Part shown: positions 1 through 39,109 of the stretch, one piece after another
How positions within the stretch are numbered: the stretch's first letter is position 1
Layout: each line of letters begins with the position of its first letter
From: Pseudomonadales bacterium
GTDB taxonomy: Bacteria; Pseudomonadota; Gammaproteobacteria; Pseudomonadales; Azotimanducaceae
Direction: 5' to 3'
Assembly (NCBI GenBank): GCA_007122315.1
Contig: SKUB01000196.1
Location: 1 to 39,109, forward strand
DNA length: 39,109 nucleotides
The notes under the pieces: generated by a model
Databases searched by the model: none
Told to the model about the DNA's origin: nothing
The model's input: only the letters and a program-made list of their open reading frames with translations
Position numbers and translations under genes: made by a program

Positions 1-57
1 ATGGGTTTTAAAGCTCGAATTCGACCAGCCGACTCGTAGTGCCAAGGAGTGCATGGG

Positions 58-1518
58 GTGGACCGGGATGTAGACGAACAGGGCTGTCCGGCTGCGGCGT
101 CAATCGTCGTGCTCGCCGGATCGCAGGATGCGTGCCATCTACTGGTGCCGCAGCTCGAGTTTCTCGGCTACGACACAACCGTTGCGACACCTGACACCCT
201 GGAACGCGCGCTGTCAGTGGCAACGCCTCCGCTCGGGCTCATGATTGCCACAGAGTTTCCGCCCCTTACCGGCAACTGCAGCCTTGACTGGGTTGCCGAG
301 CATCATGCGGGTTTACCGGTGGTGCTCTACGGAGGCCAGGACGATCTGGACTGGTTGCCCGACGGCCTGCAGCCTCAGATCATCGGCCGCCTTGAGCAGC
401 CCGTACGTTATCAACAGCTGCAGGAACTCACCCAGACTCTGGACCGCATCCGCTCAGAAGGCGGTCTGCTTCGTGGTCGGACGTCACCCGAGCTGTGCCG
501 CTCCCTGGTGGGCTCGAGCACGGGCGTTCGCGCCCTGCGGAACATGATCGTGCGGATTGCGCCGTCGGAGTCCACGGTGCTGATCCTGGGCGAAACCGGC
601 ACCGGCAAGGAAGTGGTGGCACGCAACATCCATCACCACTCCTCGCGTCGGGACGGTCCCATGGTGGCGGTGAACTGCGGCGCCATTCCGGGCGACCTGC
701 TCGAGAGTGAGCTGTTCGGTCACGAGAAGGGTGCGTTCACCGGTGCGCTCACCCGGCGCAAGGGTCGTTTCGAGCTGGCCGCAGGCGGTACGCTGTTTCT
801 CGACGAGATCGGTGACATGCCGCTGGAGATGCAGGTGAAACTGTTGCGGGTGCTGCAGGAGCGCCGCTTCGAACGCGTCGGCGGTACCGAGAGCATCGCT
901 GCCGACATCCGCATCGTCGCCGCGACCCACCGTAATCTCGAGCAGATGATCGAAGCGGGCACCTTTCGCGAGGATCTCTACTATCGCCTGAGCGTGCTGC
1001 CTCTGGAGATGCCGCCGTTGCGCGAGCGCCTCGAAGACCTCCCGCTGCTGGTTGCAGAGCTGAACGCACAGCAGCAGCAGCGCGGTGTGGCCGCAGTCCG
1101 TTTCTCCACGGCTGCCCTGCAGGCGCTGTCCCGCCACCAATGGCCCGGCAACGTGCGTGAGCTTGCGAATCTCGTGGAGCGCTGCGCCATTCTCTCGCCG
1201 GGTCAGATCGTGGAGCTGGAGGATCTGCCGACCAAGTTCCGCGTACTCGTTTCCGAAGGCGAGCGGGCCGCCATCGAGTCCTCGCCGCACGCCGTTGCTG
1301 GAAGCATGGGCTTCAATGTTGGCCTCGATGCCTTCGATACGAAGGGATTGGAGCTCAAGACCCTGCTCGAGGAGATCGAGATCAAGCTCATCAGGCAGGC
1401 GCTGGACGATGCCCGCGGCATTGTCGCTCAGGCGGCCAAGAAACTCGGCCTGCGACGGACGACGCTGGTTGAGAAGATGCGCAAGTTCGACATTCTGCGC
1501 GACGAGCAGGTGGCTTGA
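58..1518 (+). CDS. fleQ: FleQ/FlrA-type sigma-54 activator, flagellar master regulator
   Basis: Top-level transcription activator that works with RNA polymerase-sigma-54 to switch on flagellar genes. The 486-residue protein has an N-terminal FleQ-type degenerate receiver domain (about 1-130), an AAA+ domain with Walker A GETGTGKE (178-185), the sigma-54 contact loop GAFTGA (225-230) and Walker B LFLDEIGD (about 246-253), and a Fis-type HTH at the C terminus with [12 protein letters not shown]. The c-di-GMP arginine motif LFRS of Pseudomonas FleQ appears as LCRS (146-149); the partner residues Arg189-Asn190 are present. I chose GTG 58 because AAGGAG (44-49) lies 8 nt before it; an upstream GTG at 49 overlaps that site. 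An in-frame TAG at 37-39 ends any upstream frame. Its promoter lies outside the window. The family call is secure. Confidence 0.95.
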
Positions 1519-1635
1519 CGCTGCGCTGTCCTGCGCATACGGGCAGCGACGGTTTTCTGACGCTTTTTCGATTCAAGCTGGCGCTCAGGCCGGCGAATCG
1601 ACGTAAGTTCCCGCCGAAACAGCACTAATTCGCTC

Positions 1636-1650
1636 TGGCACGAACATTGC
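1636..1650 (+). promoter_or_regulatory. Sigma-54 promoter of flrC
   Basis: TGGCACG-AACA-TTGC matches the sigma-54 consensus, with GG (1637-1638) and GC (1649-1650) exactly 12 nt apart. Transcription should start near 1662. This rules out a TTG start at 1647 for the next gene. As I find no such promoter in the 39 bp before fliE, it probably also drives fliEFGHIJ. Confidence 0.85.
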
Positions 1651-1700
1651 CCTTGTTGATTGCGGAACCCCGAGGGGTGCGCTACAGGGAGCAGGGCCCG

Positions 1701-2678
1701 ATGTCTCATTCGCTACCGATGACCTTCGCAGCCAACGCGCCGATGGCGGTGGACGCTCGCAGCCGCGAGATCCTCACGCTGGCCGGACGGGTCGCCGCGG
1801 CGGATGTGACGGTGATGCTGACGGGCGAGTCCGGTGTGGGCAAGGAAGTGTTCGCGCGCTTCATTCACGACGGATCGTTGCGGGCCGGTGGTCCCTTCGT
1901 GGCGGTGAACTGCGCCGCGATTCCCGAGTCCATGCTCGAGGCCGTTCTGTTCGGCTACGAGAAAGGGGCGTTTACCGGCGCGGTCGAGGCGCGGGCGGGT
2001 AAGTTCGAACAGGCTTCGGGTGGTTCGCTGCTGCTCGACGAGATCACCGAGATGCCACTCGGGCTGCAGGCGAAGCTGCTGCGGGTGCTGCAGGAACGCG
2101 AAGTGGAGCGGCTCGGAGCGCTACGAACCCAGGCCGTGGATGTCCGCGTCATTGCGACGTCGAACCGCGATCTGCGTCAGGCCGTCAGCGAACAGGTTCT
2201 GCGCGAGGATCTGTACTACCGATTGAATGTCTTTCCGCTGCACATCCCGGCGCTGCGGGATCGGCCTGACGACATTCTTCCTCTGGCGCGCACGCTGCTG
2301 GCTCGTCATGCGGCTGCGGGCGGCGAGCCGCCCTATCTCAGCGTAGCAGCCGCTACCCGGCTGCAGGGCCATAGCTGGCCTGGCAACGTGCGGGAACTCG
2401 ACAACGTCGTACAGCGGGCGCTGATCCTGCGGCGCGGGCCGCGCATCGAGCGTGAAGACATCCGGATCGAAGCGGCTTCCCAATGCTCTGTGACGGCCGA
2501 GGTCGAATCCGGTGAGCTCGATGCCCGGATGAAAGCATCGGAAGGCGAACTGATTCTCGGCGCGCTGCGCGCTGAGCACGGCCGGCGCAAGGCAGCCGCC
2601 GAGCGGCTCGGAATCAGTCCACGAACGCTGCGATACAAGCTCGCGCGTTTGCGCGAGCGCGGTCTCGCGGTGCCCTGA
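1701..2678 (+). CDS. flrC: FlrC/FleR-like sigma-54 activator without receiver domain
   Basis: Second-tier sigma-54 activator, by position the FlrC/FleR equivalent that turns on later flagellar genes. It has 325 residues and is almost entirely AAA+ plus HTH: Walker A GESGVGKE (42-49), GAFTGA (89-94), Walker B LLLDEITE (about 110-117), and a Fis-type HTH at about 288-325 ([18 protein letters not shown]). Only about 20 residues precede the AAA+ domain, so the phosphorylatable receiver of normal FlrC/FleR is absent. No FlrB/FleS kinase gene lies between it and fleQ. I chose ATG 1701 because AGGGAG (1686-1691) lies 9 nt upstream and because the earlier TTG lies inside the sigma-54 promoter. The family is secure; the FlrC role is inferred from the gene order. 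Confidence 0.9.
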
Positions 2679-2717
2679 TGCAAGTGCGTAATCGGACCGG
2701 ATCATGGAGACGACGTC

Positions 2718-3035
2718 ATGAGTGACATGCAGATTCAACAGGTCCTTGCACAGATGCGGGCCATGTCGGCCCGGGCCGGCGGCGAAGCGAACGGCGCGGG
2801 TAGCGTCGGCGGCGTCCAGTTTTCCAACCTGCTGACGCAATCCATGCAGCAGGTGAACGCGGCCCAGCAGCATGCCGGTGACCTGGCGACTCGATTCACG
2901 GTGGGCGAGCCTGACGTGAGCCTGCCGGAGGTGATGGTCTCCATGCAGAAGGCAAGTCTGCAGTTCGAAGCCGTGACACAGGTCAGAAACCGTCTGGTCG
3001 CGGCCTACCAGGAAATCATGAACATGACGGTGTGA
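2718..3035 (+). CDS. fliE: FliE, basal-body MS ring-rod junction protein
   Basis: Small export-substrate protein that joins the MS ring and export gate to the proximal rod. At 105 residues it has the family's usual size. It has a Gln-rich helical N terminus, a conserved middle (VQFSNLLTQSMQQVN), and the FliE C-terminal block with SLPEVMVSMQKASLQFEA and a terminal VRNRLVAAYQEIMNM. GGAGA (2706-2710) lies 7 nt before the ATG. It follows flrC by 39 bp, where I find no sigma-54 promoter, so transcription from the flrC promoter is likely. It is first in the fliEFGHIJ run, which is the standard order. Confidence 0.95.
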   Translation: MSDMQIQQVLAQMRAMSARAGGEANGAGSVGGVQFSNLLTQSMQQVNAAQQHAGDLATRFTVGEPDVSLPEVMVSMQKASLQFEAVTQVRNRLVAAYQEIMNMTV

Positions 3036-3072
3036 TCGGCCGAACCGATCTCGTTGAATTGCGGGGAAGACC

Positions 3073-4734
3073 ATGGCGGGAACGCTGCCACAAACCTTGA
3101 CGAAACAGTTCGCCGGCCTGTCCGAGCTGCCCGCCCATCGGCAGTTCGGACTGATTGTCGGCCTGGCGGTGGTGGCCGCACTGGCCGTCAGTCTGCTGCT
3201 GTGGGGCATGCGCCCTACCTACCAGGTCCTGCTTCCTGGACTGGCGGAGCGCGACGCTGCCCAGGCGATCACGGTACTCGATCGCCACAATATCGCCTGG
3301 CGTCTCGACAACGGCCGCGGTGCCCTCATGGTGCCTGCAAACAGAATCGCAGAGGCGCGACTGCAGCTTGCGACCGAAGGTCTGCCGCGCACGGAAGGTG
3401 TGGGCTTCGAGCTTCTGGACAAGGAAACCGGTCTCGGGACCAGCAGAATGGTGGAGACCGCCCGCTATCAGCGTGCCCTGGAGGGCGAGATCACGCGTTC
3501 GGTGGTCACCTTGCAGGGCGTCGAGAGCGCCCGTGTGCATCTGGCGCTGCCGCGGCAGTCCGTATTCCTGCGCGATCGCGCCAAGGCCAGTGCATCGGTC
3601 CTGGTCAACCTGCATCCGGGACGGCAACTCGATGACCACCAGATTGCCGGCATCGTTCATCTCGTGGCGGCCAGTGTCCCCGAACTCGACGCCGATCAGG
3701 TCACCGTCGTGGACCAGCGCGGCCGTCTTCTCAGTCAGAACGGAGGTGGTGATCTCGGGTCTGCGCCGGGTCGTCAGCTGGACTACACCAGGCAGGTCGA
3801 GGACGCCTTCCGGCAGCGGGTGGAGGACATTCTCCGGCCGCTGCTCGGGGATTCCGGCATGCGGGTGCAGGTGACGGCGGATGTGGACTTCACCCGGACC
3901 GAGAGCACGCGGGAGATCTTTGACCCTGATGCGAGAGTGCTGCGCAGCGAACAGACCAGCGAGGAGGAGAGCCGCGGCGGACTCGGCGGCGGCGTCCCTG
4001 GTGCCTTGACCAACCAGCCCCCGGCCGGAGGTGCCATCGGGGCCCGCGGCGAAGGCGCGATGCTCGACGAGATCACGACGGACCTGCCCGGAAGCCGGAA
4101 CCGGCGTGCGACCCGTAACTTCGAGGTGGATCGTACGGTCAGCCACGTACGGGAAGCGCCCGGCAGCGTGCGGCGGCTTTCGGTGGCCGTGGTCGTCGAC
4201 CATCGCGATGGTGTTGCCGAGGATGGTGCCCGCATTCGGGTGCCACGGGACGTAGAGGAAATGACTTACCTCGATGCACTGGTGCGTGAAGCCGTCGGCT
4301 TCAGGGCTGACCGTGGCGATCGGGTGAATGTGGTCAATGCATCATTCCGTGAGATCGAGGCTGCACCGGCGGAACTGGATGCGCCGCCGCTTTGGCGGGA
4401 GCCCTGGGTGCATGATCTGGCCCGACAGGCGTTCGCGGGTCTCGGCCTGTTACTGCTGATTCTGCTCGTGCTGCGTCCCGCCTTGAAAAGCCTCGCGCAG
4501 TCGGGCGCCGCGGCCGCTCGGCGCCCGCCGCTGGCCATTGCCGGCGGCGCCGATGGCGCCCAGGGCATGGCCGCACCGCAGGCTATGCTCGAAGGAGGCG
4601 AGAGCCCTGCGCAGTTGCTGCCGCAGGGGCGTAGCGCTGAGGAGGATCTGGCCCGGGCACGTCAGCTTGCGGGTGAAGATCCACGTCTGGTGGCGCAGGT
4701 GGTCCGGCAGTGGATGGTGAGTCATGAAAAGTGA
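3073..4734 (+). CDS. fliF: FliF, flagellar MS-ring protein
   Basis: Integral membrane protein that forms the MS ring, the foundation of the basal body. The 553 residues include an N-terminal membrane segment (about 26-46), the YscJ/FliF ring-building domains with the typical stretch TSRMVETARYQRALEGEI, a long periplasmic region, a second membrane segment (about 453-472), and a cytoplasmic C-terminal tail (DPRLVAQVVRQWM) that binds FliG. The start has GGGGAAGA just upstream. The last codons overlap fliG by 11 nt, so the two are probably translationally coupled, fitting their direct contact in the motor. Confidence 0.97.
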   Translation: MAGTLPQTLTKQFAGLSELPAHRQFGLIVGLAVVAALAVSLLLWGMRPTYQVLLPGLAERDAAQAITVLDRHNIAWRLDNGRGALMVPANRIAEARLQLATEGLPRTEGVGFELLDKETGLGTSRMVETARYQRALEGEITRSVVTLQGVESARVHLALPRQSVFLRDRAKASASVLVNLHPGRQLDDHQIAGIVHLVAASVPELDADQVTVVDQRGRLLSQNGGGDLGSAPGRQLDYTRQVEDAFRQRVEDILRPLLGDSGMRVQVTADVDFTRTESTREIFDPDARVLRSEQTSEEESRGGLGGGVPGALTNQPPAGGAIGARGEGAMLDEITTDLPGSRNRRATRNFEVDRTVSHVREAPGSVRRLSVAVVVDHRDGVAEDGARIRVPRDVEEMTYLDALVREAVGFRADRGDRVNVVNASFREIEAAPAELDAPPLWREPWVHDLARQAFAGLGLLLLILLVLRPALKSLAQSGAAAARRPPLAIAGGADGAQGMAAPQAMLEGGESPAQLLPQGRSAEEDLARARQLAGEDPRLVAQVVRQWMVSHEK

Positions 4735-5734
4735 AGTGCCTGCAATGGACGGTACTCAGCGTGCTGCCGTGTTCCTGATGACGCTGGGAGAAGAGGCTGC
4801 ATCCGCAGTGCTGAAACTCCTGGATCCCCGGGAGGTGCAGAGCATTGGCACCGCAATGGCCTCGGTGCCCAGTGTCACCAAGTCTCAGCTCAACGAAGTC
4901 GTGGGCGCGTTTCACGCGGCCGTGGAGGAGCAGACAGCGATCGGCATGGGCAGTGAAGACTACCTGCGCAATGTCCTGGTCCGATCCATTGGTGAGGACC
5001 GGGCGCGTAGTCTCATCGATCGCATTCTGGTGCGTGGCAGCACGACAGGTCTCGAGTCGCTGAAATGGATGGATGCCCGGGCGGTGGCGGAGATGATCCG
5101 CAATGAGCACCCTCAGATCATCGCCATCGTCCTGTCCTACCTGGACAGTGATCAGTCTGCCGAAGTGCTGACGTTTCTTCCGGAACGGATGCGCAGCGAT
5201 ACACTGCAGCGCATTGCGTCGCTGGAAAGCATCAATCCCAATGCGCTGGAGGAACTCGACAAGATCCTCGAGCAGCAGTTCGCGGGCAGCAAGAACAGCA
5301 AGGCGCCCGTGGTGGGTGGGCTCAAGCGTGCTGCGGACATTCTCAATCTCATGGACAGCGCCAGTGAGTCGCAGATCCTCGAGCAGATCCGGGAGCACGA
5401 CGAGATGCTCGGTTCCCGCATCCAGGAGCTGATGTTCACGTTCGAGAATCTGCTGGAACTCGATGATCGAAGCGTCCAGAGACTGTTGCGTGAGATCGCC
5501 AACGAGCAGCTGGTGGCAGCACTCAAGGGCGCACCGGGCGAGATCAAGGCGCTGGTGCTGCGCAACATGTCCAAGCGCGCCGCGGAAGCGCTCGAGGAGG
5601 ACCTGGAGGCCCGGGGACCGATGCGGGTGTCGGAGGTGGAGGGCGCCCAGAAGGAGATTCTGGCAGTGGTGCGCCGCCTCGCAGATGAAGGGGAAGTGGT
5701 GCTGGCAGGGAAGGGCGGCGATGACTACATCTGA
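4724..5734 (+). CDS. fliG: FliG, motor switch/rotor protein
   Basis: C-ring protein that sits on FliF and receives torque from the stators. At 336 residues it has the normal length. It has the N-terminal FliF-binding domain (RAAVFLMTLGEEAASAVLKLL), the middle EHPQIIAIVLSYLD motif, and a C-terminal domain with the charged helix (DDRSVQRLLREI) used for stator contact. It starts inside the end of fliF. An alternative ATG at 4745 would remove seven residues and match many homologues, so the exact start is slightly uncertain. With motCD and motAB both in this window, this single rotor protein probably serves two stator types. Confidence 0.97.
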   Translation: MKSEVPAMDGTQRAAVFLMTLGEEAASAVLKLLDPREVQSIGTAMASVPSVTKSQLNEVVGAFHAAVEEQTAIGMGSEDYLRNVLVRSIGEDRARSLIDRILVRGSTTGLESLKWMDARAVAEMIRNEHPQIIAIVLSYLDSDQSAEVLTFLPERMRSDTLQRIASLESINPNALEELDKILEQQFAGSKNSKAPVVGGLKRAADILNLMDSASESQILEQIREHDEMLGSRIQELMFTFENLLELDDRSVQRLLREIANEQLVAALKGAPGEIKALVLRNMSKRAAEALEEDLEARGPMRVSEVEGAQKEILAVVRRLADEGEVVLAGKGGDDYI

Positions 5735-6389
5735 ACGTCTCGACGGCACCGGAGAGGTCCGCACATGGCGGCCACCGGAGGTGTCGGGCCGGCCGGGCAG
5801 CACCCGTCCAGCGACGGAATCCGCTGCTCAGGGCTCGATGCTGACTGCCGACCGCCTGGCGGAAATCGAGGAGCATGCACGCGCGGAAGGCTTCGAGCGT
5901 GGGCTTGCCGAGGGCCGCAAGGCGGCTGCAGGAGAACTCGCCAAGGACCGCAAGCGGCTGCAGCAGTTGGTCGACAGCATTCACCCTCACAGTTCGATCC
6001 TCGACGACGCTCTTCTCGAGCAGATCGGCGATCTGGTTCTGGCCATCGCGCGGCAGTTCATCCGCCGGGAGTTGAAGCGAGAGCCCGGCGAGGTGGTGCG
6101 CGTCGTGCGTGAAGCGCTCGCAGCTTTGCCGGCGGCAGACGCCACGGTCCGAATTCACCTGCATCCCGACGATGCGCGCATGCTGCTCGCGGAAGACAGT
6201 ACGGATGCTTTCGAGCGCCAGGTGCGGGTGATCGAGGACGTCACGCTGACCCGTGGCGGCGCCCGCATCCAGACCGATGTCTCGGCGGTGGATGCCACGG
6301 TCGAATCGCGCCTCAATGCCATCGCGGCGCAGCTGTTCGGCGACGAGCGCAACGCGTATGCGGATCCGGCGCGTTCCGAAGATGAATAA
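5721..6389 (+). CDS. fliH: FliH, flagellar export ATPase regulator
   Basis: Cytoplasmic stator-like protein that binds and restrains the FliI ATPase and brings it to the export gate. It has 222 residues: a variable N terminus, a charged helical stretch with the Ala/Gly-spaced pattern typical of FliH (EEHARAEGFERGLAEGRKAA), and a C-terminal FliH/HrpE domain (DLVLAIARQFIRRELK onwards). The ATG overlaps the end of fliG by 14 nt and has AAGGG upstream. A longer open frame exists upstream, but it lies within fliG and has no support. Confidence 0.93.
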   Translation: MTTSERLDGTGEVRTWRPPEVSGRPGSTRPATESAAQGSMLTADRLAEIEEHARAEGFERGLAEGRKAAAGELAKDRKRLQQLVDSIHPHSSILDDALLEQIGDLVLAIARQFIRRELKREPGEVVRVVREALAALPAADATVRIHLHPDDARMLLAEDSTDAFERQVRVIEDVTLTRGGARIQTDVSAVDATVESRLNAIAAQLFGDERNAYADPARSEDE

Positions 6390-7761
6390 GTCCGTCGACG
6401 CCCGCAGGCTCCGATTCCATTCCCGCCTGGAACACTGGCGTGACACGGTTGCAGCGGGTGTTCCGCTGGTGGCCGAGGGCAAACTGGTACGCATGGTCGG
6501 TCTGACGCTGGAGGCAGTGGGGTGTGAGGTCCCGGTCGGTGGGCGCTGCCGCATCGTGGGGCGGGGCCATCCGCCCATGGAGGCGGAAGCGGTGGGATTC
6601 TCCGGGCAGCGCATGCTGCTGATGCCCGTGGGCCACATCGCAGGTCTGACCCCCAACGCGCGCGTCATTCCCACGTCCCTGTCGCAGTCGATACCGGTGG
6701 ACGAATCGCTGCTCGGGCGGGTGATCGACCCGATGGGTGAGCCGCTGGACGAAAAACCGCCGCCGCGCTGCCGGCATCGGGCAGCGCTGGCCGGTCGCCG
6801 GATCAATCCTCTGGGCCGGGATCCGGTTCGCGAGCCGCTCGATGTGGGCGTGCGCGCCATCAATGCCCTGTTATCGGTGGGGCGAGGCCAGCGCATGGGT
6901 TTGTTCGCCGGCAGCGGCGTCGGCAAGAGTGTGCTGCTCGGCATGATGGCCCGCTTCACCCAGGCGGACGTCATCGTCGTCGGCCTCATCGGTGAACGGG
7001 GCCGGGAGGTAAACGAGTTCATCCACGAGATTCTCGGACCGGAGGGGCTGGCCAGGGCCGTGGTGGTGGTGGCGCCGGCAGACGACCCGCCGCTGATGCG
7101 ACTGCAGGGCGCGCGGGCAGCGACGGCCATTGCCGAATACTTCCGCGACCGCGGCAAGCACGTACTGCTGCTTATGGATTCCCTGACCAGATATGCCCAG
7201 GCGCAGCGCGAGATTGGGCTCGCCGTCGGCGAACCGGCTGTGACCCGGGGGTACACGCCTTCCGTGTTCGCCCAGTTGCCGCAGTTGCTCGAACGGGCCG
7301 GCAATGCCGGTCCGGGTGGGGGTTCCATCACCGGCATCTATACGGTGCTGGCCGAGGGGGACGACCAGCAGGATCCGGTAGCCGATGCCGCGCGCGCAAC
7401 GCTGGACGGTCACATCGTGCTTTCGCGCAGAATCGCGGAGCGTGGCCGCTACCCGGCGGTGGACATCGAGGCTTCCATCAGTCGGGTGATGAACGCACTG
7501 GTGGATCAGCCTCATCGGCAACAGGCCCAGCGCTTCCGACAAATCTACGCATGCTTCGAACAGCATCGGGATCTGATCACAGTCGGAGCCTATCGGCGTG
7601 GTACTGATCCTGCTGTGGACGAGGCCATCCGGCTGTATCCGGAGCTCGACCGCCTGCTCGCACAGATGCCGGAGGAAGCCGTCGACTTTGCGGCCAGTCG
7701 GACGGCGCTGCAGCAGATCCTTGAAGGTGAACGACAAGTGGCAGAAGGACTGACGACATGA
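6382..7761 (+). CDS. fliI: FliI, flagellum-specific export ATPase
   Basis: Hexameric F1-like ATPase that helps the flagellar type III export apparatus take up substrates. It has 459 residues, normal for the family. Walker A GSGVGKS lies at 177-183, followed by VLLGMMAR; the Walker B region VLLLMDSLTRYA is near 260-271; GERGREV and GGSITGIYTVL are also present. The ATG overlaps the end of fliH by 8 nt. The end overlaps fliJ by an ATGA junction, so H, I and J are probably translated together, as expected for an ATPase complex. Confidence 0.97.
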   Translation: MNKSVDARRLRFHSRLEHWRDTVAAGVPLVAEGKLVRMVGLTLEAVGCEVPVGGRCRIVGRGHPPMEAEAVGFSGQRMLLMPVGHIAGLTPNARVIPTSLSQSIPVDESLLGRVIDPMGEPLDEKPPPRCRHRAALAGRRINPLGRDPVREPLDVGVRAINALLSVGRGQRMGLFAGSGVGKSVLLGMMARFTQADVIVVGLIGERGREVNEFIHEILGPEGLARAVVVVAPADDPPLMRLQGARAATAIAEYFRDRGKHVLLLMDSLTRYAQAQREIGLAVGEPAVTRGYTPSVFAQLPQLLERAGNAGPGGGSITGIYTVLAEGDDQQDPVADAARATLDGHIVLSRRIAERGRYPAVDIEASISRVMNALVDQPHRQQAQRFRQIYACFEQHRDLITVGAYRRGTDPAVDEAIRLYPELDRLLAQMPEEAVDFAASRTALQQILEGERQVAEGLTT

Positions 7762-8207
7762 CTCGCAACCTGAGCAGCCTGCAGACCGTGGCGCGATTGA
7801 AACAGCGCGAACAGGAGGCTGCCGCGGAACAACTCGCAAAGGCCAATGCGCAGCTCGATGTCGAGCTCGAGCGTCTGGCAACGCTGGAAGTCTATGCACG
7901 GGACTATCGGTCGCTGCCCATGCGGCAGGCCGGCCAGCTGCGACAGCTGCGTGACACGCAGCGTTTCCACCTGGAACTGCAGCAGACGCTGGAACTCCAG
8001 CAAGCCGCCGTCGCGGTGGCCCGTCAGGAGGTGGAAGCCGCCCGTGCCGAGTGGATTGCAGCGCGGCTGTCCCATGGGGCGCTGGAGAAACTCATTGCCC
8101 GGCGGGTGGCAGAACGCGAGCGCGGTCGAATGGTGATCGAGCAGCGGTTGCTCGATGACCAGGGTTGCCGCAGCACAACGGCCTCGGGCCTGGACGAGGT
8201 GTACTGA
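7758..8207 (+). CDS. fliJ: FliJ, export chaperone/ATPase stalk
   Basis: Small coiled-coil protein that acts as the stalk of the FliI ring and helps recycle export chaperones. Its 149 residues are nearly all charged or Gln/Ala-rich helix (QREQEAAAEQLAKANAQLD, LRQLRDTQRFHLELQQTLEL), the two-helix pattern of the FliJ family. It starts in an ATGA overlap with fliI. Family sequences are poorly conserved, so the call rests on length, helical character and position. It is the last gene of the fliE-J run; fliK has its own promoter. Confidence 0.9.
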   Translation: MTRNLSSLQTVARLKQREQEAAAEQLAKANAQLDVELERLATLEVYARDYRSLPMRQAGQLRQLRDTQRFHLELQQTLELQQAAVAVARQEVEAARAEWIAARLSHGALEKLIARRVAERERGRMVIEQRLLDDQGCRSTTASGLDEVY

Positions 8208-8216
8208 GACCAGTGC

Positions 8217-8231
8217 TGGCACGGCGATTGC
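8217..8231 (+). promoter_or_regulatory. Sigma-54 promoter of fliK
   Basis: TGGCACG-GCGA-TTGC, followed by T, is a full match to the sigma-54 consensus, with GG (8218-8219) and GC (8230-8231) 12 nt apart. It lies in the 70-bp gap after fliJ. Transcription should begin near 8243, about 35 nt before the fliK ATG. Confidence 0.85.
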
Positions 8232-8277
8232 TGCGCTGATCTGGCAGGTTGTCTGTTAGCGTTCCGGGAGACGGTGG

Positions 8278-9195
8278 ATGATCACAGCAGGTGCCGCGGT
8301 GGACGGGATGTCGAGACTACGGGCTGCCCCGGAGGCGAAGCCCGGTACGGCAGCGGAAGCGGGCGCAGCTTCGGGTGTTCCTGGCTCGGACGAACGTTTC
8401 GGCGAGTTGCTGGCGATGTCTGCGGCGGTCGACCCGACTGCTGCTGCCTTGCTTGCACCGCTTGCGCACGATCCGGGTGATGCGCAGCGAATCCTCGTCC
8501 AGCCGCCGACCAGCGGCAATATGTTGCCGGGAGGCGGCAGATTCCTGCCGCATCTCCTGCAGGGCTTCGTAGATCCGCGGGCGGCAGCGCCCGGCGCGAT
8601 TGGGACCCTGGCCCTTGATCTGCCGCAGCCGGGGTTGGGTCAGTCCGCGACCGTGCTGACCGGGGCACTGGAGCGCCGTGTCTCCAGCCGCGAGGCGCAG
8701 CCGGAATTGCTGCTCCAGCATGCGTCCAGCCAGGAGACGTTGCAGCGCGCCTCGACGCCAGCGACTGTCGTCGGCAGCGCAGCGCTGACGCCGGGCCAGC
8801 CCGGGTTCGAGCAGGCACTGGGTCAGCGACTCGTGATGATGGTGCAGCAAGGTGTGCAGCACGCCCGGATCAACATCCACCCTGAGCACCTTGGTCCGCT
8901 CGAGATCCGGATGAAGGTGGATGCCGAGGGCGCACACGTCGTGCTGCAGTCACCCCATGCCGCGGTTCGCGAGGTTCTGGAACAGGCCCTGCCCCGCTTG
9001 CGAGAAGTGCTCGGCGACGGTGGCCTTGAGCTGGTGGACGTGGACATCGGCGATTCCGGCCAGCAGGCATCGGAGCGTGACCCGGACGCGAGCAGAGGAG
9101 CGAATCGCGCTGAGCCTGATAATGGCGATGAGAGCATCGAGCGCTCTGAAAGGATCATCACCGATCCGAGCGGACTGCTGGATACCTTTGCCTGA
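8278..9195 (+). CDS. fliK: FliK, hook-length control protein
   Basis: Secreted ruler protein that measures hook length and switches the export gate (through FlhB) to late substrates. It has 305 residues, rather short for the family. The N-terminal two thirds are low-complexity Ala/Pro/Gly/Gln sequence. The C-terminal FliK domain (about 175-265) carries the signature INIHPEHLGPLEIRMKV. GGGAG (8266-8270) lies 7 nt before the ATG. It is separated from fliJ by a sigma-54 promoter and from fliL by 259 bp containing another, so it appears to be a transcription unit of its own, with possible read-through. Confidence 0.93.
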   Translation: MITAGAAVDGMSRLRAAPEAKPGTAAEAGAASGVPGSDERFGELLAMSAAVDPTAAALLAPLAHDPGDAQRILVQPPTSGNMLPGGGRFLPHLLQGFVDPRAAAPGAIGTLALDLPQPGLGQSATVLTGALERRVSSREAQPELLLQHASSQETLQRASTPATVVGSAALTPGQPGFEQALGQRLVMMVQQGVQHARINIHPEHLGPLEIRMKVDAEGAHVVLQSPHAAVREVLEQALPRLREVLGDGGLELVDVDIGDSGQQASERDPDASRGANRAEPDNGDESIERSERIITDPSGLLDTFA

Positions 9196-9295
9196 AGCCA
9201 GCCTGCTGAAGTTCAGCCGCCGAATGAACCTGCTGGGCGCCGCGGCGTGACGTCCAGCACCTGAAATCCCTTCTTCCGTTTCTGTCACCTGCTGC

Positions 9296-9309
9296 GTCAA
9301 ATCTCTGAC
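9296..9309. promoter_or_regulatory. FleQ-box-like inverted repeat upstream of fliL
   Basis: GTCA-N6-TGAC, within a longer inverted repeat GCGTCA-N6-TGACGC (9294-9311). The arms and spacing match the FleQ binding box described in Pseudomonas (GTCA, six bases, TGAC), although the centre is less AT-rich. It lies about 100 bp upstream of the fliL sigma-54 promoter, a suitable distance for an activator site. Confidence 0.5.
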
Positions 9310-9376
9310 GCGTTGCAATTCTCGGTTGCGCTCCGATCTGTCCTCTGCCCACGTTTCCCCTGAAAAAACAGCACTT

Positions 9377-9397
9377 AGCGGCTTTTTGAGCGCCGCT
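9377..9397. repeat. Inverted repeat before the fliL promoter
   Basis: AGCGGC (9377-9382) and GCCGCT (9392-9397) form a 6-bp stem around a 9-nt loop, ending 10 bp before the fliL sigma-54 promoter. No T-run follows, so it does not look like a terminator. It may be a protein site or chance. Confidence 0.3.
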
Positions 9398-9406
9398 TGC
9401 CGGTGC

Positions 9407-9421
9407 TGGCATGGCTCTTGC
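9407..9421 (+). promoter_or_regulatory. Sigma-54 promoter of the fliL operon
   Basis: TGGCATG-GCTC-TTGC with GG (9408-9409) and GC (9420-9421) 12 nt apart; the only departure from consensus in the -24 element is T for C. Predicted transcription start is near 9433, about 22 nt before the fliL ATG. It probably drives the long overlapping run from fliL to fliA. Confidence 0.85.
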
Positions 9422-9454
9422 GAAGGAAGGGCATCTGCCACCAGGAGAGCCGGC

Positions 9455-9964
9455 ATGGCTATCGACAGAGCTGTAGACATCGACGAAGAAGTCGCGTCCG
9501 AGAGCCCGCACAAGAAACCGCGGCGCCTTTGGCTTTGGAGCCTTGTGTTGCTGATGCTCGGCGGTGGCGCCGCCGGCGCTGGCTGGTATCTGGGCCTGCT
9601 CGGTCCCGTGAGTGCGGATGGCGTAGCCGCTGAAGAACGGGTGCGGCCGCCGATCTATTTCACGCTCGACGACAACCTGGTCGTGAACTTTCAGAGTCCT
9701 GGCCGAGCCCGGTATTTGCAGGTGGGCATCGAACTCATGACGCGTGACGAATCCGCGATTCCGGTTCTTAAGCGTCATGCCGCGGTGGTCCGCAACAATC
9801 TGATCATGCTCATGAGTGATCAGACGTTCGAGGGGCTGTCCTCACGCGAGGGCAAGGAGACGCTGCAGCAGGCGGCGCTGGAAGAGGTTCAGCGCGTCCT
9901 GGTGGAGTTTCATGGCGCACCCGCGGTGGAGTCCCTGTACTTCACCGGCTTCCTGATGCAGTGA
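9455..9964 (+). CDS. fliL: FliL, stator-associated basal-body membrane protein
   Basis: Inner-membrane protein that surrounds the stators and supports torque. It has 169 residues: a short cytoplasmic tail rich in charged residues, one membrane segment (about 25-47), and a periplasmic FliL domain (FTLDDNLVVNFQ, RYLQVGIELMTRDE). I chose ATG 9455 because AGGAGA lies 6 nt upstream and because the sigma-54 start near 9433 excludes the longer frame beginning at 9326. It is the first gene of a long operon with fliM and fliN right behind. Confidence 0.95.
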   Translation: MAIDRAVDIDEEVASESPHKKPRRLWLWSLVLLMLGGGAAGAGWYLGLLGPVSADGVAAEERVRPPIYFTLDDNLVVNFQSPGRARYLQVGIELMTRDESAIPVLKRHAAVVRNNLIMLMSDQTFEGLSSREGKETLQQAALEEVQRVLVEFHGAPAVESLYFTGFLMQ

Positions 9965-9974
9965 GGCGCTGACC

Positions 9975-11051
9975 ATGGCCGGTGAGGAAATCCTTTCCCA
10001 GGACGAGATCGATGCGCTGCTCCACGGCGTCGAGAGCGGCGACGTCGAAACCGACGATGTCTATCGCCTTCACGACGGTGTGCCGCGCGCAGTAGACCTG
10101 GCGGCCCACGAGAAGATCGTCCGCGGCCGCATGCCGACCCTGGAGATGATCAACAACCGCTTCTGCCGGAACTTCCGCGTAAGTCTGTTCGGATTGCTGC
10201 AGCGCGCAGCGGAGGTGTCGTTCCAGGGCATTCGTGTCACCAAGTTCTCCGAGTACATGCACACCCTTGCGGTACCCACGAGCCTGAACATGGTGAAGCT
10301 GTCGCCCCTTTCCGGGACCGGCCTTGCGGTTTTCGACGCGCGCCTGGTGTTTGCGCTGGTGGAGAATTTCTTCGGCGGTGACGGGCGCCTCTACACCCGC
10401 GTCGAAGGTCGTGAGTTCTCCGCGATGGAGAACCGCGTGATTCAGATGACGCTGCAGCGTGCCTTCACGGACATGCAGGATGCCTGGGCCCCGGTTCTTG
10501 ATGTGTCTTTCGACTACGTCAGTTCCGAAGTGAATCCCCAGTTCGCCAACATCGTCAGTCCGACTGAGATCGTTGTGGTGTCGACCTTCCTGCTCGACCT
10601 CGATGGCATGGGCGGTGAGATTCATCTCACGCTGCCCTACTCGATGATCGAGCCGATCCGCGAGTTGCTCGACGCAGGGGTACAGAGCGACCGGGACCTG
10701 AGGGACGATCGCTGGGGTACGTCCATCCGCCGCGAGATGGAATCGGCGGAGGTGGAGCTGCACGCCGATCTCCTCGAGGCGCGCATCAGTCTCAGTGATC
10801 TGCTCGCCATCAAGGCCGGCGACATTCTGCCGGTGGAACTCCCTGATGAAGTGGTGCTTTGCGCCGAAGGGATAGAGCTCTTCAGCGGGCAGGTGGGCGT
10901 TGCCAACGGCAACAACGCGATTCGCATCCTCAAGCGTCTGGGTCCGGGACGGACAGGCAGCACGACCCGGCCGGTCGCGCGCAAGCGCGCGGGGCAGGGA
11001 AGCGGGCATGACAATTTCGCGCCGCAATCCGTCGGCGCACAGGTGGAGTAG
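9975..11051 (+). CDS. fliM: FliM, motor switch protein
   Basis: C-ring protein that binds phosphorylated CheY and relays the switching signal to FliG. It has 358 residues, slightly longer than E. coli FliM owing to a basic, low-complexity C-terminal tail after GNNAIRILKRL. The N-terminal CheY-binding motif LSQDEIDALL (7-16) is intact, followed by the CheC-like middle domain (PTLEMINNRFCRNFR) and a C-terminal SpoA/FliN-like domain. The intact motif means that rotor switching by CheY is retained although cheA is not encoded nearby. Confidence 0.97.
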   Translation: MAGEEILSQDEIDALLHGVESGDVETDDVYRLHDGVPRAVDLAAHEKIVRGRMPTLEMINNRFCRNFRVSLFGLLQRAAEVSFQGIRVTKFSEYMHTLAVPTSLNMVKLSPLSGTGLAVFDARLVFALVENFFGGDGRLYTRVEGREFSAMENRVIQMTLQRAFTDMQDAWAPVLDVSFDYVSSEVNPQFANIVSPTEIVVVSTFLLDLDGMGGEIHLTLPYSMIEPIRELLDAGVQSDRDLRDDRWGTSIRREMESAEVELHADLLEARISLSDLLAIKAGDILPVELPDEVVLCAEGIELFSGQVGVANGNNAIRILKRLGPGRTGSTTRPVARKRAGQGSGHDNFAPQSVGAQVE

Positions 11052-11057
11052 GCGGCA

Positions 11058-11441
11058 ATGAGTGAGACAGAACGTGATGCGGAACTTGCCGGTGAGTGGG
11101 CCGCGGCACTGGAGCAGCAGGATGAGGCCGCCCCTGCTGGCGTGGCCGAACCCGCGCCTAAAGCGGACGCCGGGGATGGCCAGCGCAACCTGGACCTGGT
11201 GCTGGACATCCCGGTGACCATCTCCATGGAAATCGGGCGGGTGAAGGTGCCCATCCGCAACCTGCTGCAACTCACCCAGGGCTCCGTGGTGGAACTCGAG
11301 CGCCTGGCTGGCGAACCGCTGGATGTGATGGTGAATGGAACCCTCATCGCTCACGGCGAAGTGGTGGTCGTCAACGAACGCTACGGCATCCGTTTCACCG
11401 ATGTCGTGAGTCCGGCAGAGCGCGTGCAGCGGCTGCGTTGA
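11058..11441 (+). CDS. fliN: FliN, motor switch protein
   Basis: Lower C-ring protein, also a docking point for FliH-FliI. It has 127 residues: an acidic, Ala-rich N terminus (about 1-40) and a C-terminal SpoA domain with the typical [23 protein letters not shown] and [17 protein letters not shown]. It starts 6 bp after fliM and ends in a TGATG overlap with fliO. It is a normal FliN and shows nothing unusual. Confidence 0.97.
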
Positions 11442-11857
11442 TGATGTTTCCACGCGCACTCCCCATGCTGTTCCTGCTGTTGCCCGGCGTCTGCGTGGCG
11501 CAGGGCAACGCCGCTACACCGGGGCTCGGTCAACTGCTCAAGCTGGTTTTCGGGCTGCTGGTGGTCATCGCGATCATCATCGCGCTGGCTCGCTTCCTGC
11601 CCCGCATCGGCGGTATGCAGCCACTGGATGGTGGTCGTTTCCGCATCGTCTCTGCGCTCTCCGTGGGGCAGCGGGAGCGGATCGTGCTACTGCAGGTCGG
11701 GGACAGGCAGGTGGTCGTGGGCGTGGCGCCGGGGCAGGTGAACACGCTGCATGTGCTCGAGGAACCGCTGGAAACCGCGCCATTGACGCGGGCTGGAGGC
11801 GTCGAGGCCGGCCCCGCCGGATGGCTGGCCCGTACCCTCGCAGGAGGTCGGCGGTGA
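11441..11857 (+). CDS. fliO: FliO, export-gate assembly protein
   Basis: Membrane protein needed to stabilise FliP during export-gate assembly. It has 138 residues: a cleavable-looking signal peptide ([13 protein letters not shown]), a transmembrane helix near residues 33-49 ([17 protein letters not shown]), and the cytoplasmic FliO/MopB domain ([20 protein letters not shown]). The start is the ATG in a TGATG overlap with the fliN stop; a second ATG follows immediately at 11444 and could also be used. FliO is variable between species, and the position before fliP supports the call. Confidence 0.92.
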
Positions 11858-12615
11858 CCATCATGCTGACCAAGCGACTGCTTGGCGCCGGCGTCGGTCT
11901 GGCACTGCTGCTGCTGAGCCCGACCGGTCAAGCGCAGGCGACCATGGATCTGCTAACGGTCACGGGCGCCGACGAGAGCATCGAAACCTGGTCGGTCAGC
12001 CTGCAGGTGCTGGTGTTCATGACCCTGTTGAGCGTGCTGCCGGCGCTGCTCATCACCATGACGTCCTTCACCCGGATTATCATAGTCCTTGCCATTCTCC
12101 GGCAGGGCCTCGGGACGCAGCAGACGCCGTCGAACCAGGTTCTGGTGGGTATTGCGCTGTTTCTCACCTTCTTCGTGATGGCTCCCGTAGGCGAGCAGAT
12201 CAACGCAGAAGCCCTGCAGCCGTACCTGGAGGAGACGCTGGCCCCTGATGAGGCGCTGCGGTCTGCGGCGGAACCGCTGCGGGCGTTCATGCTCGCGCAG
12301 ACGCGGGAAAGTGATCTCGCGCTGTTCGCCGGGCTCGCCGGCAACGGGCCTCTGGAAGGTCCGGAGCAGGTGCCGTTCTCACTGCTGTTGCCGGCATTCG
12401 TCACCAGTGAACTGAAGACGGCGTTCCAGATCGGTTTTCTCCTGCTGATCCCGTTCCTGGTGGTGGACCTCGTGGTCGCAAGTGTCCTCATGTCCATGGG
12501 GATGGTGATGCTGTCGCCGCTGATCATCTCGCTGCCGTTCAAGATCATGTTGTTCGTGCTCGTCGATGGCTGGTCGCTGGTGATGACCACGCTGGCCGGC
12601 AGTTTTTTCATTTAG
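11854..12615 (+). CDS. fliP: FliP, flagellar export gate protein
   Basis: Core pore protein of the type III export gate. It has 253 residues: a signal peptide ([20 protein letters not shown]) and four membrane segments with the family signature [22 protein letters not shown] and the C-terminal block [21 protein letters not shown] chose GTG 11854 because AGGAGG (11842-11847) is ideally placed 6 nt before it and the codon forms a GTGA overlap with the fliO stop. ATG 11863 would lie 15 nt from that site. A longer frame upstream lies inside fliO. Confidence 0.95.
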
Positions 12616-12624
12616 GGCAATGCG

Positions 12625-12894
12625 ATGACTCCAGACGATGTCATGCAGGTGGGCAACAACGCCATGTGGATCGCGATCCTCCTGGCGGCGCCCATTCTGC
12701 TGACCGCCCTGGCTATCGGCGTGGCCATCGGCATGGTGCAGGCCGCCACGCAGATTCAGGAAATGACCCTGTCCTTCATTCCCAAACTGCTCGGCGTCAT
12801 CGGGGTGTTGGTGCTTGCCGGGCCGTGGATGCTGGCGGTGGTTCTGGACTGGTTCCGGGAACTCATCCTCGACATCCCGATGCTGTTGGGATGA
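12625..12894 (+). CDS. fliQ: FliQ, flagellar export gate protein
   Basis: Small gate subunit that packs around the FliP-FliR core. It has 89 residues, normal for the family, with two membrane helices (about 16-37 and 50-75) and the conserved PILLTALAIGVAIGMVQAAT-QIQEMTLSFIPKL stretch. It begins 9 bp after fliP and overlaps fliR by ATGA, so fliP-Q-R are probably translated in step. Confidence 0.97.
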   Translation: MTPDDVMQVGNNAMWIAILLAAPILLTALAIGVAIGMVQAATQIQEMTLSFIPKLLGVIGVLVLAGPWMLAVVLDWFRELILDIPMLLG

Positions 12895-13691
12895 ACGGGT
12901 CCATGGCGCTGCTGCAGCTCGGTGAACAGGAACTTCTGGCCTGGATCAATGCGGTGCTGTGGCCCTTCGTCCGCATCGGAGCGCTGCTGCTCGCGGCGCC
13001 ACTGTTCGGAGCGAGAACGGTGCCGGTTCGAGCCCGCGTGCTGCTGGCGCTGACGCTGGCCCTGATCGTTGCGCCCGGCGTGGACGTCCCGGCAGACACT
13101 CAGCCGCTGTCGGCAGCGGGCGCGTTGCTGCTGGTGCGCGAAGTGGTGATCGGCGCGAGCATGGGCTTTCTGCTGCAACTCGTGTTCGGCGCCATGGCCA
13201 TGGCTGGAGAGATCGTGGCCCTGTCCATGGGTCTCGCGTTTGCAAGCATGGTCGATCCGGAGCGTGGCGTCAGCGTACCGCTGGTGGGCCAGTACTTCGT
13301 CATCTTCGCAACGCTCCTGTTCCTGACGTTCGACGGCCATCTGGCACTGCTGACGCTGCTGGTGGAGAGCTTTCAGCTGCTGCCGCCCGCGGCCACCGGG
13401 TTGCCCACCGGCGGTTTCTGGCAGCTGGTGGGTTGGGGCAGCGCCATGTTCGAAGCAGCCGTGTTCGTCGCGTTGCCCGCATCCGCGGCCTTGCTCGTGG
13501 CCAGCGTCTCCATGGGTCTCATCGCGCGCAGTGCGCCGCAGCTGAACATCTTTGCTGTCGGTTTTCCGATGACCCTGGTGCTCGGGATGGTGACGCTGTT
13601 GCTGGTCATGCCGTCCCTGCCGCTGCAGCTCGAGCAGGTGCTCGACTCCGCGTTCACGCTCTCCCGGAGCATGCTGGAGAGCTGGCGATGA
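12891..13691 (+). CDS. fliR: FliR, flagellar export gate protein
   Basis: Multi-span membrane protein at the centre of the export gate. It has 266 residues, about the usual size, with six hydrophobic segments and the typical PLFGARTVPVRARVLLALTLA and FSLSMGL-like stretch GEIVALSMGLAFASMVDPE. I chose ATG 12891 in an ATGA overlap with fliQ; ATG 12903 is an alternative. A much longer frame running back to 12666 is an out-of-frame reading of fliQ and is not protein-like there. Confidence 0.95.
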   Translation: MNGSMALLQLGEQELLAWINAVLWPFVRIGALLLAAPLFGARTVPVRARVLLALTLALIVAPGVDVPADTQPLSAAGALLLVREVVIGASMGFLLQLVFGAMAMAGEIVALSMGLAFASMVDPERGVSVPLVGQYFVIFATLLFLTFDGHLALLTLLVESFQLLPPAATGLPTGGFWQLVGWGSAMFEAAVFVALPASAALLVASVSMGLIARSAPQLNIFAVGFPMTLVLGMVTLLLVMPSLPLQLEQVLDSAFTLSRSMLESWR

Positions 13692-14842
13692 GCGATAACA
13701 GCAACGAGCAGGCGCAGGAAAAAACAGAGCAGCCGACACCGAAGCGGCTGGAGCAGGCGCGGGAGAAGGGGCAGGTCCCGCGCTCCAAGGAACTCAACAC
13801 GATGGCGGTGATGGCGACCGGAGCAGCCGGATTGATGCTGTTCGGGGGCTGGATGCTGTCGGGCCTCGCGCAGCTGCTGGTGACCGGGCTGACCTTCCCT
13901 GGCTCCTCCGAAGCGGCCACCAGTGATGCGGTGGAGCTGCTGGCGAGCAGCGTGCTGTCCGCGCTGTGGTTGCTCGCTCCACTGCTGCTGATGCTGATGG
14001 TGTCTGCCCTGGCAGGTCCCGCACTGCTCGGGGGCCTCGTGTTCAGTGCGGAAGCGGCGCGCCCGAAGCTCGAGCGTCTGAGCCTGCTGAAGGGACTGAA
14101 GCGGATCTTTTCCCTGCAGGGCCTGATGGAGCTCGGCAAGACGCTGCTGAAGTTCGCTGTCCTCACCGGCATGGCCGCGGCCCTGCTGTGGTGGATGGCG
14201 GATGATCTTCTCGCCCTTGGCGGCAAGGCGCCGCGTCAGGGTATGGCGGAAGCCGCGGCCATGGTGCAGCTGGCGTTCCTGTGCCTGACCGGAGGTCTCC
14301 TGCTGGTGGCCGCTGTGGATGCACCGTTCCAGCTTTGGAATCACTTCAAGCAGTTGCGGATGACCCGGCAGGAAGTCAAGGACGAGCTCAAGCAGACCGA
14401 AGGCAATCCGGAGATGCGGGCCAGGTTGCGCCGCGTCCAGCAGGAAATCGCCAGCGGCCGGATGATGGAGGATGTCCCGAAGGCCGACGTCATCATCACC
14501 AACCCCACCCACTACGCGGTTGCATTGCGTTACAGCGACCAGCCCGACCGCGCTCCGCGGGTGGTGGCCAAGGGCCAGGATCAGGTGGCACTGCGCATTC
14601 GCGAGCTGGCCCGGACCCATCGCGTGGCGATCTGCTCCGCGCCACCGTTGACGCGCGCCATTTACTTCAACACCGACATCGGCCAGGAAATACCGGCGGG
14701 GCTCTATCTCGCCGTGGCGCGCGTGCTGGCGTGGGTCATGCAATTGAAGACGGCCCACCGCACGGGCGCGCCGCCGCCTGAGTTCCCGACGGACCTGCCG
14801 GTTCCGCCTGATCTCGAACAGACCCGGAGACATCGCTCATGA
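13688..14842 (+). CDS. flhB: FlhB, export-gate substrate-specificity switch
   Basis: Membrane protein that changes the export apparatus from rod/hook to filament substrates after FliK signals. It has 384 residues: a basic N terminus (EKTEQPTPKRLEQAREKGQV), four membrane segments, and a cytoplasmic domain containing the self-cleavage motif NPTH (272-275) followed by YAVALRY. It starts in an ATGA overlap with fliR and ends in an ATGA overlap with flhA. Direct fusion of the fliR-flhB and flhB-flhA junctions is usual for this operon type. Confidence 0.97.
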   Translation: MSDNSNEQAQEKTEQPTPKRLEQAREKGQVPRSKELNTMAVMATGAAGLMLFGGWMLSGLAQLLVTGLTFPGSSEAATSDAVELLASSVLSALWLLAPLLLMLMVSALAGPALLGGLVFSAEAARPKLERLSLLKGLKRIFSLQGLMELGKTLLKFAVLTGMAAALLWWMADDLLALGGKAPRQGMAEAAAMVQLAFLCLTGGLLLVAAVDAPFQLWNHFKQLRMTRQEVKDELKQTEGNPEMRARLRRVQQEIASGRMMEDVPKADVIITNPTHYAVALRYSDQPDRAPRVVAKGQDQVALRIRELARTHRVAICSAPPLTRAIYFNTDIGQEIPAGLYLAVARVLAWVMQLKTAHRTGAPPPEFPTDLPVPPDLEQTRRHRS

Positions 14843-16980
14843 CGGCGCTGACACAGCCCGCCAGTCGCTGGCAGGTACTTGGCCTGGGTACGCCGCTGCT
14901 GGTGCTGGCGTTGCTGGGAATGATGATCCTGCCGTTGCCGCCGCTGGCATTGGACGTGCTGTTCACGTTCAACATCGCCCTGGCGCTGATCGTCATCCTG
15001 ATGGCGGTGTACTCCAAGCGGCCCCTGGATTTCAGCGTCTTTCCCACCATCCTGCTGGTAGCCACGCTGCTGCGGCTGGCGTTGAACATCGCTTCGACCC
15101 GCGTCGTCCTGCTCAATGGCCACACCGGCACCGATGCTGCCGGGCAGGTGATTCAATCCTTCGGTGAGTTCGTCATCGGCGGCAATTACGCAGTCGGTCT
15201 GGTGGTGTTCGCCATACTCGTGATCATCAACTTCGCGGTGGTGACCAAGGGTGCGGGCCGGGTGTCGGAAGTCAGCGCCCGCTTCACCCTCGACGCCATG
15301 CCCGGCAAGCAGATGGCCATCGATGCCGACCTCAACGCCGGCATCCTCACCCAGGAAGACGCGCGCAAGCGGCGGGAGGAAGTGTCCCAGGAGGCGGACT
15401 TCTACGGTTCCATGGATGGTGCCAGCAAGTTCGTTCGCGGCGATGCGGTAGCAGGAATTCTGATCCTGTTCATCAACATCATCGGCGGTCTGATCATCGG
15501 TACCGTCTCCCATGGCATGGCCCTGGCCGACGCCGCCACCAACTATGTCCTGCTGACCATCGGCGATGGTCTGGTGGCTCAGATTCCGTCCCTGGTGCTG
15601 TCCACCGCCACCGCCATCATCGTCACCCGGGTGTCAGCGGCCCGCGACATGGGGCAGCAGGTGAGCGAGCAGTTGCTCGGCAATCCGCGCGCCCTGTTCA
15701 CCGCTGCCGGCGTGGTCGGCGCGCTGGGTCTGGTGCCGGGTATGCCCAGCCTCGTCTTCCTCACGCTGGCGGGCGCGCTGGGCGGCTTCGGCTATCTGGT
15801 GCAGTCACGGCAGGAGGTGTCGGCAGCACCTGAGGATCCGGTGGAGAAGGCCCGGTCTGCGCCCGATGCCGAGGACCGGGACCTGTCCTGGGATGACGTT
15901 CCCACGGTGGACCTGGTGGGTCTGGAACTCGGTTACCGGCTCATTCCCCTGGTGGACCGCAGCCAGGGTGGCAGCCTGATGGCCCGTATCAAGGGTGTCC
16001 GCCGCAAGCTCTCGCAGGAGCTGGGATTTCTGCTGCATCCGGTTCACATCCGCGACAACCTGGAGCTGCCCCCGACCGGGTATCGCCTGAGCCTGCAGGG
16101 TGTACCCGCAGGGGAAGGAGAAGTCGCTCCGGACAAGGAACTGGCCATCAATCCCGGACGGGTCTACGGCACGATCCGCGGGCAGGCGACACGGGATCCC
16201 GCCTTCGGGCTCGAGGCGGTCTGGATTGATGCCGGTGATCGCGAGGAGGCCCAGTCGCTCGGCTACACGGTGGTCGATCCCGCCACGGTGATCGCCACCC
16301 ACACCAGTCGCATTCTCAAGGAACACGCGCATGAATTGCTCGGCCATGAAGAGGTCCAGCAGCTGCTCGATGTTCTGACCCGATCCAATCCCAAGCTCGG
16401 CGAGAGTCTGGTGCCCAAGACGCTGGAGCTTGGCGTAGTGCTGAAGGTGCTGAAGAACCTGCTGGCGGAAGAGGTGTCGGTCCGGGATATCCGCAGCATC
16501 GCCGAAGCTTTGGCGCAGAACGCGCCGAATAGTCAGGATCCTGACGTTCTCACGCAGGCCGTTCGCAGTGAATTGCGGCGCGCCATCGTCCAGCAGATCG
16601 CGCCGGACGCGGCAGAAGTGCCTTTGATTGCACTTGACCCGTCGCTGGAACAGATCTTGCGACAGTCGATTACGGGCCGGAATGGTGGCATGGCCATCGA
16701 GCCGGGGCTGGCGGAGAGGCTGCAGACATCCGTGAAAGACATCATCACCAAGCACGAGATGAACGGGGAACCTTCGATATTGGTGGTGTCTCCGGACATC
16801 CGCATGTGGATGGCGCGCTGGTTGCGGTCGTCCATGTCGGGTCTGCACGTCCTCGCCTATAGCGAGATCCCGGACAACCGCCAGGTTCGCGTAGTGGCAA
16901 CGGTCGGTAACGACCGCAGTCTGCCGCACGTCGCACCGTCCATTGGCAGCAGCGTCACTCAGGAGACTGTTGAGCAATGA
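14839..16980 (+). CDS. flhA: FlhA, export-gate channel protein
   Basis: Large export-gate subunit, whose cytoplasmic domain docks substrate-chaperone complexes. It has 713 residues: about eight membrane segments in the first half, the family signature region RFTLDAMPGKQMAIDADLNA, then a large cytoplasmic domain containing AINPGRVYG and TLELGVVLKVLKNLLAEEVSVRD. It is slightly longer than E. coli FlhA because of a linker around residues 330-360. It starts in ATGA with flhB and ends in ATGA with flhF. Confidence 0.97.
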   Translation: MTALTQPASRWQVLGLGTPLLVLALLGMMILPLPPLALDVLFTFNIALALIVILMAVYSKRPLDFSVFPTILLVATLLRLALNIASTRVVLLNGHTGTDAAGQVIQSFGEFVIGGNYAVGLVVFAILVIINFAVVTKGAGRVSEVSARFTLDAMPGKQMAIDADLNAGILTQEDARKRREEVSQEADFYGSMDGASKFVRGDAVAGILILFINIIGGLIIGTVSHGMALADAATNYVLLTIGDGLVAQIPSLVLSTATAIIVTRVSAARDMGQQVSEQLLGNPRALFTAAGVVGALGLVPGMPSLVFLTLAGALGGFGYLVQSRQEVSAAPEDPVEKARSAPDAEDRDLSWDDVPTVDLVGLELGYRLIPLVDRSQGGSLMARIKGVRRKLSQELGFLLHPVHIRDNLELPPTGYRLSLQGVPAGEGEVAPDKELAINPGRVYGTIRGQATRDPAFGLEAVWIDAGDREEAQSLGYTVVDPATVIATHTSRILKEHAHELLGHEEVQQLLDVLTRSNPKLGESLVPKTLELGVVLKVLKNLLAEEVSVRDIRSIAEALAQNAPNSQDPDVLTQAVRSELRRAIVQQIAPDAAEVPLIALDPSLEQILRQSITGRNGGMAIEPGLAERLQTSVKDIITKHEMNGEPSILVVSPDIRMWMARWLRSSMSGLHVLAYSEIPDNRQVRVVATVGNDRSLPHVAPSIGSSVTQETVEQ

Positions 16981-18239
16981 AGATAAAACGGTACATGGCT
17001 CCAGACATGCGGCGCGCCATTCATCTGGTGCGCCGGGAGGAGGGCGCGGACGCCGTGATTCTCTCGAGCCGTTCGGTAGAGGGTGGCGTGGAGATCGTCG
17101 CTGCATCCGACTACGACCAGCAACTGGTAGCGGAGATGTCGCTGGCGGCATCCATGCGCGAGGCTGACGTGGCGCTCACGGCTGGCGGTGAAGATCTGAC
17201 GGACGAGCGCAGCCTGCCCGTCAGTAGGCTGGAGCAGACCGCAGCGCGGGTACAGGCCACAGGCGAAGAGAAGCCGGTCGCGGCCGTCGATCTGGACCCT
17301 GCGCTGAAAGCCATGCAGGCGCAACTCGACGTGATGCAGGGCATGTTGAGGGAGCAGTTCGCCCAGCTCTCCTGGGCGGATCTGCGGACGTTCCAGCCCG
17401 AGCGTGCGCTGCTGATGCGTGGTGTCGCCTCCCTCGATCTGGATCCCGAACTGGCCGAGGAACTGGTTGCCGGTGTGTCGCAACCCGGGAATCCCGATGG
17501 GGCCTGGCGCGAAGTGGTCTTTGGCCTGGCCCGCAGGCTGCGTGTCGTCGCTCGTGACCCCATCGACTCCGGCGGTGTGTTCACGCTGGTCGGACCCACC
17601 GGCGTAGGCAAGACCACGACCCTGGCCAAACTCGCGGCGCGGCATTGTCTTCGCCATGGACGCGATTCGCTCGCGCTGATCACTACCGACAGTTTTCGTA
17701 TGGCCGCGCAGCGTCAGCTCGATGCCTACGGCGAAATCCTCGGTGTCGACGTTCACCGCGCGGATACTGCCGAGACCCTGCAGATGCTGCTGCAGCGGTT
17801 TTCCAACAAGCGGCTGATTCTCATCGACACGGCAGGCATGGCCCCGCGGGACTGCCGTCTCGCGGGCTATCTCGGTCAACTCGACGGCTGCCCGGACATC
17901 AAGCGTTTCCTGGTGCTGTCGGCCAATGCCCAGCGTGCCGCCATGAACGATGCCGTGCAGGCATTCGGCGGCGGCGGACTCGCCGGCGTCGCCCTGACCA
18001 AGCTCGATGAGGTGCCGGCGCTCGGCCCGGCCTTGTCGATACTCATTCGCACTGGGCTTCCCGCAGCCTGGCTCTGCGACGGCCAGCGGGTCCCTGAGGA
18101 TCTCAAGGTGGCGCGGGCGGTGCACCTGGTGAGTTGGGCCATTCGGCGTCCGGCGGAAAAAGAAACCCATGATTCACCGTTGCCACCGGCATTCGAGCGG
18201 CACGCATCCACTAAGGAGATGGCACATGCGGCAGTATGA
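16977..18239 (+). CDS. flhF: FlhF, SRP-type GTPase for polar flagellum placement
   Basis: GTPase that marks the cell pole for flagellum assembly. It has 420 residues: a basic N-terminal B domain ([19 protein letters not shown]), a variable linker, the N domain, and a G domain with G1 [10 protein letters not shown] (from 206), DTAGM (from 284) and TKLDE (from 341). It starts in an ATGA overlap with flhA, and its 3' end overlaps flhG by 14 nt. Its presence with FlhG is the main sign that this is a polarly flagellated bacterium. Confidence 0.97.
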
Positions 18240-19110
18240 GACAGACCAGGCCAGCGGTCTGCGCCGATTGATCGGCGGTGAAGGCGTCAAGGTGATCGCC
18301 GTCACCAGCGGCAAAGGCGGAGTTGGCAAGACCAACGTCTCCGTGAATCTGGCGGTGGCCCTGGCCCAGCGGGGGCGCTCGACGCTGCTCCTGGATGCGG
18401 ACCTGGGCCTCGCCAATGTGGATGTGCTGCTCGGCCTGCAGCCAACGGCGAATCTGGCCGCGGTGATGAGTGGCGAACGGGACCTCGAGGAGGTCATCGT
18501 CGACGGGCCCGCCGGTGTGCGGATCATCCCCTCGGCTTCCGGTGTGAGCACCATGGTGAACATGGGCGCTCGCGATCAGGGGGGACTCATCAGCGCCTTT
18601 GCCGGTCTCCCGTTCGGTGTCGACGTGATGGTCGTGGATACGGCGGCAGGCATCGACGGCGTCGTCATGGGTTTCTGCCAGGCCGCCCACGAGGTGCTGG
18701 TGGTGGTGTGCGACGAACCTGCCTCCATTACGGACGCCTACGCGGTGATCAAGGTCCTGTCCCGAGAGCGAGGAATCAGGCGATTCCAAGTGCTGTGCAA
18801 CCGGGTCCAGGACACAAGCCAGGGAGCAGCACTGTTCCGCAAGCTGTTCGCTGTCTGCGAACGCTTCCTCGATGTCAGCCTGCAGCACTGCGGAAACGTG
18901 CCGGAAGACGCCACCCTCGGACGTGCAGTTCGCCTGCAGCGGGCAGTGGTGGACGGTTTTCCGTCAAGTCCGTCCGCTCGGGCATTCAAGGAACTGGCAG
19001 GACGTGCCGATAAGTGGTCTGTGCCCGCGATGCCATCGGGCCAGCCGGCGTTCTTTCTGGAGCGTTCGCTGGTCCCGGCCGTGGCCCCCCAGCCTGTGGG
19101 GGCAGAGTGA
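18226..19110 (+). CDS. flhG: FlhG/FleN, MinD-like ATPase limiting flagellar number
   Basis: ParA/MinD-family ATPase that restrains FlhF and FleQ to keep flagellar number low. It has 294 residues. The N-terminal activator motif DQASGLRRL (7-15), which in this family stimulates FlhF GTPase, is present; the deviant Walker A GKGGVGKT lies at 29-36, followed by [14 protein letters not shown] and VVDTAAG. I chose ATG 18226 because AAGGAG (18213-18218) lies 7 nt before it. A longer frame from 18169 is out-of-frame flhF. It ends in a TGATG overlap with fliA. Confidence 0.96.
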
Positions 19111-19835
19111 TGTACGCAGCCATGGGAAGAGACAAGGGCGAGGTGGTGGTCGAGCAGCACATGGATCTGGTGCGTCGGCTCGCGCATCACCTCATGGGCA
19201 GGCTGCCATCGTCGGTGCAGCTCGATGACCTGATCCAGGCAGGCGTGGTGGGACTGCTGGAAGCGGCGCGTCATTTCGATGACAGCCATGGGGCCAGCTT
19301 CGAGACCTACGCCGGGATACGCGTTCGTGGCGCGATGCTCGACGAAGTCAGGCGCCAGGACTGGTCGCCGCGGTCTGCTCACCGCGCAAGCAGGGAGATC
19401 AGTGAGGCGGTACGCAGAGTCGAGGGTCGAACAGGCCGGGAAGCTTCGGCCGCAGAGATCGCCAGGGAGCTTGGCGTCGAGTTGGAGGCATACCACGGCA
19501 TGCTCCGGAAGGTCGCGGAAGGGCGGGTGTTCAGCCTGGAGGACATGTTCGGAGCGGATCAGAGCGCGGACGACATGTTGTCTGGCGAGAGTGATGATCC
19601 GGCCCGGGAGTGCGTACGAAGGAACTTCTCGGATGCCGCGGCCGAGGCGATTGCAAATCTTCCTGAGCGTGAACAGCTGGTGCTGTCGCTCTACTACGAC
19701 CAGGAACTGAACCTCAAGGAGATCGGCGAAGTGCTTGGTGTAAGTGAGTCGCGTGTATGCCAGATCCACGGCCAGGTCCTGGTCCGGTTGCGCGCACGTC
19801 TTACCGACTGGACTTTCGACGAAGTGACTGCCTGA
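19110..19835 (+). CDS. fliA: FliA, sigma-28 flagellar sigma factor
   Basis: RNA polymerase sigma factor for late flagellar, stator and chemotaxis genes. It has 241 residues: region 2 (DLIQAGVVGLLEAARHFD, FETYAGIRVRGAMLDEVRRQDW), region 3 and region 4 with the HTH (LKEIGEVLGVSESRVCQIH). The ATG overlaps the flhG stop (TGATG). Three candidate target promoters of the type TCAA-N15/16-(G/A)CCGA occur later in this window, before motA, an HDOD gene and a hybrid kinase. No flgM anti-sigma gene is visible here. Confidence 0.97.
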   Translation: MYAAMGRDKGEVVVEQHMDLVRRLAHHLMGRLPSSVQLDDLIQAGVVGLLEAARHFDDSHGASFETYAGIRVRGAMLDEVRRQDWSPRSAHRASREISEAVRRVEGRTGREASAAEIARELGVELEAYHGMLRKVAEGRVFSLEDMFGADQSADDMLSGESDDPARECVRRNFSDAAAEAIANLPEREQLVLSLYYDQELNLKEIGEVLGVSESRVCQIHGQVLVRLRARLTDWTFDEVTA

Positions 19836-19873
19836 CGGCATGGGCCGCGCGCATGCCGCGTCCGGTCCGGACC
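19836..19873. repeat. Two palindromic elements between fliA and cheY
   Basis: CGGCATG (19836-19842) and CATGCCG (19852-19858) form a 7-bp stem that starts right after the fliA stop. A second perfect palindrome, GGTCCGGACC, follows at 19864-19873. No T-run follows either, so neither is a standard terminator. They may act as an RNA processing or attenuation site, or as a protein site. The 63-bp gap shows no clear promoter. Confidence 0.4.
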
Positions 19874-19898
19874 TGACAATCGAGAATGGGAACGTCAC

Positions 19899-20291
19899 AT
19901 GGACAAGGCAATGAAGGTGCTGATCGTCGACGACTACTCGACGATGCGAAGGATCATCAAGAACCTCCTGCGTGAGCTGGGTTACACGAACACCATCGAG
20001 GCCGACGATGGTGAGACTGGCCTGGCGGAACTCAAGAAGGGCGGTGTGGATTTTCTCATCACCGATTGGAACATGCCCAACATGCCGGGCATCGAGCTGC
20101 TGCAGAACGTGCGCAAAGATCCAGTCCTCAAGGACCTGCCAGTGTTGATGGTCACGGCGGAAGCGAAACGGGAGCAGATCGTCCAGGCCGCCGAGGCCGG
20201 CGTCAACGGCTACGTCGTCAAGCCGTTCACGGCCCAGACCCTGCAGCAGAAGATCGATCGGATCTTCGAGCGCCAAGCCGAAGCAGGTTGA
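19899..20291 (+). CDS. cheY: CheY, chemotaxis response regulator
   Basis: Single-domain response regulator that binds FliM when phosphorylated and reverses the motor. It has 130 residues. The acidic pair Asp11-Asp12, the phospho-acceptor Asp56 (FLITDWNMP), Thr86 and Lys108 (VVKPF) are all present, so it should be fully phosphorylatable. GGGA lies upstream of the ATG. It is followed at once by cheZ; the kinase gene cheA, usually close by, is not in this window. Confidence 0.96.
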
Positions 20292-20296
20292 CACCG

Positions 20297-21010
20297 ATGA
20301 CAGCCCAGGCGCGACGGTCGGACGAATTGCTGGAGCATGCCCGTGCGCTGGTCCAGGCATTGGAGACAGGCGATGAGCGGGCACAGGCCCTGGCCATTCA
20401 ATGGATCGCCGGTGGCGAACTGATGGTCTGGCAACGGGAGCTCAAGCAGATCGCTGAGAGCCTGCGGGATACGCTGTGTGGAAGTCAGGTCACGCGGGAA
20501 CTGTCGCGACTCGCGCACAGGGAACTGCCCGATGCGAAGCAGAGTCTCGGCTATGTCCTCGAGCTGACCGAGGATGCGGCTCACCGAACCCTCGAGGCGG
20601 TCGAGAACGCCCTGCCGCTTGCCGCCAATCTCGCCCGCTCCGTGGGGGAGTGCAAACTGCGGTGGCAGGCCTCCAGCACGCCCGTGCCTGCGGAGGGCGA
20701 CGAGGCATTCCTGGCGCTGCTTGACCGCGCCGAAACCGAGTGCACGGAGCTCAAGGCCAGCCTTTCTGACGTACTGATGGCGCAGGGCTTTCAGGACCTG
20801 ACCGGACAGATCATTCGCCGCGTTGGGGATCTGGTTAGCGAGCTCGAGCAACATCTGGCGGCACTTGGTCCCGTTCCCGAGGACGGCGAAGCCCCGCGCG
20901 CAGAAGCTCTGCATCGTGGCATCGGTACACAGGTTCCGGGCTCGGATGCGTCCGGTTCAGTCAGTGGCCAGGACGACGTGGACGACCTGCTGGCGCAGCT
21001 GGGTGTTTAG
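20297..21010 (+). CDS. cheZ: CheZ, CheY-phosphate phosphatase
   Basis: Phosphatase that removes phosphate from CheY to end the switching signal. It has 237 residues, mostly long helices. The active helix reads MAQGFQDLTGQIIRRV, with the catalytic Asp and Gln of the family, and the C-terminal CheY-binding peptide DDVDDLLAQLGV is intact. I chose ATG 20297 five bases after the cheY stop; the longer frame upstream is out-of-frame cheY. In related genomes cheA and cheB follow; here the next gene is motC. Confidence 0.94.
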   Translation: MTAQARRSDELLEHARALVQALETGDERAQALAIQWIAGGELMVWQRELKQIAESLRDTLCGSQVTRELSRLAHRELPDAKQSLGYVLELTEDAAHRTLEAVENALPLAANLARSVGECKLRWQASSTPVPAEGDEAFLALLDRAETECTELKASLSDVLMAQGFQDLTGQIIRRVGDLVSELEQHLAALGPVPEDGEAPRAEALHRGIGTQVPGSDASGSVSGQDDVDDLLAQLGV

Positions 21011-21111
21011 GGTTGTGCCCTCGCCGGGTCAGGAGCCTGGCACAGTCGTTACGCGGCAGACGTCCGTAGCACGGCTGAATTCGTGGTGACACGGTGGAGT
21101 AGCGGTGAGTC

Positions 21112-21852
21112 ATGGACTTCCTGAGTGTCATTGGCGTCATTCTCGGCTCGGCCGCCATCTTTGGTGGCAGTTTGGCCAAAGGCAGCGGCTTGGCTGCGCT
21201 GTGGAACGGCGCGGCCTTTCTGATCGTGATCGTGGGTACGTTCGCCGCGGTGCTGGTTCAGGTGCGCTTGCAGGCTTTCGCTCACGGTCTGGCTATCCTG
21301 CGCTGGGTCTTCGTCTCACCGCTTCGCGACGGTGAGGAACTGCTTGCGAAAGTGCTCGCATGGAGCCAAGTCGCGCGGAAGGAGGGGCTGCTCGGGCTCG
21401 AGGACCTCACCGAGGAGGAGCCGGATCCTTTCATCCGCAAGGGGCTGCAGCTGCTGGTCGACGGCGCGGAGCCTGAAAGCATCCGCCATATCATGGATCT
21501 CGAGAGTTCGAGCCGCGAACAGTTCGATCATCAGGGTGCGAAGGTGTTCGAGAGCCTGGGGATCTACGCGCCCACGCTGGGTATCGTCGGCGCGGTGATG
21601 GGGCTGATGGCGGTCATGCAGAATCTGGCAGAGCCGGAGAAGCTCGGTGCGGGTATTGCGGCGGCTTTCGTGGCCACGATCTACGGTATCGCATCGGCGA
21701 ATCTGCTCTTCCTGCCGATCGGAAACAAGCTCAAGACGATCATCAGCGGTATCGGCGATCAGCGGGATCTGATCGTCGAAGGCCTCGTCGGCATTGCCCG
21801 CGGCGACAATCCTCGCAGCATCGAAACCCGGCTGCGCGGCTATCTGATCTAG
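21112..21852 (+). CDS. motC: MotC, MotA-family stator subunit
   Basis: Membrane stator subunit of the MotCD type, which with MotD conducts ions and pushes on FliG. It has 246 residues with four membrane segments; the second pair is GIYAPTLGIVGAVMGLMAVM and GIAAAFVATIYGIASANLLF, and the conserved prolines (YAPTLG, LPIGNKL) are visible. It is shorter than, and different from, the E. coli-like MotA at 23208, so this is a distinct stator type. It starts about 100 bp after cheZ and is followed by motD 13 bp later. Confidence 0.93.
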   Translation: MDFLSVIGVILGSAAIFGGSLAKGSGLAALWNGAAFLIVIVGTFAAVLVQVRLQAFAHGLAILRWVFVSPLRDGEELLAKVLAWSQVARKEGLLGLEDLTEEEPDPFIRKGLQLLVDGAEPESIRHIMDLESSSREQFDHQGAKVFESLGIYAPTLGIVGAVMGLMAVMQNLAEPEKLGAGIAAAFVATIYGIASANLLFLPIGNKLKTIISGIGDQRDLIVEGLVGIARGDNPRSIETRLRGYLI

Positions 21853-21865
21853 AGGACGTTTCGCT

Positions 21866-22744
21866 GTGGCACGTCGGCGGGTCCAGGAAGAGCATGTCAA
21901 TCACGAGGCGTGGGCGATCCCGTACGGCGATCTGATCACGCTGCTGCTCGCGTTTTTCGTGGTCATGTACGCGCTATCTTCAGTGAACGAAGGCAAGTAC
22001 CGCGTGCTCTCCGATTCCCTGGTCGCGGCTTTCCGGGGCGCACCGAAATCACTGGAGCCTATACAGATCGGTGAGCTGTCGAAGTCCTTTCACGAGTTGC
22101 ATCTCAGTGAACAGCGTACGCTGGTGCCGTTGGAGGTCGAGGCTTTCATCCGCGACGACGATTCCGGCTTGCGGAGTCGCGACGTGGGATGGAGCGTTCG
22201 CGGCGATGACTTCGACACGCCAGCAAGCCAGGACTGGGCTGAACGCATGATCGAATCGCTGTTCCAGGCGATCGTCTCCGAACTGAACGAGCTCATCGAG
22301 GAGGACCTGGTCACCGTCAGACAGAACCAGTACTGGCTCGAGGTGGAGATCAACACGAGCCTGCTGTTCGAGACGGCAAGCGCACAGCTTGCAGATCAGG
22401 CCGAAGCCATCGTTGCGCGGCTGGCGGGCATTCTGGCGCAGGCCGACATACGGCTTCAGGTCGAGGGCCACACCGACTCGCGTCCGATCAACACAGAAAT
22501 ATTTCCCTCGAACTGGGAACTGTCCACGGCGAGGGCTGCCAATGTGGTGCGCATGTTCGGCAACAATGGCGTGGATCCGGCGCGCATGGCTGCGGTCGGG
22601 TTCGGAGAGTTCCGACCGGCAGCGGACAATTCGACCCAGGCCGGCCGTACCAAGAACCGGCGCGTGATCATCGTCGCCATGGCGAAACGGGACGACCACG
22701 CAGTGGATACCCGAGTTGCGGAGATGAATGCCCCGGGCATTTGA
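21866..22744 (+). CDS. motD: MotD, MotB-family stator subunit
   Basis: Stator partner of MotC, anchored to peptidoglycan. It has 292 residues: one N-terminal membrane helix with the ion-binding Asp22 (PYGDLITLLLAFFVVMYALS), a long periplasmic linker, and a C-terminal OmpA-like domain (VEGHTDSRPINTEIFPSNWE, TARAANVVRMF, KNRRVIIVA). The start codon is GTG, with AGAGGA a little upstream. The linker is longer than in the MotB at 24085. In Pseudomonas the MotCD pair supports swarming and movement in viscous media; that role here is inference. Confidence 0.93.
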   Translation: MARRRVQEEHVNHEAWAIPYGDLITLLLAFFVVMYALSSVNEGKYRVLSDSLVAAFRGAPKSLEPIQIGELSKSFHELHLSEQRTLVPLEVEAFIRDDDSGLRSRDVGWSVRGDDFDTPASQDWAERMIESLFQAIVSELNELIEEDLVTVRQNQYWLEVEINTSLLFETASAQLADQAEAIVARLAGILAQADIRLQVEGHTDSRPINTEIFPSNWELSTARAANVVRMFGNNGVDPARMAAVGFGEFRPAADNSTQAGRTKNRRVIIVAMAKRDDHAVDTRVAEMNAPGI

Positions 22745-22812
22745 TGCTGCCCGAACGTGGACGAAGCGGAGTGGCCGTCGCTGCTCATTCCCCTGCCGAA
22801 GGAGTGAACGTG

Positions 22813-23004
22813 ATGCGTAGCATCGGACCAAGAGACCCCGTTCTGCCCGTGAGACCCGTAGCACCGGTAAGGCGTCCAGGTGTCGAGGATGATTCCCCCA
22901 GGGATCGTCGCCGCGACGGCGACGACTACAGGACTGGCCGGAAGCGCGCCGATCCCGATGGACCAGGACGGTCCTCCACCGGTGGTGTGGACGAGATGGC
23001 CTGA
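22813..23004 (+). CDS. Small Pro/Arg/Asp-rich hypothetical protein
   Basis: Unrecognised 63-residue protein. It starts with a proline-rich stretch (DPVLPVRPVAPVRRPG), continues with a highly charged Asp/Arg middle (RDRRRDGDDY) and ends in GGVDEMA. It has no membrane segment and is probably disordered. The start is well supported: AAGGAG (22799-22804) lies 8 nt before the ATG. It sits between motD and the sigma-28 promoter of motA, in the place where ParA-like, CheW or DUF2802 genes often stand in related clusters. Its function is unknown; a structural or chemotaxis-linked role can only be guessed from position. Confidence 0.6.
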   Translation: MRSIGPRDPVLPVRPVAPVRRPGVEDDSPRDRRRDGDDYRTGRKRADPDGPGRSSTGGVDEMA

Positions 23005-23058
23005 ACGCCGACAAAGTTCGGGGTCGGTCAGGGGCGCTCAAGAACACCATTCGCGAAC

Positions 23059-23086
23059 TCAAGATTGACCGCTTACGTGCCGATAA
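23059..23086 (+). promoter_or_regulatory. Sigma-28 (FliA) promoter of motAB
   Basis: TCAAGATT-N12-GCCGATAA: the -10 element is a perfect match to the FliA consensus and the -35 element matches 7 of 8 with TCAAGTTT. Transcription should start near 23093, leaving about 115 nt of leader before motA. This puts motA and motB in the late, FliA-controlled class. Confidence 0.8.
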
Positions 23087-23207
23087 CAACTTAGCGTGCG
23101 GTGCTCTGCATGACCAGGACAGGAAGGTGCCTGTTGTCCCAGGCGCGCTGCACGAGTCGCAGGTGATCCTGCAGAACTGAGTTGGTCGGACCGAGAGTGG
23201 TTGTCCC

Positions 23208-24065
23208 ATGGGTATCGTCGTTGGAAGCCTCGTTGTCATCGTTTCGGTTCTCGGTGGCTTCATGGCGCATGGTGGTCAACTGTTGGCCATCTGGCAGCCC
23301 TTTGAAATCGTCATCATCTGCGGCGCAGCCTTGGGCGCGTTCGTCATTGCCAATCCGCGATCGACAGTGATGAAGGTGGGGCGGTCGATTCCCGCCATCT
23401 TCAAGGCCGGGCCCTACGGTAAGGACCGTTACCTCGAACTGCTGCGATTCATGCACGCTCTGTTCGCCAAGTCGCGGAAAGAGGGTCTCATCGGCATCGA
23501 GTCCGACATCGATGATCCGCAGAACAGTGAGCTGTTCCAGGCCTTTCCGGCACTGCTCCAGGATGCGTCCACACGAACCTTCATTCAGGACTACATGCGA
23601 TTGATCATCGGCGGCGAGATGGACGCGTTTCAGCTCGAAAACCTGATGGATGTGGAGCTCGAGACCCACCATCATGATGTCGCCGAACCGGGCCATGCGC
23701 TCAATCGGGTCGCTGATGCGCTCCCCGGTTTCGGAATTGTGGCTGCTGTGCTCGGGATCGTGAATACCATGCAGGCCCTTGGCGGGCCGGTGGAGGAGAT
23801 CGGCCAGCTCGTGGCGGCTGCTCTGGTGGGAAGTTTCCTGGGCATTCTTCTTGCGTACGGTTTCGTGGGACCGCTGTCCACCGCGCTCAGCCAGCGTGGT
23901 GAGGAGGAGGCGCAGTTCTTCACGACCATCAAGACCTGTCTGCTGGCCAGCCTGCGCGGCTACGCACCCAAAGTTGCGGTGGAATTCGGTCGTAAGTCCA
24001 TTCCCAGCAAGCTGCGGCCTGGCTTCGACGATCTCGAAGCCGAGCTCAAGGCTGAGCGCCGCTGA
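23208..24065 (+). CDS. motA: MotA, flagellar stator subunit (E. coli type)
   Basis: Stator subunit with four membrane helices that applies torque to FliG. It has 285 residues, the length of E. coli-type MotA. The family stretches IGIESDIDDPQNSELFQ, DVELETHHHD, LPGFGIVAAVLGIVNTMQAL and LLAYGFVGPLSTAL are present, with both functional prolines. The ATG has only a weak ribosome site. It is the second, distinct stator A gene in the window. motB follows after 19 bp. Confidence 0.96.
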   Translation: MGIVVGSLVVIVSVLGGFMAHGGQLLAIWQPFEIVIICGAALGAFVIANPRSTVMKVGRSIPAIFKAGPYGKDRYLELLRFMHALFAKSRKEGLIGIESDIDDPQNSELFQAFPALLQDASTRTFIQDYMRLIIGGEMDAFQLENLMDVELETHHHDVAEPGHALNRVADALPGFGIVAAVLGIVNTMQALGGPVEEIGQLVAAALVGSFLGILLAYGFVGPLSTALSQRGEEEAQFFTTIKTCLLASLRGYAPKVAVEFGRKSIPSKLRPGFDDLEAELKAERR

Positions 24066-24084
24066 GACCGCTGGAGTGCCTGCC

Positions 24085-24927
24085 GTGTCTGAACAGCCCA
24101 TCGTCATCAAGCGCATCTTCAAGGTCGACGGTCATCACGGCGGGTCCTGGAAAGTGGCGTTTGCCGACTTCGCCACGGCCATGATGGCGTTCTTCCTGCT
24201 GATGTGGATCATGGGCCAGACCACGGAGGAGCAGAAGGGTGCGATTTCCGAGTTCTTCAACAATCCTTCTGCGGTGCCCGGCACCAGCAGCATACCGCCC
24301 GCTGCGGCATCATTCGGTGATGGCGGCCCGAGTAACGCCATGATCGACCTCGGCGGCAGCATGGAACTGCCGCGGGCAGACAACGCCGAGCTCGATGCCG
24401 CCGAGACGAACCGGGCGATGCTCAAGGATCTCCGTCAGGAGCTGATGCAGGCCATGGAAGAGCAGTCCGGGCTTGCAGACTATACGGACCACATCCTCAT
24501 CGACATCAGTCCCGAAGGGCTGAGGATACAGATCGTCGACCAGGAGAGGCTGTCCATGTTTCCGCTGGGCAGTGCCAGCCTCGAACCCTTTGCGCGGCAT
24601 CTGATCGGTCAACTGGCAGGGATTCTCGGCAAGGACGACCTTCTCATCAGCATTTCGGGGCACACGGATTCGCTTCCGCTGGTTCGGGCGGGTTACAGCA
24701 ACTGGGAGCTCTCCACGGATCGTGCCAATGCGGCCCGCCGCGCACTGGTCGAGGCCGGCTTGGACGAGGCAAGGCTTGGGCGGGTCGTGGGGCTCGGCTC
24801 GACCGTTCCGTTGCTTGACGAGGATCCCGCCCACGCCGTGAATCGCCGCATTTCCATATTGGTGATGAATCAGGAAGCCATCGATTCGATGCGCGCCGCA
24901 GCGCGGGGACTCGTGGTGAGCAAGTGA
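24085..24927 (+). CDS. motB: MotB, flagellar stator subunit (E. coli type)
   Basis: Peptidoglycan-anchored stator partner of MotA. It has 280 residues: a basic N terminus (IVIKRIFKVDGHHGGSWKVA), one membrane helix with the proton-binding Asp28 (FADFATAMMAFFLLMWIMG), a plug region (QKGAISEFFNNPSAVPG), and a C-terminal OmpA-like domain (ISGHTDSLPLVRAGYSNWEL, NRRISILVM). I chose GTG 24085 because GGAG (24073-24076) is 8 nt upstream; GTG 24076 overlaps that site. A longer upstream frame lies inside motA. It shares the sigma-28 promoter of motA and is convergent with the HDOD gene. Confidence 0.95.
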   Translation: MSEQPIVIKRIFKVDGHHGGSWKVAFADFATAMMAFFLLMWIMGQTTEEQKGAISEFFNNPSAVPGTSSIPPAAASFGDGGPSNAMIDLGGSMELPRADNAELDAAETNRAMLKDLRQELMQAMEEQSGLADYTDHILIDISPEGLRIQIVDQERLSMFPLGSASLEPFARHLIGQLAGILGKDDLLISISGHTDSLPLVRAGYSNWELSTDRANAARRALVEAGLDEARLGRVVGLGSTVPLLDEDPAHAVNRRISILVMNQEAIDSMRAAARGLVVSK

Positions 24928-24996
24928 GGCTCTGCGGCGCTGAGGATGGAGGGATGGACTGGCGCCGCTCTCAGTTACTGGTTAAGCGCGTGCGAC

Positions 24997-25887
24997 TCAC
25001 AGAGCCAGCATCTCACCGACTTCCTGGGCGTCCTCACGGACGGCCATGATGATGTCGGCATCCACACCGAGGCGTTCAGCCTGCGGCATCTGCATGATCG
25101 CTTCCTGATCCACGTCTTCGTTGCGCTCTCCAGCTGCGATCGCAACGGCGACTCCGAGCAGGTCATTGATGTCGTGGGAGTAGTCCTGTTGCTCATCGGG
25201 TGTGGACTGCTGGCCGATGGCCTGAATGGCCTGCTCTGGCAGATTCCAGGACTCTGCGATGGCACTGCCGACGATGGGGTGCCAGTCGTCGATGAGTCCT
25301 GAGGCGGCTCCCTCGCCCTGTGTCGAGTCCATTTTGAGCCCGCAGCGGCTGAGGATGTAAATCCGTCCGATGTTGTGGACCAGTCCCAGCGTCAGCATCT
25401 CGTCTGGATGGGCGCGCCGGGTCCGGCGTGCCAGGGCATGACAGAGTCCGGCGACCATTCTGCTCCGTTCCCATTCCGGATCGAGCAGATGCTGAATGCG
25501 GCGGAACTCCTCGGCCCTGCGCAGCTGCTGCAGGGCGAACTGCATGCTGATGCTTCGGACGAGCTTCAATCCAAGCCGCGCGATGCCCGTGACGAGGCTG
25601 GTGGTTTCGGAGCCGCTGCGGCGATAGATCACCGAGTTCGCCACTTTCAGCAGCGTGCCTGCGAGGATGGGTTCGCTGGCCACCAGGTCGGCGATCTGTT
25701 CGGCGCTGCAGTCCTCCCTGTCGAGGGCGGCGCGGATCAGCACCACCACTTCGGGCAGCGAGGGCAGTTGCAGTTCTCCGCTTGACAGCTCTGCTGCGAG
25801 ATCCTTGATGATTCGAAACGCGACGCTTTCCTCGCTCCGGTCGGTTTCGGTTCTAAGCATCGTTCGTGCCTCGGCGTCCACAATCAT
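24997..25887 (-). CDS. HDOD domain protein
   Basis: Signalling protein of the HDOD family, a metal-free relative of HD phosphohydrolases, usually an output or protein-interaction module. It has 296 residues, with the HDOD domain at about 38-240 (LPSLPEVVVLIRAALDRED, SEPILAGTLLKVANS, LGLVHNIGRIYIL). The N-terminal 35 residues have no recognisable domain and the C terminus is acidic. GGAG lies 9 nt upstream of the ATG. A sigma-28-type promoter stands just upstream, so it probably belongs to the flagellar regulon. Its partners are unknown. Confidence 0.9.
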   Translation of the reverse strand: MIVDAEARTMLRTETDRSEESVAFRIIKDLAAELSSGELQLPSLPEVVVLIRAALDREDCSAEQIADLVASEPILAGTLLKVANSVIYRRSGSETTSLVTGIARLGLKLVRSISMQFALQQLRRAEEFRRIQHLLDPEWERSRMVAGLCHALARRTRRAHPDEMLTLGLVHNIGRIYILSRCGLKMDSTQGEGAASGLIDDWHPIVGSAIAESWNLPEQAIQAIGQQSTPDEQQDYSHDINDLLGVAVAIAAGERNEDVDQEAIMQMPQAERLGVDADIIMAVREDAQEVGEMLAL

Positions 25888-25904
25888 GCTGCCGTTCTCC
25901 GCCT

Positions 25905-25916
25905 GGAATGCATTCC
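25905..25916. repeat. 12-bp perfect palindrome in the HDOD leader
   Basis: GGAATGCATTCC is a perfect palindrome between the predicted sigma-28 start (near 25921) and the HDOD start codon at 25887. It could be an operator or an RNA hairpin near the ribosome site; no function is known. Confidence 0.35.
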
Positions 25917-25927
25917 GCTAGTCAGAG

Positions 25928-25954
25928 GTGTCGGCAGCAGGTGGGATAACTTGA
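25928..25954 (-). promoter_or_regulatory. Sigma-28-type promoter of the HDOD gene
   Basis: Read on the minus strand: TCAAGTTA-N11-GCCGACAC. The -35 matches 7 of 8, the -10 matches 6 of 8 (GCCGA intact), and the 11-nt spacer is exactly the FliA spacing. Transcription would start near 25921, about 34 nt before the ATG. Confidence 0.6.
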
Positions 25955-25962
25955 GGGCCGGC

Positions 25963-27219
25963 TCACAGGGCGGCGAACATTGCGCCATGTGCCCATTGCA
26001 CGGCATCCGGATAAAGTGCCGCGAGCCGCTCCAGGGGCAGGTCCGATGCCGCTTCGCGGGCCGACTCCCATTGGCCACGCTCATAGGCGATGACGCAGCG
26101 TAACGCGCGCCCGTAGCGACCCTCTCCTCGCAGCAGTGCGGCAGTCGCCTCGGCGCTCAGCGGCAGCTGACCCAGGACGTCGGCCAGCGGTTGATCCATG
26201 AACGCATCGAGGGTCGAAAACAGCCCAATGGTGAAAGCCGTGCCCGCATCGTGATCGGGAAGCAGGGCGCAAAGTTGCTCCGTCATGCGGGCCCGCGTCA
26301 GTGTCAGGAGCAGCAGTTCAGCGTGCTTGTCGTCCGCCCGCGCGATGGCCGTCAGGCTGACCCAGCGCTTGACCGCATCGAGACCGATGTAGACGACGGC
26401 CCTGTGAACCGAGGTCACCCGCTTGGGGAGTCCCACCGCAGCGGAGTTGATGAAACGCATGAGCCGGTAGCTCAGCCCCGGATCCTGAGCCACCAGGTCG
26501 GTCACCTGCTCGATGGTCGTAGAAGGGTCGTGAAGGGTGCTCAGAAGGCGCAGCGTCGCGAGTCTGTTGGCCGGCAGGCGGGAGCCGGTGATGATATTGG
26601 GCCGGGCGAAGAAGTAACCCTGAAAGTAGTCGCATCCGAGTTCGAGCAGGGCTTTGTACTGGCCATGGGTTTCCACTTTCTCTGCGAGCAGCTTGACGCC
26701 GAGGGGTGCCAGATGCTCCACGTGGCGTGCGACTTCCTCGGAGCCCAGCGCCAGTACGTCGAGCTTGATGATCGTGGTCCACTCGATGAGAGGCTGCCAG
26801 CGCGGCGCGAGTACGAAGTCATCGAGTGCAAGCCGGTAACCCATCAGGGCCAGCTCGCGAACGGACCTCACCAACGCGTCATCCACCACGACATCCTCGA
26901 GAATTTCCAGCACCACGCGCTCAGGAGGCAGCGTCAATGCGGCGCCGGAGACGAGAAAGTCATGGGTCACGTTGATATAGGCCGTGTCCTGAGCAACGAG
27001 GCGGTCGAGGCCGATGTCCATCAGCGCGGCCGTGACGACGTGGGCGGTGGCGTACTCGCCATCATGGACTTCTGCATGGTCGAGCTGATCCCCCCGGTAA
27101 AGAAGCTCATAGCCATGCAAGCTGTGCGCGCGGTCGAATATCGGCTGGCGCGCCACCATCACCGTGGAGGCGGGCGACTGGCGGCGCTCGATCCCGCTGT
27201 GGGGCTCGATCACGGTCAT
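25963..27219 (-). CDS. EAL-HDOD protein (YuxH/CdgJ type)
   Basis: Putative c-di-GMP phosphodiesterase or sensor of the EAL-HDOD family, which includes the V. cholerae motility regulator CdgJ. It has 418 residues: EAL domain at about 20-215 and HDOD domain at about 220-410. Key EAL residues look retained in diverged form: YELLYRG for EAL, INVTHDF (Asn), LEILED (Glu), LDDF, KLD, AEKVE and FQGYFF. Catalysis is therefore possible but untested. The frame is closed by a TGA just before the ATG, so the start is fixed. A 16-codon leader frame with a good ribosome site ends in an ATGA overlap with this start. It follows the hybrid kinase gene by 87 bp on the same strand and is probably co-transcribed with it. 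Confidence 0.9.
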   Translation of the reverse strand: MTVIEPHSGIERRQSPASTVMVARQPIFDRAHSLHGYELLYRGDQLDHAEVHDGEYATAHVVTAALMDIGLDRLVAQDTAYINVTHDFLVSGAALTLPPERVVLEILEDVVVDDALVRSVRELALMGYRLALDDFVLAPRWQPLIEWTTIIKLDVLALGSEEVARHVEHLAPLGVKLLAEKVETHGQYKALLELGCDYFQGYFFARPNIITGSRLPANRLATLRLLSTLHDPSTTIEQVTDLVAQDPGLSYRLMRFINSAAVGLPKRVTSVHRAVVYIGLDAVKRWVSLTAIARADDKHAELLLLTLTRARMTEQLCALLPDHDAGTAFTIGLFSTLDAFMDQPLADVLGQLPLSAEATAALLRGEGRYGRALRCVIAYERGQWESAREAASDLPLERLAALYPDAVQWAHGAMFAAL

Positions 27220-27266
27220 GAGCTCCGATCCTCAGTAGCGCTCCTGCGCTGGCCTGGCCGAATCAT
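27216..27266 (-). CDS. Possible 16-residue leader peptide before the EAL-HDOD gene
   Basis: On the minus strand an ATG (27266-27264) is preceded by AAAGGAG with an 8-nt spacer, a better ribosome site than that of the EAL-HDOD gene. It encodes MIRPGQRRSATEDRSS and stops in a TGA that overlaps the EAL-HDOD start (ATGA). This layout fits translational coupling. It is too short for homology to be judged and may be chance. Confidence 0.35.
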   Translation of the reverse strand: MIRPGQRRSATEDRSS

Positions 27267-27306
27267 GACGGCAGCTCCTTTGGATGCCCGTGCGCTACGG
27301 CTGCGC

Positions 27307-28950
27307 TTACTGACCGAGGGCTTCCTCGATGGCCTCGGTCAGGGCGCGGATCGAGAACGGTTTGATGAGGACCCGCTCGTCCGCATGCAGGGTGGCTTCT
27401 CCATCCGGCGGGCACTCGGCATACCCGGAGGCGAACAGCGTGCGGATGCCCGGGCGCAGGGCCTGTATGTGTCGAGCAAGCTGGGGCCCGGTCATTTTCG
27501 GCATGAGGATGTCGGTGAGCAGCAGATCGATGGGTCCAGTGTGTTCCGTGACTCGAGCGATGGCTTCCTCTCCGGAGCTGGCGGCAAGCACGGTGTACTC
27601 GCTGCGCTCGAGCATCAGTCGCGTGACGCGGAGCACATGGGGGTCATCGTCTACGAGGAGGATGGTCTGGCGGCCGCCCTTCGGTACGGATTCGGCAACC
27701 ACGATGCTCTGCTCGACTGACCGCTCGGCTCGGGGAAGTAAAATGGAGAAGCTGGTCCCCCGCCCGGGTGCGCTTTCGCACCAGACATGGCCATGGCTCT
27801 GCCGGATCAGACCTTTGACCGTTGCCAGCCCCAAACCGGTTCCGCTGCCGACCTTTTTGGTGGTGAAGAAGGGGTCGAAGATTCTGTCCAGGGTGGCAGG
27901 GTCCATGCCATGCCCGGTGTCGGTGACGGTGAGCAGTGCATAGGGACCCGGCGTCATGCCGGGCAGCAGGCGCGAGTCTCCCGAAGCGAGCTGCAGCGCA
28001 GATGTGGCGATGGTCAGCGTGCCTCCCGATGGCATGGCGTCACGGCTGTTGCCGCCCAGATTCAGCAGAATCTGTTCGAGCTGGAGCGGATCGATCTCGA
28101 CGGGCCACGAACCGAGCCCGAGTTGAAGCTGCACCTGCACGTGTTCGCCGATGAGGCGGCGCAGAATGCTTGCCTGACCCTCGATGGCCCGGTCGAGCTC
28201 GATGACCCTGGGTTCGGACTCGCTGCGACGTGAGAACGTCAGCAGCATGCGCGTGAGCAGGGTGGCCTGGTCACAGGCGCCGCGGATCGCATCCATATCG
28301 TCCCTGATCTCCTCGTCGTCGGGCAGGGCGCCGTGAACCAGTTCCAGGGTGCCGCTGATGATCGCCAGGAGGTTGTTGAAGTCATGGGCCACGCCGGTCA
28401 CGAGCTGGCCGACGGTCTCCATTTTCTGGGCCTGGCGGAGATTGGACTCCAGGTCGAGGCGCTCGCTGACATCGCGGACTGACGCCAGCACGCAGTTCCC
28501 GGACTCGATCCAAAGCGGCCGCAGGGTCACTTCCACTGGGAGCTCACTGCCGTCCCGACGGCGTGCCGTCGAAGGTCGTCGGGACGCCTTGGTCACAGGG
28601 TCCGCGCTGGGCAGAAGCGGACGCCGCATGACCCGCAGGCGCTCAGGCACATGGTGCGGAATCAGGCTGTCGACGAGCTCGCCGATGAGCTCTTCCCGGT
28701 CATAGCCGAACATGAGCTCGGCGGGCCGGTTCAGCAGCAGGATGCGGCCCCGGCTGTCGAGTACCAGCATGGCCTCGCTGGCGTGCTCGAACAGGCCTCG
28801 GAACAGCTCTGTGCGGGAACCAGAGCCCCGTGGTTCGTCGAACGCAGTGCGCGCCGTGCGCTCAGTGGCAACCGGGCGGGAGTCCGCCGGCGCTTCCTGA
28901 CCGTCGTAGACGGCCCGAGGCGCAGGCGGTGAAGAGCGCTCGATCGACAT
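27307..28950 (-). CDS. Hybrid PAS-histidine kinase-receiver protein
   Basis: Soluble hybrid sensor kinase. It has 547 residues, with no membrane segment: PAS domain (about 49-163, FEHASEAMLVLDSRGRILLL and REELIGELVDSLIPHH), HisKA with His189 (GVAHDFNNLLAIISG), a HATPase domain with NLGGNSRDAM, DTGHGMD, FDPFFTTK and GTGLGLATV, and a C-terminal receiver with Asp480 (LLLTDILMP) and Lys530 (LIKPF). I chose ATG 28950 because CAGGAG is just upstream; an in-frame ATG at 28998 has no site. A sigma-28-type promoter precedes it. No separate histidine phosphotransfer or output regulator with DNA-binding domain is adjacent; the EAL-HDOD gene downstream is the likeliest functional partner. Confidence 0.92.
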   Translation of the reverse strand: MSIERSSPPAPRAVYDGQEAPADSRPVATERTARTAFDEPRGSGSRTELFRGLFEHASEAMLVLDSRGRILLLNRPAELMFGYDREELIGELVDSLIPHHVPERLRVMRRPLLPSADPVTKASRRPSTARRRDGSELPVEVTLRPLWIESGNCVLASVRDVSERLDLESNLRQAQKMETVGQLVTGVAHDFNNLLAIISGTLELVHGALPDDEEIRDDMDAIRGACDQATLLTRMLLTFSRRSESEPRVIELDRAIEGQASILRRLIGEHVQVQLQLGLGSWPVEIDPLQLEQILLNLGGNSRDAMPSGGTLTIATSALQLASGDSRLLPGMTPGPYALLTVTDTGHGMDPATLDRIFDPFFTTKKVGSGTGLGLATVKGLIRQSHGHVWCESAPGRGTSFSILLPRAERSVEQSIVVAESVPKGGRQTILLVDDDPHVLRVTRLMLERSEYTVLAASSGEEAIARVTEHTGPIDLLLTDILMPKMTGPQLARHIQALRPGIRTLFASGYAECPPDGEATLHADERVLIKPFSIRALTEAIEEALGQ

Positions 28951-29363
28951 GGACTTCTCCTGCCCTGACGCGGGTATGACGTTTGCCCGTGAACGCATCG
29001 TGTTGTGCGCGATGGAGGTTATCGGTCGCCGGGCGGAAAAGTTGAGGCGGCCGGGATGAGGGCCGGAACCCTGGCCACCGATCGGGGTCGGAGATTGAAC
29101 AGGCCCGCGGGCCGGGCGGCGCTAACGGCTGCCGTGACTGGGTTGCCTTGCTTCCGTTTCGTGATGCGAGTACGGTCTGCCAGCGTTGGCGGGGGCCGGA
29201 GCTCCGCAAACAGGAGTCACCTGAGTTCAGTGGGCAAGGGAAAGGAAGTGCATCGCTTGGCGCCCCGTGCGTCCGTTCGTTCCGGAACCCTGGCCGGCAC
29301 AGCAGGGGTGGGTGCCTCTTACCTGCCCGCATGGCTCTCCGCACCAGCGTGGCCCCAGCCGCG
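28951..29363. other. 413-bp divergent intergenic region
   Basis: Region between the hybrid kinase (minus) and the HsbR-like gene (plus). It holds the sigma-28-type promoter of the kinase at 29019-29045. From about 29046 to 29363 I see no convincing promoter for the HsbR-like gene, no RNA gene and no protein-like frame; the open frames there have arginine/proline-rich composition typical of GC-rich noncoding DNA. Confidence 0.5.
29019..29045 (-). promoter_or_regulatory. Sigma-28 promoter of the hybrid kinase gene
   Basis: Read on the minus strand: TCAACTTT-N11-ACCGATAA. Each element matches the FliA consensus (TCAAGTTT / GCCGATAA) at 7 of 8 positions, with the exact 11-nt spacer. Transcription would start near 29012, about 60 nt before the ATG at 28950. 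Confidence 0.75.
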
Positions 29364-30527
29364 ATGACATGTCCGCGTCTGCTCCTGATCGACGATCTCG
29401 GTTCCGAACGCGAGGGGCTCGCATCGCGGCTCAGGGAGCGGGGTTTCGTCGTGGATGAGACCGCCAGCGGTGAGAACGCTCTGGCGTTGGCCGAGAGTCA
29501 TATCCCCGATCTGATTCTATGTGAACTCCACATGGTCGATGCCGACGGGCTGTCCATGCTCGAGCGGCTTACCGGTGACCTCCCGGATGTCCCGCTGATC
29601 GTGATCACTGAAGGCTCCGACATGAGCGACGTCATGAAGGCGTTGCGGCTCGGGGCGGCCGATTACCTGTGGAAGCCGGTCGTGGACCTGGACGTTCTGA
29701 TTCACGCTGTGGAGTCCGCTTTGGAGCGCACCCGGCTGCGGCAGGAGAACTCCCGCTTCAAGCAGGAACTCGAGGCGGCCAACAAGCAGCTCCAGGAGTA
29801 CCTCGAAGAGCTGCAGCAGGATCAGCGCGCAGGCCGGGAAGTTCAGCTCGGCATGCTGCCGCCGACGCCCATGGCCATCGATGGCTTTCGCCTCCAGCAT
29901 CACATCATCCCATCGCTCTTTCTCTCCGGTGACTTCGTCGACTATTTCCGCATCACCGATCGGCACTTCGTCTTTTTCATTGCCGACGTGTCCGGACATG
30001 GGGCCTCGTCGGCGTTCGTCACCGTGCTGTTGAAGAACTTTTCACGGCGACTGCGGCGCGAGTACCGGCCACGCATGCTCGATGCGCCGGGAGAGGTGCT
30101 GCGCTGGCTCAACCAGGAACTGCTCGAGAGCCAACTCGACCGCCATGTCACCATGTTCATGGGCATCATCGACTGCCAGGATGATCGCCTCGCCTATGCC
30201 AATGCCGGGCATTTTCCGGCTCCGGTGCTGGTTGTCGGTACGGAGGCCCGCTATCTGGAGCTGCCCGGCAAGCCCCTGGGACTGTTTCCGGACGCCAGGT
30301 TCGCGTCCGCGTCCATGGATCTGCCGGAGCAGTTTCGTCTGGCGCTGTTCTCGGATGGAGTCTTCGAGGTGATGAGTGAGTCCAGTCTCGCCGCCAAGGA
30401 GAAGCGCCTGATGGACGCGGCTGCTGCCATCGCGAACCTGACTGACCTGTGCACGGACCTGGGGCTCACGCCCGGCCTCGAGGCTCCCGACGACGTCGCC
30501 TGCCTGCTTCTGTCACGAGGTGGTTGA
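29364..30527 (+). CDS. hsbR: HsbR-like receiver-SpoIIE phosphatase, lacking kinase domain
   Basis: Putative serine phosphatase acting on the STAS protein encoded next. It has 387 residues: receiver domain (1-120), coiled coil (about 125-165, rich in Glu/Gln/Leu), and a SpoIIE-type PP2C domain with metal-site motifs SGDFVDYF, IADVSGHGA, FSDGVFEVM and APDDVACLLL. In the receiver, the acidic pair (IDD), Thr and Lys (LWKP) are present, but the phospho-acceptor position is Glu54 (LILCELHMV) instead of Asp. Pseudomonas HsbR continues into a HATPase kinase domain; here the protein ends after the phosphatase. The ATG 29364 has no clear ribosome site; ATG 29331 in the same frame is an alternative. The stop overlaps the STAS gene (TGATG). 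Confidence 0.85.
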   Translation: MTCPRLLLIDDLGSEREGLASRLRERGFVVDETASGENALALAESHIPDLILCELHMVDADGLSMLERLTGDLPDVPLIVITEGSDMSDVMKALRLGAADYLWKPVVDLDVLIHAVESALERTRLRQENSRFKQELEAANKQLQEYLEELQQDQRAGREVQLGMLPPTPMAIDGFRLQHHIIPSLFLSGDFVDYFRITDRHFVFFIADVSGHGASSAFVTVLLKNFSRRLRREYRPRMLDAPGEVLRWLNQELLESQLDRHVTMFMGIIDCQDDRLAYANAGHFPAPVLVVGTEARYLELPGKPLGLFPDARFASASMDLPEQFRLALFSDGVFEVMSESSLAAKEKRLMDAAAAIANLTDLCTDLGLTPGLEAPDDVACLLLSRGG

Positions 30528-31039
30528 TGGAACCCGGACGTATCCTGGTCGGTGACCATAACGGCATCTATGTCCTCAAGTTCACCGGTGACGTCCGCGT
30601 TACGTTGTGTGCGACCGTGGATTCTTTCCTGCGGGTACTGTTGAACAGAGACGACTTTCGGGCCGTTATCGTCGATCTCACGGAGACCGAGGGTATCGAC
30701 AGCACGTCCCTGGGTCTGCTGGCGCGACTTTCGCTGGAGACGAAGAAGCGCTTCGGTTTCATCCCCACGCTGGTCTCCACCGAGCCGGACATCACTCGGC
30801 TCCTGCAGACCATGGGCTTCGACGATGTCTTTCACATCGTCGAGGAGCCACTGGTGGAGGAGGCGCAGCTGGGTGAACTGCCGCAGCTCGAGACTGACGA
30901 GGAGGATGTGCGGCAGCGCGTGCTGAAGGCGCACCGTACCCTGATGAAGCTGAATGACCGCAACCGGGAAAACTTCCAGGATCTGGTCACCGCCCTGGAA
31001 GCCCAGGCTCCCTCCAATGCCACTCGGAACGCTCGCTGA
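30527..31039 (+). CDS. hsbA: STAS-domain anti-sigma factor antagonist, HsbA-like
   Basis: Anti-anti-sigma type switch protein, the likely substrate of the upstream phosphatase. It has 170 residues: STAS domain (about 5-100) with the phosphorylation loop GIDSTSLGLL, in which Ser59 is the expected phospho-site, and a helical, charged C-terminal extension (about 105-170). In Pseudomonas aeruginosa HsbA binds the anti-sigma factor FlgM or the cyclase HsbD depending on its phosphorylation; transfer of that role here is inference. It starts in a TGATG overlap with the phosphatase gene. I do not see the kinase that would phosphorylate Ser59 in this window. Confidence 0.88.
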   Translation: MEPGRILVGDHNGIYVLKFTGDVRVTLCATVDSFLRVLLNRDDFRAVIVDLTETEGIDSTSLGLLARLSLETKKRFGFIPTLVSTEPDITRLLQTMGFDDVFHIVEEPLVEEAQLGELPQLETDEEDVRQRVLKAHRTLMKLNDRNRENFQDLVTALEAQAPSNATRNAR

Positions 31040-31050
31040 CCTCTCAGCGA

Positions 31051-31082
31051 GCGAAACCGTCAGGAAGCGGGGCGGGTTTCGC
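31051..31082. terminator. Possible hairpin between convergent hsbA and TerB genes
   Basis: GCGAAACC (31051-31058) and GGTTTCGC (31075-31082) form an 8-bp stem with a 16-nt loop across the convergent gene ends. It lacks a T-run, so it is at best a weak bidirectional terminator. Confidence 0.3.
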
Positions 31083-31515
31083 GCTTGGCCTGAATGAAGT
31101 CCGAATGGCGTACGTGGAGCAGGCCGGCAATCCGGCGGATCAACTGCTCCTCGAACTGATGCACGGCCCCGTCCGCCCACGCCACGCGCCACATGTTGCG
31201 GATCACCGCGATGCGTCCGGGCTGGCCCCAGCGCTCGGCGATGAGTCGGGTGAACTGGTAGAGATCCGTAGCTGTGGCCAGTTCCTGCTCCGCCAGCGCG
31301 ATCAGTTCCTCGATCTCCGCATGCGGCAGCTCGAAGATCTCCTCCAGCGCCCGGATCACCCGCTCGCTGGCCGCGGGATCCTGGTTGGAGTCGGCGCGCA
31401 TCACCTCGATCATCAACGCAGCGGTGGCGAGTGCCAGAGGATCGGTCTGACCGGGTACCTCAGACGGGTCCTGGTCGAGTCGATCCTCGAAGAAACGTCG
31501 TATGGCGGCGAGCAT
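31060..31515 (-). CDS. TerB-family protein
   Basis: All-helical protein of the TerB (tellurite-resistance B/DjlA N-terminal) family; its biochemical role is unknown. It has 151 residues, with the TerB core at about 25-140: LATAALMIEVMRADSNQDPA, ERVIRALEEIFEL, and a second half NMWRVAWADGAVHQFEEQLI. The acidic positions after each first helix (RADSNQD, WADGAVHQFE) fit the family's metal-binding pattern. ATG 31515 lies 7 bp after the dusA stop on the same strand, so the two may be co-transcribed; a longer frame upstream overlaps dusA. Such genes commonly stand alone, and a link to tellurite is not implied. Confidence 0.85.
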   Translation of the reverse strand: MLAAIRRFFEDRLDQDPSEVPGQTDPLALATAALMIEVMRADSNQDPAASERVIRALEEIFELPHAEIEELIALAEQELATATDLYQFTRLIAERWGQPGRIAVIRNMWRVAWADGAVHQFEEQLIRRIAGLLHVRHSDFIQAKRETRPAS

Positions 31516-31522
31516 GGTCGCT

Positions 31523-32563
31523 TCAGGCCGCCTGGGCGAGGGTTGGGTCGACGGCGGCCAGCGCCCGGTCCAGCACCTCGACACCGGCACCGTCCCGGCA
31601 GCCCTGCTCAGACAGGATGCGGCGGAACTGGCGAGCGCCTGGACGCCCGAAGAAGAGACCGAGAAGGTGTCGGGTCATGGCGTGGAGTGGGACGCCATCG
31701 GCCAGACGCGCCGCCAGATACGGCCGGTACGCCGTGACGGCGTCCGCAGCGGTGACCGCGTCGCCCTCGCGGTGCAGCAGCGCGGCCGCGAGGATGCCGA
31801 GTACCTCGGGGCGGCCGTAGGCTTCGCGGCCGAGCATGACCCCATGGGTATGCTGAAGCTCCCGTTCCGCGTCGGCCAGGGTCTTCAGGCCACCGTTGAT
31901 GACGATCTCCAGGTCCCGGCGATGCGCCGCAAGGGCGTGGACCCGGTGATACTCGAGCGGCGGAATCTCGCGGTTTTCCTTGGGCGACAGGCCGCCGAGA
32001 ATCGCCTTGCGGGCATGGACGATGAACAGGCTGCAGCCAGCGTCCGCGACTCGCTCGACGAACGCATGAAGGTGCTCCGTGCTGTCGTGCTCATCGACGC
32101 CGAGCCGGCACTTGACCGTTACCGGAACGTTCACCTCTGCGCGCATGGCAGCGATGCTGTCGGCGACCCGCTCCGGTTCGAGCATGAGGCAGGCCCCGAA
32201 GCGGCCCGACCGGACCCGGTCGCTCGGACACCCGACGTTGAGGTTGATTTCATCGTAGCCGGCCTCGGCGCCGATGCGCGCGGCTCGCGCCAGTTCCCTG
32301 GGATCGCTGCCGCCCAGTTGCAGGGCGACCGGGTGCTCGCAGGGATCGAAGGCCAGCAACCGGTCGCGGTTGCCATGGAGCAGTGCAGCCGCAGTGACCA
32401 TTTCAGTGTAAAGCACGATGCCAGGGCCGAATCCGCGCAGAAAGGTTCGTGCGTGACGGTCGGTGCAATCCATCATGGGCGCGACGCACAGGCGATGGCT
32501 GCCCCAGGCCCCGAGGGGGCCGCTGCCGTGGATCATGGGCGTGTGTTCCGATGTGCCTGGCAT
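31523..32563 (-). CDS. dusA: tRNA-dihydrouridine synthase A
   Basis: FMN enzyme that reduces uridine 20/20a in the D-loop of tRNAs. It has 346 residues. The N-terminal HRLCVAPMMDCTDRHAR, the catalytic Cys112 in NVGCPSDRVRSGRFGACLM (DusA-type signature), KCRLGVDEHDS, HARKA and the closing NGG are all present. I chose ATG 32563; it has no strong ribosome site, and ATG 32536 is an alternative that would still leave the whole domain. A weak promoter with -10 TATCAT stands upstream. It is divergent from gltX. Confidence 0.95.
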   Translation of the reverse strand: MPGTSEHTPMIHGSGPLGAWGSHRLCVAPMMDCTDRHARTFLRGFGPGIVLYTEMVTAAALLHGNRDRLLAFDPCEHPVALQLGGSDPRELARAARIGAEAGYDEINLNVGCPSDRVRSGRFGACLMLEPERVADSIAAMRAEVNVPVTVKCRLGVDEHDSTEHLHAFVERVADAGCSLFIVHARKAILGGLSPKENREIPPLEYHRVHALAAHRRDLEIVINGGLKTLADAERELQHTHGVMLGREAYGRPEVLGILAAALLHREGDAVTAADAVTAYRPYLAARLADGVPLHAMTRHLLGLFFGRPGARQFRRILSEQGCRDGAGVEVLDRALAAVDPTLAQAA

Positions 32564-32596
32564 GTTCGGGAGCGTTCGTCGCCTGCAGAGCGCGGC

Positions 32597-32602
32597 ATGA
32601 TA
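32597..32602 (-). promoter_or_regulatory. Probable -10 element for dusA
   Basis: On the minus strand TATCAT matches TATAAT at 5 of 6 positions and would give a start about 27 nt before the dusA ATG. The -35 region (32620-32625) is a weak match at 3 of 6. Confidence 0.35.
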
Positions 32603-32674
32603 GCAGAGGGTTGCCGCCCGGTTGAGATCCGGGGTCGGTTCCGGCGCTGCCGTGATGGATGCCCTCAAGGCCCG

Positions 32675-32680
32675 TATAAT
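32675..32680 (+). promoter_or_regulatory. Sigma-70 -10 element for gltX
   Basis: A perfect TATAAT lies 31 nt before the gltX ATG; transcription should start near 32687. The -35 region is poor. It shows that the open frame extending gltX upstream to 32622 is not translated. Confidence 0.65.
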
Positions 32681-32711
32681 CGCCGCCCCTGTCACGCCCC
32701 CGGAGACCATG

Positions 32712-34223
32712 ATGACCGTGCGCACGCGCATTGCACCGTCGCCCACTGGCGATCCCCACGTGGGCACCGCCTACGTGGCCCTGTTCAATCTCGCGTTCGC
32801 CCGCAGCCAGGGTGGCGCTTTCGTGCTGCGCATCGAGGACACGGACCGCGCGCGTTCCACGCAGCGTTCTGAGCAGATGATACTCGACAGCCTGCGTTGG
32901 CTCGGCCTCGACTGGGACGAGGGCCCGGATCGTGGCGGCCCCCATGGTCCTTACCGTCAGAGCGAGCGAGGTGAGATCTACTCGGCTCATGCACAGACGC
33001 TGCTGGGCGCGGGTCATGCTTTTCACTGTTTCTGCAGTTCGGAGCGCCTGGAGGCGGTGCGCCAGGCGCAGCAGCAGGCGGGCGAAACGCCCCGCTACGA
33101 CGGCCATTGTCTCGGCCTCGATGCCGCAGAAGTGAGCCGCCGCCGCGCTGCCGGCGAATCCTCCGTGGTTCGCATGAAGGTGCCGCAGTCGGGCGTTTGC
33201 CGCATCGACGACCTGTTCCGCGGCGCCATCGAAATCGACTATCAGCAAGTGGACATGCAGGTGCTGCTCAAGTCCGACGGCATGCCCACCTACCACCTGG
33301 CCAATGTGGTCGATGATCACCTGATGCAGATCAGCCACGTGATCCGTGGTGAGGAGTGGATCAACTCGGCTCCCAAGCATCGTCTCCTCTATGACTATCT
33401 CGGCTGGACCCCGCCGGTGCTGGCGCACCTGCCGTTGCTGCGAAATCCCGATCGCAGCAAGTTGTCGAAGCGCAAGAATCCCACGAGCATCGAGTATTAC
33501 CGACGTATGGGCTACCTGCCCGAGGCGCTGGTGAACTTTCTGGGACTGATGGGCTATTCGATGGCCGATGGCCGCGAGCAGTTCGAGCTGGAGGAATTTG
33601 TTGCGTCGTTCAGCCTCGAACGGATTTCGCTCGGCGCCCCGGTGTTCGACCTGGAGAAGCTGAACTGGCTCAACGGGACCTGGCTGCGCGGCCTCGATGA
33701 CCGCGCCTTCGCGGATCGGGTGGCCCAGTGGGCGCTGAACCGGGAACATCTCATGCCCATCGTGCCCCTGGTCCGGGAGCGGACTGAACGCTTTGCCGAT
33801 CTGGTCGCGATGGCGGGTTACCTGGTAGGTGACACCCGCCAGCTGACGCCGGAGTCCTTTGCCGAGCTCGCGCTGGAGCAGGAAGCGATCGTGGAGGTTC
33901 TTCAGTTTGCACTCTGGCGGCTGGATGCATTGCCGGATTGGGAGCGGGAGACGCTGGTGGAGTGTCTCACCGGACTCGCGCGCGCCCTGGACATGAAGAT
34001 CCGTGTGCTGCTCGGGCCCCTGTTCGTAGCGCTGTCCGGCCGGCCGGTGTCCCTGCCGCTGTATGATTCCATGGTGATTCTGGGCTCGGATGTCTCCCGC
34101 GCCCGGATTCGTGATGCCATCGACGTTCTTGGTGGGGTGTCCAAAAAGCAGGCCAAACGTCTCGAGAAGCGCTTCCAGGACCTGAGCGGCGCAGCCGGGC
34201 GGGGCGGAAGCGGCGACGGTTGA
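32712..34223 (+). CDS. gltX: Glutamyl-tRNA synthetase
   Basis: Class I synthetase that charges tRNA-Glu. It has 503 residues, full length. The class I motifs are HVGT (16-19, after [10 protein letters not shown]) and KLSKR (250-254). The zinc-region CFC is followed by YDGHC, and the characteristic [10 protein letters not shown] and GPYRQSER are present. It is longer than the GluQ tRNA-modifying paralogue, so it is not that enzyme. ATG 32712 has GGAG 6 nt upstream; the ATG at 32709 is 3 nt closer and less likely. No terminator is seen before the tRNA-Ala promoter. Confidence 0.95.
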
Positions 34224-34253
34224 ACGCAGCGCGGCATCACGCCTGAGCTTTGG

Positions 34254-34282
34254 TTGACACCCCTCGGGGGGCTCACTAAGAT
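34254..34282 (+). promoter_or_regulatory. Sigma-70 promoter of tRNA-Ala
   Basis: TTGACA (34254-34259), a 17-nt spacer and TAAGAT (34277-34282), followed by a GC-rich discriminator typical of stringently controlled stable-RNA promoters. The start would be near 34289, about 38 nt before the tRNA. Confidence 0.8.
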
Positions 34283-34326
34283 TCGCCGCCTTGCCGGTCG
34301 TCTCCCCGGGTCGACCGCGGAAACAT

Positions 34327-34402
34327 GGGGCTATAGCTCAGCTGGGAGAGCGCCTGCATGGCATGCAGGAGGTCGGCGGTTCGATCCCGCCTAGCTCCAC
34401 CA
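34327..34402 (+). tRNA. tRNA-Ala (GGC anticodon)
   Basis: A 76-nt gene including an encoded CCA end. The acceptor stem GGGGCTA pairs with TAGCTCC, the D-arm has AGCTCAGCTGGGAGAGC, the anticodon loop is in CTGCATGGCATGCAG with GGC, and the T-arm has GGTTCGATCC. It is almost identical in layout to E. coli tRNA-Ala(GGC). Confidence 0.98.
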
Positions 34403-34408
34403 AAACGC

Positions 34409-34433
34409 GAAGGGGCCGCTTGTCGGCCCCTTC
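34409..34433. terminator. Terminator after tRNA-Ala
   Basis: A perfect 10-bp stem GAAGGGGCCG/CGGCCCCTTC with a 5-nt loop. On the plus strand it is followed by a T-rich stretch (TTCGTTC); on the minus strand by GCGTTTT. It can therefore end both the tRNA transcript and that of the convergent FHA gene. Confidence 0.8.
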
Positions 34434-34457
34434 TTCGTTCTGGCAACGGGATCCGGG

Positions 34458-35039
34458 TCAGATCAGGCCGAGCATTCGGGCACCTACCACCAGCGCAATG
34501 ATGACCGCAGCGCCGATTCCAGCCCAGAGGATAGGGCTGTCTGAGCTCGGACGACCGACGAAGCTGCGGCGGGTGCCGCCGCCGGATACGGTGCGCTCGC
34601 TGTCTCCCACCTCGAAAACCATCTCCACCCGTCCGAAGGAGATCACGTCGCCCGGCGCGAGGTAGCTGACGATGTTCGTGCGTCCGTTCACCGACGTGCC
34701 ATTCGTGGAGATCAGGTTCACGACTCTCCAGACGCCTTCGTCATTGACGATCTGGGCATGGCGCGCGGATACGGTGCCGTCCTCGATCACCACATCGTTG
34801 CTGTTCTGACGACCGACCATGGTCTTCGGCTTCGTCAACTCATAGGCGCGACCGGCGACGGCATCACTGCGTCCAACCAGCTTGGGTGTCCCCTCGATCT
34901 TGCGGGCCTGACCGGCAGCAGCAGCGGTCACCTTGGAGGCCAGTTCGCTGCTGCTGATGATCATGGTCTCGTTGGGGCCCTGCGAGCGCTGGTCAGCGGG
35001 TACCGAGCGGAGATCCTCTTTGGTGTCCTTGTCGCTCAT
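34458..35039 (-). CDS. FHA-domain protein with C-terminal membrane anchor
   Basis: Phosphothreonine-binding protein fixed in the inner membrane by its tail. It has 193 residues: an acidic/Ser-Thr-rich N terminus (about 1-55, with an NETMIISS stretch resembling a phospho-Thr target), an FHA domain (about 65-140) with GRQNSNDVVI, SARHAQI and NGTSVNGR, and one C-terminal membrane helix (WAGIGAAVIIALVVGARML). I chose ATG 35039 because AGGAAG lies upstream and a sigma-70-like promoter ends at 35075. The partner kinase is not in this window. Confidence 0.88.
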   Translation of the reverse strand: MSDKDTKEDLRSVPADQRSQGPNETMIISSSELASKVTAAAAGQARKIEGTPKLVGRSDAVAGRAYELTKPKTMVGRQNSNDVVIEDGTVSARHAQIVNDEGVWRVVNLISTNGTSVNGRTNIVSYLAPGDVISFGRVEMVFEVGDSERTVSGGGTRRSFVGRPSSDSPILWAGIGAAVIIALVVGARMLGLI

Positions 35040-35074
35040 CGATGCTTCCTGGCGGCGCGGCCGGCGGTCGCCCG

Positions 35075-35103
35075 AGTATAGACGTTTCCTGAGCCTGTAT
35101 CGA
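35075..35103 (-). promoter_or_regulatory. Sigma-70-like promoter of the FHA gene
   Basis: Minus strand: TCGATA (35103-35098), a 17-nt spacer, TATACT (35080-35075), matching consensus at 4 of 6 and 5 of 6. Start near 35068, about 29 nt before the ATG. Confidence 0.5.
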
Positions 35104-35245
35104 AGCCCCTCGACGCCGGATTGTAGCGTGCTGATACGGGCTGCCAGGGCGGCCTGGAGCGGCCTTCGCGGCTGCCATTTGTCGCCTTCCATAAGCCGCT
35201 CGTAACCTCCTGTGGATGCAACTGAATTGGGGCGCAAAAAGCCAC

Positions 35246-35273
35246 TTGACAGGGCTCGCGGTGGGGGAATACA
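35246..35273 (+). promoter_or_regulatory. Possible promoter of the small acidic-protein gene
   Basis: A perfect TTGACA (35246-35251) with a poor -10 candidate AATACA (35268-35273) after 16 nt. It lies about 110 nt before the ATG at 35386. Confidence 0.35.
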
Positions 35274-35385
35274 AGGGCCCTGTCGCATGGCTTCGGAGGT
35301 TTCATTTGCCGGGAGATCATGTGATTTCGTCGCAACCCATTCGGTTGCGGGATGTCAGCGGACGTCATAGCTGAGGGCATCATTC

Positions 35386-35598
35386 ATGGCCAACGATGAC
35401 GACGACGATTTCGACGTGCTGCTCGAAGATGATTTCGTGGAAGTGGGAGCGGACGAGGAGGAGGGCGATAACGGTTCCCGCCTCGCGACTCCCGCGCAGG
35501 CCGTGTCCGTGCGTCGTGCCATTGAGTTGCGCATGGAGCAGCGCAGGATTGACCAGATGCTGAACTACCTCGAACTCGACTTCGAGGACGAGGAATAG
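35386..35598 (+). CDS. Small acidic protein of the PA3496 type
   Basis: Conserved small gammaproteobacterial protein of unknown function. It has 70 residues: a very acidic N-terminal half (ANDDDDDFDVLLEDDF, ADEEEGDN), a basic helical segment (VRRAIELRMEQRRIDQMLNY) and an acidic end (LELDFEDEE). The C-terminal RRxIExxxExRRLxxxLxD-like pattern is what marks the PA3496 family. GAGGG lies upstream of the ATG and a strong terminator follows, so it is a single-gene unit. Confidence 0.8.
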   Translation: MANDDDDDFDVLLEDDFVEVGADEEEGDNGSRLATPAQAVSVRRAIELRMEQRRIDQMLNYLELDFEDEE

Positions 35599-35610
35599 TC
35601 CACGTCTGAT

Positions 35611-35645
35611 CACCGCCTGTTCGTTCGGGCAGGCGGTGGTTTTTC
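35611..35645 (+). terminator. Rho-independent terminator
   Basis: The stem CACCGCCTG (35611-35619)/CAGGCGGTG (35630-35638) is followed by GTTTTTT. It is a strong terminator, 13 nt after the small acidic-protein stop. Confidence 0.9.
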
Positions 35646-35712
35646 CAGGGTGCGGCAACGCTTCGCTGCCGCCACGGTAAACTTCTCCCCCCGGGAATAC
35701 TGCATGTGCAGG

Positions 35713-35724
35713 TGGTGGCCACCA
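35713..35724. promoter_or_regulatory. Palindrome next to the selD promoter
   Basis: TGGTGGCCACCA is a perfect 12-bp palindrome ending 1 bp before the -35 hexamer of the selD promoter; another inverted repeat, CTGCA-TG-TGCAG, stands just upstream (35700-35711). This position suits an operator; the binding protein is unknown. Confidence 0.35.
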
Positions 35725-35725
35725 G

Positions 35726-35754
35726 TTGGCACGCGCGCCTGTCCGGCGTAATGT
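35726..35754 (+). promoter_or_regulatory. Sigma-70-like promoter of selD
   Basis: TTGGCA (35726-35731), a 17-nt spacer and TAATGT (35749-35754). The start would be near 35761, about 68 nt before the selD GTG. Confidence 0.45.
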
Positions 35755-35828
35755 GCCGACCGCAATTCAACCGGTGAAGCAGCCATGACTCCAGGCCCGG
35801 ACTCACGTCGCCCCCCCGTGCAGGTCAG

Positions 35829-38078
35829 GTGCGGCCTGTTCCTGTGCTGACGCCTGCGGAGCATGATCTGGTCCTGCTTGGCGGTGGCCATAGCCACCTC
35901 GCGGTGCTGCGCCGCTGGGCGATGCGGCCTCAGCCGGGTGTGCGACTGTCCCTGATTGCGCGGGAACTGCATACACCCTACTCGGGCATGTTGCCGGGGC
36001 TCATCGCCGGCCACTACGACTTCGACGCGTCCCACGTGGATCTTGGCCCGCTTGCGGTCGCCGCCGGAGCCCGTCTGATTCATGCAGAGGTTTGCGGCCT
36101 CGATGCGGACGCGAAGCGGCTGCACTTCGCCGACAGGCCGCCGCTGCGATACGACACGCTGTCCATCAATTCCGGCGCGACACCGTCGATCACGGGTGTG
36201 GCAGGCGCCGTGGAGCGTCTGCGTCTGGTGAAGCCCATTTCCCGGTTTCTGCCCGCGCTCGACGCGGTCCTTGGGCGCGTGGCGGGCTCCAAAGAGGTGC
36301 TGGATCTGGCTGTGGTCGGAGGCGGGGCGGGTGGCGTGGAACTCATCCTCGCCTTGGCCTGCCGGCTCGAACAGCTCGGCTGCCGTGAGCGCGTCCGGCT
36401 GCAGCTGGTGACCGGTTCCAGCCGGCTGCTGCAGAGCCATGCGTCGGACGTGGCACGGAAGATGACGCGTGAACTCGAGCGTGCCGGCGTGGCGGTGGCG
36501 ATGAGCGCGACGGTGGTGGAAGTGGAAGCTGCCGCATTGCGTTGTGCGTCTGGTGCGCGTATCGCCGCGGATGAAGTCTTCTGGGTGACCGGGGCGGGGG
36601 CGCCGGAATGGGCCCCATCATCCGGTCTCGCGGTGGACGACGCCGGATTCATCCGGGTCGGTCCCAGCCTGCAGAGCCTCTCCCATGAGGATGTTTTCGC
36701 AGCCGGTGATGTGGCCGCGTTGAGCCACGCACCGCGGCCCAAATCCGGGGTTTACGCCGTACGTGCCGGTGCCGTGCTCGCCCATAACCTCGGGGCATGG
36801 ATCAGGGGGGCGCCGCTGCGTCGCTACCAGCCTCAGCGTCGTGCGCTCTATTTGATCTCGACTGGCGATCGGCGAGCTATCGTAGCCCGTCCGGGCCTGC
36901 CGGCGCTGCTCGGAGCCTGGGTGTGGCGGTGGAAAGACGTGATCGACAGGCGCTTCATGGCGCGCTATCAGCGTCTTCCCCAGATGAAGCAGGATCCGCC
37001 GCGATCCGTGGTGGCGCCGAGTCGCGGTGGCCAGCGTCTGGCGGTCGGCATGCGCTGTCGCGGCTGTGGCGGCAAGATCGCCGTGCGCCCCCTGACGGGA
37101 GCGCTGGGGCGTCTGCCGGGAGCGGGTGAAGGGGGGCGCCTGCGTTTCGAGGACGCGGCCAGGCTTCCCGTGTCCGGGCTGCTTCTCGAGCAGACCATCG
37201 ACGGCTTCGCGCTGCCCGTCAGCGACCCTTATCTCGGTGGCAGGCTGGCGGCGTTGCATGCGCTCGGGGACCTCCATGCCATGGGGGCGGATCCTGTTGG
37301 GGCCCTGGCGCTTGCTGGCATTCCGTTTGCCGGGGATGCGCAGATGGAAGAAGACCTGGCGTTGCTCATGGCGGGTGTGGAGCGGGAACTTACTGCTGCG
37401 GATTGCCCTCTGCTGGGTGGGCATTCCTGCGAAAACGATTCGCTCAGCCTCGGTCTGGCACTCACCGGCCGGATTCCGGAGGACGACCCCGGTCGAGTCC
37501 TGGGCAAGGACCGGCTGCTGCCCGGCCAAGCCCTGGTGCTGACCAAGCCCTTGGGTACTGGTGCGCTGCTGGCCGGCGCCGCGTCCGGACGCATTGCGTC
37601 CCGCGACTTCGAGGCGGCGCTCGCTGTCATGCTGATGTCCAACGGTCCTGCCCTGGCGCACCTGCACAGGCATCGGGCCACGGCCTGCACTGACGTGACC
37701 GGCTTCGGCCTGCTCGGCCATGCGTTGGAGATGGCCCAGGCATCAGGCTGCACGCTGGAGCTGTACCCGGAGCGCGTCACGCCTCTGCCCGGGGCCCTGG
37801 AGGCCATCGCGGCTGACATCGTCTCGAGTTTGCAGGTCGCCAACGAGGAGGTGATCGCGGCCACTGACCTCGGGTCCAGCATCGCAGCCGATGCGCCGCT
37901 CGCGCGCCTGCTCTGCGATCCCCAGACCTGCGGTGGGCTGCTGTTCTCAGTGCCGGAGACGGAGGCGGCAGCGTGTGTCGCTGCTCTTCGCGCAGCGGGC
38001 TTCCCCGCCGCGAGTATGGTGGGCCGGGTGTGCCGGTCCGAAGCGGGGGCACGTCCGCTCCGGCTCGGCCCTGCCTGA
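35829..38078 (+). CDS. selD: Bifunctional FAD/NAD(P) oxidoreductase-selenophosphate synthetase
   Basis: Makes selenophosphate from selenide and ATP, the selenium donor for selenocysteine and selenouridine. It has 749 residues in two parts. The N-terminal part (about 13-370) is a pyridine nucleotide-disulfide oxidoreductase of the known SelD-fused family, with FAD site VLLGGGHSHLAVLRR, NAD site AVVGGGAGGVE and a closing FAAGDVAAL. The SelD part (about 400-745) has the catalytic Cys413 and Lys416 in GCGGKIA, CTDVTGFGLLGH and LLCDPQTCGGLL. Cys (not Sec) occupies the catalytic position, and the second E. coli cysteine is Gly415. The GTG start at 35829 has only a weak ribosome site; the exact start is uncertain by several codons. 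Role of the oxidoreductase half, perhaps supplying reduced selenium, is inference. Confidence 0.93.
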   Translation: MRPVPVLTPAEHDLVLLGGGHSHLAVLRRWAMRPQPGVRLSLIARELHTPYSGMLPGLIAGHYDFDASHVDLGPLAVAAGARLIHAEVCGLDADAKRLHFADRPPLRYDTLSINSGATPSITGVAGAVERLRLVKPISRFLPALDAVLGRVAGSKEVLDLAVVGGGAGGVELILALACRLEQLGCRERVRLQLVTGSSRLLQSHASDVARKMTRELERAGVAVAMSATVVEVEAAALRCASGARIAADEVFWVTGAGAPEWAPSSGLAVDDAGFIRVGPSLQSLSHEDVFAAGDVAALSHAPRPKSGVYAVRAGAVLAHNLGAWIRGAPLRRYQPQRRALYLISTGDRRAIVARPGLPALLGAWVWRWKDVIDRRFMARYQRLPQMKQDPPRSVVAPSRGGQRLAVGMRCRGCGGKIAVRPLTGALGRLPGAGEGGRLRFEDAARLPVSGLLLEQTIDGFALPVSDPYLGGRLAALHALGDLHAMGADPVGALALAGIPFAGDAQMEEDLALLMAGVERELTAADCPLLGGHSCENDSLSLGLALTGRIPEDDPGRVLGKDRLLPGQALVLTKPLGTGALLAGAASGRIASRDFEAALAVMLMSNGPALAHLHRHRATACTDVTGFGLLGHALEMAQASGCTLELYPERVTPLPGALEAIAADIVSSLQVANEEVIAATDLGSSIAADAPLARLLCDPQTCGGLLFSVPETEAAACVAALRAAGFPAASMVGRVCRSEAGARPLRLGPA

Positions 38079-38080
38079 GG

Positions 38081-38962
38081 TCAGTCGGGTCGCATCCGGG
38101 GTTGATACAGGGGCAGTGGCGTCACATCGCGAAAGTGAGCGGCAAGATCGTCCGCGCTGAAAGGCGCCTCGCGAAAGGTGATGTGCTGCTCTTCCGGGTG
38201 GGTCCACAGGGCGATCTTGCGGCCGTTGAAGGTCAGACACTGGCCGTTGAATCGGGCTGCATCCTCACTGGCCAGCCAGACCAGGCCCTCGGCCACTTCC
38301 TCGGGTTTGCCGAACCCAAGCTCGACGGGGTCGGGTGCGGCGACACCTTTTTCCTTCGCACTCGCCTCGGCGCGGGTGAATACGACTTCGGTCATGTCGG
38401 TCTCGGCGATGGGCCAGACCGCGTTGGTGCGGATACCGAGACGGGTCAGTTCGAGTACCGCCGTGCGCAGCAGCCCCATCATGCCGGCCTTGGCGGCGGC
38501 GTAGTTGGCCTGGCCAAAGCCGCCGGAGAGCCCCGAGTTGGAAATGATCTGGATGATCTGGCCGCCGGTCTCGCGCATGGCCCTGGCAGCCTCGCGGGTA
38601 CAGCCGAATGCGCCGCGAAGGTTCACGGCGACCACATCGTCCCACTCTTCCATGCTCATCTTGAGCAGGGTCCGATCGCGGACGATGCCGGCATTGTTGA
38701 CCATGACGTCGATGCCGCCGAAGCTGTCCACGCAGGCTGCCACGAGGTCCACACACGTGGATTCTTCCGCGACGGAACCGCGCACGGCGACCACGTGGCC
38801 GCCGGCAGCGCGGATGGTCTGTTCCACTTCGGCCAGTGCTTCTGCGTTGGTGCCGTTCACCACCACGCGTGCGCCTTCCCGGGCCATGGCGATCGCAAAC
38901 GCCCGGCCTAGTCCCCGGGATGATCCCGTCACGACCACGCGCTTGCCATCCAGTCTTGCCAT
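38081..38962 (-). CDS. Short-chain dehydrogenase/reductase (FabG-like)
   Basis: NAD(P)-dependent oxidoreductase of the classical SDR family; the substrate is unknown. It has 293 residues: cofactor motif TGSSRGLG (12-19), NNAG (89-92) and catalytic Ser143, Tyr154 and Lys158 (NYAAAK). It is longer than FabG (about 245) owing to a C-terminal extension (about 240-293, FNGRKIALWTHPEEQHITF) outside the usual fold. GAGGGGG lies 4 nt before the ATG. The longer frame upstream runs into the tRNA-Sec gene and is rejected. The gene lies 25 bp after selC on the same strand and converges on selD with a 2-bp gap. Confidence 0.92.
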   Translation of the reverse strand: MARLDGKRVVVTGSSRGLGRAFAIAMAREGARVVVNGTNAEALAEVEQTIRAAGGHVVAVRGSVAEESTCVDLVAACVDSFGGIDVMVNNAGIVRDRTLLKMSMEEWDDVVAVNLRGAFGCTREAARAMRETGGQIIQIISNSGLSGGFGQANYAAAKAGMMGLLRTAVLELTRLGIRTNAVWPIAETDMTEVVFTRAEASAKEKGVAAPDPVELGFGKPEEVAEGLVWLASEDAARFNGQCLTFNGRKIALWTHPEEQHITFREAPFSADDLAAHFRDVTPLPLYQPRMRPD

Positions 38963-38987
38963 CAGTCCCCCTCTCAGTTCTGGCTTG

Positions 38988-39081
38988 TGGCGGAAGGCCG
39001 GGGAGTCGAACCCCGCAGGCACGCGTGGCGCGCCTCACCGGGTTTGAAGTCCGGGCGCCCCACCGGGGACGTTGCGCTTCC
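38988..39081 (-). tRNA. selC: tRNA-Sec (UCA anticodon)
   Basis: Selenocysteine tRNA that reads in-frame UGA. It has 94 nt with encoded CCA and discriminator G. The features are those of bacterial tRNA-Sec: 5' GGAAG, a D-arm GTCCC-CGGT-GGGGC, the anticodon loop CTTCAAA with UCA, a long variable arm and T-arm CGGGG-TTCGACT-CCCCG. The acceptor stem is odd: the 5' strand GGAAGCGC has 8 nt and the 3' strand GCCTTCC has 7, so one C must bulge, and the anticodon stem ends in an A-C mismatch. The sequence is otherwise unmistakable. Confidence 0.92.
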
Positions 39082-39088
39082 GCAGGCG

Positions 39089-39094
39089 AGTCTA
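39089..39094 (-). promoter_or_regulatory. Possible -10 element of selC
   Basis: TAGACT on the minus strand, 7 nt before the tRNA 5' end. The -35 region would lie outside the window. Confidence 0.35.
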
Positions 39095-39109
39095 CCGACC
39101 TCCTCCAGC

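Follow-up and report, generated by a model that had tools for sequence, protein, structure and literature searches.

The window, by which is meant the whole stretch of 39,109 nucleotides that was analysed, carries an operon of two genes: rssB, which encodes a protein with a receiver domain, a helical linker and a phosphatase domain of the PP2C (SpoIIE) type, and rssC, which encodes a STAS-domain protein with a D-S-T site (Table 1). The ATG codon assigned to rssB is aligned with the start codon of the orthologous gene in five other genomes of the genus. RssC matches NCBIfam NF045506 with E 1.1e-59, at a score under the 250-bit cut-off of that model. Its Ser59, within the D-S-T motif, is presumed to be the phospho-site by comparison with other STAS anti-sigma factor antagonists, and the D-S-T site is invariant in 144 of 144 RssC sequences (143 loci and the window). 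A STAS frame adjoins rssB on the same strand at 143 of 144 loci, within the set distance at 138 of them and with a further overlap at the other five, these larger overlaps stemming from frames that were taken from stop to stop. One locus (L045 of genome G103) encodes an RssB-like protein with the full canonical receiver quartet, no RssC found alongside and a histidine-kinase-like frame adjoining; this protein is possibly a paralogue.

Several other genes surround the operon. The hybrid histidine kinase gene that is divergent from rssB, the product of which was considered as a possible partner of RssB, is conserved beside rssB at two other loci (L009 and L010); no match to it was found upstream of rssB at L011, L012 and L013, where 3.0, 3.0 and 2.1 kb of upstream DNA, respectively, were searched. 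The gene of the TerB-domain protein, convergent with rssC, is conserved at L009, L010 and L012, and the frame of 749 codons farther downstream at L293 and L295. A dusA gene lies near the rssB-rssC operon in the window, and a dus gene is also found at a locus of a distant family (L296), where the translations give the order dus-tal-rssC-rssB and the Dus, RssC and RssB matches were confirmed by tblastn.

Table 1. Features of the rssB-rssC locus and neighbouring genes, with positions in the window.
Feature	Positions	Strand	Evidence or remark
Frames resembling MotB, MotA and a second MotB	21866..24927	+	Translation only; flagellar motor cluster upstream
HDOD protein and EAL-HDOD protein, in a row	24997..27219	-	Adjoining the hybrid histidine kinase
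Hybrid histidine kinase	27307..28998	-	PAS, HisKA, HATPase and receiver; best NCBIfam model CckA, far under cut-off
rssB, 387-aa receiver-linker-PP2C (SpoIIE) protein	29364..30527	+	Translated ORF; NCBIfam, PDB and Pfam matches
Receiver domain, residues 5-116	29376..29711	+	PF00072 (Response_reg) at residues 7-116, E 2.5e-21; modelled alternating strands and helices
Acid pair D10 D11	29391..29396	+	Kept
Codon 54, GAA (Glu)	29523..29525	+	Phospho-acceptor position
T82	29607..29609	+	Kept
K104	29673..29675	+	Kept; aligned with K108 of E. coli RssB
Long helix 109-164, linker between receiver and phosphatase	29688..29855	+	AlphaFold2 model
SpoIIE/PP2C phosphatase domain, residues 199-385 by Pfam	29958..30518	+	PF07228, E 2.2e-33; Asp/Gly/His signature intact
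rssC, 170-aa STAS protein	30527..31039	+	Start ATG overlaps rssB stop by one base (TGATG); NF045506, 200.7 bits
Ser59 of RssC, in D-S-T motif	30701..30703	+	Presumed phospho-site
TerB-domain protein	31060..31590	-	PF05099, E 2e-32
749-aa frame	35829..38078	+	Reads like NADH-dehydrogenase-type flavoprotein fused to selenide water dikinase (translation only)

Identity of the phosphatase

Of all NCBIfam models, that of Pseudomonas RssB (RR_RssB_Pseudo, NF045505) fits the protein best (413.7 bits, E 7.6e-124, residues 5-385 of 387). The score does not reach the curated 700-bit cut-off of this model, which is a narrow one: of 390 genomes drawn from the order, 275 are matched by the model at E 1e-50 and 17 reach the cut-off, all of them of family code f21. 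The top match in the PDB is RssB of P. aeruginosa (3eq2, E 8.3e-106, 47% identity in the structural match), and an AlphaFold2 model of the window protein (built from 55 aligned proteins of the window and other loci, mean pLDDT 93.9) is superposed on a further P. aeruginosa RssB structure (3f7a) with a TM score of 0.83. E. coli RssB is matched over residues 5-283 (E 2.1e-18).

The architecture, too, is that of P. aeruginosa RssB and its partner RssC, with a receiver, a long helical linker, a complete PP2C domain that has its signature residues (one of which, D190, lies just ahead of the start of the Pfam match), no HATPase domain, and a STAS gene in the same operon. What is missing of a Pseudomonas-type RssB is the phosphorylatable aspartate of the receiver, which P. 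aeruginosa RssB possesses and which is replaced by Glu54 in the window protein. The PP2C domain of E. coli RssB, in contrast to the complete one encoded here, is C-terminally truncated and inactive (PMC12143880). A Pfam scan of the 387 residues at E 0.001 found no family beyond Response_reg and SpoIIE, and the statement of the initial annotation that the protein ends after the phosphatase domain, without a HATPase domain, is correct. Two other parts of that annotation are superseded: the protein had been labelled HsbR-like, in place of which NCBIfam, structure and gene order all favour RssB with its partner RssC, and the lack of a kinase domain had been taken as informative, but the PP2C domain is followed by at most 25 residues in every one of the 261 RssB proteins aligned in this study, so that this absence is ordinary and predicts nothing. 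HsbR/HsbA of P. aeruginosa and CrsR/CrsA of Shewanella likewise have a receiver and a PP2C phosphatase that acts on a partner of the STAS type, with a link to RpoS or FlgM (PMC6482189), but HsbR and CrsR carry a kinase or anti-sigma domain that the window protein does not have, and both the curated model and the structure side with RssB.

Glutamate at the phospho-acceptor position

Translation, alignment and structural model agree that residue 54 of the window RssB, where the initial annotation had placed a glutamate in the acceptor position, is indeed the glutamate that occupies that position. Glu54 lies opposite the Asp of the motif VICDLRM in P. aeruginosa RssB (3eq2), in an alignment without a gap, and opposite residue 58 of E. 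coli RssB. In the AlphaFold2 model, strand 3 (residues 50-53) is followed at its C-terminal end by residue 54, in the usual place of the acceptor; strand 1 (residues 5-9) is followed by D10 and D11, which we take to be the Mg site of the receiver; strand 4 (residues 78-82) ends in T82, presumably the switch Ser/Thr position; and strand 5 (residues 100-103) is followed by K104. A different Asp as acceptor, which was looked for, is excluded by the ungapped alignment and by the model, in which strand 3 leads directly into residue 54. The protein accordingly has a PF00072 domain of the aspartate-less kind, with Glu54 rather than Asp at the acceptor position.

All six genomes of the genus (the window genome and G001-G005) encode Glu in the codon-54 column, as GAA in five cases and GAG in one, which excludes a sequencing error or an oddity of a single genome, and all six keep D10, D11, T82 and K104. 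Five congeners that emerged from a separate scan are apparently G001-G005 themselves, having identical scores, and were counted once; a sixth match (L014) covers the receiver part only. Within the genus, dN/dS is 0.05-0.18 for the receiver, as estimated from 13 of 15 pairs (two being saturated at synonymous sites), and 0.035-0.137 for the phosphatase; the least saturated pair (the window and L028) gives 0.117 versus 0.035, and most other pairs have dS >1, which makes their ratios rough. Amino acid identity within the genus is 0.77 for the receiver versus 0.86 for the phosphatase, the corresponding values in the Asp-bearing family f21 being 0.83 versus 0.82. Judged by these ratios, the receiver of the genus is under purifying selection, yet less constrained than the phosphatase.

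In a tree of 48 chosen rows, the genus (100/98) falls inside a clade of 27 rows (98/97) that also holds genus g5, the RssB of which has the complete canonical quartet, and lineages in which the receiver is partly or wholly decayed. In 26 of the 36 family codes, many of which contribute just one or two genes, every scorable member has Asp; for this reason Asp is most simply regarded as the ancestral acceptor.

Loss of the receiver aspartate across the order

An alignment (MAFFT) was made of 261 RssB proteins from 260 genomes, belonging to 36 family codes of one order. It comprises 136 proteins of f1, the family code of the window genome (a match at E 1e-45 is found in 136 of the 206 f1 genomes), and 125 from 124 other genomes, which were chosen by hand from 262 with a match in such a way that low-scoring families were deliberately included. 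After exclusion of four sequences without the acceptor region, 257 are scorable, of which 120 have Asp, nine have Glu and 128 have another residue; the 137 of 257 without Asp are a count in a sample steered towards low scorers, not an unbiased frequency, and the residue calls in strongly decayed receivers hang on the one MAFFT alignment. Receivers without Asp occur in 10 of the 36 family codes, three of which have no Asp at all: f25 (three genes), f33 (one) and f37 (eight). Family f37 has His at the acceptor position in eight of eight proteins (L219-L222, L224, L226-L228), and RpoS is present in all eight genomes.

Parsimony on one FastTree phylogeny of the PP2C columns requires a minimum of 20 switches between Asp and any other state. 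The nine signature positions of PP2C (five Asp, three Gly and one His), by comparison, are invariant in all 261 proteins. Mean identity among non-Asp receivers is 19% versus 42% in their own PP2C domains, whereas Asp-bearing receivers average 38% and their PP2C domains 43%. By these comparisons the acceptor has been lost many times, while the phosphatase signature and the STAS site never changed in the sample.

Pseudo-receivers, and Glu in them, are already well known (PMC12632262), and the window protein resembles them in having Glu in place of Asp; to this it adds a phosphatase domain and no kinase domain. Pseudo-receivers in RssB, and their repeated appearance next to an untouched phosphatase and STAS partner, were not found described in the open-access papers searched, and a term search in the main text of PMC12632262 and of another review of pseudo-receivers met no mention of RssB.

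Occurrence of RpoS

In A. vinelandii and P. aeruginosa, the degradation of RpoS by ClpXP requires RssB as well as RssC, as stated in PMC12923157, which cites Rodriguez-Martinez et al.; their role in RpoS degradation in Pseudomonadaceae is also described in PMC12143880. The window genome has an RpoS-like sigma factor (contig G000:C275), which scores 355.6 bits with the RpoS model PRK05657 (cut-off 394) and 346 to 347 bits with TIGR02394 (cut-off 378.7). Such a factor is present in all six genomes of the genus, in each case under the curated cut-off (335.7-350.3 versus 378.7 bits). In G002 (G002:C138, 8737-26019; L293 and L294) and G003 (G003:C189, 37775-55082), the divergent rpoS gene follows rssB on the same strand at a distance of approximately 15 kb.

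A match to RpoS at E 1e-92 was found in only 32 of 206 f1 genomes versus 72 of the 80 genomes searched outside f1, absence being scored as no match at E 1e-92, with the f1 genomes also searched at E 1e-65 and the coverage outside f1 being 80 of 124 genomes. Seven genomes that are single contigs keep both RssB and RssC: G065 (locus L093), G066 (L077), G208 (L108), G209 (L099), G210 (L105), G225 (L085) and G226 (L128). The canonical receiver quartet occurs in none of them, and at E 1e-65 each has one match to the RpoS model, at the level expected of RpoD, and no RpoS was found. The RssB-RssC pair is thus able to persist in the absence of a recognisable RpoS.

Among 213 genes for which both traits were scored, loss of Asp54 is associated with loss of RpoS if kinship is ignored (Fisher p 4e-11). 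The association has p 0.30 within f1 and p 0.025, which is weak, outside f1, and 13 phylogenetically independent pairs give a median p of 0.375 (0.5 if the full quartet is scored), the pairs that differ being too few for p to fall to 0.05. With kinship taken into account, no correlation of receiver loss with RpoS loss has been established, and none is claimed; family f37 retains RpoS alongside a His receiver.

Possible role of Glu54

The sequence comparisons show an orthologue of RssB that combines Glu54 with the remaining pocket residues of the receiver and with a phosphatase signature, a partner that has the D-S-T site, a receiver under purifying selection, and an RpoS-like factor in six of six genomes of the genus. 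The RssB of the window is an orthologue whose pseudo-receiver is most likely frozen in a phosphorylated-like state by Glu54, a reading to which a probability of about 60% may be assigned. With Glu as acceptor, the receiver of this partner-switching operon cannot be phosphorylated on Asp; Glu54 would contact T82 and K104 and hold the receiver in the phosphorylated-like state, as has been proposed for the D58E form of E. coli RssB. RssB would then bind sigma-S and dephosphorylate RssC constitutively, the activation of the phosphatase by Glu54 being a prediction. It would be deaf to histidine kinases and to acetyl phosphate, and control would be left to the phosphorylation of RssC by some kinase, to the level of expression, or to anti-adaptor-like proteins.

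The pattern of K104 bears on this. Seven of the nine Glu-bearing proteins keep the lysine, as do 90 of the 120 Asp-bearing ones, against 2 of the 128 that have any other residue. This distribution suggests that Glu is used as an acidic group in contact with the lysine, as Asp or phospho-Asp would be, and is not mere decay; the association of Glu with Lys comes from no more than two independent lineages, namely the genus and L279 (family code f36). At the latter locus (L279/L296, genome G304), the second independent RssB with Glu keeps the threonine and the lysine, its acid pair being changed to E-G; G304 has no RpoS match at E 1e-92. The two other receivers with Glu (L049 and L112) are without T82 and K104 and look merely decayed.

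The closest precedent is the D58E form of E. coli RssB, a laboratory mutant in which Glu stands at the identical position and the sensor lysine is kept, as in the window RssB, where Glu54 is natural. D58E is reported to bind sigma-S at approximately 75% of the level of the phosphorylated protein and to be no longer stimulated by acetyl phosphate, whereas D58K, which is not a mimic, binds significantly less; K108, the reported sensor of phospho-Asp, contacts Asp58 and is required (PMC7226468). A loss of sigma-S degradation is reported for D58E and D58K alike (PMC7226468), which makes Glu an imperfect mimic. In the initial annotation, the phosphatase was expected to be fixed in the active state and to keep the STAS partner unphosphorylated, or else to be controlled in another way. 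A fixed state agrees with the Glu at the acceptor position, the retention of T82 and K104, which are the residues that would sense a phosphoryl group, and the D58E precedent, but STAS dephosphorylation need not be the sole output: locking by Glu54 may concern the capture of RpoS as well as, or instead of, the dephosphorylation of RssC.

Receivers that have no acceptor at all still accompany intact phosphatases in related genes, which argues against a mimic of the on-state, since the state of the receiver may matter little; the activity of some of the pseudo-receivers tested, too, is independent of the residue at the D position (PMC12632262). The main rival reading, which is less likely, is that Glu54 marks an early stage of receiver decay, phosphorylation having already become unimportant and Glu being the first substitution tolerated before erosion of the pocket, as seen in the majority of the genes of this family. 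Within family code f1, 116 of the 132 scorable genes lack Asp (those of the six genus genomes among them), the changes over the order number at least 20, non-Asp receivers have diverged far beyond their own PP2C domains, and within the genus the receiver evolves faster than the phosphatase, all as decay would have it; moreover, Glu is the commonest residue to replace Asp in pseudo-receivers (PMC12632262), so that drift through Glu is possible. Decay does not readily account for the retention of D10, D11, T82 and K104 throughout the genus, for a receiver dN/dS that stays at approximately 0.1, for synonymous variation of codon 54 between GAA and GAG, or for the loss of K104 that almost always accompanies other substitutions.

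Less probable still is a lock of the receiver by Glu54 in a state that is inactive or neutral, with RssC and the linker as the sole routes of RssB regulation, or a role of Glu54 in dimerisation. The lowered degradation of sigma-S by D58E in E. coli (PMC7226468) fits such a lock, and the D residue of GlnR and RamR is used for dimer formation rather than phosphorylation (PMC12632262); yet sigma-S binding is strong with D58E and significantly reduced with D58K (PMC7226468), and T82 and K104, which would be needless in a neutral state, are retained. That the protein is an HsbR-like phosphatase deprived of its kinase domain can practically be dismissed, for although the order of receiver and SpoIIE domains is the same and a STAS gene adjoins, HsbR itself consists of receiver, PP2C and kinase domains (PMC6482189), the window protein has no HATPase domain, RssB is both the top curated model and the top solved structure (the comparison covering curated models and solved structures), and the aligned RssB proteins all end shortly after PP2C.

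RssB and RssC as a possible phosphorylation-independent partner switch

This genus has fixed in nature the phosphomimic that was engineered in E. coli, other lineages have discarded the site, and both may be viewed as natural experiments on the importance of RssB phosphorylation, which has been called controversial in an in vitro study (PMC7226468). Tentatively, at somewhat less than even odds, RssB and RssC in many of these bacteria may form a partner switch that is independent of receiver phosphorylation, in which the input was often lost or frozen and the pair outlived RpoS in several lineages, the genus of the window standing for an intermediate step, in which a naturally occurring D58E has frozen the receiver "on". 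On such a reading, the retention of the phosphatase and of the STAS site, together with the persistence of the pair beyond RpoS, would imply that the pair has a second, as yet undescribed target in addition to RpoS and responds to a signal not relayed by a histidine kinase. Comparison of the lineages could show which activity of RssB needs the receiver, the delivery of RpoS or the dephosphorylation of RssC, and the conserved pair of phosphatase and STAS protein may lead to a target beyond RpoS.

Candidate kinases for RssC

A search of the genome for a separate HATPase kinase had been proposed initially. The window genome, which is 93% complete, has 11 matches to HATPase_c_2, and the frames of the best eight (415 to 637 aa) all carry HATPase_c, but no short stand-alone kinase of the RsbW (anti-sigma) type is among these best eight of 11. 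HisKA is matched at E 0.001 by seven of the eight, of which two (L066 and L070) stay below the Pfam cut-off, and one (L065) has no HisKA match. The remaining three of the 11 are in frames of 498, 660 and 864 aa. The second SpoIIE match in the window genome belongs to a protein that fits PP2C (PF00481) better.
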